Made by a program: the position numbers and the translations under genes. Shown here piece by piece: positions 1 through 64,000 of a DNA stretch of 64,000 nt. The notes beneath the pieces were generated by a model. That model did not search any database and was not told where the DNA came from. It saw only the letters and a program-made list of their open reading frames with translations. Position 1 is the stretch's first letter, and each line of letters begins with the position of its first letter. Origin of the DNA: Modicisalibacter tunisiensis (GTDB lineage: Bacteria; Pseudomonadota; Gammaproteobacteria; Pseudomonadales; Halomonadaceae); assembly GCF_020148005.1 (NCBI RefSeq), contig NZ_JAGXFD010000001.1, forward strand, positions 3,103,322 to 3,167,321. The letters run 5' to 3'.

Positions 1-1300
1 CCATGTTGTTGACCGCGGCGACGAAGGCGCGCTTGAGCGACGGATCGTGCAGGTCGAGCACGCTGTCGATGTACACGCCGTCGCTCGCCCAGCGCACCGC
101 CAGGCCGCCCACCACGGGATACTTGCCGAGCCGGCTGACCGCGGCGAGAAAGGCCTTCTCGGTCTCGCCCATGCCCTGCATGAAGGTCCGGTAATAACGA
201 TCGAGCTGGACATCGTTGACCGCCCGCAGGGTATCGGTGGCGACCGCCTCGCGCAGGAACGCCTTGCGCGAGCTGTAGACCACGGTATCGATCTCGCCTC
301 GCCTGGGCCTGGCCCAGACCGGGATCTGTGCCGGCTCGGCCGGCTCGGGCAGGTCGACCATCACCAGCCGCGCCAGACGCGGCATCGCGGCGAGGAAGTA
401 GTCGCCGGCCCGGCGGCGGCGTTGCGGATCGCTGTCGAGCATGCCGTCCAGCACGCGGGCGAACTCGACGGGCAGGCCCAGCGCCGTCGCCGGGATCGCG
501 CGGTGGCCGAAGCGACATGACTGCGCCGAGGCCAGCGCATAAAGCGTGGCGGCCGCTCCCTGCTCGTCGAAGCGGGGCGACGACAGGCCGCCGTTCAACT
601 GCTCGTCGCCGATGAAATAGACATCGCCCAGCCGAGCGTTGGTGTGCTGCAGGTCGCCGGACATCAGCTCCATGACGTTGCTGGACACGAACTGACCGTT
701 GGCATCGAGCTGGGCGAACACCGAGGAGCCCCAGTCGATCAGCGCCACGCGCTCGGTGCGCGGGTCGAACACCAGGTTGGAGGGCTTGATGTCGCCGTGG
801 ACGATCGGCTTGCCATGCGGCCCGGCTTCGCGACGCAGGCTGCGCAGGATATCGGCGAGCTGGGCGGCGATGTGCACCACCAGGCGCGGCGGCAGGCGCC
901 CGTGACCCAGCGAATACTCCTCGAGGTTGCTCCCCGGCGCCCGCTCCATGACCAGGATCGATTGCCGGCGAATGCGCTGGAAGGCGACCAGCCGGGGTAC
1001 CCGCGGATGATCGACCTGCTCGAGCATGAACGCCTCTTCCTCCAGGCGGTCCTGGAGGTGCCGGGGCAGGGTGATCCGCGAGAACTTGAAGACGTGATGC
1101 TCGTCACGCGCCGAGACCCCGGCAAAGACGAAGCCGTAGGCGCCCTTGCCCACCAGCTCGGTGTCGCGATAGCCGAGCTGCTCGAGCTGGGTGCGGCACA
1201 GCGCGACCCAGTCCTTGAGCTTGCGGGCATCGTCGTGACTGAGCAGATAGATCGACTGCTCTTCGGGGATGTAGAACTGTTCGAGCGTATCCCGGGCCAT
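1..1300 (-). CDS. Hanks-type serine/threonine protein kinase (partial, C-terminus beyond window)
   Basis: Start ATG at 1298-1300 on the minus strand; the frame stays open to the left edge, so at least 433 residues are present and the C-terminus is missing. Kinase motifs are visible in order: glycine loop GKGAYGFVF (about 51-59), a candidate ATP lysine (about 72), the catalytic loop HGDIKPSN (168-175, with Asp170, Lys172 and Asn175) and DWGS in place of DFG (189-192). These suggest an active cytosolic kinase. The region after about residue 290 matches no domain I recognise. It begins 19 bp after the E2 gene of the branched-chain dehydrogenase and is probably cotranscribed with it. The substrate is unknown; a link to the neighbouring dehydrogenase is inference. 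Confidence 0.85.
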   Translation of the reverse strand, partial: MARDTLEQFYIPEEQSIYLLSHDDARKLKDWVALCRTQLEQLGYRDTELVGKGAYGFVFAGVSARDEHHVFKFSRITLPRHLQDRLEEEAFMLEQVDHPRVPRLVAFQRIRRQSILVMERAPGSNLEEYSLGHGRLPPRLVVHIAAQLADILRSLRREAGPHGKPIVHGDIKPSNLVFDPRTERVALIDWGSSVFAQLDANGQFVSSNVMELMSGDLQHTNARLGDVYFIGDEQLNGGLSSPRFDEQGAAATLYALASAQSCRFGHRAIPATALGLPVEFARVLDGMLDSDPQRRRRAGDYFLAAMPRLARLVMVDLPEPAEPAQIPVWARPRRGEIDTVVYSSRKAFLREAVATDTLRAVNDVQLDRYYRTFMQGMGETEKAFLAAVSRLGKYPVVGGLAVRWASDGVYIDSVLDLHDPSLKRAFVAAVNNM

Positions 1301-1319
1301 GCCGCCCTCCCCGTATCGC

Positions 1320-2984
1320 TCAGGCCATGTCGAGCAGCATGGTCTGCGGCGCCTCGAGGTAGTCCTTCCAGCGGTTGCAGAAGCGCGAGATGGTGCCGCC
1401 GTCGATGATCCGGTGGTCCCCCGACCAGGTGATGGTCATGATCGAACGCGACACCACCCTGCCCTCGGCATCGAAGCGCGGCAGGGTCTGGACCCGGCCC
1501 AGGGCGACGATCGCCACCTCCGGCGGATTGATGATCGGCGCCGCATAGGTGCCGCCCAGGGCGCCGATGTTGGAGATGCTGATGGTGCCGCCCTGCAGGT
1601 CGGCCTGCGCGACCCGGCCCTCGCGGGCGGCCTCGGTCAGCCGCGCCACCTCGGCGGCAATCTCGCGCACGCTGAGCCGCTCGACACGCTTGACGTTGGG
1701 TACCAGCAGCCCCGCTCGACTGTCCACCGCCATGCCCACATTGCAGTGCGGCTGGTAGTGGATCTCGCGGCCGTCGTCGCTGAGCCGGCTGTTGAGGATC
1801 GGATAGGCCGTCACCGCCAGGCCCAGCGCCTTCATGACCAGCGGCATCAGCGTCAGCCGGATGCCATCGCGCTCGACCAGCGGCTTGAGCCGTTCGCGCA
1901 GTGCCAGCAGCTCGGTCACGTCGATCTCGTCGCCGTAGCTGAAATGGGGAATGGTCGCCGCCGCCTCGCTCATGCGCCGGGCCATCGCCGCCCGCACCCC
2001 GCGCAGCGGCTCGACACGCACCTCGTCGTCCGCCGCCCGCTCGGCCGTGGCATGGTCGGGCGTGCTCGACGCCGCGGGCGTCGGGGTCGCCCCCTTGCCG
2101 TCACGCGCCTTCTTGAAGGCGAGGATATCTTCCTTGAGCACCCGGCCGTGCTTGCCGGAGCCCGGCACGTCCGCGAGGCTCACCCCGAGCTCGCGCACCA
2201 GGCGCCGCACCGCCGGGCTGGCGGGAATCCGCCCGTAGGGCCCCCTGCCCCTGTCCGCACTGGAACCCGCTCGGGGACGTTCGGCTGATGCCGTTTCGGT
2301 CGGGCCGCGTTCGGTCGGGCCGCGCTCGGTCGGGCCGGAACGTGCCGGCTCGTGGCGGGGTGACGGGACAGCCGCGCCGGCCTGCCGATCACGCGGTACA
2401 TAGGCAAACAGCGGCGCGTGAACGCGGGCGCTCTCCCGAGGCTGGTAGTAGAGCCGCGTGACGCGGCCGGCCCGGGGTGCGGTGATCTCGACCAGCGCCT
2501 TGTCGGTCATCACGTCGACCACCGGCTGGTCTTCGTCGATCTCGTCGCCCTCGCGGATACGCCATTCCACCACCTCGCACTCGACGATGCCCTCGCCGAT
2601 ATCCGGCAGGATGAAGTCCTCGCTCGCCGCGTCCTCGTCCTCGCGACCGGACGCGTCGCTCGAGGGAGCGCTCGACGCGTCGGGCACCTCCGCCTGAGCC
2701 GGTGATTCCTCGGTGCCGGCGGCCGAGGCTTGCTCCAACGGCTCCCCCTCCAGCGGCTCGACGGCGAACAGCGGCGCATGCACGCGGGCCGTCTCGCCCT
2801 CGCGGTGGTAGAGACGGGTCACGCGCCCGGCGTGAGGCGCCGGTATCTCGACCAGCGCCTTGTCGGTCATCACCTCGGCGACCGGCTGGTCCTCCTCGAT
2901 GACGTCGCCCTCCTGGATCAGCCACTTGACCAGCTCGCACTCGACGATGCCTTCGCCGATGTCCGGCAGAATGAAATCGCTCAT
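1320..2984 (-). CDS. bkdB: Branched-chain 2-oxoacid dehydrogenase E2 (dihydrolipoyllysine acyltransferase)
   Basis: A 554-residue E2 core protein that transfers the acyl group from lipoyl lysine to CoA. It has two near-identical lipoyl domains, each with MTDKALVEI (lipoyl lysines about 42 and 162). An acidic/Ser-Ala linker separates them. A second linker with GPTE repeats follows, then a peripheral-subunit-binding domain (SPAVRRLVRELG) and the catalytic acyltransferase domain ending with the active-site motif DHRIIDG. Pseudomonas BkdB has one lipoyl domain, so two is longer than usual. It is the third gene after the E1 genes; no E3 (lpd) gene is visible in the window. A pyruvate dehydrogenase-type E2 is the alternative, but the E1alpha/E1beta heterodimer and sequence style favour the branched-chain enzyme. 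Confidence 0.9.
   Translation of the reverse strand: MSDFILPDIGEGIVECELVKWLIQEGDVIEEDQPVAEVMTDKALVEIPAPHAGRVTRLYHREGETARVHAPLFAVEPLEGEPLEQASAAGTEESPAQAEVPDASSAPSSDASGREDEDAASEDFILPDIGEGIVECEVVEWRIREGDEIDEDQPVVDVMTDKALVEITAPRAGRVTRLYYQPRESARVHAPLFAYVPRDRQAGAAVPSPRHEPARSGPTERGPTERGPTETASAERPRAGSSADRGRGPYGRIPASPAVRRLVRELGVSLADVPGSGKHGRVLKEDILAFKKARDGKGATPTPAASSTPDHATAERAADDEVRVEPLRGVRAAMARRMSEAAATIPHFSYGDEIDVTELLALRERLKPLVERDGIRLTLMPLVMKALGLAVTAYPILNSRLSDDGREIHYQPHCNVGMAVDSRAGLLVPNVKRVERLSVREIAAEVARLTEAAREGRVAQADLQGGTISISNIGALGGTYAAPIINPPEVAIVALGRVQTLPRFDAEGRVVSRSIMTITWSGDHRIIDGGTISRFCNRWKDYLEAPQTMLLDMA
2295..2339 (-). repeat. 15-bp tandem repeat in the E2 linker
   Basis: Three consecutive 15-bp units (2295-2309, 2310-2324, 2325-2339), the first two identical and the third with three changes. 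They encode a GPTE-containing five-residue linker repeat between the second lipoyl domain and the subunit-binding domain. In-frame unit gain or loss would only change linker length. Confidence 0.85.
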
Positions 2985-3009
2985 GTCCTGTCTCTCCCGA
3001 ACTCGCCGC

Positions 3010-3987
3010 TCAGTAATCGATGGTGGCCTTGATCGCCTCGAGGACCTTCAGGTGATCCGGCAGGTACTCCTTCTCCAGCGTCAGCGGGAAGGGTGTGTCC
3101 AGGCCGGTCACCCGGGCGATGGGCGACTCCAGGTAGAGAAAGCAGCGATGCTGGATGGTGGCGGCGATCTCGGCGGCGAACCCGCCGGTCAGCGGCGCCT
3201 CGTGGCTGATCACCAGGCGGCCGGTCTTGAGCACCGACTCGGCCACGGTCTCGACGTCCCAGGGCAGGATGCTGCGCAGGTCGATGACCTCGCAGGAAAT
3301 GCCCTCCTTTTCCGCGAGTTCGGCCGCCTGTTCGAGGACTTCCATCTGCGCCCCCCAGGCGAGCAGGGTGATGTCCGTGCCCTCGCGGGTGATTTCCGCC
3401 TCGCCCAGCGGCAGCTCGTAGTCCTCGTCCGGCACCTCGCCGACGGCGGCGCGATACAGCCGCTTGGGCTCGAGGAACAGCACCGGATCGGGCGTGCGAA
3501 TCGCGGCCAGCAGCAGGCCCTTGGCCTGGTGCGGATTGCGGGGCACGACGATTCTGAGCCCCGGGGTGTGAGCGAAATAGGCCTCCGGAGACTGCGAATG
3601 GTAATGGCCCCCCGAGATGCCGCCGCCATAGGGGGTGCGGATGGTCAGCCCGCCGACATCGAACAGATTGCCGGAGCGATAGCGGAACTTGGCGGTCTCG
3701 TTGACCAGTTGATCGAAGGCCGGAAAGATGTAGTCGGCGAACTGGATCTCGGCGACCGGCACCGAGCCCTGGGCGGCCAGGCCGTTGGCGAAGCCGACGA
3801 TGCCTTGTTCGACCAGCGGCGTGTTGAAACAGCGATCGCGGCCGTACTTGTCCTGCAAGTGGCTGGTGGCACGAAACACCCCGCCGAACACCCCGACGTC
3901 CTCGCCGAAGCAGATTACCTTGTCGTCGGCGGCCATTGCCGTGTCCAGCGCCTGGTTGATGGCCTGCAGCATGTTCATGTTAGGCAT
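3010..3987 (-). CDS. bkdA2: Branched-chain 2-oxoacid dehydrogenase E1 beta subunit
   Basis: A 325-residue transketolase-like beta subunit that completes the thiamine diphosphate active site with E1alpha. It starts [15 protein letters not shown] and carries the FGEDVG motif near residue 30 and the typical LNP-free RTPYGGG stretch. The chosen ATG (3985-3987) overlaps the E1alpha stop by 8 nt and has GGGGAG nine bases upstream; an in-frame ATG at 3996 is also possible. It is translationally coupled to E1alpha. Product and pathway (oxidative decarboxylation of valine, leucine and isoleucine ketoacids) follow from family knowledge. Confidence 0.9.
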
Positions 3988-5185
3988 CGCGCGCATCTCC
4001 CCGCTCGGTGTCGAGCGCGGGCGCGCTCTTGGGATAGGCCTCTGGATACTTGCGGATATGCGCCTTGAGCGCCTCGAGCTGCTCGGCAAGCGCCGGCGTC
4101 AACTCTTGATAGACGTCGCTGACCAGACTGTCCAGCGGCGGCGGCGGACGCTTCTCGGCGCGTTTCATGGCCTCGAGCACCTCGCGGCGGCGGGTTTCCT
4201 GCTCCTGCTTCTCTTCGTCCTCGCTCCACCAGCCCTGGCCCTCGAGCCACAGCTTCATGCGCAATACCGGGTCCTTGTCGCGCCAGGCCTCCTCCTCCTT
4301 GCGGCTGCGATAGCCCGAGGGATCGTCCGACGACGAGTGCGCGGCGAGGCGGTAGGTCATCGCCTCGATCAGCACCGGCTGGTTGTGCTCCACCGCCAGC
4401 TTGCGCGCCTCTTGCGTCGCCTGGTAGACGGCGAGGATGTCGTTGCCGTCGACGCGGATCACCTTCATGCGATAGCCGAAGGCCCGAGGGGCGATGCCAT
4501 CGGCATGGAACTGCTCGTGAGCGGGTGTCGAGATCGCATAACCGTTGTTGCGACACAGGAAGATCACCGGCACCTGCAGCACCGAGGCCATGTTGAGCGC
4601 GGCATGAAAGTCGCCTTCCGAGGCCGCGCCCTCGCCGAACACGGTCAGCGTGCAGTGGCCGTCGCCGGCCAGCTTCTGGCCGTAGGCATAACCGGTGGCC
4701 TGGGGGATCTGGGTGGCCAGCGGCGAGGAAATGGTCAGGTAGTTGAGCGTCTTCGAGCCGTAGTGGATCGGCATCTGCCGGCCCTTGCCGTGATCGTGCT
4801 CGTTGCCGAACAGCTGGTCCATGAACTCGTCGAGGCCGAAGCCGCGGTAGGCCAGCGCGCCCTGCTCGCGGTACTGCGCCATGATCATGTCGCCGGGATC
4901 GAGCGCCGCGGTGCTGCCGACCACGGTACCCTCCTCGCCGGTGGACTGCATGTAGAAGCTCAGCCGCCCCTGGCGCTGGGCGGCCAGCATCCGCTCGTCG
5001 AGCACCCGGGTGAACAGCATGGCGCGATAGATGCGCAATGCCGTCTCGCGCTCGAGTTCGGGCGGTGCGGCCTGAGGGTGCAGCGTCCCGTCCTGCCGGA
5101 GCAGCTCGAGACGGGGAATGTGGAATTCATCGCCGTTCAGGAAGGTCGGTTCATGAACGATGTCCGCGCTGGCTGTTGTACTCAT
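3980..5185 (-). CDS. bkdA1: Branched-chain 2-oxoacid dehydrogenase E1 alpha subunit
   Basis: A 401-residue thiamine diphosphate-dependent decarboxylase alpha subunit. The TPP-binding motif runs from GEG (184-186) to NN (213-214). The regulatory loop [11 protein letters not shown] (283-293) matches the loop phosphorylated in mammalian branched-chain E1alpha. The ATG at 5183-5185 has AAGGAG a few bases upstream. It is the first gene of the operon E1alpha-E1beta-E2-kinase, transcribed leftward from the intergenic region shared with the aconitase-family gene. Confidence 0.92.
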
Positions 5186-5537
5186 GCTCGTCGCTCCTTG
5201 TCGCCTTCCGGATCACGGGAGGCGTGCGTCACACCACAGGACCGGAGCCGAACGCCTCGTGAGCGAGCTCCGGACGGCAGTCGGCCGGGGCGGCGGTCGC
5301 CCCCCACACCGTCACTGTAGTCGGCGGCACCGTCGGGGGACGGAACGCGCACCGACGTGACACGGCCGGCTTTCAACGCTGGACGGCCATTCGCGTGTTG
5401 ACGTTTACGTAACATAGAACACCCTCTCCGCCGCGTCAGTGACTCCGGCGTGCGACGTTAGTCGACGGGACGTGATTTTCTACACTGGAGGAGGAAAGCC
5501 ATCCATTGCCGGAAGGATCCGTGAAAGGAGACACATC
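5186..5537. other. Divergent intergenic region, bkd operon / aconitase-family gene
   Basis: 352 bp without a convincing gene. It holds a candidate leftward sigma-70 promoter and a LiuR-like site (5397-5439). A strong GGAG ribosome-binding site lies directly before the aconitase-family ATG. I could not place a convincing promoter for the rightward gene. Confidence 0.7.
5397..5439 (-). promoter_or_regulatory. Candidate bkd promoter with LiuR-like (MerR-family) operator
   Basis: On the minus strand CTGACG (5434-5439) and TATGTT (5411-5416) are separated by 17 bp, a plausible sigma-70 promoter for the bkd operon. Overlapping and just after the -10 is GTTACGTAAACGTCAAC (5397-5413 read leftward), an imperfect palindrome. 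It resembles the ACGT-rich motif described for LiuR, the MerR-type regulator of branched-chain amino-acid degradation in proteobacteria. The assignment is by eye. Confidence 0.45.
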
Positions 5538-7472
5538 ATGGCCATGAACGTGGCGCAGAAACTGATCGACGCTCATCTGGCGCAGGGACGCATGCAACCC
5601 GGCGAGCCGATCGCCCTGACCATCGACCAGACCCTGACCCAGGATGCCACCGGCACGATGGTGATGCTGGAGCTCGAGGCGATGGGACTCGACCGGGTCC
5701 GAACCGAGGTATCGGCGCAGTACGTCGATCACAACCTGATCCAGGAGGACAACCGGAACCCCGACGATCACCGCTTCCTGCAGAGCGCCGCCGCCCGGCT
5801 CGGGGTGTGGTTCTCGCGGGCCGGCAACGGGGTCAGCCACCCGACGCATCAGCAGCATTTCGGCAGGCCCGGCAAGACCCTGCTGGGTTCGGACAGCCAC
5901 ACGCCCGCCGCCGGCTCGATGGGCATGCTGGCGATCGGCGCCGGCGGCATCGACGTGGCGATGGCCATGGCCGGCGAGCCCTTTCACCTCAAGATGCCCG
6001 AGATCTGGGGCGTCAAGCTCACCAACGCGCTGCCCGACTGGGTCAGCGCCAAGGACGTGATCCTCGAGATGCTGCGCCGCCACGGCGTCGACGGCGGCAC
6101 CGGGCGGATCATCGAGTACTACGGCCCGGGGCTCGCCAGCCTGTCGGCGATGGACCGCCACGTGATCGCCAACATGGGCGCCGAACTGGGCGCGACCAGC
6201 AGCGTGTTCCCCGCCGACGAGGCGGTGAAGCGCTTCCTGACGGCGGTGGGCCGTCCCGACGACTTCTCGCCGCTCGAGGCCGACGAGGGCGCCGACTACG
6301 ACGTCCACGAGACCATCGACCTGTCGAACGTGGTACCGCTGATCGCCAGGCCCTCGAGCCCCGGCAACGTGGTACCGGTCCGCGAGGTCGCCGGCGAGAG
6401 CCTGTCCCAGGCCTATATCGGCTCGTCGGCCAACCCCGGCTATCGCGACTTCGCCGTCGCCGCGGAGATGGTCAAGGGCCGCCGGGTCAGCGACTGGGTC
6501 TCGTTCGACGTCAATCCCACCTCTCGCTCGATCCTCGAGACCCTGACCCGCGACGGTCATGTGCTCAGCCTGCTGGGCGCCGGCGCCCGCCTCCACCAGG
6601 CCGGCTGCAACGGCTGCATCGGCATGGGCCAGGCGCCGGCCAACGACACCAACAGCCTGCGTACCACCCCGCGCAACTTTCCCGGTCGCTCCGGCACCCG
6701 CGAGGACCGCGTGTTCCTGTGCAGCCCGGAAACCGCCACCGCCTCGGCGCTGAAGGGCGAGATCACCGATCCCCGCGATCTCGACGTCGACTATCCCCGG
6801 GTCAGCGATCCGGCCGATCCGATCCTCGACAGCCGCCACCTGATGGCGCCGCTGCCCGAACCGGAGTCCTCGCGGATCAAGCTGATCAAGGGGCCCAACA
6901 TCGCCTCGTTGCCGGAGTTCGAAGCGATCGGCGACGATCTCGAACTGACGATCCTGCTGAAGATGGCCGATGACATCTCCACCGACGAGATCATGCCCGC
7001 CGGCAACGAGGTGCTGCCCTACCGCAGCAACATCCCGCGAATCGCGGACTTCTGCTTCGGCCCCGTCGACGCGGATTACGTCGGCAACGCCCACGACACC
7101 GGCGACCACACGGTGATCGCCGGGGGCAACTATGGGCAGGGGTCGAGCCGCGAACACGCCGCCATCGCACCGCGCTATCTGGGCCTGCGCGTGGTGGTGG
7201 CCAAGGGCTTCGCGCGCATCCACTGGCAGAATCTGGTCAACTTCGGCGTGCTGCCCCTGCGCTTCGACAGCGACGCCGACTATGATGCGCTGGAGTCCGG
7301 CCAGACGCTGCGTTTCTCGGGACTGCACAAGGCCCTCAAGAACGGCGACACCCTGACCGCCGAGACCCCCAGAGGCAAGATCACCCTGCGCCACGACCTG
7401 ACCCCGCGACAGGTCGAGGTGCTGCTCGACGGCGGGTTGATCAACTGGATGAAGCGCCACCGCGATATCTGA
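5538..7472 (+). CDS. Aconitate hydratase family protein (short, single-chain type)
   Basis: 644 residues from an ATG with AAAGGAG eight bases upstream. It contains the aconitase family landmarks: GSDSHTPAAGSMGMLAIGAGG (119-139; written here as the family block), CNGCIGMG (357-364) and a C-terminal swivel domain with YGQGSSREHAA. It is shorter than AcnA or AcnB (about 890 and 865 residues) and looks like the mitochondrial-like or Aquifex-type group. Two cluster cysteines (357, 360) are present, but the position of the first cysteine ligand reads GSSAN with Ser297 instead of GSCTN. It may be an aconitase, a homoaconitase-like enzyme, or a variant with altered cluster binding. It is monocistronic, divergent from bkd. 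Confidence 0.85.
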   Translation: MAMNVAQKLIDAHLAQGRMQPGEPIALTIDQTLTQDATGTMVMLELEAMGLDRVRTEVSAQYVDHNLIQEDNRNPDDHRFLQSAAARLGVWFSRAGNGVSHPTHQQHFGRPGKTLLGSDSHTPAAGSMGMLAIGAGGIDVAMAMAGEPFHLKMPEIWGVKLTNALPDWVSAKDVILEMLRRHGVDGGTGRIIEYYGPGLASLSAMDRHVIANMGAELGATSSVFPADEAVKRFLTAVGRPDDFSPLEADEGADYDVHETIDLSNVVPLIARPSSPGNVVPVREVAGESLSQAYIGSSANPGYRDFAVAAEMVKGRRVSDWVSFDVNPTSRSILETLTRDGHVLSLLGAGARLHQAGCNGCIGMGQAPANDTNSLRTTPRNFPGRSGTREDRVFLCSPETATASALKGEITDPRDLDVDYPRVSDPADPILDSRHLMAPLPEPESSRIKLIKGPNIASLPEFEAIGDDLELTILLKMADDISTDEIMPAGNEVLPYRSNIPRIADFCFGPVDADYVGNAHDTGDHTVIAGGNYGQGSSREHAAIAPRYLGLRVVVAKGFARIHWQNLVNFGVLPLRFDSDADYDALESGQTLRFSGLHKALKNGDTLTAETPRGKITLRHDLTPRQVEVLLDGGLINWMKRHRDI

Positions 7473-7489
7473 GCGGTGATCCGGCGGCG

Positions 7490-7975
7490 CTACCCGGGTC
7501 GTGCGATCAGCAGGGTGTCGTCGATGGCAATGAACTTCGACGCCGCGCGCTTCAACGCCTCGGCGGTCAGTTCCGCCACGCCGTAGACCTCGACCGGAAT
7601 GGCGAAACGCTCGGCGAGTCGATCCGCCAGCAGGGCGAAATCGCCGTCGCCGGAGACCAGCACCAGGCGCTCGACCTCGGCGGCGAGCTCGACGGCGTCG
7701 AGGGTGATCCCCACGTCCCAGTCGCCCTTGGCCGAGCCGTCACGGCGCTGGATGAACGGCTTGAGCTTCACCGTGAAGCCGATGCCGCGAAGGATGTCCT
7801 GGAAGCGGCGTTGCTGCTCGTCGCCGCGGTCCACGGCGTAGGCGAACGCGGCGACGACCTGGCGATCGGCGGTGGCCCGGCGCCAGAACGCCCGGTAGTC
7901 GAAGTGCCGGCCGAAGGCCTGGCGGGTGGTGTAGTAGACGTTCTGCACGTCGATGAGGATCGCAATGCGCTCCAA
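7490..7975 (-). CDS. NYN domain protein (LabA/DUF88 family)
   Basis: 161 residues covering one PIN-like NYN domain. The acidic residues expected for metal binding are present: ILIDVQN near the N-terminus, GDWDVGITLD in the middle and VSGDGDF near residue 108. Relatives are predicted or shown to be RNA-acting nucleases, some with LabA-like names; no substrate can be read here. It is convergent with the aconitase-family gene (17 bp gap) and downstream of the transglutaminase-like gene on the same strand. Confidence 0.8.
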   Translation of the reverse strand: MERIAILIDVQNVYYTTRQAFGRHFDYRAFWRRATADRQVVAAFAYAVDRGDEQQRRFQDILRGIGFTVKLKPFIQRRDGSAKGDWDVGITLDAVELAAEVERLVLVSGDGDFALLADRLAERFAIPVEVYGVAELTAEALKRAASKFIAIDDTLLIARPG

Positions 7976-8005
7976 GGCTCGGCTCCCGAGGCGAGAAAAA
8001 CAGGA

Positions 8006-8836
8006 TCAGCCCGGCGCCAGTGGCGACCGGCCGTCGTCTTCATGGGTCCAGACCCGAAACGCGACCAGGCTGTTGGGGCCGAAGGTGTTGGCGATCGGCA
8101 CATCGGCGGCGTCTCGACCGTAGGCGATCAGGATACGCCCGACCCGACGGTCGTTGTTGCGCGGATCGAAGGTGTACCAGCGGCCGTCGAGGTAGGCCTC
8201 GAACCAGGCATGGAAGTCCATCGGCGCGTGCGGCGGCGGAATGTCGATATCGCTGAGATAGCCGGTGCAATAGCGAGCCGGGATGTTCATCGCCCGGCAG
8301 AAGGTCACCGCCAGGTGGGCGAAGTCGCGGCACACGCCCCCCCGTTCGTGATAGACCTCCCAGGCCGACTTGGTGGCCCGGGCATACGGGTAACCGAAGC
8401 TGATGTGCCGGTGGACGAAGTCACAGATGGCCTGCACGCGCTGCCAGCCGGTGGGGCCATTGCCGAACAGCTGCCAGGCGATGTCGGAGAGCCGATCGGT
8501 CTCGCAGTAGCGGCTGCCGATCAGATACAGCAGGGTCTCCGCCGGCAGCCGCTCCACCGGCACCTGCTGCGCCTCGGGATGCATCAGGTCGGGCTGACCC
8601 GGGTCGTTGATCACCGCATCGGCGGCGATCACGGTGCGGCCGGGCGGCGCCACCAGCCGCACGCACCAGTTGCCGAACGAGTCGCGGTAGGGCTCGGTGG
8701 GCAGCGACGGCACCGTGATCAGGTAATCCGGCGCCACCAGGTCCGACGCCCGTGACGAGTGCACGTGCGTCATCACGATCATCGGCAACGCTTGCGGGCA
8801 TTCGTAGACGATTTCGTAACCGATCCTCAGACGCAT
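8006..8836 (-). CDS. Transglutaminase-like family protein
   Basis: 276 residues, cytosolic, no signal peptide. The papain-like triad is visible as RGGVCRDFAHLA (Cys), DFHAWFEAYLDG (His) and FDPRNN (Asp), with an N-terminal beta-rich domain before it. I chose the ATG at 8834-8836 because a purine-rich GGGAGGGCAGGGAA precedes it and the protein then aligns with the family start; longer upstream readings lack this. Members act as proteases or amidases rather than cross-linkers in many bacteria; the substrate is unknown. Confidence 0.82.
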   Translation of the reverse strand: MRLRIGYEIVYECPQALPMIVMTHVHSSRASDLVAPDYLITVPSLPTEPYRDSFGNWCVRLVAPPGRTVIAADAVINDPGQPDLMHPEAQQVPVERLPAETLLYLIGSRYCETDRLSDIAWQLFGNGPTGWQRVQAICDFVHRHISFGYPYARATKSAWEVYHERGGVCRDFAHLAVTFCRAMNIPARYCTGYLSDIDIPPPHAPMDFHAWFEAYLDGRWYTFDPRNNDRRVGRILIAYGRDAADVPIANTFGPNSLVAFRVWTHEDDGRSPLAPG

Positions 8837-8998
8837 TTCCCTGCCCTCCCTCGCCACGCCAGTGTTGAGGGTAGCCGCTATGGCGGCAGGCGTCGTCGGG
8901 CTTCGGCGCCGGCCGGAGGGGCTCTCGCCGGGCCGAATGCAGCGCGAGGTGGCTGACGGCACCGGCTCAGGCCGGCATGGGCGTCCTGCGAGAGGCTT

Positions 8999-9235
8999 TC
9001 AGTGTACCGTCTCGGGAACCGAGGCCTCCTCGCGCTCGCCCTCCCACAGGGTCGTGCGCGTGATCGCGTGATCGATCATCTCGCGGGCCACCTCGAAGCG
9101 GCTTTCTCGCAGCAGCCCCGCGGCCTCTTCCGAGAAGCGGATGCGCAGCAGCGGTTCCCCCTCCCCCTCGGCGGGACGCAGAATAACCTCGCCATCGGCG
9201 AGCTCGACGATTTCCAGTACGGCGGTCTCAGACAC
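8999..9235 (-). CDS. Small conserved acidic protein of unknown function
   Basis: 78 residues from a GTG at 9233-9235 with GAGG four to five bases upstream. An in-frame ATG at 9257-9259 would add eight residues, but it lies right after the U-tract of a terminator hairpin and has no ribosome-binding site. The product is rich in Glu and ends in a short acidic tail; I recognise no domain. It sits between a terminator (9265-9297) and the transglutaminase-like gene, so it should have its own promoter. Confidence 0.6.
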   Translation of the reverse strand: MSETAVLEIVELADGEVILRPAEGEGEPLLRIRFSEEAAGLLRESRFEVAREMIDHAITRTTLWEGEREEASVPETVH

Positions 9236-9264
9236 GGTCACCTCGGTATGTCCTGTCATGACAA

Positions 9265-9297
9265 CAAAAAACGACCACAGCGCATGGCCGTGGTCGT
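9265..9297 (-). terminator. Rho-independent terminator after topA-DUF6586
   Basis: Stem ACGACCAC (9271-9278) pairs with GTGGTCGT (9290-9297). Read on the minus strand it is followed by six T residues. It lies 42 bp past the DUF6586 stop codon. Confidence 0.85.
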
Positions 9298-9338
9298 CAT
9301 TGTCTTTGCCCCAGCTTACCACTCCCGCGCCGCGAGCG

Positions 9339-9797
9339 TCACCATTCGACGCTGGTTTCACGCAGGCGCGCCAGCTCGGCCTTGAATGCCTGGATGCCGG
9401 CCTGCAGCTCCTCGCCCAGGGGGCGACGATCGGCGATGGCGATCAGCGAGGCGTCGGCCTCGCGACGTGCCGCCCCCTCGACCGACTCGAGGGCGTCAAG
9501 CTGCGCGCACAAGTGCCCGAGCCAGCTTTGCGGGTCGGCACGCAGTACCCGCAGGCGCTGCAGCTCGGCAACGCTCTCGCCCTGCGATCCCAGCAGGTCG
9601 CGCCAGTCATGGCTCGCCAGGGCGGCATGCTCGGTCAGCTCGCGCAGCGCCGCGTTCAGTGCCAGGCCGAGCAGCGCCAGCGCCCCCTCCTCGCGCGCCA
9701 TGCGGCGTGCCGAGGCATGCTCGTCATCGCCGACGGGCATGCCGAGCAGCAATTCGGCCTGATAGAGCAACTGGTTGGTGCGTCCCCGTGGCGTCAT
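9339..9797 (-). CDS. DUF6586 family protein
   Basis: 152 residues, mostly helical, no signal or membrane segment. It overlaps the topA stop by 4 nt (ATGA arrangement), so translation is coupled to topA. A small protein of this family follows topA in Pseudomonas as I recall. Function is unknown. A strong terminator follows. Confidence 0.75.
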
Positions 9798-12427
9798 TTG
9801 CGCTTGTCCTCGATCTGCCAGCGGCCATCGTCGTAGGTCGCCTTCCAGCCGGACGCCTTGCCGTCCTTTTCGGTCATCACGTACTGGCTCTTGGTCTTGC
9901 GCGAGAAGCGGATCTGTGCCGGACGGCCGTCCGGGTCCTCGTCGGGCGCCTCGAGCAGGAAGCGATACTTCTCGGGCAGCGCCTCGGCATGCGCGCGGAT
10001 TTCCCTGACCAGCGGCGCGCGTGTCTCGCGGTTCTTGGGAAACTGGCTCGCCGCCAGGAACAGCCCGCTCGCCCCGTCGCGCAGCACGTAGTGATCGTCG
10101 ACCTTCTGGCAGGCCAGCTCCGGCATCGGGATGGGGTCCATCTTGGGCGGCGCCACCTCACCGTTGCGCAGCAGCTTGCGGGTGTTCTTGCAGTTCTCGT
10201 TGGTGCAGCCGAAGTACTTGCCGAAGCGCCCGGACTTGAGCTGCATGTCGGCGCCGCACTTGTCGCACTCGATGGTCGGCCCCTCGTAGCCCTTGATCTT
10301 GAACTTGCCGGTCTCGATCTCGTAGCCGGCGCAGTCGGGGCTGTTGCCGCAGATGTGCAGCTTGCGGGTCTCGTCGATCAGGTAGCTGTCCATCGCCGTG
10401 CCGCACTCGGGGCAGCGATGCTTGGCGCGCAGTGCATCGGTCTCGGCATCCTCGCCGGCGTCGGCGGCCACCGCCTCCTCGCCGGGGATCAGGTCGATGG
10501 TGGTCTTGCAGCGCTCCTTGGGCGGCAGGTTGTAGCCCGAGCAGCCCAGGAACACGCCGGTGGAGGCGGTGCGGATCTGCATCTTGCGCCCGCACTTGGG
10601 GCAGTCGATGTCGGTGGGCACCGGCTGATTGGGACGCATGCCGTCCTCGGCCTCGGCCCGCTCGAGCTGCTGCTTGAAATGCGCGTAGAAGTCGTCCAGC
10701 AGCCCCTTCCAGTTGCGCTGCCCCTCGGCGACCTCGTCGAGGTTGTCCTCCATGCGCGCGGTGAAGCCGTAGTCCATCAGGTCGTCGAAGGACTCGGCCA
10801 GCCGGTCGGTGACGATGTCGCCGAGCTTCTCGGCATAGAAGCGCCGGTTCTCGAGCTTGACGTAGCCGCGATCCTGAATGGTCGAGATGATCGAGGCATA
10901 GGTCGACGGCCGACCGATGCCGCGCTTCTCGAGCTCCTTGACCAGGCTCGCCTCGGTGAAGCGCGCCGGCGGCTTGGTGAAGTGCTGCTGCGGGTCGAGC
11001 GACACCAGCTGCATGGCGGTGCCCTCGGCCAGGTCGGGAAGCGTCTGGTCCTCGTCCTTCCTGCCGGTGGGCTTCATCACCCGGGTGTAGCCATCGAACT
11101 TGAGTACCCGCCCGCGGGCACGCAGCTCGTAGCCGTCGACCTCGACGGTCAGCGTGGTCGACAGGTACTCGGCGGGCGTCATCTGGCAGGCCACGAACTG
11201 CCGCCAGATCAGCTCGTAGAGCCGTTCGGCGTCGCGCTCCATGCCGCTGAGGTCGGCGGTGGTACGGGTCACCTCCGACGGCCGGATCGCCTCGTGGGCC
11301 TCCTGGGCGCCCTCCTTGCTGGAGTAGCGGTTGGGTGACTCCGGCAGGTAGCGTTCGCCGTAGGCCTCGCCGATGTAGGTCCGCACGCTGTCCACCGCCT
11401 CCCGGGAGAGGTTGGTGGAGTCGGTCCGCATGTAGGTGATGTAGCCCGCCTCGTAGAGCCGCTGGGCCAGCGTCATGGTCTTCTTGACCGAGAAGCCCAG
11501 CCGGCCGCTGGCCGCCTGCTGCAGGGTCGAGGTGATGAAGGGCGCATTGGGCTTCGAGCGGGTCGGCTTCTGCTCGCGGGCGGTGATCGCCAGCTCCGCC
11601 GTGCGCAGCGCGGCGATGCGCTCCAGGGTCTCGGCCTCGGAGGTGGGCCGGAACGGCTTGCCGTCCTGGCGGACCAGCTCGAAGCGCACCGGAGTGTCGT
11701 CACCGGCGGGCGTCAGGTCGGCATGCACATCCCAGAATTCCTCGGGGACGAAGGCGCGGATCTCGCGCTCGCGCTCGACGATCAGGCGCACCGCCACCGA
11801 CTGCACGCGCCCTGCCGACAGGCCGCGGGCGACCTTGCTCCACAGCAGCGGCGACAGCATGAAGCCCACCACCCGGTCCAGGAAGCGACGCGTCTGCTGC
11901 GCCTCGACCCGGGGCATGTTGAGCGTCCCCGGCTCCTTGAAGGCCTCCTGGATGGCATTCTTGGTGATCTCGTTGAACACCACCCGCTTGTAGCGGTCGT
12001 TGTCGCCGCCGATGGTCTCGCGCAGGTGCCAGGCGATCGCCTCCCCCTCGCGGTCAAGGTCGGTGGCGAGATAGATGGCATCGGCCTTCTTGGCCAGCTT
12101 GGCCAGCTCCTCGACGACCTTCTCCTTGCCGGGCAGGATCTCGTAGTTGGCTTCCCAGCCGTGTTCCGGGTCGAGCCCCATGCGACGAACCAGCTGCGTC
12201 CAGGCCTTCTGCTTCTTGTAGACCGCCTTTTCTTCCGGCGACATCTTGCGGGTCGCCGCCGCCTGGCGCGCGCGCTCCTTGGGGTCGGAGGCATTCTTGC
12301 CCGAGCCGCTGGTCGGCAGGTCGCGAATATGGCCGACGCTCGACTTCACGATATAGTCGTTGCCGAGGTACTTGTTGATCGTCTTGGCCTTGGCCGGCGA
12401 CTCGACGATGACCAGTGACTTGCCCAT
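9794..12427 (-). CDS. topA: DNA topoisomerase I
   Basis: 877 residues, close to E. coli TopA (865). It starts with the Toprim domain ([13 protein letters not shown]), has the active-site tyrosine region [14 protein letters not shown] in the middle, and ends with three four-cysteine zinc motifs ([24 protein letters not shown]) and a C-terminal extension. It relaxes negative supercoils. The ATG at 12425-12427 begins [14 protein letters not shown]. First gene of a two-gene operon with the DUF6586 gene; divergent from pyk. Confidence 0.97.
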
Positions 12428-12851
12428 AGTGCTCCACTTTCGACTGGCCGGCTCCCGGCGTCGGGAACCGGCAAGGTGTCCATTGCCGACGGCGCCGGGC
12501 TGTCGGCGGAAAAATGCGCCTACCCTACCCCAGCCACCTGATTCACGCCAGTCACGGGTCGGGGCCGGCCGGGCCGCCTGCCGCCGGGCCGGCCTTCATG
12601 ACACTAGCCATGACCCAAGTGCCTGCGCAAGCTTCCTCGTCGCCGCGGTACCTGCCTGCCCCGCGCGGACGAGTCTGTTTTCGGTGCTGACATCGTGCTG
12701 TAGTATTATGTAGTAAAATGACTACATAAAAGCATGGCGACGCGTGCTGGCTCGTGGAGCCCTCCCTGCCGGCCTGCAGTGGCGGTACTCGCGACGAGAA
12801 TTTGCCACGCTGTTCCATGCATCGATGAAGCGCCCAACCAAGGAGACCCCC
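12428..12851. other. Divergent intergenic region topA / pyk
   Basis: 424 bp without a supported gene. It contains a perfect 24-bp palindrome (12706-12729) and the pyk ribosome-binding site (AAGGAG before 12852). Base composition drops to AT-rich between about 12690 and 12735, the likely promoter area. I recognise nothing else in the topA-proximal 250 bp. Confidence 0.7.
12706..12729. promoter_or_regulatory. Perfect palindrome, HexR-like operator upstream of pyk
   Basis: TTATGTAGT and ACTACATAA are exact inverted repeats around a 6-bp AT-rich centre. The TGTAGT...ACTACA core resembles operators of HexR, the RpiR-family regulator that controls pyk and other central carbon genes in many gammaproteobacteria. 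A second half-like TGTAGTA begins seven bases upstream. Position is about 120 bp before the pyk start. Confidence 0.6.
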
Positions 12852-14324
12852 ATGCCGGAAGCGTTGCACGGCCATGCCCCCATCCGTCGCACCAAGATCG
12901 TCGCCACCCTGGGCCCCGCCAGCGATCGCGAGGGCGTGCTCGACGCGATGATCACCGCCGGCGTCGACGTGGTGCGCCTCAACTTCTCCCACGGCAGCCC
13001 CGAGGACCACCGCCGCCGCCTGGTCGCGGTGCGCGAGGCCGCCGAGCGCCACGGTCGCACCGTCGCCGCCCTGGGCGACCTGCAGGGGCCCAAGATCCGC
13101 ATCGCCCGCCTCAAAGAGGGCGCGGTCACCCTCGAGGAGGGCGCGCCCTTCGTCCTCGACGTCTCGCTCGATCGCGATGCCGGCGACGCCACCCGGGTCG
13201 GCTGCGACTACCAGCAGCTCGCCGAGGACGTGGCCCCGGGTGACGTGCTGCTGCTCGACGACGGCCGTCTCGAACTGGAAGTGGAGCGCGTCGAACCGCC
13301 CCGCGTGCACACCCGCGTGCGGGTCGGCGGCAAGCTCTCCAACAACAAGGGCATCAACAAGCAGGGCGGCGGGCTGTCCGCCGCGGCGCTCACCGACAAG
13401 GACCGCGAGGACCTGAAGACCGCCATCGACATCGGCGTCGACTACCTGGCGGTGTCCTTCCCGCGCTCGGCGGCCGACATGCAGCTCGCCCGCGAGCTGC
13501 TCGGCGAGGCGGGTGCCGAGATCGGCCTGGTGGCCAAGATCGAGCGCGCCGAGGCGGTCGCCGACAATGACACGCTCGACGGCATCATCCGCGCCAGCGA
13601 GGCGGTGATGGTGGCCCGCGGCGATCTCGGCGTGGAGATCGGCGACGCCCAGCTGATCGGCGTGCAGAAGCGCCTGATCCAGCGCGCCCGCACGCTCAAC
13701 CGCGCGGTGATCACCGCCACCCAGATGATGGAGTCGATGATCGAGTCGCCGCTGCCCACCCGCGCCGAGGTGTTCGACGTCGCCAACGCCGTGCTCGACG
13801 GCACCGACGCGGTGATGCTCTCCGCCGAGACCGCCGCCGGCGACTACCCGGTGGAGACCATCGAGGCGATGGACCGGCTGTGCCTGGGCGCCGAGCGCGA
13901 GCGCAGCGCCCAGGAGTCGAAGCACCGCATCCACGAGGGCTTCTCGCGGATCGACGAGACGGTGGCGCTGTCCGCCATGTACGCCGCCAACCACCTTTCC
14001 GGAGTGGCGGCGATCGCCTGCATGACCTCGACCGGCTACACGCCGCTGATCGCCTCGCGGATCCGCTCGGGGCTGCCGATCGTCGGGCTGGCCCACAGTC
14101 CCATCGCCCAGCGGCGCATGGCGCTGTATCGCGGGGTGGTCTCGCTGCCCTTCGACACCACCGACATCCCCGCCGAGGACCTCGACGCCCGGGCCCTCAA
14201 GCTGCTGCGCGAGCGCGGCATCGCCGAGGGCGGTGATCACGTGATCCTCACCCGCGGCGATCACATGAACGCCCACGGCGGCACCAACACCATGAAGATC
14301 CTCGACATGGAAGCGACGTCATGA
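12852..14324 (+). CDS. pyk: Pyruvate kinase
   Basis: 490 residues. N-terminal [13 protein letters not shown], the active-site region [10 protein letters not shown], and the signature [22 protein letters not shown] followed by [15 protein letters not shown] are all present, with the allosteric C-terminal domain after about residue 350. It makes ATP and pyruvate from phosphoenolpyruvate. The ATG at 12852 has AAGGAG seven bases upstream; an in-frame ATG 30 bp earlier lacks one. The stop overlaps mgsA by 4 nt. The upstream HexR-like palindrome suggests carbon-source control. Confidence 0.96.
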
Positions 14325-14797
14325 GCGCTCGCCCCGCCCGGGATGTCACGCGCACCCTGCCCGAGCGCAAGCGCATCGCGCTGATCGCCCATGACGGCAA
14401 GAAGGAGGAGCTGCTGGCCTGGGCCAGGCGCTGGAAGAGCATCCTGGCCGCCCACGACCTGCTGGGCACCGGCACCACGGCGCGGCGCGTCGCCGATACG
14501 CTGGGACTGCCGGTGGAAGGCCTGATGAGCGGCCCGCTGGGCGGGGACCAGCAGATCGGCGCGCGCATCACCGAGCAGCGCCTCGACCTGCTGATCTTCT
14601 TCTGGGACCCGTTCTCGCCGATGCCCCACGACCCGGACGTCAAGGCCCTGCTGCGGCTGGCGGCCCTGTGGAACGTACCGGTCGCCTGCAACGCGGCGAG
14701 CGCGGACTTCATGATCAGCTCGCCCTACGTGGCGGAAAACTACGACATCAACATTCCGGATGCCGGCGAGTGGATCGCCTCGCGCACCCGAACCTGA
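14321..14797 (+). CDS. mgsA: Methylglyoxal synthase
   Basis: 158 residues. Family motifs seen: [30 protein letters not shown] and LIFFWDP. It converts dihydroxyacetone phosphate to methylglyoxal and phosphate, a bypass used when sugar phosphates accumulate. It overlaps pyk by 4 nt, so lower glycolysis and its overflow bypass are translated together. About 15 residues precede the conserved core, compared with a few in E. coli MgsA. Confidence 0.95.
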
Positions 14798-14804
14798 CGA
14801 CACC

Positions 14805-17051
14805 TCAGGCGCGAGGCAGTTCCGGCTTCGCGCCGCCCTCCGCCTTCTTCATCCGCTCCCTCGCGGCCTCGCGGGCGGTGTGAAACAGGGTCCGCACCCG
14901 CTCGAGCCGGATCTGGCTGCTGGCCGACAGTGGCGCGCTGGCCGCCACGACATGCTCGACGTGGGCCAGCTGCCGGTCGATGGACTCGACGGAGTCCGTG
15001 GCCAGCAGTGTCGGCAGCGCCTCGAGCGCCGCCACCGCATCGAGCTTGAGCACGAAGAACTGCTCGCGGACCACCGCCTTGAAATGCGCCAGATCGGTGC
15101 CCGGCTCGACCTCGGCCCGCGTCGCCTTCAGGCGCTGGAAGTTGCGCTCGTCGGTCGAGGGTGCGCCGCCCAGCACGAAGATGATCGCACGGACCACGGC
15201 GTCATGGCTGGTCCCCTGATCCATCTTGGCCCGCAGCTCCGCACGCCGCCGGGCGATGAAGTGCCGATGTTCCGGCGCACGACCGGGACGCCGGTTGGGC
15301 ACCTCGCCCCGATCGGCGCCCAGGCCGGCCAGGATCTGCAGCCAGGGCTGCCCGTAGACCTCCAGGAACGCCCACTCGGTGGCGCGATCGCGCAGGTCAC
15401 GGTAGGCATCGAGCCCGCGCACGATATTGTCGGACACGACCTGCTCGGCGGCCCGCCAGGGATTGCCGTCACCGACCGGGGCGCGATTGGCACGCACGGC
15501 ATCGGCCAGCACCGGCAGCGGCACGGTCGCCGGGTTGCGATCCGAGAGCAGCTTGTAGCCCAGCCGGATCGGGTGCAGGCGGCGCATCCAGCGCGCGGCC
15601 TCGGGGGTCATCCAGGCACGCAGCCAGGGCTGCAGGTAACGCTGGTAGAGCCCCAGGTTGATCTCGGAAAGCCGCGCCACGGTGGCAAAGCGCCGCTCGT
15701 CTTCCTGCAACGGCTGGACCACGGCCTCGACATCCTCGAGCTCGCGCGGCGAGAACTCGAGCAGGTAGTCGCCGTCGACCGACCCGCTGGCCGACGCCGG
15801 ACGCTCGGTGACCTGGGTCTCGTACAGGCCCGGCGGCAGGATGTCGATGTAGTCCATGTTGGCGGTGAACTCGGCGTGCTCCTTGCGCGAGACACTGCTC
15901 GAGACGAAGATCCCCAGGTGCCCGGTGGTGTCGTGAATGCAGTAGAGGATGGTCTGCTCGTTGGCCTGGATATCGTCGACGCTGTCGTAGAGGTCGGTGA
16001 TCCAGCCCAGCGCCTGAGGCGGCGGCGTGATGTCGTCGCCCCGGGAGCAGAACACCACGATCGGCGAGCGGATATTGCGCAGGTCGATGCGTCGGCCGTC
16101 GCGGGTCAGCAGCTGCGCGGTACTCAGGCGATTGCCGACGAACAGGTTGTCGACGATGTACTGGATCTCCTCGCCGGCCAGCACCACGTGCCCGCCCCAC
16201 CAGCGCTCGAACTCCAGATAACGCTCGGCCTCGCTGTCGACGTTGGCGAACAGCCGATACTGCTTGCTCCACAGGGTGTTCGACGGGTTGAGCTTCTCGA
16301 AGTTCTGCACCAGCCAGGCGCCGTCGAAGCTGCCGGCGCCCAGGTCACTGGCCAGGGCCGTGATCCAGCTGCCGCCGGTCATGCCGCCGGTATAGCGCAT
16401 CGGCGCCCGGCCGCGCTCGCCCGCCCAGTAGGACAGCGGTGCGCCGGCGATCAGGATCGGGCCGAAGCAGGCAGGCTCCAGCGCCGCCGCCATCATCATC
16501 TGCCAGCCGGCCTGGCAGTTGCCGACCACCATGGGCCGCTCCGTGGTCTGCGGGTGCCGAGCGATGACGGCACGCAGGAACTCGATCTCCGCCTCGACCA
16601 CGTCCTCGACGGTCTGGCCGGGCTCGGGGAACGGCAGGAAGCCGATGAAATAGCAGGGATGGCCGGCCCGCAGGGCCACGCCGATCTCGCTGTCCGGCTT
16701 GAATCCGCCGATCCCCGGACCGTGCCCGGCACGCGGGTCGATCACCACGAAGGGACGCTGATCCTCGTCGATCTCGACCCCGTCCGGGGGCAGGATGCGC
16801 AGCAGTTCGTAGTTGACCGGCCGCGCCAGCGTCCGGCCATCGACCAGCAGCTCCGTCTCGAAGCCCAGCACCGTGGGGCGCGTCTGCTCCATGTGCTCGA
16901 GGTACTGGTTGCCCCGCTGACGCATGACGTCCAGGTAGAGCACGCTGCGCTCGAGGGTATCTCGCCAGTAGTCGACGGCGGCCTGACCGATCCCCAGCGG
17001 ATCCCACAGGGCGGTCAGTGACGTGGCTAGCGAAGCAGGGACGGGAAACAT
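14805..17051 (-). CDS. DUF3141 protein, PhaC-like alpha/beta hydrolase
   Basis: 748 residues. The N-terminal 400 residues resemble the polyhydroxyalkanoate synthase fold: nucleophile box GNCQAG with Cys179, then FCSRGDDITPP and HDTTGHLGIFVSS, which fit the synthase Asp and His. The C-terminal half is helical and charged and not recognisable. No signal peptide. The ATG at 17049-17051 has GGAG seven bases upstream; an upstream ATG at 17093 lacks support. It could be a PHA synthase-like acyltransferase or an esterase with another role; no phaP, phaA or phaB lies nearby. Convergent with mgsA, divergent from amt. Confidence 0.75.
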   Translation of the reverse strand: MFPVPASLATSLTALWDPLGIGQAAVDYWRDTLERSVLYLDVMRQRGNQYLEHMEQTRPTVLGFETELLVDGRTLARPVNYELLRILPPDGVEIDEDQRPFVVIDPRAGHGPGIGGFKPDSEIGVALRAGHPCYFIGFLPFPEPGQTVEDVVEAEIEFLRAVIARHPQTTERPMVVGNCQAGWQMMMAAALEPACFGPILIAGAPLSYWAGERGRAPMRYTGGMTGGSWITALASDLGAGSFDGAWLVQNFEKLNPSNTLWSKQYRLFANVDSEAERYLEFERWWGGHVVLAGEEIQYIVDNLFVGNRLSTAQLLTRDGRRIDLRNIRSPIVVFCSRGDDITPPPQALGWITDLYDSVDDIQANEQTILYCIHDTTGHLGIFVSSSVSRKEHAEFTANMDYIDILPPGLYETQVTERPASASGSVDGDYLLEFSPRELEDVEAVVQPLQEDERRFATVARLSEINLGLYQRYLQPWLRAWMTPEAARWMRRLHPIRLGYKLLSDRNPATVPLPVLADAVRANRAPVGDGNPWRAAEQVVSDNIVRGLDAYRDLRDRATEWAFLEVYGQPWLQILAGLGADRGEVPNRRPGRAPEHRHFIARRRAELRAKMDQGTSHDAVVRAIIFVLGGAPSTDERNFQRLKATRAEVEPGTDLAHFKAVVREQFFVLKLDAVAALEALPTLLATDSVESIDRQLAHVEHVVAASAPLSASSQIRLERVRTLFHTAREAARERMKKAEGGAKPELPRA

Positions 17052-17169
17052 GGCTCGACTCCGGAAATGAGTGCTGCACTGCGGGGTAAGCATACGCTTC
17101 CCCCGGCGCCGATACAGCCCGCAAGCGCCGGAAATTCATGCGCATTTCGAGGGCAAGTCGACGTCGGTC

Positions 17170-17186
17170 GGCACTCACCTGGTGCA
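17170..17186. promoter_or_regulatory. NtrC-type site 1 upstream of amt
   Basis: GGCACTCACCTGGTGCA differs from the NtrC consensus TGCACC-N4-TGGTGCA at two positions. Its centre lies 32 bp before that of site 2, the same spacing as the two strong glnA enhancer sites in E. coli. Confidence 0.6.
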
Positions 17187-17201
17187 AGACCGGTGCCGAC
17201 A

Positions 17202-17218
17202 CGCACCAGAACGGTGCG
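17202..17218. promoter_or_regulatory. NtrC-type site 2 upstream of amt
   Basis: CGCACCAGAACGGTGCG contains the exact inverted repeat GCACC-N5-GGTGC. It lies about 97 bp before the predicted transcription start of the sigma-54 promoter, a usual enhancer distance. Confidence 0.6.
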
Positions 17219-17280
17219 CAAGGGGCGCCATTGTGGTGAGGTTCGACAACAACTCGCTGTTTTCTAAATGGAAACACTAT

Positions 17281-17296
17281 TGGCATGTATCGTGCT
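17281..17296 (+). promoter_or_regulatory. Sigma-54 promoter of amt
   Basis: TGGCATGTATCGTGCT matches the -24/-12 consensus TGGCAC-N5-TTGCW except at two positions. The invariant GG (17282-17283) and GC (17294-17295) have the required 10-bp separation. It points at amt, whose ATG is about 70 bp downstream. Confidence 0.75.
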
Positions 17297-17367
17297 TGAA
17301 AAGGGGACCTCACCCGCGGACAGCCCCGCGGCGTGCACCAGGAACCCACACAACGACACGACACGCC

Positions 17368-18561
17368 ATGACTGACACGCCTTCCAGCTCCGACGTCCTG
17401 TTCCTGCTTCTGGGCGCCTGCATGGTGCTGGCCATGCACGCCGGCTTTGCCTTCCTGGAAGTCGGCACGGTACGCGCCAAGAATCAGGTCAACGCCCTGG
17501 TCAAGATCATCACCGACTTCGCCGCCTCGACCGTGGCCTACTTCACGATCGGCCACCTCATCGCCTACGGCTCGGGCTTCTTCGTCAGCGCCCAGAGCCT
17601 GTCGGCCGATCATGGCTATGGCCTGGTCAAGTTCTTCTTCCTGCTGACCTTCGCCGCGGCCATACCGGCCATCATCTCCGGCGGCATCGCCGAACGGGCC
17701 CGCTTCTACCCGCAGTTCACCGCCACCCTGCTGCTGGTCGGGCTGGCCTACCCCGTCTTCGAAGGCATCGTCTGGAACGACAACTGGCAGCTTCAGGACT
17801 GGCTGACCCGGACTTTCGGCCATCCCTTCCACGACTTCGCCGGCTCCGTGGTGGTGCACGGCTTCGGCGGCTGGGTGGCGCTGATGGCGGTGCTGGCCCT
17901 GGGTGCGCGGCGTGGGCGCTATCCTCGTCATGGCGCGGTGGCCGCCCACCCGCCGTCGAGCATCCCCTTCCTGGCGCTGGGCGCCTGGACCCTGACGGTC
18001 GGCTGGTTCGGCTTCAACGTGATGTCCGCGCAGACCCTCGACGGCATCAGCGGCCTGGTCGCCGTCAACTCGCTGATGGCGATGGTCGGCGGCATCCTGG
18101 CGGCCATGGCGCTGGGCCGCAACGACCCGGGCTTCATCCACAACGGGCCGCTGGCCGGGCTGGTGGCGGTCTGTGCCGGCTCGGACCTGATGCACCCGAT
18201 CGGCGCCCTGGCGACGGGCGCCGTGGCCGGGGCCCTGTTCGTGTCGCTGTTCACCCTGACCCAGAACCGCTGGCGCATCGACGACGTACTGGGTGTGTGG
18301 CCGCTGCATGGCATCTGCGGCGCCTGGGGCGGCATCGCCGCCGGCCTGTTCGGTCAGTCCTGGCTGGGCGGGCTGGGTGGCGTCAGCCTGGCCGCGCAGC
18401 TCGTGGGCACGCTGGGCGGCATCGTTCTGGCGGTCGTCGCCGGCGGCATCGTCTATGGCGGGATGAAGCGGCTGGTGGGTATCCGTCTCAGCGAAGAGCA
18501 GGAGTTCGAGGGCGCCGACCTGGCATTGCACCGGATCAGCGCCACGCCGAATCGCGACTGA
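17368..18561 (+). CDS. amt: Ammonium transporter, Amt family
   Basis: 397 residues with about 11 hydrophobic segments; inner-membrane channel for ammonium. The twin histidines of the pore are in AGSVVVHGFGG and WPLHGICGAWGG. It lacks a cleavable signal peptide and a long C-terminal tail, so it is shorter than E. coli AmtB. The ATG at 17368 begins MTDTPSSSDVLFLLLGA and is the last start before the first membrane helix; its ribosome-binding site is weak. No glnK is adjacent, which is unusual for amtB loci. Regulated by sigma-54/NtrC judging from the upstream sites. Confidence 0.93.
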   Translation: MTDTPSSSDVLFLLLGACMVLAMHAGFAFLEVGTVRAKNQVNALVKIITDFAASTVAYFTIGHLIAYGSGFFVSAQSLSADHGYGLVKFFFLLTFAAAIPAIISGGIAERARFYPQFTATLLLVGLAYPVFEGIVWNDNWQLQDWLTRTFGHPFHDFAGSVVVHGFGGWVALMAVLALGARRGRYPRHGAVAAHPPSSIPFLALGAWTLTVGWFGFNVMSAQTLDGISGLVAVNSLMAMVGGILAAMALGRNDPGFIHNGPLAGLVAVCAGSDLMHPIGALATGAVAGALFVSLFTLTQNRWRIDDVLGVWPLHGICGAWGGIAAGLFGQSWLGGLGGVSLAAQLVGTLGGIVLAVVAGGIVYGGMKRLVGIRLSEEQEFEGADLALHRISATPNRD

Positions 18562-18577
18562 AGCGCCGCCATTCTAC

Positions 18578-18922
18578 TCAGACAGACGGCGGGTCCTCGC
18601 CCCGCGGCGGAACTGCCGGCGGCTCGCCCGAGGGCGATTCGAAGACTTCGGGCGGCTCGGCCGTGCCGGTCGAGCCGCCGGGTGCCGCGGCTTCCGAGGG
18701 CCTGCCGCGCTGTCGCTCCCGCTCCCGCCATGCCAGGGCCCCCAGCCCCGCCACGGCGCCGTACTTGATCACCTTGCCCAGGGCACTGCGACCATGGCGG
18801 CTGCTCAGCAGCAGCCCCAGTGCCCCGCCGGTCAGCATGCTGCGCGTATCCAGGCGACATGCCTGACCGCAGCAGCGATCGAGCCAGCGGCTCACCTCAT
18901 CCTTCGCCTGCCTGTCATCCAT
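18578..18922 (-). CDS. Short DUF533-like protein lacking the TerB domain
   Basis: 114 residues from an ATG with AGGAG upstream. Residues 28-70 (MLTGGALGLLLSSRHG, then YGAVAGLGALAW) closely match residues 28-65 of the 211-residue neighbour, with a glycine-rich hydrophobic segment. After that it has a Pro/Glu-rich low-complexity tail instead of the TerB-like domain. It looks like a truncated tandem paralogue that still uses a proper start and codon pattern. Function unknown; membrane association is possible. Confidence 0.7.
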   Translation of the reverse strand: MDDRQAKDEVSRWLDRCCGQACRLDTRSMLTGGALGLLLSSRHGRSALGKVIKYGAVAGLGALAWRERERQRGRPSEAAAPGGSTGTAEPPEVFESPSGEPPAVPPRGEDPPSV

Positions 18923-18960
18923 GCGATTCTCTCCTGTGTGTCGATGACCATGCACCTTGC

Positions 18961-18981
18961 GCCCCGCACGCCGTGCGGGGC
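18961..18981. other. GC-rich hairpin between the two DUF533-type genes
   Basis: Arms GCCCCGCAC and GTGCGGGGC pair around a 3-bp loop. No T-run follows on the minus strand, so it may slow or protect the transcript rather than terminate it. Confidence 0.5.
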
Positions 18982-18998
18982 CATCATGCCCGGGCGTC

Positions 18999-19634
18999 TC
19001 AACCGCCGTTCGCGGTCCTGGCCTCGAGCGCCTCGACCACCTCGCTTCCCAGCCCGAGCGAGGCGGCAAGCTGGTCGAGCCAGGCTCGCTCCATCGGATT
19101 CTGCACGTCGATGATGGCGACACTGGCCAGATACATTTCACGCGCCGCCTGGGGCGAGTCGGCGTCCATCGCCAGCTGCCCGGCATCCAGCGGCGCCTGG
19201 AGCTGCTCGTCCACCCAGGCCAGCAACGGCGGGTCGGCTCCCAGCGCATCGATCTGCTCGACCAGCTGGGCGCGCTCGGCGGCATCGATATGGCCGTCGG
19301 CCCGGGCGGCGGCGATCATCGCCTTGAGCAGCGCCATGCTGCGAGCTTCAAGGGCCTCGCCCTGCAGCTGTTCCAGTGGCTCGCCATCGTCGGGCACGGC
19401 CGTTTCGCTCGTGTCCCGACCGGCCTGGTGCGACTGCCAGGCGCGCCAGGCCAGCGTTCCCAGCCCGGCCAGGGCGCCGTACTGGATCGCCCGTCGGCCG
19501 GCACGCCGCCCGCGATGGGTTCCCAGCAGGATTCCCAGGGCGCTGCCGGGCACCAGTCGGCGTGGATCCGGGCTGCGCTTGCCGCGGCTGCCGGCCTGCT
19601 TCATCAATTCCTCGAGCATTCCCCTGGCGTTCAT
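18999..19634 (-). CDS. DUF533 / TerB-like family protein
   Basis: 211 residues. An N-terminal glycine-rich hydrophobic part (ALGILLGTHRG, YGALAGLGTLAW) is followed by a helical TerB-like domain from about residue 95 to the end (SMALLKAMIAAARADGHIDAAER). This matches the YebE-type architecture; YebE is linked to envelope stress in E. coli, but no function is established. It precedes its truncated paralogue on the same strand. Confidence 0.8.
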   Translation of the reverse strand: MNARGMLEELMKQAGSRGKRSPDPRRLVPGSALGILLGTHRGRRAGRRAIQYGALAGLGTLAWRAWQSHQAGRDTSETAVPDDGEPLEQLQGEALEARSMALLKAMIAAARADGHIDAAERAQLVEQIDALGADPPLLAWVDEQLQAPLDAGQLAMDADSPQAAREMYLASVAIIDVQNPMERAWLDQLAASLGLGSEVVEALEARTANGG

Positions 19635-19692
19635 GACACGCTCCCGATCCGCCTGAAGACGCTGTCAGCATAGGTGATAGCCGCCCGAGACG

Positions 19693-19717
19693 AAAAAGCC
19701 CGGCATTGATGCCGGGC
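19693..19717 (-). terminator. Rho-independent terminator after pycB
   Basis: Perfect stem GCCCGGCAT (19698-19706) and ATGCCGGGC (19709-19717) followed by five T residues on the minus strand, 27 bp after the pycB stop. Confidence 0.9.
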
Positions 19718-19743
19718 AAGCAAGTGGTGTCGAGCGTGCCGTG

Positions 19744-21549
19744 TCACTCGATCTCGATCAGCACCTCGCCGGGGGTCACCCGGTCGCCGCGCGACACGTG
19801 CACGGCCTTGACGCTGCCGGCGACCCGGGCATGCACCTCGGTTTCCATCTTCATCGCCTCGGTGATCAGCACGGCCTGTCCCGCCTCGACCGCGTCGCCG
19901 ACCTCGACCAGCACGTCGACGATGTTGCCGGGCATCGAGGTGGTCACGTGACCGGGCGCGGAGGCCTTGGCGCGCCCCGACTCGCCGCCGCCGACATAAT
20001 CGTCCTTGGCCTCGAAGACCACCTCCTCGGGCATGCCGTCCAGGGTCAGGTAGACCTGGCGCTTGTCGCCGGTGCGCCCCACGCCGGTGATCTGCACCTC
20101 GTAGGACTCACCGTGCACGTCGATGACGAACTCGGTGGGCACGCCCTCGGTCACCGGGCGCTCGGCCGGCTCGGCGCTGGGCAGCGGCTCGGGCGACAGC
20201 GTGCCGTCGCGGCGACCCTGCAGGTAGTCACGTCCCAGATCGGGGAACATGGCGAAGGTCAGCACATCCTCCTCGCTCTCGGCCAGCTCGCCGATCTCGC
20301 CGGTCAGGCGTGTCATCTCGGGCGACAGGCTGTCGGCCGGCCGCCCCTCCTCGACCGGCTCGTTGCCGATGGCCTGGCGCCGGACGGTCTCGTTGACCTC
20401 GGCCGGCGGGTGGCCATAGCCGCCCAGCAGGTAACGCTTGACCTCGTTGGTGATGCTCTTGTAGCGCTCGCCGGTGAGCACGTTCATCACCGCCTGGGTG
20501 CCGACGATCTGCGAGGTCGGCGTGACCAGCGGCGGGTAGCCGAGGTCGGCACGCACCCGCGGGATCTCGGCGAACACCTCGCGGATCTTGCCCAGCGCGT
20601 TCTGTTCCTTGAGCTGGTTGGCGAGGTTGGACATCATGCCGCCCGGCACCTGATTGATCTGTACCGAGACGTCCTCGCGGGTGAACTCGCTCTCGAAGGC
20701 GGCGTACTTCCCGCGCACCTCGCGGAAGTAGTCCCCCACTTCCTTGAGCGCCTCCAGATCCAGCCCGGTGTCGTAGCCGGTGCCCTGCAGGGCGGCGACC
20801 ATCGACTCGGTGGAGGGATGGCTGGTGCCGCCGGCGAACGCCGAGTTGCAGGTATCGATGTGCCGGCAACCGGCCTCGATCGCCTTGAGCTGGCACAGCG
20901 CCGAAAGCCCGGAGGTGGCGTGGGCGTGCAGCTGGATGGGTACGTCGACGGCCTCGCTCAGCGCGGCGACCAGCTCCTCGGCGGCATACGGCGTGAGCAG
21001 CCCGGCCATGTCCTTGATGGCGATGGAATCGGCGCCCATCTCGACCAGCCGCCGCGCCTGGTCGACGTACATCGCCAGGGTGTGCACCGGGCTGACCGTG
21101 TAGCACAGCGTGCCCTGGGCGTGCTTGCCGCTGGCCTTGACCGCGGCCATCGCGGTCTCGAGGTTGCGCAGGTCGTTGAGCGCATCGAACACCCGGAAGA
21201 TGTCGATGCCGTTCTCCGCGGAACGGGCGACGAAGCGCTCCACCACGTCATCGGCGTAATGCCGATAGCCGAGCAGGTTCTGGCCGCGCAGCAGCATCTG
21301 CAGCGGCGTGCTGGGCAGCGCCTCCTTCAGCGAGCGCAGGCGCTCCCAGGGGTCCTCTTTGAGGAAGCGCACGCAGGCGTCGAAGGTCGCCCCGCCCCAG
21401 ACCTCGAGGGAGTGGAAGCCGATGGCGTCCAGCTGCGGGCAGATCGGCAGCATGTCCTCGGTGCGCATGCGGGTGGCGATCAGCGACTGGTGACCGTCAC
21501 GCAGCACGACGTCGGTGACGTGGACCCGGTCGGGTTGCTTCGGGCTCAT
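19744..21549 (-). CDS. pycB: Pyruvate carboxylase subunit B (OadA-like carboxyltransferase with biotin carrier)
   Basis: 601 residues: an HMGL-type TIM barrel starting VTDVVLRDGHQSLIATRMR, the PYC/OADA conserved domain, and a C-terminal biotinyl domain with ITEAMKMETEV (lysine of EAMKM). With the adjacent biotin carboxylase it makes oxaloacetate from pyruvate and bicarbonate. Annotation pipelines often call it oxaloacetate decarboxylase alpha; no oadB or oadG membrane subunits are nearby and pycA and pycR are, so carboxylase is the better call. It starts 11 bp after pycA. Confidence 0.92.
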   Translation of the reverse strand: MSPKQPDRVHVTDVVLRDGHQSLIATRMRTEDMLPICPQLDAIGFHSLEVWGGATFDACVRFLKEDPWERLRSLKEALPSTPLQMLLRGQNLLGYRHYADDVVERFVARSAENGIDIFRVFDALNDLRNLETAMAAVKASGKHAQGTLCYTVSPVHTLAMYVDQARRLVEMGADSIAIKDMAGLLTPYAAEELVAALSEAVDVPIQLHAHATSGLSALCQLKAIEAGCRHIDTCNSAFAGGTSHPSTESMVAALQGTGYDTGLDLEALKEVGDYFREVRGKYAAFESEFTREDVSVQINQVPGGMMSNLANQLKEQNALGKIREVFAEIPRVRADLGYPPLVTPTSQIVGTQAVMNVLTGERYKSITNEVKRYLLGGYGHPPAEVNETVRRQAIGNEPVEEGRPADSLSPEMTRLTGEIGELAESEEDVLTFAMFPDLGRDYLQGRRDGTLSPEPLPSAEPAERPVTEGVPTEFVIDVHGESYEVQITGVGRTGDKRQVYLTLDGMPEEVVFEAKDDYVGGGESGRAKASAPGHVTTSMPGNIVDVLVEVGDAVEAGQAVLITEAMKMETEVHARVAGSVKAVHVSRGDRVTPGEVLIEIE

Positions 21550-21559
21550 GAATCTCTCC

Positions 21560-22975
<1,416 letters not shown>

Positions 22976-23153
22976 AGGCTGTCCTCCAGGGTTGCGTCCA
23001 CGACGGGCATGCGAAAAACTCAAGGGTGGCTTGTCCGTTGCCGCGGCCGTGTTGGGTGTGGCTTTTACGCTACCCCGGGCAAACACCAATAGAAAAATTG
23101 ATATTTTTTTGCCAACCTATAAGGTAGCGCTTATACCTGTAACGGAAACCGCC
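22976..23153. promoter_or_regulatory. Divergent pycA / pycR control region with candidate PycR palindrome
   Basis: 178 bp with an AT-rich block at about 23085-23110. TATAAG-GTAGCG-CTTATA (23118-23135) is a perfect 6+6 inverted repeat of the T-N11-A type bound by LysR regulators, 18 bp before the pycR ATG. Confidence 0.5.
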
Positions 23154-24140
23154 ATGTCGCGCCCGCACCTGCTCAACAGACTGACCTTTCGCCAGCTTCA
23201 GGTCTTTCAGGCCGTTCACCGCCAGCAATCCTACTCGCGCGCGGCCGAGCAGCTGGGCCTTACCCAGCCCGCGGTCAGCGCCCAGATTCGCCAGCTGGAA
23301 CAGGCCCTCGAGCAGCCGCTGTTCAAGTACGCCGGCAAGACCCTGCACGTGCTGCCCGCCGCCGATGCCCTGGCGGCCACCGTGCAGTCGATCTTCGGCC
23401 AGGTGTCGAGCCTGCAGATGGAGCTCTCCGAGCTGGCCGGCACGATCCGTGGTGAACTCAATCTCACGGCGGTTTCCACCGCCCAGTATGTGGTGCCGCA
23501 TATCCTGGCGCGGTTCCGTGCCCGCTATCCGGAAGTCCATATCCGACTGCGGGTGTGCAATCGCGGCCAGGCGCTGGAGCGTCTGGCCGAGCGGCGCGAC
23601 GACCTGGTGATCATGGGCATGGTGCCGGACGACGCCAATCTGGCCTTCATGCCCATCCTCGACAACGAGATGATCCCCATCGTCTGGCCCGGCCACCCGC
23701 TGCTGACCGCCGCCAAGCCCACGCTGGAGGACTTCACGCAGCATTACGTGCTGATGCGCGAGCCCGGCTCCGGCACACGCACCGCCTTCGAGGAGTTCGT
23801 CGCGCGCGAGCGTGTCTCCCTGGCACACACCCTGGAGATGGGCACCAACGAGGCGATCAAGCAGGGTGTGATGGCGCATCTCGGCGTGGCGGTGCTGCCG
23901 CGACTGGCGGTTCAGCTCGAGCTGGCTTCCGGGCTGCTGGCCTCCCCCGACCTGCCCGGCTTTCCGCTCAAGCGCTCCTGGTGCACGGTCTACCCCAAGG
24001 ACCGCTATCCGACCCCGGTCACCGAGCTGTTCATGCGCTTCGTGCGCGAGCTGCTGCCCGAGCTCAACGCCCACTTCAAGGCTCCCCTCGAGCCGGCCCC
24101 CGGCCCCAGCTTCGTGTGCCTGCCGATGGTCGACGCCTGA
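23154..24140 (+). CDS. pycR: LysR-family regulator of pyruvate carboxylase
   Basis: 328 residues. N-terminal winged helix with [31 protein letters not shown] (split here as the standard LysR block), then a periplasmic-binding-protein-like effector domain. The ATG at 23154 gives the usual ten residues before the DNA-binding helix. It is divergent from pycA, the arrangement seen for PycR. It resembles CbbR/CysB-like regulators, so the name relies on location. Confidence 0.85.
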
Positions 24141-24321
24141 GCGCCGGACCGGCCCGCGCCTGTCCAGAACCGGGCCTCATGTGGTATGTTGGGGCCATCG
24201 ATCCACGCATCATCCGTCATGCCCGGCCGCCCGGAATCGCCACTCGGCGCAGCGTTCATGCCCCCGTGGCATTGCCGGCGTTCCGACGCCACCGGCCGGC
24301 TTGCAGAGAGGCTCAAGAACC

Positions 24322-25374
24322 ATGAGCGACACCCCTTCCCAGCGCGTCACCAGTGGCAAGAAGTACCGTAACGATCACGGCATCGCCGCCATCAAGGATG
24401 GCATGAAGTCCCGCAGCCAGAGCGAAGGCGGTGGCGTCGGCGGGCGCAAGCCCCAGTGGCTGCGCGCCCAGATCCCCGGTGGCGGGCGCTTCGACGCCGT
24501 GAAGCGCAACGTGGCCGAGCATCGGCTGAGCACCGTCTGCGCCGAATCGCACTGCCCCAACATGGGCGAGTGCTGGAGCAACGGTACCGCCACCATCATG
24601 CTGATGGGCTCGGTGTGCACCCGGGCCTGCCGCTTCTGCGCCGTCGACACCGGCAACCCGCGGGGCTGGCTCGACGCCGAGGAACCGGCCAACACCGCCA
24701 AGTCGGTGGAACTGATGGGGCTGCGCTACGTGGTGCTCACCTCGGTGGACCGCGATGACCTGCCGGACGGGGGCGCCAGCCACTACGCCGACTGCATCCG
24801 GGCCATCAAGGCGCACACCCCCGACGTCGCCGTGGAGGCGCTGACCCCGGACTTCGACGGCGCACCCAGCGCCATCGAACAGGTCGTCGACTCCGGTCTC
24901 GAGGTGTTCGCCCAGAACGTCGAGACCGTGGAGCGCCTGACCCAGCGCGTGCGCGACCCGCGCGCCGGCTATCGCAAGACCCTCGATGTCCTCGCCCACG
25001 CCAAGCGTCACCGCCCCGGGGTGATCACCAAGACCAGCCTGATGCTGGGCCTGGGCGAGACCGAGGAGGAGATCCTGCAGACCTTCGACGACCTGCGGGC
25101 CATCGGTGTCGATATCGTGACGCTGGGCCAGTACCTGCAGCCGACGCGCAACCACCTGCCGGTGGAGCGCTGGGTGACCCCCGAGGAATTCGAGCGCTAC
25201 CGGGTGCTGGGTCTGGAAAAGGGCTTCATGGAAGTGCCCTCGGGCCCGCTGGTGCGTTCCAGCTATCGCGCCGACCGGGTGTTCGAGAAGAACAACCTGG
25301 GCCTGGCCGCGCCCGCCGAGGTGCCCGGCCAGTCCGCCGATCCGAATCGCATCGACGCCGTCAACGTGGGCTGA
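24322..25374 (+). CDS. lipA: Lipoyl synthase
   Basis: 350 residues, radical SAM. Auxiliary cluster cysteines [12 protein letters not shown] and radical SAM motif CTRACRFC are both present, with the C-terminal RSSYRAD serine that ligates the auxiliary cluster. It inserts sulfur into octanoyl groups of E2 and GcvH proteins, including the two-lipoyl E2 in this window. The ATG at 24322 has AGAGAGG upstream. It is monocistronic and convergent with lipB across a shared terminator. Confidence 0.97.
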
Positions 25375-25391
25375 GCGTCGCGCCTGCCGCC

Positions 25392-25433
25392 CATGAAAAA
25401 CCCGGCGAGCTTCAGGCCGCCGGGTTTTTCATG
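25392..25433. terminator. Bidirectional terminator between lipA and lipB
   Basis: Sixteen-base arms (25392-25407 and 25418-25433) form a perfect stem that includes A and T runs on both sides, giving a T-run after the GC stem on either strand. Confidence 0.9.
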
Positions 25434-25452
25434 CCCGCTTCTCACTCACGGA

Positions 25453-26106
25453 CTACGCCTCTGCCAGGCTCAGCTCACGGCCGAGCTCACGGGCCAGGCA
25501 CTCGGCCAGCTGTTCCGCCACCGTCTCGATAGCCGGGCAGTCATCGACCAGGTCGGCAAGGCGCGTCATCGTCATGCCGGCATAACCACAGGGATTGATG
25601 CGCAGGAAGGGAGACAGGTCGCCGTCGACGTTGAGCGCCACGCCGTGGAAGCTGCAGCCGCGCCGAATGCGCAGCCCCAGCGACGCGATCTTGGCCTCGC
25701 CCACGTAGACCCCCGGGGCATCGGGACGCGCTTTCGCCGCCACGCCGTACCCGGCCAGCAGGGCGATGACCGCATTCTCCAGCGCCGTCACCAGGTTGCG
25801 CACGCCCAGACCGGCACGCCGCACATCGAGCAGCGGATAGAGCACGACCTGACCGGGCCCGTGATAGGTCACCTGCCCGCCGCGATCGGTGGCCACCACC
25901 GGAATGTCGCCGGGCATCAGCAGGTGCTCGGGCTTGCCGGCCTGCCCCTGGGTGAATACCGGCTCATGCTCGACAAGCCAGAACTGGTCGGGCGTATCGG
26001 CGTCACGCTGGTCGGTGAGCTCGCGCATCGCCTGCCAGACGGGCAGATAGTCGCGCCGCCCGAGTCGCTGGACCTGAATCGGCGACCGGCCGCTGTCGCT
26101 CGCCAT
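25453..26106 (-). CDS. lipB: Octanoyltransferase
   Basis: 217 residues. [12 protein letters not shown] is the LipB signature, and [12 protein letters not shown] with the catalytic lysine (GEAKIASLG) and a Cys of NPCGYAG follow. It moves octanoate from ACP to lipoate-dependent proteins. The ATG at 26104-26106 overlaps the ybeD stop by one base; a GTG one codon earlier is possible. Confidence 0.96.
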
Positions 26107-26417
26107 CACACCACCATGTGCACGCGACCGGTGGCCTTGAGCGAGGCGAACAGCGCCTCGAGCTGGTCGTTGCCGGTGGCGGTGATGGTCACGCGGACGG
26201 AGCGGAAGCGGCCGTTGCGGCTGTCGACGGCAGTGATGGTGGTGCGATCGACGCCCGGGGCATGCTGCTCGACGATCTCGATCACGACTTGCTCGAAGTC
26301 CGGCGCGGCATCGCCGACGATCTTGATGGGATAGTCGCAGGGAAACTCGACCCGCGGCCGCTCGACACCGGAGGGCGGCGTCTCGACCCGCAGGTCGCGC
26401 AGGGATTTGTCGTTCAT
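26106..26417 (-). CDS. ybeD: YbeD / DUF493 family protein
   Basis: 103 residues, an ACT-like small fold; [11 protein letters not shown] and the ending VHMVV are typical. It sits directly before lipB as in E. coli, where the gene lies between dacA and lipB. It is thought to be regulatory but has no settled function. Start chosen at ATG 26415-26417. Confidence 0.88.
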
Positions 26418-26544
26418 GAGGGTCACTCGGTGAAAGCCATTTCCGAGTATTCTACGCAACCTGTACCGGTCGACCAAGGTCGACCGGTACCCAGGGCAAG
26501 CGTGGCGCCCGGCAATCGACCACCACCGGGCGCGGGGTGGCCTC

Positions 26545-26687
26545 AGGGTTTGTCCGAAAAGTCGGCGAGCGAAGATCAGGCAAGGCGAAAATCAGCGAAA
26601 AAGCGGAGTTTACAGAGTGTAAATGAGCATTTTGAGCTGATTTTCAACGCCGCATGACCGAGCGCAGCCAGTTTTCAGACAAAGCCT
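26545..26687. repeat. Nested palindromic intergenic element, copy A
   Basis: 143 bp between ybeD and dacA, reaching the dacA stop codon. Outer arms AGGGTTTGTC and GACAAAGCCT pair with one mismatch; middle arms AAAATCAGC and GCTGATTTT pair; the innermost arms TTTACA and TGTAAA close a 3-nt loop. Copies B and C share the core and have different but still self-complementary arms. It may terminate or protect dacA mRNA. Confidence 0.85.
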
Positions 26688-27909
26688 AGAACAGGCCGGT
26701 CACGAACAGCACGATCGAGTCCCAGATGCGCTTGAAGAAGCCGCCCTGCTCCACGCTCTGCAGCGCCACCAGCGGCTGCTCGCGAATCACCTTGTCGCCC
26801 AGCTTGACCTGCAGCGACCCCAGCTGCTGGCCGGCCTGCACCGGTGCCTTGATGGTTTCCGGAATGTTCAGCTTGGCGGTCATCTCGTCGCGGCGTCCCT
26901 GCGGCACGGTCAGGTAGATGTCCTGAGTCACCCCCAGCTTGAGGTTATCGCGTGCCCCGCCCCAGATGCGCGGCTGGTTGAGCACGGCGCCACGCTGGTA
27001 GAGCTTGAAGGTGTCGAAGAAGCGGAAGCCGTAGCTGAGCAGCTTCTGCGACTCCTGGGCGCGGGCCTCGTCGGACTGGGTGCCCATCACCACGGAAATC
27101 AGCCGCATGTCGTCCTGCTTGGCGGACGACACCAGGCAGTAGCCGGCCTCCTCGGTGTGCCCGGTCTTGAGGCCGTCCACGGCCGGATCCCGCCACAGCA
27201 GGCGGTTGCGATTGGGCTGACGAATATCGTTGTAGGTGAAGTACTTCTTGGAATAGATCTGATAGTGATCCGGATAGTCCCGGATGATGTGACGGGCGAT
27301 CGTCGCCAGGTCGCGGGCGGACGAGTAGTGGTCCTCGTGGGGCAGCCCGGTGGCGTTGGCGAAATGGGTATTCTCGAGCCCCATGCGCTGCGCCTGCTGG
27401 TTCATCAGGTCGGCGAACGACGACTCGGAACCGGCGACGTATTCGGCCAGGGCCACGCTGGCATCGTTGCCCGACTGGATGACCACGCCGTGCAGCAGGT
27501 CATCGACCTTGACCCGGGTGCCCTCGCGCACGAACATCCGCGACCCGCCGGTGCGCCAGGCATGCTCGCTGATGGTGACCATGTCGTCGTCGGAGATGTT
27601 GCCGTCGTCGATCTCCTTCTCGACGATATAGGCGGTCATCATCTTGGTCAGGCTGGCCGGTGGCAGCCGCTCGTCGGCGTTGTGCTCGACCAGTACCTCG
27701 CCGCTGTTGGCATCGAGCAGGATCCACGACGACGCATCGAGACTCGGCGGCGTGGGGATCATCGGCTGCGGCAGGGACTTCTGCGGCAGCCGGGAGTCCG
27801 GCTGGGGCTGCTGCTCGGCCATCACGGGCTGGATTATCGCGATGCAGAACGCGGTAACGGCAACAGCCAGACCATGCCAGGGACGAGAGGGAAAAAGGGA
27901 CAGTCTCAT
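26686..27909 (-). CDS. dacA: D-alanyl-D-alanine carboxypeptidase (PBP5/6 type)
   Basis: 407 residues with a signal peptide (cleavage near VMA-EQQ, residue 31), catalytic motifs SLTK (86-89), SGN (146-148) and KTGH, a C-terminal beta domain and an amphipathic membrane anchor at the end (FKRIWDSIVLFVTGLF). It trims pentapeptides in the periplasm. It follows rlpA on the same strand after about 45 bp. Confidence 0.96.
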   Translation of the reverse strand: MRLSLFPSRPWHGLAVAVTAFCIAIIQPVMAEQQPQPDSRLPQKSLPQPMIPTPPSLDASSWILLDANSGEVLVEHNADERLPPASLTKMMTAYIVEKEIDDGNISDDDMVTISEHAWRTGGSRMFVREGTRVKVDDLLHGVVIQSGNDASVALAEYVAGSESSFADLMNQQAQRMGLENTHFANATGLPHEDHYSSARDLATIARHIIRDYPDHYQIYSKKYFTYNDIRQPNRNRLLWRDPAVDGLKTGHTEEAGYCLVSSAKQDDMRLISVVMGTQSDEARAQESQKLLSYGFRFFDTFKLYQRGAVLNQPRIWGGARDNLKLGVTQDIYLTVPQGRRDEMTAKLNIPETIKAPVQAGQQLGSLQVKLGDKVIREQPLVALQSVEQGGFFKRIWDSIVLFVTGLF

Positions 27910-27954
27910 GACGCGTGTTTCTCGTTGCTGGTTGTCAGGGAAATCCATCGATCA

Positions 27955-28917
27955 TCATTGCTGACCGGCGGTGACGGTGAAGGCCTGCGCGAAGCCGGCC
28001 TGCTGAAGTTCTCGCCGCAGCGCTTCCAGCGCCGGCCGATCGGCCACCGGGCCGACCTGGACCCGATGCAGCCGGCCGCCGTTGTCGACGCGCACCGGCC
28101 GATCGAGACGCGACTGCAGGCGTCGGCGCAGCCGTTCGGCGTTGCCGGCCGACCCCAGTGCCGCCACCTGCAGATAGAAGGCGCCAGGGTCGGCACCACT
28201 CGCCGTGGCACCGGCGGCCGCCGACTTGCGCGACGGCAGCGGTGACACCGAGGGCGATGCGGCTGCGGGAGCGGCCCGTGTCGCCCCCGTCGTCCGCCTC
28301 TTCGTCGCTGCCTTCGCGGCGGCAACCGCTTTGCCCTCGCCCGCCGTCGACGTGCCATGCCGGGCCTGCCAGGCCACCGGGTCGATCGCCACGACACGCA
28401 CATGCCCCGTGCCGTGGCGCAGGATACCCAGTCGCGCCGCCGCCGCATAGGAGAGATCGATCAGGCGGTCACCGTGGAACGGCCCCCGGTCGTTGATGCG
28501 GACGATGACCGAGCGGCCGTTGCCGGTGTTGGTGACCCGGGCATAGGTCGGCAACGGCAGGGTCCGGTGCGCGGCCGTCATCTTGTACATGTCGTAGGGT
28601 TCGCCGCTGGCGGTGTCATACCCCTGGAACTTCTTGCCGTACCAGGAGGCCGTGCCCTCCGCCGCGTAACCTTGCGGATCGGAGAGCACATGATAGGTCT
28701 TGCCCCACACCCGGTAGGTCGGCCGATTGCCACTCTCGGCCCGCGGCTCGACCCGGGGCACGGCATCGGGGACCTGCGAGACATCGGGCGGACTGTCGGG
28801 GTAGGCATCCTCGCCCATGGCGTAACGCCCGCCGCCCTGCCGGGCCCCGTCACCGGCACAGCCGGCCAGGGCCAGCAGCGTGGCCAGGGCCACCGGCCGC
28901 CACCACACGCCTCTCAT
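27955..28917 (-). CDS. rlpA: Septal ring lytic transglycosylase RlpA, lipoprotein
   Basis: 320 residues. Lipobox LALAGC (Cys about 20) marks an outer-membrane lipoprotein. The double-psi beta-barrel domain runs from [12 protein letters not shown] to about 190, including the NDRGPF motif, and a SPOR domain ([17 protein letters not shown]) closes the protein. It cleaves glycan strands lacking stem peptides at the septum. It overlaps mltB by 4 nt. Confidence 0.94.
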
Positions 28918-29945
28918 GCCGACGCCTCCAGGGCCTCGCGGATCCGCTCGGCCAGGGTGGCGACCGCCATGGCATAGAGGTGGCTGTGGTTGTAGCGGGT
29001 GATGACGTAGAAGTTGCGGAAGCCGAGGCGGTAACGGGTCTTGCCGTCGGCCACGTCGAGGGCCAGCGGGATCACCTGGCGATCCGCCGCCAGACCCGAC
29101 TCCTGCGCGCGGATACCGGCGGCGGCCAGGGTATCGATGCGCTCGTAGGGCGGCCGGGTGCGATTGAAGGCGATGGCATCGGGCGGTGTGGCGGGGCCCG
29201 TCGCCGCGGCGACGATCGGCGCCCCCGCCTGCCAGCCATGCCGGGCGAAGTAGTTGCCGACACTGCCGATGGCGTCGACGGGGTCATGCCACAGGTCCCG
29301 CTTGCCGTCGTCGTCGAAGTCCACCGCGTAGGCCTGATAGCTGGTGGGAATGAACTGGGGATAGCCCATCGCCCCGGCATAGGAGCCCTCCAGCGAATCG
29401 GGGTCGACCCCCTGCTCGCGGGTGAGGGTCAGGAAGGCCGCCAGTTCGCCGCGGAAGAAATCGCCCCGCGACGGATGGTGGAAGGCCAGCGTGGCCAGCG
29501 AATCGAGCACACGATGGCTGCCGGCATGGCGCCCGTAGTAGGTTTCCACGCCGATGATCGCGGCGATCACCTCGGGCGCCACGCCATAGGTGTCACGGGC
29601 CCGCTCGAAGGCGTCGCGATGGGCACGCACGAAGTCGGCCCCCGCCTGGATGCGTTCCGGCTGGATGAAGATGTCGCGATACTCGTCCCAGCGCAGGTGG
29701 CGCTCGGGTGCCTTCGACATCGCCTCGAGCACGCCCTGGCGATACCGGGCCTGCTTCAGGGCCTTTTCCAGCCAGCCACGGTCCGCGCCGGAGGCCACCT
29801 GGGCATCGACCCAGCGGGCGATCGCCGGATGCGTGCCCGGATCGAATGTCTCGTCGGCCCCCGCCGGCAGGGCCGCCAGCAGGCAAACGCCACCCAGCAG
29901 TCCCGCACGCAGCGCACGTTGTCGACGGTCCAGCCACTTCCTCAT
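28914..29945 (-). CDS. mltB: Membrane-bound lytic murein transglycosylase B
   Basis: 343 residues with an N-terminal signal peptide (LAALPAGA) without a lipobox, so probably soluble periplasmic like SltB. The catalytic Glu is in [11 protein letters not shown], and [16 protein letters not shown] is the family motif. The ATG at 29943-29945 has AGGGAGA upstream. Lies between rodA and rlpA in the cell-wall operon. Confidence 0.94.
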
Positions 29946-29997
29946 TGTCGTCGAATCTCCCTGTTGGCCGATGGTCACCGCCATCGGAGATGGCGGC

Positions 29998-31143
29998 TCA
30001 GCGCGGCAGCAGCCGCCGGTGCCCGTGAATCGCCATGAGAATACCGAAGCCGGTCAGCAACGTCACGCTGGAGGTCCCGCCGTAGCTGACCAGCGGCAGC
30101 GGCACCCCGACGATCGGCAGGATGCCGCTGACCATGCCGATGTTGACGAATACATAGATGAAGAAGGTCAGGATCAGGCTGCCGCCGACCAGCCGGCCGA
30201 AGGTATCGTGGGCCTGATTCGCCATCACCAGCCCGCGGCCGACGATCAGCAGGTAGACGGCCAGGAAACTCAGCATGCCGATCAGCCCCAGCTCCTCGCC
30301 GAGCACCGCGACGATGAAGTCGGTGTGGCGCTCGGGCAGGAACTCCAGCTGCGACTGGGTGCCCATCGTCCAGCCCTTGCCGAAGATGCCGCCGCTGCCG
30401 ATCGCCGTGGTCGACTGGATGATGTTCCAGCCCGAGCCCAGCGGGTCGCTTTCCGGGTTGAGGAAGGTCAGCACGCGCTGACGCTGGTAGTCGTGCATGT
30501 TCATCCACAGCAGCGGCAGCGCCGAGCCGGCCAGCAGCCCCAGCACCCCGACGATACGCCACGAGATGCCGGCCAGTAGCACCACGAACACGCCCGAGGC
30601 CGCCACCAGCAGCGACGTGCCCAGATCGGGCTGCCGGGCGATCAGCAGCACCGGCACGGCGATGATCGCGGCGCACACCAGCAGGTCCGGCAGGCTCGGC
30701 GGCAGGGCCCGGCGGTGCAGGTAGGCGGCGATCATCATCGGCATCGCCACCTTCATCAGCTCGGAGGGCTGAAAGCGGATCACCCCGGGGATCACCAGCC
30801 AGCGCTGCGCGCCCATGCCGATATCCCCCATCAGCTCGACGGCGATCAGCATCAACAGGCCCGCCCCGTAGGCCACCGGTGTCCAGCGACACAGCGTCTT
30901 CGGCGAGAACTGGGCGACGATCACCATCGCCGCGAGCGCCACCCCGAGGCGCATCGCCTGGGCCTCCACCACCGACAGCCGCTGGCCACTGGCACTGTAG
31001 AGCACCACCAGGCCGCCGCCCAGCAGCAGCAGCAGGAAGGCGCACAGCCAGGGATCGAGATGGATGCGCGTCCACAGCGTCACCCGTCGCTTGACGCGGG
31101 CGTTCCGCGGATAATGCAGAAGGGCCGAATCACGGAGTCCCAT
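29998..31143 (-). CDS. rodA: Peptidoglycan glycosyltransferase RodA
   Basis: 381 residues, SEDS family, about ten membrane helices. The catalytic region with GIPLPLVSYGG-like VGVPLPLVSYGGTSS is present, as is ERHTDFIVAVLGEE. It polymerises glycan for cell elongation with PBP2. The ATG at 31141-31143 overlaps the mrdA stop by 14 nt and has GAGGT upstream. Confidence 0.96.
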   Translation of the reverse strand: MGLRDSALLHYPRNARVKRRVTLWTRIHLDPWLCAFLLLLLGGGLVVLYSASGQRLSVVEAQAMRLGVALAAMVIVAQFSPKTLCRWTPVAYGAGLLMLIAVELMGDIGMGAQRWLVIPGVIRFQPSELMKVAMPMMIAAYLHRRALPPSLPDLLVCAAIIAVPVLLIARQPDLGTSLLVAASGVFVVLLAGISWRIVGVLGLLAGSALPLLWMNMHDYQRQRVLTFLNPESDPLGSGWNIIQSTTAIGSGGIFGKGWTMGTQSQLEFLPERHTDFIVAVLGEELGLIGMLSFLAVYLLIVGRGLVMANQAHDTFGRLVGGSLILTFFIYVFVNIGMVSGILPIVGVPLPLVSYGGTSSVTLLTGFGILMAIHGHRRLLPR

Positions 31144-33022
31144 GGGTACCTCGTTCGCCAATTTCCGCCGCGGCCTTGTCCAGCGCCTTGTCGTCGGGCA
31201 ACAGCCAGGCATCGGTGATCGCTCGCGCCAGCGGTGCGGCATGGGAGCTGCCGCCGCCAGCGTTTTCCACCACCACGGCCACGGCGATCTGCGGATCGTC
31301 GATCGGCGCGAAGGCGGTGAACAGGGCGTGATCGTGCAGGCGCTTCTCGAGCTCGTCGGCGTTGTAGCGCTCGTCGTTGCCCAGCGTGAACACCTGTGCC
31401 GTGCCGGACTTGCCGGCCATGCGGTACTCGAGGCCGGCGCCGACGCGCCGCGCCGTTCCCTCGCTGCCGCTCATCACCTGGCCCATGGCATTGCGCACCA
31501 GATCCCACCACTTGTCGTCGAGCTTGATGTCGGGCTTGGCAGGCGGCGGGTCCACCGGCTCGTCGCCGATCCGCCTGGCCAGATGCGGGGTCACCCACTG
31601 GCCACGGTTGGCCAGCACCGACAGCGCCGTGGCCATCTGCAGCGGCGTGGCCAGCCAGTACCCCTGGCCGATGCCGACCGAGAGCGTTTCGCCGGGGAAC
31701 CACACCTGCCCCTTGCGCTCGCGCTTCCACTCCCGCGAGGGCATCAGCCCCTTCGAGGCGCCGTAGACGTCGTAGCTGGTGTCCTCGCCGAAGCCGAAGC
31801 GGTGCATGAAGGCCGACAGCCGGTCGATGCCCAGTTCGTGGGCCAGACGGAAGAAGTAGGTATCGTTGGACACCTCGATGGCGCGCCGCATGTCCACGCG
31901 CCCGTGCCCCCAGCGCAGCCAGTTGTGATAGCGCCGGTCGAACCCCGGCAACTTGTAGTAGCCCGGATCGAAGATCGTCTTGTCGGGGGAGATGACATCG
32001 TTGGCCAGCCCGGCCAGCGCCATGTAGGGCTTGACCGTCGAGGCCGGCGGATACTGCCCGCGCACCGCCCGGTTGTAGAGCGGCAGGTCGAGGTCGTTGC
32101 GCAGGGCGCGATAATCCTTGCGGCTGATGCCGGTGACGAACAGGTTGGAATCGAAGCCCGGCGACGAGGCCATGGCGAGGATATCCCCGGTCTGGGGCTG
32201 AATGGCGACGATCGCGCCCCGCTGGCCATCGAGCAGGTCGTAGGCCAGCTGCTGGAGACGCTCGTCGATGGTCAGCACGATATCCTGCCCCGGCACCGGG
32301 TCGGTGCGCCCGATCTCCTTGACCACCCGCCCCCGGGCATTGGCCTCGACCTGGCGCAGCCCCGCCTTGCCGTGCAGGACCGACTCGTACTGCTTCTCGA
32401 CCCCGGTCTTGCCGATGAAGTGGGTACCGGCGTACTCGCCGCTGTCCAGCTCGCGGAGCTCCTCGGCGTTGATGCGTCCGACATAGCCGAGCACATGGGA
32501 CATGATCAGCGGGTCGGGGTAGTAGCGCAGCAGCTGCGCCTCGACCTCGATCCCCGGCAACCGATAGCGGTTGACGGCCAGCCGCGCGATCTGGCGCTCG
32601 TCCAGCTCGCTCATCAGCAGCGCCGGCTGGTAGGGGCGCTGACGCTGGTAGGCACGCTTGTGGAAGACCTTCGCCTTCTCGGGGGGAAGGTCGAGGATGT
32701 CGACCAGCAGCTCGAGGGTGGCATCCAGATCGTCGACCCGTTCGGGCACGATGGTCAGGTTGTAGGTGGGACGATTCTCGGCCACCAGCCGGCCGTTGCG
32801 GTCATAGATCAACCCCCGGGTCGGCGGCAGCGGTTCGACCCGCACCCGGTTGTCCTCGGAGCGCGTGGTGTAGACCTGGTGCTGGACGACCTGCAGGTAG
32901 ACCAGCCGCGTCACCAGCGCGCCGGACATCAGCACCACCAGCGCCGCCGCCAGCAGCGAGCGGTTGCGAAAGACGCGCAGCTCCTGCTCGGGATTCTTCA
33001 GCGCATCGCGACGTTTACGCAT
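31130..33022 (-). CDS. mrdA: Penicillin-binding protein 2
   Basis: 630 residues: one N-terminal membrane anchor (about 22-44), dimerisation domain with RGLIYDRNG, and a transpeptidase domain with SxxK at 328-331 (STVK), SND, and KSGTA near residue 540. It is the monofunctional transpeptidase of the elongasome, paired with rodA next to it. Confidence 0.97.
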   Translation of the reverse strand: MRKRRDALKNPEQELRVFRNRSLLAAALVVLMSGALVTRLVYLQVVQHQVYTTRSEDNRVRVEPLPPTRGLIYDRNGRLVAENRPTYNLTIVPERVDDLDATLELLVDILDLPPEKAKVFHKRAYQRQRPYQPALLMSELDERQIARLAVNRYRLPGIEVEAQLLRYYPDPLIMSHVLGYVGRINAEELRELDSGEYAGTHFIGKTGVEKQYESVLHGKAGLRQVEANARGRVVKEIGRTDPVPGQDIVLTIDERLQQLAYDLLDGQRGAIVAIQPQTGDILAMASSPGFDSNLFVTGISRKDYRALRNDLDLPLYNRAVRGQYPPASTVKPYMALAGLANDVISPDKTIFDPGYYKLPGFDRRYHNWLRWGHGRVDMRRAIEVSNDTYFFRLAHELGIDRLSAFMHRFGFGEDTSYDVYGASKGLMPSREWKRERKGQVWFPGETLSVGIGQGYWLATPLQMATALSVLANRGQWVTPHLARRIGDEPVDPPPAKPDIKLDDKWWDLVRNAMGQVMSGSEGTARRVGAGLEYRMAGKSGTAQVFTLGNDERYNADELEKRLHDHALFTAFAPIDDPQIAVAVVVENAGGGSSHAAPLARAITDAWLLPDDKALDKAAAEIGERGTHGTP

Positions 33023-33111
33023 CGCGACCCGCGGCTGGCATCAGGCATGACGAGACGGCGGGCGCTCGGGATCGGCGGTGGTGGCTGCTACATGGTGACA
33101 TCGATACGTCG

Positions 33112-33579
33112 TCAGCGGTGATAGGGATGGCCCACCAGGAGCGTCCAGGCCCGGTAGAGTTGTTCGGCGAGGATCAGCCGCACCATGGGATGCGGCAGGG
33201 TCAGGGCAGACAGCGACCAGCGCTGGTCGGCCGCCGCCGACAGCCCCGGCTCGAGACCGTCCGGGCCGCCCACCAGCAGCGCCACGTCACGCCCCGAATG
33301 ACGCCAGTCGTCGGCTTCCCGGGCCAGGCGCTCGGTGGACCAGGCCTTGCCGCCGACTTCCAGCGCGACCGTCAGCTCGTCGCCGCGCAGGCGCTCGCGC
33401 ATGCGCTGTCCCTCGAGCGTCACGGCCCGGGCCACGTCGGCATTCTTGCCGCGTGCCCCGGGAGCGATCTCGACGATCTCGAGCGCGAAGTCCCGCGGCA
33501 GGCGCTTGCGGTACTCGTCGACACCGCGCTCGACCCAGTCGGGCATGCGGTTACCCACGGCGATCAGGCGTACCTTCAC
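33112..33579 (-). CDS. rlmH: 23S rRNA (pseudouridine1915-N3)-methyltransferase
   Basis: 155 residues, the same length as E. coli RlmH, SPOUT fold. LLVGGPDGL and the C-terminal [23 protein letters not shown] are the SAM-knot motifs. Starts at GTG (33577-33579) with GGAGG seven bases upstream and overlaps rsfS by 4 nt. Confidence 0.96.
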
Positions 33580-33938
33580 GCCCGCCCTCCGCCGACCCGC
33601 TCCTCGACGTCGGCAGGCATGTCGGCCCACAGGCGTTCCAGATCATAGAGTCGACGGGTTTCCGGCATCATCACATGCACCACGACATCGCCGAGATCGA
33701 TCAGCATCCATTCGTCGCCGGCCTTGCCCTCGACCCCCAGAGGGCGCACGCCGGCTTCCTTGGCCTTCTCGACCACGTTGTTGGCCAGTGCCGCCACGTG
33801 GCGGGACGAGGTCCCGCTGGCCACCAGCATGATATCGGTGACGCTGGTCAGCGCCGAGACATCGAGTTCGGCGATGTCCTGCCCCTTGAGTTCCTCCAGG
33901 GCATCGATCGCCAGGGTCTTGAGTGCGTCGGTCTGCAT
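33576..33938 (-). CDS. rsfS: Ribosomal silencing factor RsfS
   Basis: 120 residues; [10 protein letters not shown] and [32 protein letters not shown] are diagnostic. It binds L14 and blocks subunit joining during starvation. Between nadD and rlmH, the conserved gammaproteobacterial order. Confidence 0.95.
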
Positions 33939-33974
33939 AGCTCCTCGTAAGCAACGGTCTCGTCAGACGCCATT

Positions 33975-34667
33975 CTACCCCGACAATTCCTGCCAGCGGT
34001 AAAGATCGTGCACACGAATGTAATCCTCCACCGCCCGGGGCAGCAGATAACGCACGCTGCGCCCCTCGGCCAGCCGCTCGCGCAGCCCCGTCGCCGAGAT
34101 CGCCATGCGGCTGGGCAGGCGCAGGTGCAGCACGCCGCCGGCGGAACGGGCGAACAGCGCGCCGGCGGTGTCGACCTCGCGCCCCGCGATCAGGCGATTC
34201 ACTTCGGCGGGCAGTGCCTGGCGATGGTCGGGGCGATCGATCACCACCACGTGGGCCAGCTCGAACAGCCGCTGCGGGTCGCGCCACTGATGCAGCTTGA
34301 AGAAGGCATCGGCTCCCACTGCCATCACCAGCCGTGCCCGGGCGCCGTAGTCGCGGCGCAGGGAGGCCAGGGTGTCGCCGCTGTAGGAGGGGCCCTGACG
34401 ACGCAGCTCGCGATCGTCGGCGACCAGCCCCGGGGTGTCGCCGATCCCCGCCTCGAGCATCGCCAGGCGCCGGGCGGCGTCGACCCCGGGGGCGCGGCGA
34501 TGCGGCGGCACGTGCGCCGGGATCATGTGCACCCGATCCAGCCCCAGGGCCTCGTGCAGTTCCACCGCGCTGCGCAGGTGCCCCAGGTGCACGGGATCGA
34601 AGGTGCCACCCAGCATGGCGATGCGGGCGGGACGGCCCGCGGGATCACCCACGGATCTGGCCGTCAC
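33975..34667 (-). CDS. nadD: Nicotinate-nucleotide adenylyltransferase
   Basis: 230 residues. [11 protein letters not shown] and [10 protein letters not shown] are the nucleotidyltransferase motifs; it forms deamido-NAD from nicotinate mononucleotide. I keep the GTG start at 34667 because an ATG at 34617 would cut off the first beta strand (ARIAML) before GGTFDP. The start then overlaps proA by 23 nt. Confidence 0.93.
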
Positions 34668-35922
34668 CGAGTACCACGTACTTGCGCGTGGTCAGCCCTT
34701 CGAGTCCCACCGGGCCGCGTGCGTGCAGCTTGTCCGTGGAGATGCCGATCTCCGCGCCGAGGCCGTACTCGAAGCCATCGGCGAAGCGCGTCGAGGCGTT
34801 GACCATCACCGAGCTGGAGTCCACCTCGGCCAGGAAACGCCGTGCCAGCGAATAGGATTCGCTGACGATGGCATCGGTGTGGTGGGAGCCGTAGGTCTCG
34901 ATGTGGGCGATCGCCTCGTCGATGCCCTCGACCACGCGGATCGCCAGCACCGGCGCCAGGTATTCGGCATGCCAGTCGGCCTCCTCGGCCGGCGTCACCT
35001 CGGTCAGCACGGCCCGCGTCCGCTCGCAGCCGCGCAGCTCGACGCCATGTTCCGCGTAGGCTTCGGCCAGCCGCGGCAACAGCTCGGCGGCCACCGGTGC
35101 GTCGATCAGCAGCGTCTCCATGGTATTGCAGGTGCCGTAGCGCTGCGTCTTGGCATTCACGGCGATGGCCAGCGCCTTGTCCAGGTCGGCCGTGGCATCG
35201 ACATAGACGTGGCAGACCCCGTCGAGGTGCTTGATCACCGGCACCCGCGCTTCCCGGGACACCCGCTCGATCAGCGACTTGCCGCCGCGCGGGATGATCA
35301 CGTCGACGAACTCGGGCATGGCGATCAGCCGGCCCACCGCGGCGCGATCGGTGGTCGCCACCACCTGCACGGCCGCTTCCGGCAGCCCGGCCTCGGCCAG
35401 GCCGGCGGCGATGCAGTCGGCGATCGCCGCGTTGCTCTCGCTGGCCTCGGAGCCACCGCGCAGGATGCAGGCGTTGCCGGACTTGAGACACAGACTGGCG
35501 GCTTCCAGGGTCACGTTGGGCCGCGACTCGTAGATGATCCCGATCACCCCCAGCGGCACCCGCATCTGCCCCACCTGGATGCCGCTGGGCCGGGCGCGCA
35601 GGCCATCGATCTCGCCGACCGGATCGGGCAGCGCGGCCACCTGCTCGAGCCCTTCGATCATGGTGTCCAGGCGTCGGTCGTCGAGCGCCAGACGATCGAG
35701 CAGCGCGGCATCGAGCCCGCCGGCACGCCCGCGCTCCAGGTCGCGGGCATTGGCGGCCAGCAGCGTCTGCCGCGACGCCTCGACCTGGCGTGCCATCGCC
35801 AGCAGCGCCGCGTTCTTGCGCCCGGTCGGCAACCGCCGCAGCGCCACGCTCGCCTGACGCGCCGCGCGCCCCAGCTGCTGCATGTAGGTTTCCACGTCGG
35901 TGATCGCTGAGTGTCGTGACAT
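34645..35922 (-). CDS. proA: Gamma-glutamyl phosphate reductase
   Basis: 425 residues, close to E. coli ProA (417). Aldehyde-dehydrogenase fold with the active-site region [13 protein letters not shown] and the [17 protein letters not shown] block. It is the second step of proline synthesis; no proB is next to it. The ATG at 35920-35922 has GAGAG upstream; an ATG six codons earlier is also possible. First gene of the minus-strand series down to dacA. Confidence 0.96.
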
Positions 35923-36076
35923 GCCCGGAAATCTCTCCATACTCGACACGTCGTGCCGGCCCCGGAAGATCGGGCGGCCGTCGTGATTCAGGAAAATGCG
36001 TAATACGAGTCGTCGCCGAAGGGGCGGGTATCGTACAGTGTCGGCTATTCGAAATGGAGATCAATACTAAGCCACC

Positions 36077-36934
36077 ATGGAGAGCAAGTTCAAAGCGAGG
36101 GACCACCGCCGGCTCGTCCTGATGACCGCCGCGACCCTGCTGCTGCTGGCGGCGGGGGCGCAGGACACCCTGTTGCGCCTGGTACTGGCGCTGGCCGCCC
36201 CGGGCCTGATCTGGCTCTGGCACCGCGCCGACGGGAACTGGCGCGCCGCGGAGGTGTGGCTGCCGGCCCTGCTCGCGATGCTGCTGACCCTCGCCCTGCT
36301 CGAAGCCCCCGAGCGCTATCCGATGTGGCTGTGGGGCTGGGTCGGCGTGCTCGCCCTGCCCCAGCCGCTGCCGATGCGCCTGGCTGTCCTGCTGCTGACG
36401 GTCGTCGGTTACTGGCAGGTCCAGCCGCTGCTGCCCACCGAGACACGCCTGCTCGCCGCCCTGGTGCTGGCCGCCCTGGGGCTGCTGGCCTGCGGCCAGG
36501 CCGTGGCCTTTCAGCGATCGCGACGTCATGCCGACTGGCGCCCCCTGACCCTGCCCGGCATTGCCGTTCACTCACGCCGGCAACTGGAGCGCGACCTGAG
36601 CCGCGAGATCGCGCGTACCGACCGCGAGGGCTCTTCCGCCATGCTGGTCCTGCTCCAGGCACGCCCCGGCCAGCTCGCCGAACTGGCGCGCCTGCTGGAT
36701 CGGCATGTGCGCCGCTACGAGGGGCTCTACCAGTGCGATCGTCGCACCCTGGCCGCCATCCTCATCAGCCGGACCCCGGCGGAATCCCGTCAGCGCCAGA
36801 CCCACCTGCAGGCCGCCCTGCCGGCCGGCGCCCATCTGCGCCTTGCCGGCCTGACCCCGGCGCTGGCGCTGCCCGAGCAGATCCGCGCCCTGACGCTGCA
36901 GAACCAGCCGGTCACCGACGCGGGAGCCCTGTGA
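36077..36934 (+). CDS. Membrane protein with degenerate GGDEF-like C-terminal domain
   Basis: 285 residues. Four to five hydrophobic helices fill residues 12-145. The soluble tail (170-285) has the spacing of a GGDEF domain, but the signature position reads CDRRT (220-224), so no cyclase activity is expected. It ends exactly where the next gene starts (TGA then ATG). It is a likely paralogue of that gene. Function unknown; possibly a sensing or scaffolding pair. Homology to GGDEF is judged by eye. Confidence 0.65.
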   Translation: MESKFKARDHRRLVLMTAATLLLLAAGAQDTLLRLVLALAAPGLIWLWHRADGNWRAAEVWLPALLAMLLTLALLEAPERYPMWLWGWVGVLALPQPLPMRLAVLLLTVVGYWQVQPLLPTETRLLAALVLAALGLLACGQAVAFQRSRRHADWRPLTLPGIAVHSRRQLERDLSREIARTDREGSSAMLVLLQARPGQLAELARLLDRHVRRYEGLYQCDRRTLAAILISRTPAESRQRQTHLQAALPAGAHLRLAGLTPALALPEQIRALTLQNQPVTDAGAL

Positions 36935-37879
36935 ATGCGCGACTTCTCCCAGCGCGACTACGACCGCCTGTTTCTCGTCGTGTATATCGGGGGGATGCTG
37001 CTGATCGCCAGCCACGCCCTCTGGCACTACCTGATGGGGCATTACGAGGCGATCCTGCTGCCGGCCCTGCTGACCCTGCTGCTGGCCGGCGCGCTGTTCG
37101 TGCGCCTGGCCAACCCCGGTCTGCACCGCATGGCGACCTATGCGGTCCTGATCAGCGGCTACCTGCTGACCGCCGCCGACCTCGCGGCTCATGACACTCA
37201 GGCCTGGCTCTGGCTCGGCGTCCCCCCGACCCTGACCTTCCTGCTGCTGCCGCTGGCACCGGCGACGCTGCTCAATCTGTCGCTGACCCCGGTCTGGCTG
37301 CTGCTGGCCGTCCCGATCCCGATGCTCTGGCAGGCCGGGCTCGCCTACCTGACCCTGATCGGCCTGTTGTCGCTCCCCGCCCGACTGGCGCTCCAGCGTC
37401 GCTTTCCGCGGCGGGACAGCGAACAGCCCGATGCCCAGTGCGATGCCCTGTCACACCATGCCCTGGCACTGCGCCTGACGGCCGAAGTGGAGCGTGGCCG
37501 CGCGCTCAAGCGCCCGCTGGCCGTGCTGGTGATCCACCTGCCCCAGCTGGAAATGGCCGAGGAGCAGTTCGGCAGCCATCTGCTGCAGGCCCTGCTCACT
37601 CGCGCCTGCGCCACCATCCAGGCCAACTGCCGCCAGCACGATCTGCTCGGCCGGGAGCGCGACTCGCTGTTCTGGCTGCTGCTGCCGGATACCGGCGAGG
37701 CCGGCGCCCTGATCGTTCGCGAGCGACTCCTGCAGGCCCTGAACCGTGACGTCTTCGCCGAAACCGGGGCCATTCAGGCACGCATCCGCAGCGAACACCT
37801 GCTGCCCGGCGACACCCTCGAACGCTTCGAACAGCGCCTGGCGGCGGCCGGCCTGAAACTGCTGGAGCCAAGTCCGTGA
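36935..37879 (+). CDS. Membrane protein with degenerate GGDEF domain
   Basis: 314 residues. Five or so hydrophobic helices (12-150) precede a GGDEF-like domain (180-300): PLAVLVIHLPQLEMAEEQFG, then HDLLGRERDSLFWLLLPDTGEAGA, where active cyclases have RxGGDEF. ERDSL (241-245) replaces GGDEF, so diguanylate cyclase activity is unlikely. Directly abuts the previous gene and overlaps the DedA-PAP2 gene by 4 nt, so the three form one operon. Confidence 0.7.
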   Translation: MRDFSQRDYDRLFLVVYIGGMLLIASHALWHYLMGHYEAILLPALLTLLLAGALFVRLANPGLHRMATYAVLISGYLLTAADLAAHDTQAWLWLGVPPTLTFLLLPLAPATLLNLSLTPVWLLLAVPIPMLWQAGLAYLTLIGLLSLPARLALQRRFPRRDSEQPDAQCDALSHHALALRLTAEVERGRALKRPLAVLVIHLPQLEMAEEQFGSHLLQALLTRACATIQANCRQHDLLGRERDSLFWLLLPDTGEAGALIVRERLLQALNRDVFAETGAIQARIRSEHLLPGDTLERFEQRLAAAGLKLLEPSP

Positions 37880-39282
37880 CCGCAACCGACTGGATCTCGA
37901 CGCTCACCCCGTCACCCGGCTGGCTGTACCTGATCTTCCTGCTCATCGCCCTGGTCGAGTCGCTGGCTGTGGTCGGCCTGCTGGTTCCCGGGGTGGTGCT
38001 GATCACCGCCGCCGCCTCCCTGGCGGGGCATCACGAGCTGTCCATCACCCTGGCCCTGCTGGCCGCCGCCGCGGGCGCCATCCTCGGCGACGGCATGAGC
38101 TTCCTGCTGGGCTACCGCTACCGCGAGCGCATTCCCACGCTCTGGCCATTCCGGCGCCACCCCGAATGGCTGGCCCGCGGCGCCCGCTTCTTCCAGCGCC
38201 ACGGCGTGCTCTCGGTGCTGATCGGGCGTTTCGTGGGGCCGGTACGTCCGGTGGTGCCGTTGATCGCGGGCATGATGCACATGCGACCCGCCACCTTCCT
38301 GTGGTCCAACATCGGCTCGGCGCTGCTCTGGGCCCCGGCCTATGTGCTGCCGGGCTATCTGCTGGGCCGCACCTGGCAGCAACTGCTGGCCCTGCCCCAC
38401 GACAGCCGACGCTGGCTGATCATGCTGGCGATGCTGGTGGTCGGCCTGCTGGTCACGTTCTCGCTGCTGCGCCGCCAGCTCGACCATGACGGCTGGACCT
38501 ATCGCCGGCTGGCCGCCCTCGCCGACCGCCACCCGGGCGGGCGCCGGCTGTGGGAGGCACTGGTGCCCGCGGGCACCGACAGCGGCGTGCCGCTGGCGTC
38601 GCTGCTGCTGCTGCTGACCAGCCTCGCCGCCCTCTCGGGGTGGACGCTGTGGGTGCTGCACCAGGACGGCCCGCTGCCCATGGACCAGCAGCTCCAGGCC
38701 CTGCTCGTCGATCTCCAGCATCCGCGGCTCACCCGACTGGCCGAGCTCATGGCCAGGCTCGGTGACACCTACGGCGTCATCGCCCTGGTCGTCCCCTGGC
38801 TGGCCTGGATGGCCCGGCGGAAACTGGTCGCCCTCGGACTGCACTGGCTCGGCGCCCTGGGCGGCATCGCCCTGGCCAACACGCTGTTCAAGCACCTGGC
38901 AGGGCGCGTACGCCCCGACATCCCCGACTACCTCGCCGGATCATTCTCCTACCCCAGCGCGCACACCTCGACCGCCGTGGTGCTCTACGGCCTGGCCGCC
39001 GCCTTCGTCGCCGACGGCCTGGCACCGCGCTACCGGGCGTCGGCCTACTGGCTGGCGGTGCTGATCTGCGTGCCCATGGCCCTGTCACGCCTGGTGATCG
39101 GCGTGCACTGGCTCAGCGACCTGGTGGGTGGCGCCCTGCTGGGGCTGGTGGTCTGTGCCCTCGTGCGCCTGAGCTACCACCGCTTCGCCGCCCGCCGGCC
39201 GCCACGCCCGCCGTGGCTGGCCCTGCTGCTGGCCTCCGCGGTCCTGCTGGCGGCGCGCCTCGCCTGGCTGCCGCACGCCTGA
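37876..39282 (+). CDS. DedA-PAP2 fusion membrane protein
   Basis: 468 residues. The N-terminal half is a DedA/SNARE-associated domain (LVPGVVLITAAA, GRFVGPVRPVVPLIAGMM, the lipid-scramblase or flippase family). The C-terminal half is a PAP2 phosphatase with the three active-site motifs KHLAGRVRP, PSAHT and RLVIGVHWLSD. Starts at GTG (37876) with GGAG nine bases upstream, overlapping the previous stop by 4 nt. A role in undecaprenyl phosphate or phosphatidic acid turnover at the inner membrane is inferred from the domains. Confidence 0.9.
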   Translation: MTATDWISTLTPSPGWLYLIFLLIALVESLAVVGLLVPGVVLITAAASLAGHHELSITLALLAAAAGAILGDGMSFLLGYRYRERIPTLWPFRRHPEWLARGARFFQRHGVLSVLIGRFVGPVRPVVPLIAGMMHMRPATFLWSNIGSALLWAPAYVLPGYLLGRTWQQLLALPHDSRRWLIMLAMLVVGLLVTFSLLRRQLDHDGWTYRRLAALADRHPGGRRLWEALVPAGTDSGVPLASLLLLLTSLAALSGWTLWVLHQDGPLPMDQQLQALLVDLQHPRLTRLAELMARLGDTYGVIALVVPWLAWMARRKLVALGLHWLGALGGIALANTLFKHLAGRVRPDIPDYLAGSFSYPSAHTSTAVVLYGLAAAFVADGLAPRYRASAYWLAVLICVPMALSRLVIGVHWLSDLVGGALLGLVVCALVRLSYHRFAARRPPRPPWLALLLASAVLLAARLAWLPHA

Positions 39283-39291
39283 GCCGTGCGC

Positions 39292-39450
39292 AGAGGGAGT
39301 TTACAAAAGTCACGAGCGACGGTCAGGCAAGGCGAAATCAGCCGCGAAAGCGGACTGGGCTTGCACACGAGTTCACGAGAGGGTAAATGAGCCTTTTGAA
39401 ACTGATTTCAACGCCGTATGGCCGAGCGCAGTCATTTGTAAGCACCCTCT
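39292..39450. repeat. Nested palindromic intergenic element, copy B
   Basis: 159 bp filling the gap between convergent genes. Outer arms 39292-39307 and 39435-39450 pair over AGAGGG and TTACAAA with three central mismatches; the core arms GAAATCAG and CTGATTTC pair as in copy A. The inner loop is longer than in the other copies. Outer arm sequence differs from copy A but remains self-complementary. Confidence 0.8.
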
Positions 39451-40073
39451 CAGCCCAGCGCCAGCCAGGCCCCCACCCCGACCATCAGGGTCCCGGCAAT
39501 GCGGTTGAGCAGGCGCACATTGCCACTGCGGCTGAGCAGATGGCTCGCCGTGCGCCCGCCGACGGCATAGAGCAGCAGACAGCACAGTTCGATCGACAGG
39601 ATCATGCCCACCAGCCAGCTCAGCTGCGGCGCCAGCGCCAGGCGGGCATCGAGAAACGGCGGCAGCAGGGCGATGAAGAAGGCCCAGCCCTTGGGGTTGG
39701 CCACGGCGGTGACGAACCCCTGGACGAACAGCTGCCCCCGCGAGACGTCGCGGGCGGCGCGCGGTTCATCGGGAATCGCCATGCGTCCACGCGAGCGCCA
39801 CATCTGCCAGCCCAGCCAGGCGAGATAGGCCCCGCCCAGCCACTTGAAGATCGCGAACAGCGCCGGCTGGCGCAGCATCAGCGTCGCCACCCCGCCACCG
39901 GCGGCGGCCGCCACCAGCCCCACCCCCAGCAGCTCGCCGATCATCATCCACAGGGCCCGGCGCACCCCCACCGTCATGCCCAGCACCATCGACAGCGTCA
40001 TGCACATGCCCGGGGTCAGCGACACCATGAAGAAAGTCGGGATAAAGACCGACAGCAGCGAAGGATTGATCAT
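39450..40073 (-). CDS. LysE/RhtB family amino-acid exporter
   Basis: 207 residues with six hydrophobic helices. The N-terminal LTPGMCMTLSMVLGMTVGVRRAL and the middle FVQGFVTAVANPKGWAFFIALLPPFLD are typical of the family, which exports amino acids or homoserine lactones. Substrate not determinable. Followed by copy B of the palindromic element. Confidence 0.88.
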   Translation of the reverse strand: MINPSLLSVFIPTFFMVSLTPGMCMTLSMVLGMTVGVRRALWMMIGELLGVGLVAAAAGGGVATLMLRQPALFAIFKWLGGAYLAWLGWQMWRSRGRMAIPDEPRAARDVSRGQLFVQGFVTAVANPKGWAFFIALLPPFLDARLALAPQLSWLVGMILSIELCCLLLYAVGGRTASHLLSRSGNVRLLNRIAGTLMVGVGAWLALG

Positions 40074-40125
40074 CAGGCAGGGTTCCGTGTTGCGAATCCG
40101 AGAATCGACAGGGTGACGGCCTGGC

Positions 40126-40746
40126 CTACTCCCCCCAGCGCGGCATCAGCGTGTGAGCGATGCCCAGCTGGTTGAGGATCCGTGCGACGATGAAGTCGAT
40201 CAGCTCGTCGACGCTCGCCGGGCGGTGATAGAAGCCGGGCGCCGCCGGCAGTATCACCGCACCCAGGCGACTGAGCGCGAGCATGTGCTCCAGGTGGATC
40301 GCCGACAGCGGGCTCTCCCGCGGCACCAGCACCAGTTGCCGGCGCTCCTTGAGCGCCACGTCGGCGGCGCGCTCGATGAGGTTGTTGCTCGCCCCGGTGG
40401 CCACCGCCGACAGCGTGCCCGTCGAGCAGGGGCAGATGACCATGGTGCTCGGCGCCCCGGAACCCGACGCCACCGGCGCCATCCAGTCCTCGCGGCCGAA
40501 GCAGCGGATCTGGCCCGGTCTCGCCCGGCTGCGTTCGATCAGCGCCTCGGCCAGGCGCGCCGGCTGGGCCGGCAGGTGCACGTCGGTCTCGGTGGCGATC
40601 ACCATGTGCGCGGCCTTGGAAATCATCACCCAGACCTCGTGGCCGGCCGCGACCAGGCAGTCGATCAGGCGCAGCCCGTACTGGGCGCCGGAGGCCCCGG
40701 TCAATGCCACCGTCACCGGCGGCTCGAAGGTTTCGCGCTCAGCCAT
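40126..40746 (-). CDS. ubiX: Flavin prenyltransferase UbiX
   Basis: 206 residues. VALTGASGAQYGLRLIDCL and the SGSGAPSTMVICPCSTGTLSAVATG block (FMN site) are diagnostic. It makes prenylated FMN, the cofactor for UbiD in ubiquinone synthesis. It overlaps mpl by 8 nt, the usual pairing in gammaproteobacteria. Confidence 0.95.
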   Translation of the reverse strand: MAERETFEPPVTVALTGASGAQYGLRLIDCLVAAGHEVWVMISKAAHMVIATETDVHLPAQPARLAEALIERSRARPGQIRCFGREDWMAPVASGSGAPSTMVICPCSTGTLSAVATGASNNLIERAADVALKERRQLVLVPRESPLSAIHLEHMLALSRLGAVILPAAPGFYHRPASVDELIDFIVARILNQLGIAHTLMPRWGE

Positions 40747-42106
40747 GGCGGGCCTCCAGGGCGGCCAGCAACTTCTCGTGGATGCCGCCGAAGCCGCCGT
40801 TGGACATCACCACCAGCCGATCGCCGGGGCGCGCCGTCTCGGCGAGGGTCGCCACCAGCGCCTCGAGGTCGTCGGCCCGCTGTGCCGGCACCGGCGAGGC
40901 GGCCACCACCGCATCCAGCGACCAGTCCAGGCCGGGCGGCTGATACCACCACACGGCATCCGCGTCGGCCACGCTCTCGCCGAGGCGCGCCTTGAGGGTG
41001 CCCAGGCGCATGGTGTTGGAGCGCGGTTCGATCACCGCCAGCAGCCGCCCGTTCGGGGTCGCCGCGCGCAGGCCGTGCAGGGTGGCCTGGATGGCCGTGG
41101 GGTGATGGGCGAAGTCGTCGATCACCTGAATGCCGGCGACCTGCCCGCGCACCTCCTGGCGCCGCCGCGGCGAGGCGAAGCGCGAAAGCGCCGCGCAGCC
41201 CCGCGCCAGATCGACGCCACAGGTTGCCGCCGCGGCCAGCGCCCCCAGGGCATTGCGGGCGTTGTGCGCGCCGCTCAGCGACCACTCGACCACGGCATCC
41301 TCATTGCCGTGCATCACGCGAAAGCGCCCGTCGTCGGCACGCTCCGAGGCCCAGCGCCAGGCGCTGTCCGCCGCGTCCCCGAAGCGCTCGACCGGCGTCC
41401 AGCAGCCCATTGCCAGGACCCGCTCGAGGGCCGGCTCGCCATCGGCGGCCAGCACCCGCCCGTCGCCGGGCACGGTGCGCAGCAGGTGATGGAACTGGCG
41501 CTCGATGGCCGCCAGGTCGGGGAAGATGTCGGCATGGTCGAACTCCAGGTTGTTGAGCACCACCACATCCGGCCGGTAATGCACGAACTTGGAACGCTTG
41601 TCGAAGAAGGCCGTGTCGTACTCGTCAGCCTCGACCACGAAGGGCGCATCGGGGGCGCCGAGGCGCGCCGAGATACCGAAGTTGCGCGGCACCCCGCCGA
41701 TCAGGAATCCCGGACTCATCCCGGCGGACTCCAGCAGCCAGGCCAGCAGGCTGGCGGTGGTGGTCTTGCCGTGGGTGCCGGCCACCGCCAGCACGCGCCG
41801 CCCGGGCAGGATGTGCTCGGCCAGCCACTGGGGCCCGGAGACATACGGAAGGCGGGCCTCGAGCAGCGCCTCCACTTCCGGGTTGCCGCGGGAGAGCGCA
41901 TTGCCGACCACCACCAGGTCGGGGCGCGGCGAGAGGTTCTCGGCGGCATAGCCGTCGCACAGGGCGATGCCGGCGGCCTCGAGCTGGGTACTCATCGGCG
42001 GGTAGACGTTGGCATCCGAGCCGCTGACCGTCAGCCCCCGCTCGCGGGCGAGCAGGGCCAGGCTGCCCATGAAGGTGCCGCAGATACCAAGGATATGCAC
42101 ATGCAT
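40739..42106 (-). CDS. mpl: UDP-MurNAc-tripeptide ligase Mpl
   Basis: 455 residues (E. coli 457). MHVHILGICGTFMG, the P-loop AGTHGKTTTASLL and DDFAHHPTAI are the Mur ligase motifs, in the Mpl rather than MurC pattern. It re-attaches recycled murein tripeptide to UDP-MurNAc. The ATG at 42104-42106 sets the N-terminus at the family start. Confidence 0.95.
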   Translation of the reverse strand: MHVHILGICGTFMGSLALLARERGLTVSGSDANVYPPMSTQLEAAGIALCDGYAAENLSPRPDLVVVGNALSRGNPEVEALLEARLPYVSGPQWLAEHILPGRRVLAVAGTHGKTTTASLLAWLLESAGMSPGFLIGGVPRNFGISARLGAPDAPFVVEADEYDTAFFDKRSKFVHYRPDVVVLNNLEFDHADIFPDLAAIERQFHHLLRTVPGDGRVLAADGEPALERVLAMGCWTPVERFGDAADSAWRWASERADDGRFRVMHGNEDAVVEWSLSGAHNARNALGALAAAATCGVDLARGCAALSRFASPRRRQEVRGQVAGIQVIDDFAHHPTAIQATLHGLRAATPNGRLLAVIEPRSNTMRLGTLKARLGESVADADAVWWYQPPGLDWSLDAVVAASPVPAQRADDLEALVATLAETARPGDRLVVMSNGGFGGIHEKLLAALEARHG

Positions 42107-42296
42107 GTCAGGAGTTCCCCGCCGGAGTGAGTCGCCGGGACGCCGTGCGGGCGCCGCCACAGGCGGGTGAGCCTAGCATGGGGCTCTCGACCGGCGCCAC
42201 AGGCCCGCCGCCGTGCAGCTGGCGCCGCTTTCGGCTATGATGCACGGTCGTTCCCCCCTCGCAAGCCCAATGACCAGCAGGAGCAAAGGAAGCCCC

Positions 42297-43556
42297 ATGG
42301 CCCAGCACAATGCCTTCTATGCCCAGTCCGGTGGCGTCACCGCCGTCATCAACGCCAGTGCCTGCGGCGTGATCGAAGCGTGCCGCCGTCACGGCGATCG
42401 GATCGGCAAGGTGTATGCCGGACACAACGGCATCATCGGCGCCCTGACGGAAGACCTGATCGACGTCTCCCAGGAGTCCGACGAGGCCATCCGTGCCCTG
42501 CGCCACACCCCGGGCGGCGCCTTCGGCTCCTGCCGCTACAAGCTCAAGGACATCGAGAGCCACCGCGCCCAGTACGAGCGCCTGATCGAGGTCTTCAAGG
42601 CCCACGACATCCGCTACTTCTTCTACAACGGCGGCGGCGACAGCGCCGATACCTGCCTCAAGGTCTCCCAGCTCTCCGAGAAGATGGGCTACCCGCTGAC
42701 CGCCATCCACGTGCCCAAGACGGTCGATAACGACCTGCCGATCACCGACAACTCGCCCGGCTTCGGCAGCGTCGCCAAGTACATCGCCACCTCCACCCGC
42801 GAGGCGGCGCTGGACATCGCCTCGATGTGCGCCACCTCGACCAAGGTCTTCGTGCTCGAGGTCATGGGGCGCCACGCCGGCTGGATCGCCGCCGCCGGCG
42901 CGCTGGCCGGCAACGGCGAGGGCGAGCCGCCGCACCTGGTGATCTTCCCCGAGGTGGCCTTCGACCGCGGCGCGGTGATGAAGCGTGTCGAGGAGTCGGT
43001 CAAGCGCTATGGCTACTGCGTGGTGGTGGTCTCAGAGGGCGCACGCTACGCGGACGGCACCTTCCTGGCCGACGCCGGCAACACCGACGCCTTCGGTCAC
43101 CGCCAGCTGGGCGGCGTGGCGCCGACCCTGGCCGGCATGATCAAGCAGGATCTGGGCTACAAGTACCACTGGGCGGTCGCCGACTATCTGCAGCGCGCCG
43201 CGCGCCACCTGGCCTCGAAGACCGATGTCGACCAGGCCTATGCCGTGGGCAGGGAGGCGGTGGAGCTGGCGCTGGCCGGCAAGAACGCCATGATGCCGGC
43301 CATCAAGCGCGTCAGCGACGACCCCTACGAGTGGCGCGTCGAGGCCGCCCCGCTGGCCGAGGTCGCCAACAAGGAGAAGTTCATGCCCCGCGACTTCATC
43401 CGCGAGGACGGCTTCGGCATCACGCCCGTCTGCCGGCGCTACCTGGCGCCGCTGATCCAGGGCGAGGACTTCCCGCCGTTCGAGAACGGCCTGCCCATGT
43501 TCGCCTCGCTGAAGCTGGCCAAGGTCGAGCGCAAGCTGCCCACCTTCGAACTGTGA
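42297..43556 (+). CDS. pfp: 6-phosphofructokinase, pyrophosphate-dependent type
   Basis: 419 residues. Substrate motifs: NGGGDSADT (111-119, Asp at the position that is Gly in ATP-dependent enzymes), PKTVDNDLP (Lys141 where ATP enzymes have Gly), MGRHAGWIA. The Asp and Lys at these sites are the accepted markers of PPi use. It would run glycolysis or its reverse with PPi. The ATG at 42297 has AAGGA upstream. The first Asp of GGDD is Gly here, which is unusual. Confidence 0.88.
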   Translation: MAQHNAFYAQSGGVTAVINASACGVIEACRRHGDRIGKVYAGHNGIIGALTEDLIDVSQESDEAIRALRHTPGGAFGSCRYKLKDIESHRAQYERLIEVFKAHDIRYFFYNGGGDSADTCLKVSQLSEKMGYPLTAIHVPKTVDNDLPITDNSPGFGSVAKYIATSTREAALDIASMCATSTKVFVLEVMGRHAGWIAAAGALAGNGEGEPPHLVIFPEVAFDRGAVMKRVEESVKRYGYCVVVVSEGARYADGTFLADAGNTDAFGHRQLGGVAPTLAGMIKQDLGYKYHWAVADYLQRAARHLASKTDVDQAYAVGREAVELALAGKNAMMPAIKRVSDDPYEWRVEAAPLAEVANKEKFMPRDFIREDGFGITPVCRRYLAPLIQGEDFPPFENGLPMFASLKLAKVERKLPTFEL

Positions 43557-43560
43557 GGGC

Positions 43561-43597
43561 CGCCCCCGCCCGCCGCGACTTGCCGGCGGGCGGGGCG
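43561..43597. terminator. GC-only hairpin between convergent genes
   Basis: About 14 paired bases with a one-base bulge and an 8-base loop, all G and C, between the pfp stop and the end of the PP2C/kinase gene. No T-run, so only a possible terminator. Confidence 0.4.
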
Positions 43598-43600
43598 AAC

Positions 43601-45316
43601 TCAGCGAATCAGCCAGGACAGCACCAGCAGCAGCAGCAGCACGCCGGCGACCGCCTGCCAGAGGTTGGCCGGCTCGCGCAGCGCGGGCCTTTCCTCCTCC
43701 GCGGAAGCACGGCGCGGGTCGCGCAGGGCCAGCAGGAACTCCGACAAGCGGCGGAAGCGCAGCGCCCGCTGCGGGTCCAGCGCCCGCTTGAGGGCCTCGT
43801 CGAGGGCCACCGGCACCTCGGGATTGACCAGCCGTGCACTGCGATAGTGCATCTGCTCGAGGCCGGTGTGGCTGCGCAGCTCATGCGGTGGCTGCGCATA
43901 GGGCAGCCTTCCGGTCAGCAGCCAGTAGATCACCGAAGCCAGCGAGTACTGGTCGCTGCGCCGCCCCACCTCCGTGTCCAGGGCATACTCCGGCGCGCTG
44001 TGCTCGCTGAGCCCCACCTCGCGGGCCAGCTCGCGGGCCATGGCGTCGTCCTCGCGCCGGTGGCAGGCGCCGAAGAAGCCCAGCACCACCCGCCCGTGCG
44101 GGTCGAGCAGTATCGTGTCGGGCCTCAGCTGCTGGAAGAGCACGTCGCGCCGGTGCAGGGCCTGCACGGCCTTGGCCAGCTGGCGCGCGATGTCCAGCCG
44201 CTGGGACAGCGTGGCCTGCGGGTGACGGCGCGCCCAGTCGGCGAGCGTCTCGCCGTTCACCGGCTCCGTCAGGTAGTAGAGGTAACGGTGGGGGCGCCCG
44301 ATGTCGATGCGCCGGGGAATGAACGGCGAGCGTACCCGATCGACGATCCACTGCTGCAGCAGAAAGTGCTCGAGGTAGGCATTGCGGCTGGAGAGCTCGG
44401 GACTCGGCGCGCGCAGCACCATCTCGCGCCCGCCGTGGACGTCGCGTACCCGGTAGACCCGTGTCTTGGCGGTCCGCGACAGCACGGCCAGCACCTCGAA
44501 CCCGTCGAGGCGCTCCCCCACGTCCAGCTCCGGCGGCACGGGCATGCTGCCGTACACCGGCTCGGGGGCGTCGGGCTCACGCTCCGGCAGGCGATCGATG
44601 CGCACCAGCTGGAAGCAGAACTGCTCGGCATCGTAGCCGCGTGCACCGGCACGCTGCTGGGCGGCCTCGGCCAGCCGCTCGCAGGCCGCGTCCAGGTCGC
44701 TGACGTCGGAGCGGATCAGCTGCACGTAGTCGGAAGGCATCAGGGTGCCCCGCACCGCGCGGGTGGTGAACAGGAAGAGGTCGCCCTGCTTCAGGGGCAG
44801 CCGGTCATAGTCGATGTCCAGGTTGCCGTCGAGCCCCAGCGCGCGGGACGGGTAGCGGTAACCGCCCAGGTCGGTGACGTGGTCGCGCGAGAGCTGCTCG
44901 AACTCAGCCCCGCGCAGGCGAAAGACCAGGGTGTCGCCCATGTGGAAGAGGTGCGCCTCCGCGCCACGGAAGACGATGGCCGACATCGAGCTGACGTAGC
45001 TGCCTCCCTCGATGTAGCGGCTCTGGCTATGGCTCCAGCTGTTGAGCGCCCGCAGCACCCGCGTGGCCGAGTCCTTGACCTCCCAGTGGGCCGGGGTCGA
45101 GTAGTAGTCGGTCAGGAAGCCCCGCACGCTGAGGTCGCCGGCCTGCTTGGCGATCGCGTTGCGCCAGATGGAATCGCTGATCAGCGCACAGACCCCCTTG
45201 GCCCCCAGAGCCGCGGCATCCTCGGGCACCAGCACCGACATCGAGCTGCGATGCCGGCGCCGCTCGGGCGCCACGAAGGCCTGGCCATAACTCAAAGACA
45301 GCGCTTGTTCCGCCAA
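43601..45316 (-). CDS. PP2C-like/protein kinase-like fusion, both active sites degenerate
   Basis: 571 residues from a TTG at 45314-45316 with AAGGAG six bases upstream; a GTG at 45337 would add seven residues but lies next to a TATGAT element. Residues 1-240 are PP2C-like: [23 protein letters not shown] is conserved, but DGxGG reads DSIWR (48-52) and the late SDG reads TTR. Residues 270-545 are kinase-like, but HRDLKPxN reads FQQLRPDT (394-401) and DFG reads FFG; the ATP lysine is Arg302. A single C-terminal membrane helix follows (about 550-568). Probably a membrane-bound pseudoenzyme; role unknown. Confidence 0.8.
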
Positions 45317-45402
45317 CCGGGTCTCCTTGCTCGTCACGCGGCGTGACTATCATACACGCTCGCACGGCATCGGCCATGACGGCGACGGCCCCTCGGGCGG
45401 CA

Positions 45403-45431
45403 TGGCAATCGCCGGATACAGTTCGTATAAT
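45403..45431 (+). promoter_or_regulatory. Sigma-70 promoter of ppa
   Basis: Perfect -10 TATAAT (45426-45431) preceded by 17 bp and TGGCAA (45403-45408, three of six consensus bases). The ppa ATG is 53 bp downstream. Confidence 0.6.
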
Positions 45432-45483
45432 CCGGCCAGTCTTTCTGTCATCCAGCCCAACAGCCCAACGCAAGGATTCGACG

Positions 45484-46014
45484 ATGAGCTTCAACCAGAT
45501 TCCCGCCGGCAAGGATCTCCCCAACGACGTCTACGTGGCGATCGAGATTCCGGCCAACCATGCGCCGATCAAGTACGAGATCGACAAGGATATGGATGCG
45601 CTGGTCGTCGACCGCTTCATGGCCACGCCGATGTTCTACCCGGCCAACTACGGCTTCATCCCCAATACCCTGGCCGACGACGGCGACCCGCTCGACGCCC
45701 TGGTGGTGACGCCGCATCCGGTCCAGCCCGGCAGCGTGATCCGCGCCCGTCCGGTCGGCGTGCTGAACATGACCGACGAGGCCGGCGAGGACGCCAAGCT
45801 GGTCTGTGTGCCGCACAGCAAGCTCACCTCCCTCTACGACGAGGTCGAGGAGGTCACCGACCTGCCCGAACTGCTGCGCCAGCAGATCGCCCACTTCTTC
45901 GAGAACTACAAGGATCTCGAGAAGGGCAAGTGGGTCAAGGTCGAGTCCTGGGACAATGCCGAAGCCGCGCGCAAGGCCATCGAGAAGGCCGTCGCCGCCT
46001 ACACCAAGCAGTAA
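45484..46014 (+). CDS. ppa: Inorganic pyrophosphatase
   Basis: 176 residues, soluble family I, as in E. coli. [15 protein letters not shown], the [10 protein letters not shown] metal-binding signature and [11 protein letters not shown] are present. Hydrolyses PPi in the cytosol, the same metabolite used by the phosphofructokinase 2 kb upstream. AAGGA lies upstream of the ATG at 45484. Own promoter and terminator. Confidence 0.98.
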
Positions 46015-46032
46015 GGCCGACTCGCCATCCCT

Positions 46033-46072
46033 GACGCCGACGGGCCGCATTCAGCGGCCCGTCGGCGTTTTC
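46033..46072 (+). terminator. Rho-independent terminator of ppa
   Basis: Perfect 15-bp GC-rich stem (46034-46048 with 46054-46068), 5-base loop, then four T residues. Confidence 0.92.
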
Positions 46073-46101
46073 AGGCTCCGGCAGGGAGCCGGAGCCGGCG
46101 G

Positions 46102-47283
46102 TCAGTGCGCGCCGGTCTTGCCGGTCGCCTCCGGCGTGGCAGCCTCTGGACCGGCAGCGTCCGGGGCGGCGGAGGACGGCGCCGGAGCCTCGCCGTTCTG
46201 CGCTTTCGCCGCGTCGGGCGTGTCCGGCCCCTTCACCGCCTGGCCGGCCGCCGGCTGGTCGGTCGTCTGCTGATCGGCCGCCTTGGCAGGGGACGGCTCG
46301 GGCCGGGAGACCGTGACATCCTGCACCCGAGCGGCCAGCGAGCGAGCCAGCTCGGCGACGGCCTGGGTATGATTGGCCAGCACCAAGGAGTGATTGGCGA
46401 AGAGCCCGAACCCGCTGCCGTTGAGAATCACCGGACTCCAGACACGCCGCTGGGCCAGTTCCAGCTCGGCAATCAGCCGTTCCCAGAGTTCGCCGGCGTC
46501 GGCCGAGGCGATGAGGTCGGCATAGTCGCGCCGCGTGGCACGCAGCAGCTGCGTGAACGCCCAGGCCTCGCCGCGGGCCGTGTAGAAGACATTGTCGATG
46601 CGGAACCAGGGCGTGGCCTCGGGCAGTTCCGCGTCACTCACGCCCAGCTCGCGCAGGGCGTCGGGATCGTCCACGTTGGCCAGCAGATGCTGGGTCTGGC
46701 GCTGGAAGTGGCGGGCCGAAGCGTTCAGCCACGCCGCCAGCGGCTTGCCATCGCCGACGAAGCCGGACACCGTCGACTGGGCCAGGGCATCCTGATAGCC
46801 CTGCAGCGCGCCGACCGCCTTGGCATAGCGTCGTTCGGCGCCGGGGTACAGCCAGTCGCCGCGATCGGCGTTCAGTGCGGCCTGGGCGTCCTCCAGCGCG
46901 GCCGGCGTCTGGCCGCTCAGGTCGGGCAGTGCCGCCGCCATCACCCGCGCCTGATCCAGCACGCCGCCTTCCCAGCTCGGCATGTTGTCCAGCCAGAGGC
47001 CGGGCGGGAAGACGTCATTGCTCAACAGGCCGCCGGGCTTGTCGAGCAGGGTCTCGACCACGCCCTCGAGCGCGGTCACCGTCGCCAGCCCCCGCACCGG
47101 CGAGGGAGTATCGGCCGCGTCGGCCGTGACGATGTCGCCGGGGCGCTGGCTCCACCAGATGCCCAGCCCGAGGCAGACCACCAGATAGACGATGACCAGC
47201 GTCAGCAGCGGTTTCCAGATCCATCCATACTCGGGGCGCTCGAGTACCTCGGCGCGACGCTTGCGGTTGCGAGATAGAGCCAT
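46102..47283 (-). CDS. DUF2333 family membrane protein
   Basis: 393 residues: basic N-terminus, one membrane helix (about 25-47), a periplasmic helical domain with FPPGLWLDNMPSWEGG and SGFGLFANHSLVLANHTQA, and a Pro/Ala/Glu-rich tail from about 325. The tail is low-complexity and probably disordered. The ATG at 47281-47283 follows AAGGA by ten bases. Conserved in gammaproteobacteria; function unknown. Confidence 0.85.
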   Translation of the reverse strand: MALSRNRKRRAEVLERPEYGWIWKPLLTLVIVYLVVCLGLGIWWSQRPGDIVTADAADTPSPVRGLATVTALEGVVETLLDKPGGLLSNDVFPPGLWLDNMPSWEGGVLDQARVMAAALPDLSGQTPAALEDAQAALNADRGDWLYPGAERRYAKAVGALQGYQDALAQSTVSGFVGDGKPLAAWLNASARHFQRQTQHLLANVDDPDALRELGVSDAELPEATPWFRIDNVFYTARGEAWAFTQLLRATRRDYADLIASADAGELWERLIAELELAQRRVWSPVILNGSGFGLFANHSLVLANHTQAVAELARSLAARVQDVTVSRPEPSPAKAADQQTTDQPAAGQAVKGPDTPDAAKAQNGEAPAPSSAAPDAAGPEAATPEATGKTGAH

Positions 47284-47316
47284 GTCCACGACGTCCTTGG
47301 GCGTGACGAATGAGAA

Positions 47317-47345
47317 TTGGGTCAATGAGAAGGGTATCCTATCAT
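47317..47345 (+). promoter_or_regulatory. Candidate sigma-70 promoter of dsbD
   Basis: TTGGGT (47317-47322), 17 bp, TATCAT (47340-47345). The dsbD ATG is about 78 bp downstream. Confidence 0.4.
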
Positions 47346-47422
47346 GCGATGCTCGGCGCCCCACGCCGGGCCCTCAACGCCGCACTCGCGGTCGCCGCCG
47401 CCCCAACCGAGGACGACTCATC

Positions 47423-49348
47423 ATGCGTCATGCGTCATTCGCCGCCCGGCTGCTGCTGATCGCGGCCCTGTTTTTCCTCCAGTCCGCCCATGCCGGCTGG
47501 CTGGCGGACAATCAGGCCGACGGCAGCGACTTCCTGCCGGTTGACGAAGCCTTCCGGGTCAGCGCCTGGCGCGACGCTGACACCCTCTACGTCGGCTTCA
47601 CGCCGGCCGAGGGCTACTACCTCTACCGACAGCGCTTCGCCGCGACCGGGAACACCCCGGGGGCGTCGCTGGGCGCACCGCAGCTGCCCCCGGGCACCTT
47701 CAAGAGCGACCCCTACCTGGGCGACGTGCACGTCTTCCACGACCCGGTGGTGATGCGCGTGCCCATCAAGGGCGACGTGGCGGACGACCAGCCCCTGTCG
47801 GCCCGAATCACCTTCCAGGGCTGTGCCGAGGCCGGGCTGTGCTATCCCCCCGAAACGCTCTCGTTGACCGCCCGCCCCGGCTCGCCACCGGAGCGCTTCG
47901 CGACGGCCGACGGCCTGGCGGACACGTCATCGAATGCCCCCCGCGCGGCGTCCACGGACTCGGTGGGCGATCCGTCGACCACCCCGGCTCTCCCGGCCTC
48001 CGCCAAGGCGTCGATTCCCGCCGCCGACGCCCCGGACAGCGCTTTCAGCGCCCTGCTCGACAACGATGTCCCGGCCTGGCTGGTCCTGACCGGCTTCTTC
48101 CTGGCCGGGCTGGGCCTGACGTTCACGCCCTGCGTGCTGCCGATGATGCCGATTCTCGCCGCGATCATCGTCGGCCAGCGCTCCGGCCACCGGCGGGCAC
48201 TGCTGCTGTCGGGCAGCTACGTCGCCGGCATGGCGGCGACCTATGCCATCGTGGGCGTGCTGATGGGACTGTTCGGCGCCGGGCTCAACCTCCAGGCCCG
48301 CCTGCAGTCCCCCTGGGTGCTGATTCCCTTTGCGCTGCTGTTCACGCTGTTCGCCCTGGCGATGCTCGATACCGTCAACCTGAGCCTGCCCTCGCGTCTC
48401 GGCCAGCGCGTGTCGGCCTGGCAGACTCGCCTGCAACGCAGCGGACCGGCGGGGCTCGCCCTGGCCGGCGCCCTGTCGGTCGTGGTGGTGTCGCCCTGTG
48501 TCTCGGCCCCGCTCGCCGGCGCCCTGGTCTACATCGCGGCGACCGGCGAGGCGCTCTGGGGTGGTGCTGCGCTGCTGGCCCTGGCACTGGGCATGGGCGT
48601 GCCGCTGCTGCTGGTGGGGACCTTCGGCGGCGCCCTGCTGCCCCGGGCCGGTGCCTGGATGAACGGTATCAAGAGCGCCTTCGGCGTGCTGATGCTGGGC
48701 ATCGCCATCTGGCTGGTGGAGCGCCTGCTGCCCGGCCCGGTGACACTGCTGCTGTGGGCCGCGCTGGCCATGGGCACGGCACTGATGCTCGGTGCGCTGT
48801 CGCCGGGCCTGGGTGCCGGCTGGCCGCGCCTGCGCCAGACGCTGGGGCTGTTGCTGCTGGGCTGGGGGCTGGCCCTGGTCCTCGGTGCCGCCCAGGGCGG
48901 TAATGACCCGCTACGCCCGCTGCGCCTCGGCTCGACGGATGACACCCGCGCCGCGGCGCCCACCTTCACCACCGTGACGACACTCGAAGGCCTGCAGCGC
49001 GAGCTCGCCCGGGCCGCACGGCGCGGCCAACCGGCCTTCGTCGACATCAGCGCCGAGTGGTGCATCGCCTGCCGGATCATGGAGCACGAGGTGTTTCCGG
49101 CCCCCGCCGTCGCCCGGCGCCTGGCCGACTTCCACCGCATCCGCGCCGATGTCACCGACACCGACGCGACCAGCCGCGCCCTGCTGGATCACTTCGGCCT
49201 GTTCGGCCCGCCCGGCCTGCTGTTCTTCGCCGGCAACCGCGAACTGAAGGTGTCCCGGCTGCTGGGCGAGGTCGATGCCGAGACCCTGGCCAGGCACCTT
49301 GATGACGTGCTGAACCAGGTCGACGCCGCCCCCGCCACGAGTCGCTGA
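47423..49348 (+). CDS. dsbD: Thiol:disulfide interchange protein DsbD
   Basis: 641 residues. Signal peptide (ends SAHA), an alpha domain with Cys in FQGCAEAGLCYPP, eight or so membrane helices with the paired cysteines FTPCVLPMMP and VVSPCVSAPLAG, and a periplasmic thioredoxin-like gamma domain with WCIAC. It carries electrons from cytosolic thioredoxin to periplasmic DsbC/DsbG-type partners. ATG at 47423 has GAGG upstream. Full length for the family. Confidence 0.96.
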   Translation: MRHASFAARLLLIAALFFLQSAHAGWLADNQADGSDFLPVDEAFRVSAWRDADTLYVGFTPAEGYYLYRQRFAATGNTPGASLGAPQLPPGTFKSDPYLGDVHVFHDPVVMRVPIKGDVADDQPLSARITFQGCAEAGLCYPPETLSLTARPGSPPERFATADGLADTSSNAPRAASTDSVGDPSTTPALPASAKASIPAADAPDSAFSALLDNDVPAWLVLTGFFLAGLGLTFTPCVLPMMPILAAIIVGQRSGHRRALLLSGSYVAGMAATYAIVGVLMGLFGAGLNLQARLQSPWVLIPFALLFTLFALAMLDTVNLSLPSRLGQRVSAWQTRLQRSGPAGLALAGALSVVVVSPCVSAPLAGALVYIAATGEALWGGAALLALALGMGVPLLLVGTFGGALLPRAGAWMNGIKSAFGVLMLGIAIWLVERLLPGPVTLLLWAALAMGTALMLGALSPGLGAGWPRLRQTLGLLLLGWGLALVLGAAQGGNDPLRPLRLGSTDDTRAAAPTFTTVTTLEGLQRELARAARRGQPAFVDISAEWCIACRIMEHEVFPAPAVARRLADFHRIRADVTDTDATSRALLDHFGLFGPPGLLFFAGNRELKVSRLLGEVDAETLARHLDDVLNQVDAAPATSR

Positions 49349-49766
49349 AAACGCTGTTCGCGGCGCGGCTGGACAAGCCCCCGGTTTTTCGGCAAACTCC
49401 GCCAGCACTGCGTTATTGATGTTCAGGGACGGCATCTTGCGGCAACCTGCCGTGATCTGAACGAATCCGGAACAGGTTAACAGCGCCATTTCAAGGACAC
49501 GGTCATGGTCCGACCCCCCCTACACCACGACCCTTTCGTCGCCCGGACGCCCTTGCGGCCGGCGGCAGTTCCGTCCCGCGCGCTGGCAAGCGGCCACCCA
49601 CCGCCCGCTTTCTTTCCCGAGCTCGAGCACCCGCTGTCGCTGGTCACCACGCAACGCTTTTCCGCGGCGGCCGCGGGCCCGGCCCGGGCCACCGGCACGT
49701 CACGCCCTGCCGGCTGACGCTGCCAGCACGACACGCCCCATTCATCCATTCGAGAGACGCCGACAC
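49349..49766. other. Intergenic region dsbD / accB
   Basis: 418 bp. Many gammaproteobacteria have aroQ immediately before accB; no aroQ-like reading is visible here. A weak 70-residue reading frame lies at 49505-49717. No hairpin with a T-run after dsbD and no clear promoter were found by eye. Confidence 0.6.
49505..49717 (+). CDS. Possible small leader ORF upstream of accB
   Basis: 70 codons from an ATG with AAGGA eight bases upstream. The product is Pro/Ala/Arg/His-rich with no domain I recognise. It ends 49 bp before accB. It may be a leader peptide or simply non-coding leader; the opposite strand also holds an open frame, so coding is uncertain. Confidence 0.25.
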
Positions 49767-50222
49767 ATGGACATTCGCAAGGTCAAGAAACTCATCGAGC
49801 TGCTCGAGGAATCCAACATCAGCGAGATCGAGATTCAGGAAGGTGAAGAGTCGGTTCGCATCAGCCGCCACCCGAACGGCGCCGCGGCGCAGCCCATGGC
49901 GCCCGCGCCGCAGTGGAGTCACGCACCCGCCGCGGCACCGAGCGCCGAGCCCGCGGTACCGGCCGATCCGGCCCCGGCCCAGCCCAGCGGTCATGCCGTG
50001 ACCTCGCCGATGGTGGGCACCTTCTACCGTTCACCGGCCCCGGGCGCCAAGGCGTTCGTCGAAGTCGGCCAGAGCGTCAAGAAGGGCGAGACCGTGTGCA
50101 TCGTCGAGGCCATGAAGATGATGAACCAGATCGAAGCCGACCAGGACGGCGTGGTCGAGGCGATCCTGGTCGAGGACGGCGAGCCGGTCGAGTTCGACCA
50201 GCCGATGCTGATCATCTCCTGA
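49767..50222 (+). CDS. accB: Acetyl-CoA carboxylase biotin carboxyl carrier protein
   Basis: 151 residues: [16 protein letters not shown] at the start, an Ala/Pro-rich linker (50-78), and the biotinyl domain with thumb residues and EAMKM (biotin lysine). Carries CO2 for malonyl-CoA synthesis. Followed by accC after 28 bp. Confidence 0.98.
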
Positions 50223-50250
50223 TTCACGCGACAACCTGGCGGATCACATC

Positions 50251-51591
<1,341 letters not shown>

Positions 51592-51615
51592 GCCGGGCTT
51601 GCCGAGGAGACCGTC

Positions 51616-52521
51616 ATGCCCTGGCTGCAACTCAAGGCCCGCATCGCGCCGGACCAGGCCGAGACCCTCGAGGACCTGCTGCTCGCCGAGGGCGCCCAGG
51701 CCATCACCCTGCAGGACGCCCACGACGACCCGGTCTTCGAGCCGGAGCGCGGCAGCACGCCACTGTGGCAGGAGACCGTGCTGACCGGCCTCTACGATGA
51801 CCTTGAAGGCGTCGAGGCGATGCTCGAGCGGGTCCGTCAGGGCTGGGCGGCGGCGATGGGCGACGAGCCCTGCCCGGCCATCGAGTACGAGCTGCTCGCC
51901 GACCGTGACTGGGAGCGCGAGTGGATGGACGGCTTCGAGCCCCTGCGCATGGGGCAGCGGCTGTGGATCGTGCCCAGCTGGCATGACGCGCCGGATGCCG
52001 AGGCCGTCAACCTGCGCCTCGACCCGGGCCTGGCCTTCGGCACCGGCACCCATCCCACCACCGCGCTGTGCCTGGGCTGGCTCGACGGGCTCAGCGTCGA
52101 TGGCCTCCTCGACGGCCAACGGGTGCTCGACGTCGGCTGCGGTTCCGGCATCCTGGCGCTCGCCGCCCTCAAGCTGGGCGCAAGCGCCGCGACGGGCACC
52201 GACATCGACCCCCAGGCGCTGCTGGCGACACGTGACAACGCCGAGCGCAACGCCATCGCCGCGGACCGGCTGCTCCTCCACCAGCCCGAGACGCTGCCCG
52301 CGGAACGTTTCGCGGTCGTGCTCGCCAACATCCTCGCCGGGCCGCTCGTCGAACTCGCGCCGACCATCGCCGGCCACGTCGCCCCCGGCGGCCGCCTGGC
52401 GCTGTCGGGCATTCTCGCCCACCAGGCCGAGGACGTGCTCGCCGCCTACCGCGATCAGGGACTGGCCATGGACGAGCCGGTCGAGCGTGACGGCTGGGTG
52501 CTGCTGACCGGTCGCGCCTGA
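51616..52521 (+). CDS. prmA: Ribosomal protein L11 methyltransferase
   Basis: 301 residues. N-terminal L11-binding domain starting [10 protein letters not shown], then the SAM domain with [20 protein letters not shown] and ANILAGPL. Follows accC by 24 bp with GAGGAGAC-type site upstream; likely same operon. Confidence 0.96.
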
Positions 52522-52564
52522 ACGTCCGGCCGCGGTCGTGCCATCAGCGAGCGGGGTCGCGGCC

Positions 52565-52593
52565 TTCAATCTGGGCGGGCAGGTGAGTATCAT
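52565..52593 (+). promoter_or_regulatory. Candidate promoter of dusB-fis
   Basis: TTCAAT (52565-52570), 17 bp, TATCAT (52588-52593), 28 bp before the dusB start. In enterics this promoter is growth-rate and stringently controlled; here I see only the hexamers. Confidence 0.4.
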
Positions 52594-52620
52594 AGGCGGC
52601 CCCTTGAGCCGAGACCCCCG

Positions 52621-53649
52621 ATGACGATGTCAGCCACTGCCAGCATCGCCCCCCCCGCCATTGGCCCCTACCAGCTGCCCAACCGGGTCATCCTGGCGCC
52701 CATGGCCGGTGTCACCGACCGCCCCTTTCGCCAGCTCTGCCGGCGTCTCGGCGCGGGCCTGGTGGTGGGCGAGATGGTCACCTCGGACCCCAGCCTGTGG
52801 CACACCCGCAAGTCGCGGCTGCGCATGGATCACAGCGGCGAGCCGGGCCCGCGCAGCGTGCAGATCGCCGGCGGCGATGCCGAGATGCTCGCCGAGGCCG
52901 CCCGACTCAATGTCGAGCGCGGCGCCCAGATCATCGACATCAACATGGGCTGCCCGGCCAAGAAGGTCTGCAACAAGGCCGCCGGTTCGGCCCTGCTGCG
53001 TGACGAGCGCCTGGTGGCCGAGATCCTCCACGCCGTGGTCGCCGCCGTGGACGTGCCGGTGACCCTGAAGATCCGCACCGGCTGGTGCGAGCGCAGCCGC
53101 AACGGCGTGCGCGTGGCGCGCCTCGCCGAGGACGCCGGCATCCGGGCCCTGGCCGTGCACGGCCGGACCCGCGACCAGCGCTACTCGGGCCAGGCCGAAT
53201 ACGACACCATCGCCGCCATCAAGGCCAGCGTGTCGCTGCCGGTCTTCGCCAACGGCGATATCGACTCCCCCGCCAGGGCGGCCGAGGTTCTCGACTATAC
53301 TGGGGCGGATGCCGTCATGGTCGGTCGCGGCGCCCAGGGCAACCCCTGGATCTTCCGCGAGATCGACCACTTCCTGCGCACCGGAGAGACCCCGAGCGCA
53401 CCGTCCCGCGCCGAGCAGCACGCCGTCATGCACGACCATCTCGAGGCCCTGCATGCCTTCTACGGCGAGGTCATGGGCGTGCGCATCGCGCGCAAGCACA
53501 TCGGCTGGTATCTGAGCACGCGGGACGACGCTCCGGCGCAGCGCAAGCGCTTCAACGCGCTCGAGACGCCGGACGCGCAGCAGCGTTTCGTGGATGAACT
53601 GTTCTGCCGGACCGGGTGTCCGGCAACCGATGGAATCAGCGCAGCATGA
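52621..53649 (+). CDS. dusB: tRNA-dihydrouridine synthase B
   Basis: 342 residues. FMN TIM barrel with [33 protein letters not shown] (catalytic Cys) and [12 protein letters not shown]. Reduces uridine 17 or so in tRNA. It overlaps fis by 4 nt, the conserved dusB-fis operon. Confidence 0.96.
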
Positions 53650-53945
53650 CCAGCAGTCAACCCCTATCCCCCGAAGCCGCGACGGAGGAAGAGCCGCTCG
53701 CAACGGCCCTGCCCCGCGGACAGACCCTGCGCCAGGCCGTGGATGACGCCATGCGCCGCTACTTCGCCCACCTCGAGGGCGAGACGGTCACCGACCTCTA
53801 TGCCATGGTCATGGCCGAGGTCGAGGCGCCCCTGCTCGGCGCCGTGCTCGAGTACGCCGGCGGCAATCAGACCCGTGCCGCCGACATGCTGGGGCTGAAT
53901 CGAGGCACGCTGCGCAAGAAGCTCAAGCAGTACGACCTGATCTGA
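53646..53945 (+). CDS. fis: DNA-binding protein Fis
   Basis: 99 residues (E. coli 98). C-terminal helix-turn-helix [27 protein letters not shown] is nearly that of enteric Fis; the N-terminal activation arm is present but diverged. Nucleoid protein and regulator. The ATG at 53646 overlaps the dusB stop. Confidence 0.96.
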
Positions 53946-53949
53946 TCCC

Positions 53950-53982
53950 GGCGGCACCGGCGGTCCAGCCCCCGGTGCCGCC
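53950..53982 (+). terminator. GC-rich hairpin after fis
   Basis: Perfect 11-bp stem (53950-53960 with 53972-53982) with an 11-base loop, five bases after the fis stop. No T-run follows, so it may attenuate or stabilise rather than terminate. Confidence 0.4.
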
Positions 53983-54028
53983 ACCGTCGCTGCAATCCCC
54001 GTGAAACCGCCACCCCAAGAGTGACACC

Positions 54029-55621
<1,593 letters not shown>

Positions 55622-55624
55622 GGC

Positions 55625-55752
55625 GCGGAAAACGCCGAGTCTCGGCCATGCGTCGTTGAAAGTCGGCTCAAGATGCTCATTTGCAACAGCAAACTCCGCT
55701 CTTTCGCCGACTTTCGCCTAGCCTGGCCGTCGCTCAGCTGTTTTCTTGGGCT
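55625..55752. repeat. Nested palindromic intergenic element, copy C (reverse orientation)
   Basis: About 128 bp after purH, matching copy A when read on the minus strand. Middle arms GAAAGTCGGC-type and GCCGACTTTC replace AAAATCAGC and GCTGATTTT of copy A with paired changes on both sides; the inner TTTGC and GCAAA pair likewise. Outer arms are a third sequence and pair imperfectly. Confidence 0.8.
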
Positions 55753-55761
55753 TTTTAAACG

Positions 55762-55794
55762 AAACACCCCGCCAATCGCTCAGCGGGGTGTTTT
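55762..55794. terminator. Bidirectional terminator between purH and gabD-like gene
   Basis: Arms AAACACCCCGC (55762-55772) and GCGGGGTGTTT (55783-55793) with a 10-base loop; the A and T flanks give a T-run in both directions. Confidence 0.88.
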
Positions 55795-55839
55795 GCTTCT
55801 AGCCTTCAGGAGTACCTGACTCTTCCGGCTTGCGGCGGT

Positions 55840-57297
55840 TCAGCCCAGGTCGATGCACAGGTACTTGGTCTCCAGGAACTCGTCGAGCCCCTGATGACCG
55901 CCCTCGCGACCCAGGCCGGACTCCTTGACCCCGCCGAACGGCGCGGCGGGGTTGGAGATCAGCCCGGTGTTGACGCCGACGATGCCGTATTCCAGCGCCT
56001 CGCCGACCCGCCATACCTGACTCAGGTCCCGCGAATAGAAGTAGGCGGCCAGACCGAACGGGGTATCGTTGGCCATGGCCACGGCGTCTTCCTCGTCGTC
56101 GAAGGGGAACACCGCCGCCAGCGGACCGAAGGTTTCCTCGGAGGCGACCAGCATGTCGCTGCTGGCCTGATTGACCAGCGTCGGGGTGAAGAAGTTGCCG
56201 CCCAGCGGATGGGGATGGCCGCCCAGCAGCAGCTCGGCGCCCTTGTCGACGGCATCACGGATATGCCGGTTGACCTTCTCGACCGCATTCTGGTCGATCA
56301 ACGGCCCGATGTTGACCCCGTCCTTGGTGCCGTCACCGACATGCAGCTCGCTGTTCATGGCCGCGGCCAGCTTCTCGCAGAAGGCGTTGACCACGCTCGA
56401 CTGCACCAGGAAGCGGTTGACGCACACGCAGGTCTGGCCGCCGTTGCGGAACTTGGAGGCCATGGCCCCTTCCACGGCGGCGTCCAGGTCGGCGTCCTCG
56501 AAGACCAGGAACGGCGCGTTGCCGCCCAGTTCCAGGGAAATCTTCTGGATGTGCTGCGAGGCCTGCGCCATCAGCTTGCGGCCCACTTCGGTGGAACCGG
56601 TGAAGGTGATCTTGCGCACCAGCGGCGACTCGGTCAGCGCACCGGCGATCTCGCTGGCCTGACCGGAAACCACGTTGAACACGCCGCGCGGCACGCCCGC
56701 GCGCTCGGCCAGCAGCGCCAGCGCGGTGGCCGAGAACGGCGTCTGGCTGGCGGGCTTGACCACCGTGGTACAACCGGCGGCCAGTGCCGCGCCGACCTTG
56801 CGGGTAATCATCGCCGCCGGGAAGTTCCAGGGGGTGATGGCGCCCACCACACCCACCGGCTGCTTGGTCACCAGGATGCGCTGATTGGACTTGGCGGCGG
56901 GTACCGTCTCCCCGTAGATCCGGCGCGCCTCCTCGGCGAACCAGCGCAGGAAGCTGGCCGCATAGACGATCTCGCCCGCCGCCTCCTTGAGCGGCTTGCC
57001 CTGCTCGAGGGTCATGATGGCGGCGAGCTCGTCCTGATGCTCGAGCATCAGGTCGTACCATTTCATCAGAATGTCGGCCCGCTCCTGGGCGGTGTGCGCC
57101 CGCCAGCTCGGCAGCGCCGCATCGGCGGCCTCGATGGCGCGCTGCGTCTCGGCGCGCCCCATGCGCGGCATCCTGCCGATGGTCTCGCCCGTCGCCGGAT
57201 TGTCGACCTCGATCTGTTCGCCGCTGTCGGCGGCGACCCAGCCGCCGTCGATATAGGCGAAGGGACGAAACAGCGAACTGTCCTGCAACGACTCCAT
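55840..57297 (-). CDS. gabD: NAD(P)-dependent succinate-semialdehyde dehydrogenase
   Basis: 485 residues (E. coli GabD 482). Aldehyde dehydrogenase with TPWNFPAAMITRK, FTGSTEVGRKL, catalytic Glu in LELGGNAPF and Cys in GGQTCVCVNR. GabD-like features throughout, but no gabT is adjacent, so another semialdehyde substrate is possible. ATG at 57295-57297 with AAGGAG upstream. Confidence 0.88.
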   Translation of the reverse strand: MESLQDSSLFRPFAYIDGGWVAADSGEQIEVDNPATGETIGRMPRMGRAETQRAIEAADAALPSWRAHTAQERADILMKWYDLMLEHQDELAAIMTLEQGKPLKEAAGEIVYAASFLRWFAEEARRIYGETVPAAKSNQRILVTKQPVGVVGAITPWNFPAAMITRKVGAALAAGCTTVVKPASQTPFSATALALLAERAGVPRGVFNVVSGQASEIAGALTESPLVRKITFTGSTEVGRKLMAQASQHIQKISLELGGNAPFLVFEDADLDAAVEGAMASKFRNGGQTCVCVNRFLVQSSVVNAFCEKLAAAMNSELHVGDGTKDGVNIGPLIDQNAVEKVNRHIRDAVDKGAELLLGGHPHPLGGNFFTPTLVNQASSDMLVASEETFGPLAAVFPFDDEEDAVAMANDTPFGLAAYFYSRDLSQVWRVGEALEYGIVGVNTGLISNPAAPFGGVKESGLGREGGHQGLDEFLETKYLCIDLG

Positions 57298-57307
57298 GAT
57301 GCTCTCC

Positions 57308-57865
57308 TTATCCTTGCGACGACCGGGAAGCGATCGCCGATGACTGCCGCCCGGCCGTGTCGCCGGGCATGACGTTGACATGGGCACTGGCGGGGGGCGC
57401 CGGTGCGGTCGCGAGCAGCCCGGAGAGCAGCGTCACCACCGCCGCCAGGCCGATGGCCACCCAGCAGAAGAGCCGCCCCCTGTAGCGCTCGGGGGAGCGA
57501 CGAATCTGATACAGGCCGAACAGGGCGAACAGGACCGCGACGGCGCCGAACAGCGGCGCCAGCACATCGAAAAACAGGCCCAGCAGGGCCACCACCACGG
57601 CGGCGATGGCGGCATTGGCATGACGGGGGGTCTCGGCGCCGGAACGGGCCGCCGGGGGGCACGGCCGGGCTCGGCGCTGGGGTTCGGGACGGTTGAGGAC
57701 CTGGCGCGCACGCTGGCCCCGGGGATCGAAACGCACGGCAGTGCCCGGGCCGGGAAGTCCGCGTCCGCGCCAGTCCGCCAGGCCGAAGTCATAACGCTGG
57801 CCATCCGGCGTCTCGATGGTCCCTTCCTGTGCTGCATCGTCGAACGCGATGATCTCGCCGTCCAA
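57308..57865 (-). CDS. Membrane protein with N-terminal cold-shock-like domain
   Basis: 185 residues. The first 58 (GEIIAFDDAAQEGTIETPDG, GTAVRFDPRG) look like a cold-shock/OB fold; after a Pro/Arg-rich linker come three hydrophobic helices (about 85-160) and a short tail. Start is TTG at 57863-57865 with GGGAG upstream. It sits between srkA and the dehydrogenase gene. Nucleic-acid binding is inferred from fold resemblance only. Confidence 0.65.
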   Translation of the reverse strand: MDGEIIAFDDAAQEGTIETPDGQRYDFGLADWRGRGLPGPGTAVRFDPRGQRARQVLNRPEPQRRARPCPPAARSGAETPRHANAAIAAVVVALLGLFFDVLAPLFGAVAVLFALFGLYQIRRSPERYRGRLFCWVAIGLAAVVTLLSGLLATAPAPPASAHVNVMPGDTAGRQSSAIASRSSQG

Positions 57866-57947
57866 GGCCTTCTCCCTTACGCTGGGGCGTCCTTCATGCT
57901 AAGCGCTTTGCCGGCCGGACACCAATAGCCAAAGGTCGCCGCCCGGC

Positions 57948-58931
57948 TCAGGCCAGCCAGCGCCCGCCCTCCAGGGCCAGACGCTGCTGCTCCAGCGTGC
58001 GAATGTGCTGGTCCCAGTAATCCTCGCTGGCCACCCAGGGAAAGGCACGCGGGAAGGCCGGATCCGCCCAGCGCGCCACCAGCCAGGCGCTGTGGCGCAT
58101 CAGACGCAGGGTGCGCAGCGTTTCGATCCACTCGAGCTCGCGCCGGTCGAAGTCGTGGTATTGCTCGTAGCCCTCGAGCAGTTCCGACAGCTGGGCCCGC
58201 CATTCCGGGTCGCTCTGAGCGGTCAGCATCATCCACAGATCCTGCACCGCCGGTGCCATGCCGCAGTCGTCGAAGTCGACCAGGGTGAACTCGGCGTCGC
58301 GGCCCAGGATATTGCCCAGATGGCAGTCGCCGTGCACGCGGATCAGCGAGCGGGCCGGCCAGGCGTGCGCGACGAGCAGCGGCTCCAGCGCCTCGCTGAT
58401 GCGCAGGTAGGCCTGGCGCTGGCGCCGGTTCAACCAGGCGCCGGCCAGCACCTGCTCGCGACTGTGGGCCACGCGCTCGGCCGGGTTCAGCGTCGGCCGC
58501 TCGACGAAGGGCCGCCGGCTCGACACCGCATGCAGCCGGCCGATCAACTCGCCCAGCGCGAACAGGTGCTCGGGATTCTCGAGCTCCGGCGCCTGCCCGG
58601 CCACCTGCGGAAACAGCGTGAAACGAAAGCCGGCGTGGGTGTGCAGGGTCTCGCCGGCCTCATCCCGCCACGGTGCCGCCACGGGCACCGCCGCCTCCGC
58701 CAGTTCCTGCAGGAAGGCATGCTCCTCGCGAATCTGGGCGTCGCTCCAGCGCTGCGGTCGGTAGAACTTGGCCACCCAGCGCCGCCCCTCGTCGTCCCGG
58801 AACTGAAACACGCGGTTCTCGTAGCTGTTCAGCGCGAACGGCTCGCCGGGCAGCATCAGGCCCAGCGATTCCACGGCCGAGACGATGCGCTGGGGGGACA
58901 GGGTGTCGAAGGGGTGCAGATTGGCAGTCAT
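57948..58931 (-). CDS. srkA: Stress response kinase A (SrkA/YihE)
   Basis: 327 residues (E. coli 328). Aminoglycoside-phosphotransferase-like kinase with NSYENRVFQF, VHGDCHLGNIL (catalytic Asp) and LVDFDDCGM (metal Asp). E. coli SrkA counters stress-induced death; dsbA, its usual neighbour, is not here. Confidence 0.94.
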   Translation of the reverse strand: MTANLHPFDTLSPQRIVSAVESLGLMLPGEPFALNSYENRVFQFRDDEGRRWVAKFYRPQRWSDAQIREEHAFLQELAEAAVPVAAPWRDEAGETLHTHAGFRFTLFPQVAGQAPELENPEHLFALGELIGRLHAVSSRRPFVERPTLNPAERVAHSREQVLAGAWLNRRQRQAYLRISEALEPLLVAHAWPARSLIRVHGDCHLGNILGRDAEFTLVDFDDCGMAPAVQDLWMMLTAQSDPEWRAQLSELLEGYEQYHDFDRRELEWIETLRTLRLMRHSAWLVARWADPAFPRAFPWVASEDYWDQHIRTLEQQRLALEGGRWLA

Positions 58932-58987
58932 GTGCGCATCCTTGGCCGTTTGATGAAGGGCATGCTAGCAGACCGCACGCCGCCCCG

Positions 58988-59755
58988 TTAGCGCCCCGCC
59001 GCCAGCGGCGTGCGCGCCGCCGCCCAGGCCTCCACGTGCAGGGCCCCCGCCTCGCGGCAGGCCTCGGCCAGGGCCCCCAGCGAGGCGCCGGTGGTCATCA
59101 CGTCATCGACCAGCGCCACCCGGACCGGCAGCTCGCGACCGACGACGAAGGCATCGCGCAGGTTGCGCCGCCGCGCGCGGCGATCGAGCCCGCGCTGGGT
59201 CGGCGTGTCGCGCCGCCGCTGCGGGACGGTCCACGGCAGGCCCAGGCTCCGGGCCAGGCGCGCGGTCAGCCACGGCCCGGTATCCAACCCCGCCTCGCGG
59301 GCCCGCCGCCGGTGCCGCGGCAGGGCAATCAGCAACTCGGGGCGCTCGGCCGCGTCCAGCGACGCCAGCTCCCGGGCCATCAGCGTCACCAGCAGGGTGC
59401 CGGCCCGCGGGTCGGCGGCGAACTTGAAGCGCTGCAGCAGGGCGGCGACCTCCGCCTCGTAGCGCAGCCCTACCCGCGCCCCGTCGAAGGCCGGCGGCGA
59501 GCTCAGGCAGCGCCCGCACCAGTCCGGCGCAGCGGGCGGCAGCGGCTCGGCACAGCGCCGGCAGGCGGGTCGATTCCACGGCAGCGCCGCCAGGCAGGCC
59601 TCGCACCAGGGCGCCTGCGGCGGGCAGGGCCCCAGGCAGAAGGCGCAGCCGCCGGGCAGGGTCGTGCGCAACCCTTGGTCAACCCTTGATGAAACCAAGG
59701 TTGACAGTCGCCGCGCTCGCCCTATCATCACAGTCAACTTATTTTCAGAAATCAT
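58988..59755 (-). CDS. comF: ComF family protein
   Basis: 255 residues: an N-terminal four-cysteine zinc finger (CAFC...CEAC, then CRRC and CGRC) and a phosphoribosyltransferase-like domain with VALVDDVMTTGAS. Involved in DNA uptake in competent species. The start is not settled: ATGs at 59755 and 59728 both lack a ribosome-binding site, and the first overlaps the bioB promoter; the Cys region starts at about residue 38 of the longer form. Confidence 0.85.
   Translation of the reverse strand: MISENKLTVMIGRARRLSTLVSSRVDQGLRTTLPGGCAFCLGPCPPQAPWCEACLAALPWNRPACRRCAEPLPPAAPDWCGRCLSSPPAFDGARVGLRYEAEVAALLQRFKFAADPRAGTLLVTLMARELASLDAAERPELLIALPRHRRRAREAGLDTGPWLTARLARSLGLPWTVPQRRRDTPTQRGLDRRARRRNLRDAFVVGRELPVRVALVDDVMTTGASLGALAEACREAGALHVEAWAAARTPLAAGR
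59676..59707. promoter_or_regulatory. BirA-type operator (bioO)
   Basis: TGGTCAACC and GGTTGACAG form an inverted repeat with a 14-bp spacer, the layout of BirA operators in gammaproteobacteria (TTGTAAACC-N14/16-GGTTTACAA type). Its right half overlaps the bioB -35. Confidence 0.7.
59701..59728 (+). promoter_or_regulatory. bioB promoter
   Basis: Perfect -35 TTGACA (59701-59706), 16 bp, -10 TATCAT (59723-59728). The -35 lies inside the BirA operator, so holo-BirA bound to it should block the promoter. Confidence 0.7.
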
Positions 59756-59781
59756 GTTAACAACAGGAAGCCGAACCTGAC

Positions 59782-60837
59782 ATGAGCGTATCGCCCTCCC
59801 CGACCCCGCGTCACGACTGGCGGCTCGACGAGATCGAGGCCCTGTTCGCCCGGCCCTTCAACGACCTGCTGTTCCACGCCCAGCAGGTGCACCGGGCCCA
59901 TTTCGATGCCAACGCCGTGCAGGTCTCGACGCTGCTGTCGATCAAGACCGGCGCCTGCCCCGAGGACTGCAAGTACTGTCCGCAATCCGGCCACTACAAC
60001 ACCGGGCTCGACAAGGAAAGGCTGCTCGAGATCGAGAAGGTGGTGGAGCAGGCCAAGGCCGCCCGCGACGCCGGGGCCAGCCGCTTCTGCATGGGCGCAG
60101 CCTGGCGCAGCCCCCGGGAGCGCGACCTGGACGTGGTGCTGGAGATGGTCCGTCAGGTCAAGGCGCTGGGGCTCGAGACCTGCATGACGCTGGGCATGCT
60201 CGACGACGCCCAGGCCACCCGGCTGGCCGAGGCCGGGCTCGACTACTACAACCACAACCTCGATACCTCGCCGGACTACTACGGCGAGATCATCACTACC
60301 CGCAGCTACGCCGACCGCCTCGACACCCTGGCCCATGTGCGCGACGCCGGCATGAAGATCTGCAGCGGCGGCATCCTCGGCATGGGGGAAGCCGCCCGCG
60401 ATCGCGCCAGCCTGCTCCAGCAGCTCGCCAACCTCGACCCGCACCCTGAATCGGTGCCCATCAACCAGCTGGTCAAGGTGCCCGGAACGCCGCTGGAAGA
60501 TGCCGACGACCTGGACCCGTTCGACTTCGTGCGTGCCATCGCGGTCGCGCGCATCCTGATGCCGCAGAGCCATGTGCGGCTGTCCGCGGGCCGCGAGCAG
60601 ATGGACGATGCCACCCAGGCCCTGGCCTTCCTGGCGGGCGCCAACTCGATCTTCTACGGCGACCGGCTGCTGACCACCGAGAACCCGGAGGCCGACCGCG
60701 ACCACCGGCTGTTCGAGCGTCTGGGCCTGCACCCGGAAACCCGTGACATCACCGACGATGCCGACCACGGCGCCGTGGCCGCCGCGCGGCCGGTACCGTC
60801 CGCGCTCTACTACGACGCGGCGGTCCGGAGCGCCTGA
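59782..60837 (+). CDS. bioB: Biotin synthase
   Basis: 351 residues. Radical SAM motif [11 protein letters not shown], downstream cluster residues in SGGILGMGE and RLSAGRE (Arg). Inserts sulfur into dethiobiotin. First gene of bioB-bioF-bioH-bioC-bioD; supplies the biotin used by AccB and PycB in this window. Confidence 0.98.
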
Positions 60838-60838
60838 G

Positions 60839-62005
60839 ATGTGGCGCGAGACCCTCGCCCATCGCCTCGAGACGCGGCGCGCCAAGTCGCTGTGGCGCGA
60901 TCGGGCACTGTACCGCCCCGCGGGTGACGCCGGCCTGATCGGGAGCGGGCGCCGCCTGCACGACTTCGCCGGCAACGACTACCTCGGCCTGGCCCGCGAC
61001 CCGCGCCTCGCCGAGGCCCAGGCCGAGGGCGCGCACCGCCACGGCAGCGGCGGCCGCGCCTCGCACCTGGTATGCGGCCACCTGTCACCCCATCATGCCC
61101 TCGAGGAACGCCTCGCCGCGCTGACCGGCCGCCCCCGGGCGCTGCTGTTCTCGACCGGCTACATGGCCAACCTGGCCGTGCTGCAGGTGCTCGGCGACGG
61201 GGCCCGCGTCTTCCAAGACCGCCTCAACCACGCCTCGCTGCTGGACGGCGCGGCCCTCGCCGGAGCGCGCTCGCGGCGCTTCCATCATGCGGACCTCGCC
61301 GATCTGGAACGCCTCCTGACGCGCGCACCGGCCGACACCGCCCGTCTGGTCGTCAGCGACGGAGTCTTCAGCATGGACGGCGACGTGGCCGATGTCGGTG
61401 GACTCGCCGATGTCGCCCGTCGCCACGCAGCCGCGCTGGTGATCGACGACGCCCATGGCATCGGCGTGCTCGGCGAGCATGGCGACGGCAGCGCGGGTTT
61501 CCGACACCCTGTCGATGCGGTGCCGGTGCTGGTCGGCACCCTGGGCAAGGCGCTGGGCAGTGCCGGCGCCTTCGTGGCCGGCGACGACCTGCTGATCGAC
61601 GCCCTGACCCAGCTCGCCCGCCCCTACATCTATACCACCGCCCAGCCCCCGGGCGTGGCCTGCGCCACCCTGCGGGCCCTGGACATCCTCGCGGCGGAGC
61701 CCGAGCGGCGCCGACACCTGCAGGCCCTGATCACTCACTGGCGAACCCGGGGCGCCGCACTCGGCCTGCCGCTGCTGCCCTCGGCCACGCCCATTCAGCC
61801 GGTACTGCTCGGCGACAGCACGCGCACCCTGAGCTGGGCCCGGCGACTGCATGAACAGGGCTTTCTGGTCGGCGCGATCCGTCCGCCCACCGTGCCGCGC
61901 GGTCGGGCCCGGCTGCGCGTCACCCTCAGCGCCGCCCATGACCGCGCCACCCTGGATGAGCTGCTCGACCGCCTGGCCGCGCTCGCCGCCGAGGAGGCGT
62001 CATGA
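60839..62005 (+). CDS. bioF: 8-amino-7-oxononanoate synthase
   Basis: 388 residues. PLP enzyme with FAGNDYLGLA, GSGGRASHLVCGH, DDAHGIGVLG and GTLGKALGSAG (PLP lysine). Condenses pimeloyl-ACP/CoA with alanine. ATG one base after the bioB stop; overlaps bioH by 4 nt. Confidence 0.96.
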   Translation: MWRETLAHRLETRRAKSLWRDRALYRPAGDAGLIGSGRRLHDFAGNDYLGLARDPRLAEAQAEGAHRHGSGGRASHLVCGHLSPHHALEERLAALTGRPRALLFSTGYMANLAVLQVLGDGARVFQDRLNHASLLDGAALAGARSRRFHHADLADLERLLTRAPADTARLVVSDGVFSMDGDVADVGGLADVARRHAAALVIDDAHGIGVLGEHGDGSAGFRHPVDAVPVLVGTLGKALGSAGAFVAGDDLLIDALTQLARPYIYTTAQPPGVACATLRALDILAAEPERRRHLQALITHWRTRGAALGLPLLPSATPIQPVLLGDSTRTLSWARRLHEQGFLVGAIRPPTVPRGRARLRVTLSAAHDRATLDELLDRLAALAAEEAS

Positions 62006-62724
62006 AGCTGGTGCTGCTTTCCGGCTGGGGAATCGATGCGCGCATCTGGCAGCCGCTGGCCCCGTACTGGCCCGACGGGGTCGAGGTCATCACGCCGGAC
62101 TGGCCCGGCTACCGCGCCAGCCCGGGGCTCGAGCGGGCGAATGACCTCGCGGCGCTGGCCGAGGCGATGCGCGGGACGCGGCCGGCGGAGGCCGTCTGGA
62201 TCGGCTGGTCGCTCGGCGCCCTGCTCGCCGCCGCCCTGCTCGACCACCTGCCGACCCCGCGCGGGCTGATTCGGCTGGGCATGGCCGAGCGTTTCACCGA
62301 CGCCCCCGGCTGCCGGGTGTCCTTCGCCGAGCTGCGCGCCTTCCGGCGTGCCTTCCGGCGCGATCCCGAGGCCATCCGGCAACGCTTTCTCGCGCGCCAG
62401 CTGGGTGGCGAGGCGCAACCCGACCAGGCGCTCCAGGCCCTGACGCGACTGATCGGCCCCCGCCCCCCGGCGGACACCGCGACCCTCGACGCCGGCCTTG
62501 CCTGGCTGGCCACCCTGGAGACGACGGGGCCGCTCGCACGCAGCGGCTGCCCAAACGCTACGCTGATCGGCGAGCACGATCCGCTGTTCGATGCCGCGGC
62601 CCTGAGCGAGGCCGAGGTGCTGCCCGGTACCGGCCACTGCCCGCAGCTCGCCATGCCCGAGCGCCTGGCCCGCACGCTCGTCGCCACCGCCCGCGCCCTG
62701 CTTGCCACGGGGGCCACCGCATGA
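62002..62724 (+). CDS. bioH: Pimeloyl-ACP methyl ester carboxylesterase
   Basis: 240 residues, alpha/beta hydrolase. LLSGWGIDARIWQPL, nucleophile GWSLGA, Asp in IGEHDPLF and His in GTGHCPQLA. Position between bioF and bioC and the BioH-like start support the role of freeing pimeloyl-ACP. Another gatekeeper esterase is possible since the sequence is rather diverged. Confidence 0.88.
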   Translation: MKLVLLSGWGIDARIWQPLAPYWPDGVEVITPDWPGYRASPGLERANDLAALAEAMRGTRPAEAVWIGWSLGALLAAALLDHLPTPRGLIRLGMAERFTDAPGCRVSFAELRAFRRAFRRDPEAIRQRFLARQLGGEAQPDQALQALTRLIGPRPPADTATLDAGLAWLATLETTGPLARSGCPNATLIGEHDPLFDAAALSEAEVLPGTGHCPQLAMPERLARTLVATARALLATGATA

Positions 62725-63533
62725 CCGCCGCACTCACCGACACGCCGAACACCGCGCATGACCGGGACTGGCGGCGACGCGTCGCCCGTGCCTTCGGCCG
62801 TGCCGCCCCCCACTATACCCGCCGTGCCCTTGCCCAGGCCCAGCTCGGCGAGCATCTCTGGCAGCGCCTGCCGAGCACAGCCTCGCGCATCGTCGATCTC
62901 GGTTGCGGCCCCGGCGACTGGACGCAGCGCCTGACGGCCCGTTACGGCCGCCCGGCACTGGGCATCGACCTGGCCTTCGGCATGCTCGCCGAGGCTCGCC
63001 ACCGTCATGCCCGCGACGCGCACTGGCTGTGCGCCGATGCCACCCGCCTGCCGCTGGCCGATGGTGCCCTCGACCTGGTGTTCTCCAACCTGGCCATCCA
63101 GTGGTGCCGGAACCTCCCGGCCCTGTTCGCCGAGCTGCATCGCGTGCTGGCCCCGGGCGGCGTGGCGCTGATCAACACCCTGGGGCCGGGCACGCTGGCG
63201 GAGGTTGCCGATGCCTGGTCGCACCCCGACCGCCGCGCCGCCGTGGAGCCCTTCATTTCCGCCGCCTGCTACCGGGCGCTGATCCGCCGTGCCGGCCTGC
63301 ACGGTCATCTCACACCCAGGGTGGCGCGCTTTCACTACCCGGACCTGGACGCGGTCATGGCCTCGATCAAGGGCGTCGGCGCCCAGGTGGACCGTCCCGG
63401 CGCGCGCCTCGGCCGCGCCGACCTGGTCCGCGCCCGGGCCCGCTTCGAGCGTCACCGCGAGGCCGCCGGGCTGCCGGTGACCTACCACTGCCTCACCCTC
63501 GAACTCACCCAGCCGCCACGGAACACCCCATGA
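62721..63533 (+). CDS. bioC: Malonyl-ACP O-methyltransferase
   Basis: 270 residues. RVARAFGRAAPHYTRRALAQ at the start and IVDLGCGPGDWTQRL (SAM motif), then FSNLAIQWCRNLP, all typical of BioC. Methylates malonyl-ACP to start pimelate synthesis. Overlaps bioH and bioD by 4 nt each. Confidence 0.95.
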   Translation: MTAALTDTPNTAHDRDWRRRVARAFGRAAPHYTRRALAQAQLGEHLWQRLPSTASRIVDLGCGPGDWTQRLTARYGRPALGIDLAFGMLAEARHRHARDAHWLCADATRLPLADGALDLVFSNLAIQWCRNLPALFAELHRVLAPGGVALINTLGPGTLAEVADAWSHPDRRAAVEPFISAACYRALIRRAGLHGHLTPRVARFHYPDLDAVMASIKGVGAQVDRPGARLGRADLVRARARFERHREAAGLPVTYHCLTLELTQPPRNTP

Positions 63534-64000
63534 GCCTGTATTTCGTCACCGGAACCGACACCGACACCGGCAAGACCCTGGTCAGCGCCGGCCTGCTGGC
63601 CCGCGCCCGTGCGCAGGGGCTGACCACCCGCGGCATCAAGCCCGTGGCCTCGGGCAGCGTGCGCACGGCTCAGGGGTTGCGCAATCGCGACGCCCTGTGG
63701 CTGCAACGCTACAGCGCACCCGCCGTCGACTACAGCGAGGTCAACCCGATCGCCCTGGAGCCGGCCGTGGCGCCGCACCTGGCCGCCCGCGAGGCGGGCA
63801 TGACGCTGGAGGCATCCCGCCTGATCGCCCACATCCGGCAATTGCAGGCATCACCGCGCCAGTTCGGCCTGGTCGAGGGCGCCGGCGGCTGGCGGGTGCC
63901 GCTCAACCGGCAGGAAGACCTCGGCGAGATCGCCCGAGTGCTCGCGTTGCCGGTGATCCTGGTCGTCGGCCTGCGCCTGGGCTGCATCAACCATGCGCGC
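63530..64000 (+). CDS. bioD: Dethiobiotin synthetase (partial, right edge)
   Basis: 157 residues visible; C-terminus beyond the window. P-loop FVTGTDTDTGKTLVSAGLL, IKPVASG and VEGAGGWRVPL are the BioD motifs. Closes the ureido ring of dethiobiotin. ATG overlaps the bioC stop. About 65-75 residues are expected to be missing. Confidence 0.96.
   Translation, partial: MSLYFVTGTDTDTGKTLVSAGLLARARAQGLTTRGIKPVASGSVRTAQGLRNRDALWLQRYSAPAVDYSEVNPIALEPAVAPHLAAREAGMTLEASRLIAHIRQLQASPRQFGLVEGAGGWRVPLNRQEDLGEIARVLALPVILVVGLRLGCINHAR

Follow-up and report, generated by a model that had tools for sequence, protein, structure and literature searches.

The window analysed here, a stretch of 64,000 nucleotides (3103322-3167321 of contig NZ_JAGXFD010000001.1, in a genome of 3.55 Mb), contains three palindromic sequences behind the 3' ends of genes, and they raise the question whether they belong together, what kind of element they are, and why they stand where they do. 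A first-pass annotation had taken them for copies of one family of nested palindromes under selection for structure, comparable to REP/BIME elements or to terminators and mRNA stabilisers derived from MITEs, and possibly special to the clade. The three copies, A, B and C (Table 1), are found at the places it gave, and each folds on itself: on the given strand the fold energies lie at z -5.6 (A), -2.7 (B) and -5.3 (C) relative to shuffled sequences, with 0/200, 3/200 and 0/200 shuffles folding as well, while on the opposite strand A and C fold equally well (z -6.1 and -5.9) and B does not (z +0.6). By Pfam assignments and distances, all three also follow gene 3' ends (dacA; the VTT/PAP2 and LysE genes; purH), the TAG stop of dacA (26686-26688) sitting within a CTAG (26686-26689) at the end of copy A. 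BLAST alignments of A reach 82% with C (96 columns) and 74% with B (136 columns). Both of the paired changes described between A and C are present in the sequence, AAAATCAGC/GCTGATTTT becoming GAAAGTCGGC/GCCGACTTTC and TTTACA/TGTAAA becoming TTTGC/GCAAA, and the outer arms of B and C are indeed unlike those of A, yet self-complementary.

Table 1. The three elements and the adjoining genes (positions within the window)
Feature	Position	Strand	Remarks
Copy A	26546..26686	+	full element, terminal repeats GGGTTTGTCCGAAAA / TTTTCAGACAAAGCC; core 26566-26667
Copy B	39293..39451	+	different outer arms (GAGGGAGTTTACAAAA / TTTGTAAGCACCCTC), additional core helices; core 39313-39431
Copy C	55620..55757	-	terminal repeats not recognisable; core 55636-55736
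dacA, D-alanyl-D-alanine carboxypeptidase	26686..27948	-	Pfam Peptidase_S11 and PBP5_C, ORF list; reads into copy A
VTT(DedA)/PAP2 gene	37876..39282	+	Pfam; ends ahead of copy B
LysE-type translocator gene	39450..40073	-	Pfam; stop at right end of copy B, 18 nt from core
purH (AICARFT/IMPCHase)	54029..55621	+	Pfam; TAG stop at end of copy C, 14 nt from core
Aldehyde dehydrogenase gene	55840-57387	-	ends on other side of copy C

A covariance model built from 18 copies of the window's own genome (R1; 102 positions, 33 pairs, with A and C among its rows and B outside them) scores A at 116.2, C at 101.9 and B at 69.4 bits, the next match in the window reaching 15 bits. Searching the whole genome with such a model, as had been suggested, brings up 38 copies at E <= 2e-5 and two further at E near 0.03; BLAST with copy A finds 29 places in the genome and misses copy C. 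Set in a common orientation, the copies all contain the core, CAAGGC ... GGAGTTTACnnnGTAAATGAGC ... AACGC, with free stem sequences and variable outer arms. None of 4227 Rfam models reached its gathering score in the window, and the elements in five loci had no Rfam match at E<=1. The three palindromes are confirmed as members of a dispersed structured family.

The stems of this family change in pairs. In the 18 own copies, 21 of the 33 stem pairs are altered on both sides with pairing kept, and 96.1% of the cells are paired, against 84.6% after shuffling and 28-41% with one side slid. A larger alignment (A2) comprises 102 distinct copies on 93 named contigs; it is biased towards the structure of R1, to which it was fitted, and its apical letters were fixed by the source pattern. 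Here 30 of the 33 pairs are altered on both sides and 91.8% of the cells are paired (70.9% shuffled, 32-44% slid). For either alignment 0 of 500 shuffles had as many altered pairs, with the caveat of the counting tool that kindred sequences may beat its shuffles even without structure. I collected 134 copies from four genomes of the genus (38/38 from the own genome, and the best-scoring 40 of 58, 24 of 29 and 32 of 46 from the others), and classed those with one of five repeat patterns in the left flank, one mismatch allowed, as repeat-bearing and those without as worn. Among the distinct matches in these genomes, 22 of the 33 pairs are altered on both sides in the 59 with terminal repeats, and 29 in the 78 worn ones. 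The apical stem, too, shows paired changes in single copies (e.g. GTGGAC/GTCCAT). Twelve comparisons of related copies, one of them of paralogues and several not independent, contain 27 pairs doubly changed and still paired, 14 changed on one side and still paired, and 21 broken.

An origin as MITEs, one of the options of the first-pass annotation, is supported by the terminal-repeat pattern in the left flank of 59 of the 134 copies and by the orthologous sites of copy A (tested alone), which is absent behind dacA in 8/8 relatives; in their dacA loci R1 finds no copy there and one other match, weak, elsewhere (E 0.07). By a crude pattern, TA is located near both ends in 36 of the 59 repeat-bearing copies and CTAG in 13. 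Where a repeat-bearing copy has a right-hand stop at 17-18 nt, this stop is TAG in 11 of 16 cases, often within CTAG, so that a CTAG target would account for part of the position at 3' ends. Near 823.7 kb of the own contig C1 (~1470-1510 of locus L412), terminal repeats stand face to face without a core, a solo remnant. A parental insertion sequence was found neither in the own genome, where the terminal-repeat pattern has 18 matches, mostly inside elements, nor in six plasmid records, nor in 423 loci, where six facing repeat pairs appear by eye to be chance or separate elements; a non-exhaustive search of the same three sources found no transposase with these ends.

The layout of the elements I recognised as that of ERIC. 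When folded, the ERIC consensus (127 bp, from the available part of PMC2759123) has AAGGC, GGAG-CTTAC-ATAA-GTAAG-TGA and AACGCA at equivalent hairpin points, the motifs common to both at matching points being AAGGC, GGAG-YTTAC-loop-GTAAR-TGA and AACGC. From A2 I derived a covariance model (R2), with no enterobacterium or Vibrio record among its training loci, and a sequence-only model (R3). As a whole-genome run of R2 on six ERIC-rich genomes gave 3 matches and missed the ERICs (best 150 candidates), 31 ERIC loci were searched directly, 30 from the order of Vibrio mexicanus, in which the ERIC consensus matched 20 of 148 genomes, and one from E. coli. With default filters, R2 has 10 matches in 99 kb of these loci, 10/10 at ERICs (E 1e-9 to 4e-4). 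With filters off, it matches 22 of the 31 loci at E<1e-3, in every case at the place and on the strand of the ERIC, and 8 more at the ERIC with E 0.003-0.74, amid chance matches (of the 56 matches up to E=10, 26 fall outside the ERICs, the strongest with E 0.0015); including the weak matches 30 of the 31 loci are found, the one missed (L260) holding half an ERIC only. R3 with default filters has 0 matches at E <= 10 in the ERIC loci, so that what the two have in common is a folded core in which a few letters are fixed. R1, from the own genome alone, matches the E. coli ERIC at E 0.64 only, and BLAST with the ERIC consensus gives no match in the own genome at 1e-5; its lack of matches in 276 class genomes is, by the tool's own caveat, uninformative without a positive genome. 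This family and ERIC very probably have their folded core in common, for which common descent is the simplest reading and convergence the alternative.

The elements also resemble ERIC (also known as IRU or RU-1) in hairpin length, in intergenic location and in having TA at the ends (for ERIC, according to the available text of PMC2229807). They differ in the end sequences, TATACCC/GGGTATA in the ERIC consensus (PMC2759123, available part) and CTAGG...TGTCYGAAAA or others here, and in their hosts, named as Enterobacteriaceae and Vibrionaceae for ERIC in the accessible portion of PMC10969869 and mainly other families here. ERIC proper, as defined by DNA similarity and TATACCC/GGGTATA ends, does not include them. 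Kinship with REP/BIME is not borne out, the closest relative found being ERIC; both REP/BIME and these elements are intergenic palindromes behind genes, but REPs measure 20-40 bp (PMC3733652, as far as its available text goes), compared with ~130-160 bp and nested stems here. The Correia/NEMIS and RUP elements, MITEs of Neisseria and pneumococcus compared here by description only, are likewise short, with terminal inverted repeats, TA ends and hairpin transcripts (available part of PMC2229807); for RUP an IS630-type transposase has been proposed, whereas here none was found. REP/RAYT systems, integron attC sites, group II introns and a short peptide behind GGAG were considered and set aside on general grounds.

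The family is not special to its clade, as had been thought possible. With E <= 0.001 as the threshold, R1 has matches in 60 of 81 genomes of the family (none in 4 of 24 genera, as far as their genomes were drawn), and R2 matches 82 of 255 class genomes and 16 of 148 in the order of an Alistipes MAG, with 46 matches in that MAG and 36 in Pseudomonas nitroreducens. An exact pattern, GGAGTTTACN{2,8}GTAAATGAGCA, matched at least 119 stretches, and the matches listed include Pseudomonas, Stutzerimonas, Halomonas, Salinicola, Chromohalobacter, Marinospirillum, Methylophaga and Vibrio, as well as MAGs of Nitrosomonadales, Mariprofundales and Bacteroidota (Alistipes, Tidjanibacter, Tannerella), single MAG contigs being possibly misbinned. 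Twelve pattern matches were folded, and 12/12 are hairpins with an identical apex and differing stems. Relatives are present on Pseudomonas and Halomonas plasmids, at sites without annotated feature, and copy A has no match in phages. In the literature searched, I found no account of the family outside the hosts of ERIC, which the available part of PMC2267715 lists in E. coli, Y. pestis and V. cholerae, along with unnamed Pseudomonas stem-loop families known here by description only; the 10-mer GTAAATGAGC was checked in one paper, on plasmid iterons (PMC10457243, available portion). Across genera, extra helices (GATCGGACTCGCGCCCGAGC or GACCGGGCTGGCGCTCCAGCC) are observed at one stem point, like swapped modules (in the cores of L006, L012, L022, L052, L149 and L153), and positions 39340-39385 in copy B are a site of extra stem helices of this kind. 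The Pseudomonas copies L049, L053, L080 and L083 have larger inserts within the stem, composed of several more hairpins. A BLAST match of copy A in NZ_CP021660.1 (117010-117075), an aphid-symbiont plasmid of Candidatus Fukatsuia symbiotica, may be an intermediate linking this family with ERIC.

With the core read as GGAGTTTAC...GTAAATGAGC and genes called by a simple codon score, I counted for each of the 134 copies the genes that read towards the element and stop at most 40 nt to the right or 45 nt to the left of the core. The worn copies (75) have such a stop on the right in 58 cases, on the left in 4, on both sides in 1 and on neither in 14 (right:left per genome 16:2, 14:0, 12:1 and 16:1), the repeat-bearing copies (59) on the right in 23, on the left in 9, on both sides in 4 and on neither in 31 (10:3, 4:5, 1:1 and 8:0, the skew being absent in two of the four genomes). 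The two sets differ by Fisher's test (right versus left, p 0.009; right versus not right, p 8e-6), and the association with stop codons that three copies had indicated is, for the worn ones, a strong link to gene 3' ends. The cores of worn copies have a G+C content of 0.53, against 0.48 in repeat-bearing ones, and their outer arms have retained pairing (mean -14.2 kcal/mol, compared to -6.6 with arms swapped between copies). In other records, counting right/left stops within 60 nt, I found 25/14 for 58 named proteobacterial elements and 7/2 for 16 others (these 58 and 16 being 74 of the 103 pattern matches collected for A2), 6/6 for 14 elements of the Pseudomonas genome, 8/0 for 13 of the Alistipes MAG, 16/8 for the 29 best family loci and 8/7 for 23 ERIC loci; the orientation bias is not universal.

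The genes to the right of the own worn copies (n=21) include ten named by NCBIfam: homoserine dehydrogenase, rho, guaB, era, prfB, two succinate-semialdehyde-dehydrogenase-like genes, efp, sufB and lysS. Behind rho a copy is present in 4/4 sampled genomes of the genus, in three as the same element with paired changes, and in the fourth with an identical gene-side arm and different stems and far arm. At rho (L350 compared with L289/L362/L380) and at guaB (L353/L409 compared with L291/L396), stems and far arm are exchanged whole with the position fixed, as by conversion between copies. For 16 worn and 11 repeat-bearing own copies, homologues (>=45% identity) of the gene on the right were sought beside 141 elements, located in 139 loci of records other than the four fetched genomes (92 from the 103 matches of the A2 collection, 13 of 36 from Pseudomonas, 12 of 46 from the Alistipes MAG and 24 of 29 family loci). 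Eight gene-locus pairs resulted, and in 6 of them the gene end adjoins the element: in the same orientation for rho of Salinicola salarius, guaB of Pseudomonas nitroreducens, sufB of Billgrantia ethanolica, lysS of a Nitrosomonadales MAG and, in a family genome, the right-hand gene of the repeat-bearing own copy L284, and in the opposite orientation for guaB of Vreelandella aquamarina. For the worn set 5 were seen, against a roughly expected ~0.6 (141 x 16 / 3500), an excess that close relatives inflate. Judging by their names, Salinicola, Billgrantia and Vreelandella are relatives; the Salinicola rho copy has the same arms as the Halomonas one. Pseudomonas and Nitrosomonadales are outside the family, and at guaB of Pseudomonas and lysS of the MAG the element may have arrived independently. 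As worn copies are located mostly in one orientation behind stop codons, often of housekeeping genes, the pattern suggests that cells have put them to use.

Which strand folds bears on what this use could be. With the conserved apical G-U pair excluded, G-U exceeds A-C on the core strand in four alignments (18:11, 103:63 in the 3063 cells of A2, 84:34 and 90:48), and also in the 43 worn copies with both flanking genes on the other strand (40:22, p 0.03), a mild excess that perhaps arises partly from alignment to a core-strand model. The conserved pair itself is G-U on the core strand in 54/59 and 68/76 cells, with G-T also in the ERIC consensus, and the internal loops are purine-rich on this strand. 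The mRNA of the right-hand gene is the opposite strand. Since G-U pairs are commoner on the strand that this mRNA does not carry, it is doubtful that mRNA structure as such is under selection; the excess argues against simple selection for a hairpin in the mRNA and in favour of the core strand having a role, at any rate while the element is mobile.

The explanation that I rank first, and to which as a whole I would give an even chance, is that the elements are nested-palindrome MITEs of a superfamily including ERIC, whose worn copies serve as 3'-end hairpins for mRNA processing or stability. A conserved, strand-polar folded core (CAAGGC ... GGAG-TTTAC-loop-GTAAA-TGAGC ... AACGC, with fixed, purine-rich internal loops and free stems) would be carried by changing terminal repeats, and young copies would insert at CTAG/TA. 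Copies landing behind a stop codon in one orientation would be retained after the loss of recognisable terminal repeats, their stems still co-varying; they would form part of the 3' end of the upstream gene's transcript, where the long hairpin could govern how the mRNA is processed or how stable it is, an effect reported for ERIC in Yersinia. Of these points, the core in common with ERIC, the lack of copy A in relatives, the covariation, the orientation bias and the recurrence at the same housekeeping genes are computational findings, and the place in the transcript is the likely but inferred part. The transcribed hairpin is placed first because of position, orientation and the effect of Yersinia ERIC on mRNA, which is said to depend crucially on orientation (PMC2229807, available part), and it is put no higher because of the strand evidence. 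Counted against this explanation are the core-strand G-U excess, the inverted guaB copy in Vreelandella, the 14 of 75 worn copies without a stop on either side, the 21 broken pairs beside 27 doubly changed ones, and the absence of skew in the Pseudomonas genome (6/6), in the ERIC loci (8/7) and, for repeat-bearing copies, in two of the four genomes (4:5 and 1:1).

Alternatively, the elements may be purely parasitic MITEs, their paired changes caused by template-switch palindrome correction and the worn copies being harmlessly placed remnants, which I consider rather unlikely. The paired changes, which exceed both controls as selection on structure would have it, are also readable as such correction, and this part of the original claim is weakened by the G-U preference for the strand opposite to the mRNA. 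One-sided states are rare both ways (103 G-U and 63 A-C in the 3063 cells of A2), the G-U count being lower than I would expect of a working RNA, and A and C fold equally well on both strands. However, a skew of 58:4 is unexpected for neutral remnants, the same genes recur in distant records, and in worn copies the unpaired sites, which are beyond palindrome correction, are better conserved than the paired ones (mean 0.82 vs. 0.75), the letters conserved at >=90% belonging mostly to internal loops and closing pairs (AGGC, CG-AGU, GU-AUGAG, AAC).

It is less probable still that the function resides on the core strand, as a single-stranded DNA hairpin, a cruciform or an antisense RNA bound by a widespread protein, perhaps the mover of the element. 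The G-U excess in the four alignments and between other-strand genes, the conserved G-U pair with its counterpart in ERIC and the purine-rich loops would all be accounted for, but the excess is mild and perhaps in part an alignment effect, and a candidate protein or promoter was not found.

The terminator role of the first-pass annotation, as intrinsic terminators spread by a transposon, is improbable: the copies do stand directly behind stop codons, 95% of the 59 repeat-bearing copies have TTTT in the arm (20 nt) lying 3' in the mRNA (control 100 nt away, 5-7%), and near copy C a scan gives 2 sites (0.5 expected), one a terminator-like hairpin with TTTTT over its far arm on the purH strand (55732-55751, +), but the idea misfits most worn copies because just 16% of the 75 have TTTT, a simple scan around copy A shows no terminator-like site, and 44 of the 75 worn copies lie between same-direction genes.

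ERIC repeats have long been in use for strain typing. A review reports, in its available part, no insertion sequence matched to their ends (PMC2229807). It is conceivable, though I would put it somewhat below an even chance, that ERIC is one small branch of an ancient superfamily of folded mobile elements across Pseudomonadota and Bacteroidota, with a purine-rich loop motif on the core strand that would be read by a widespread factor, and that members have repeatedly been domesticated in one orientation as 3'-end elements of housekeeping genes (rho, guaB, prfB, lysS, sufB, efp, era). A superfamily defined by its folded core and far wider in host range provides a consensus for searching, and the oriented copies that follow rho, guaB, prfB-lysS and sufB make it directly testable whether MITE hairpins become working 3' ends.
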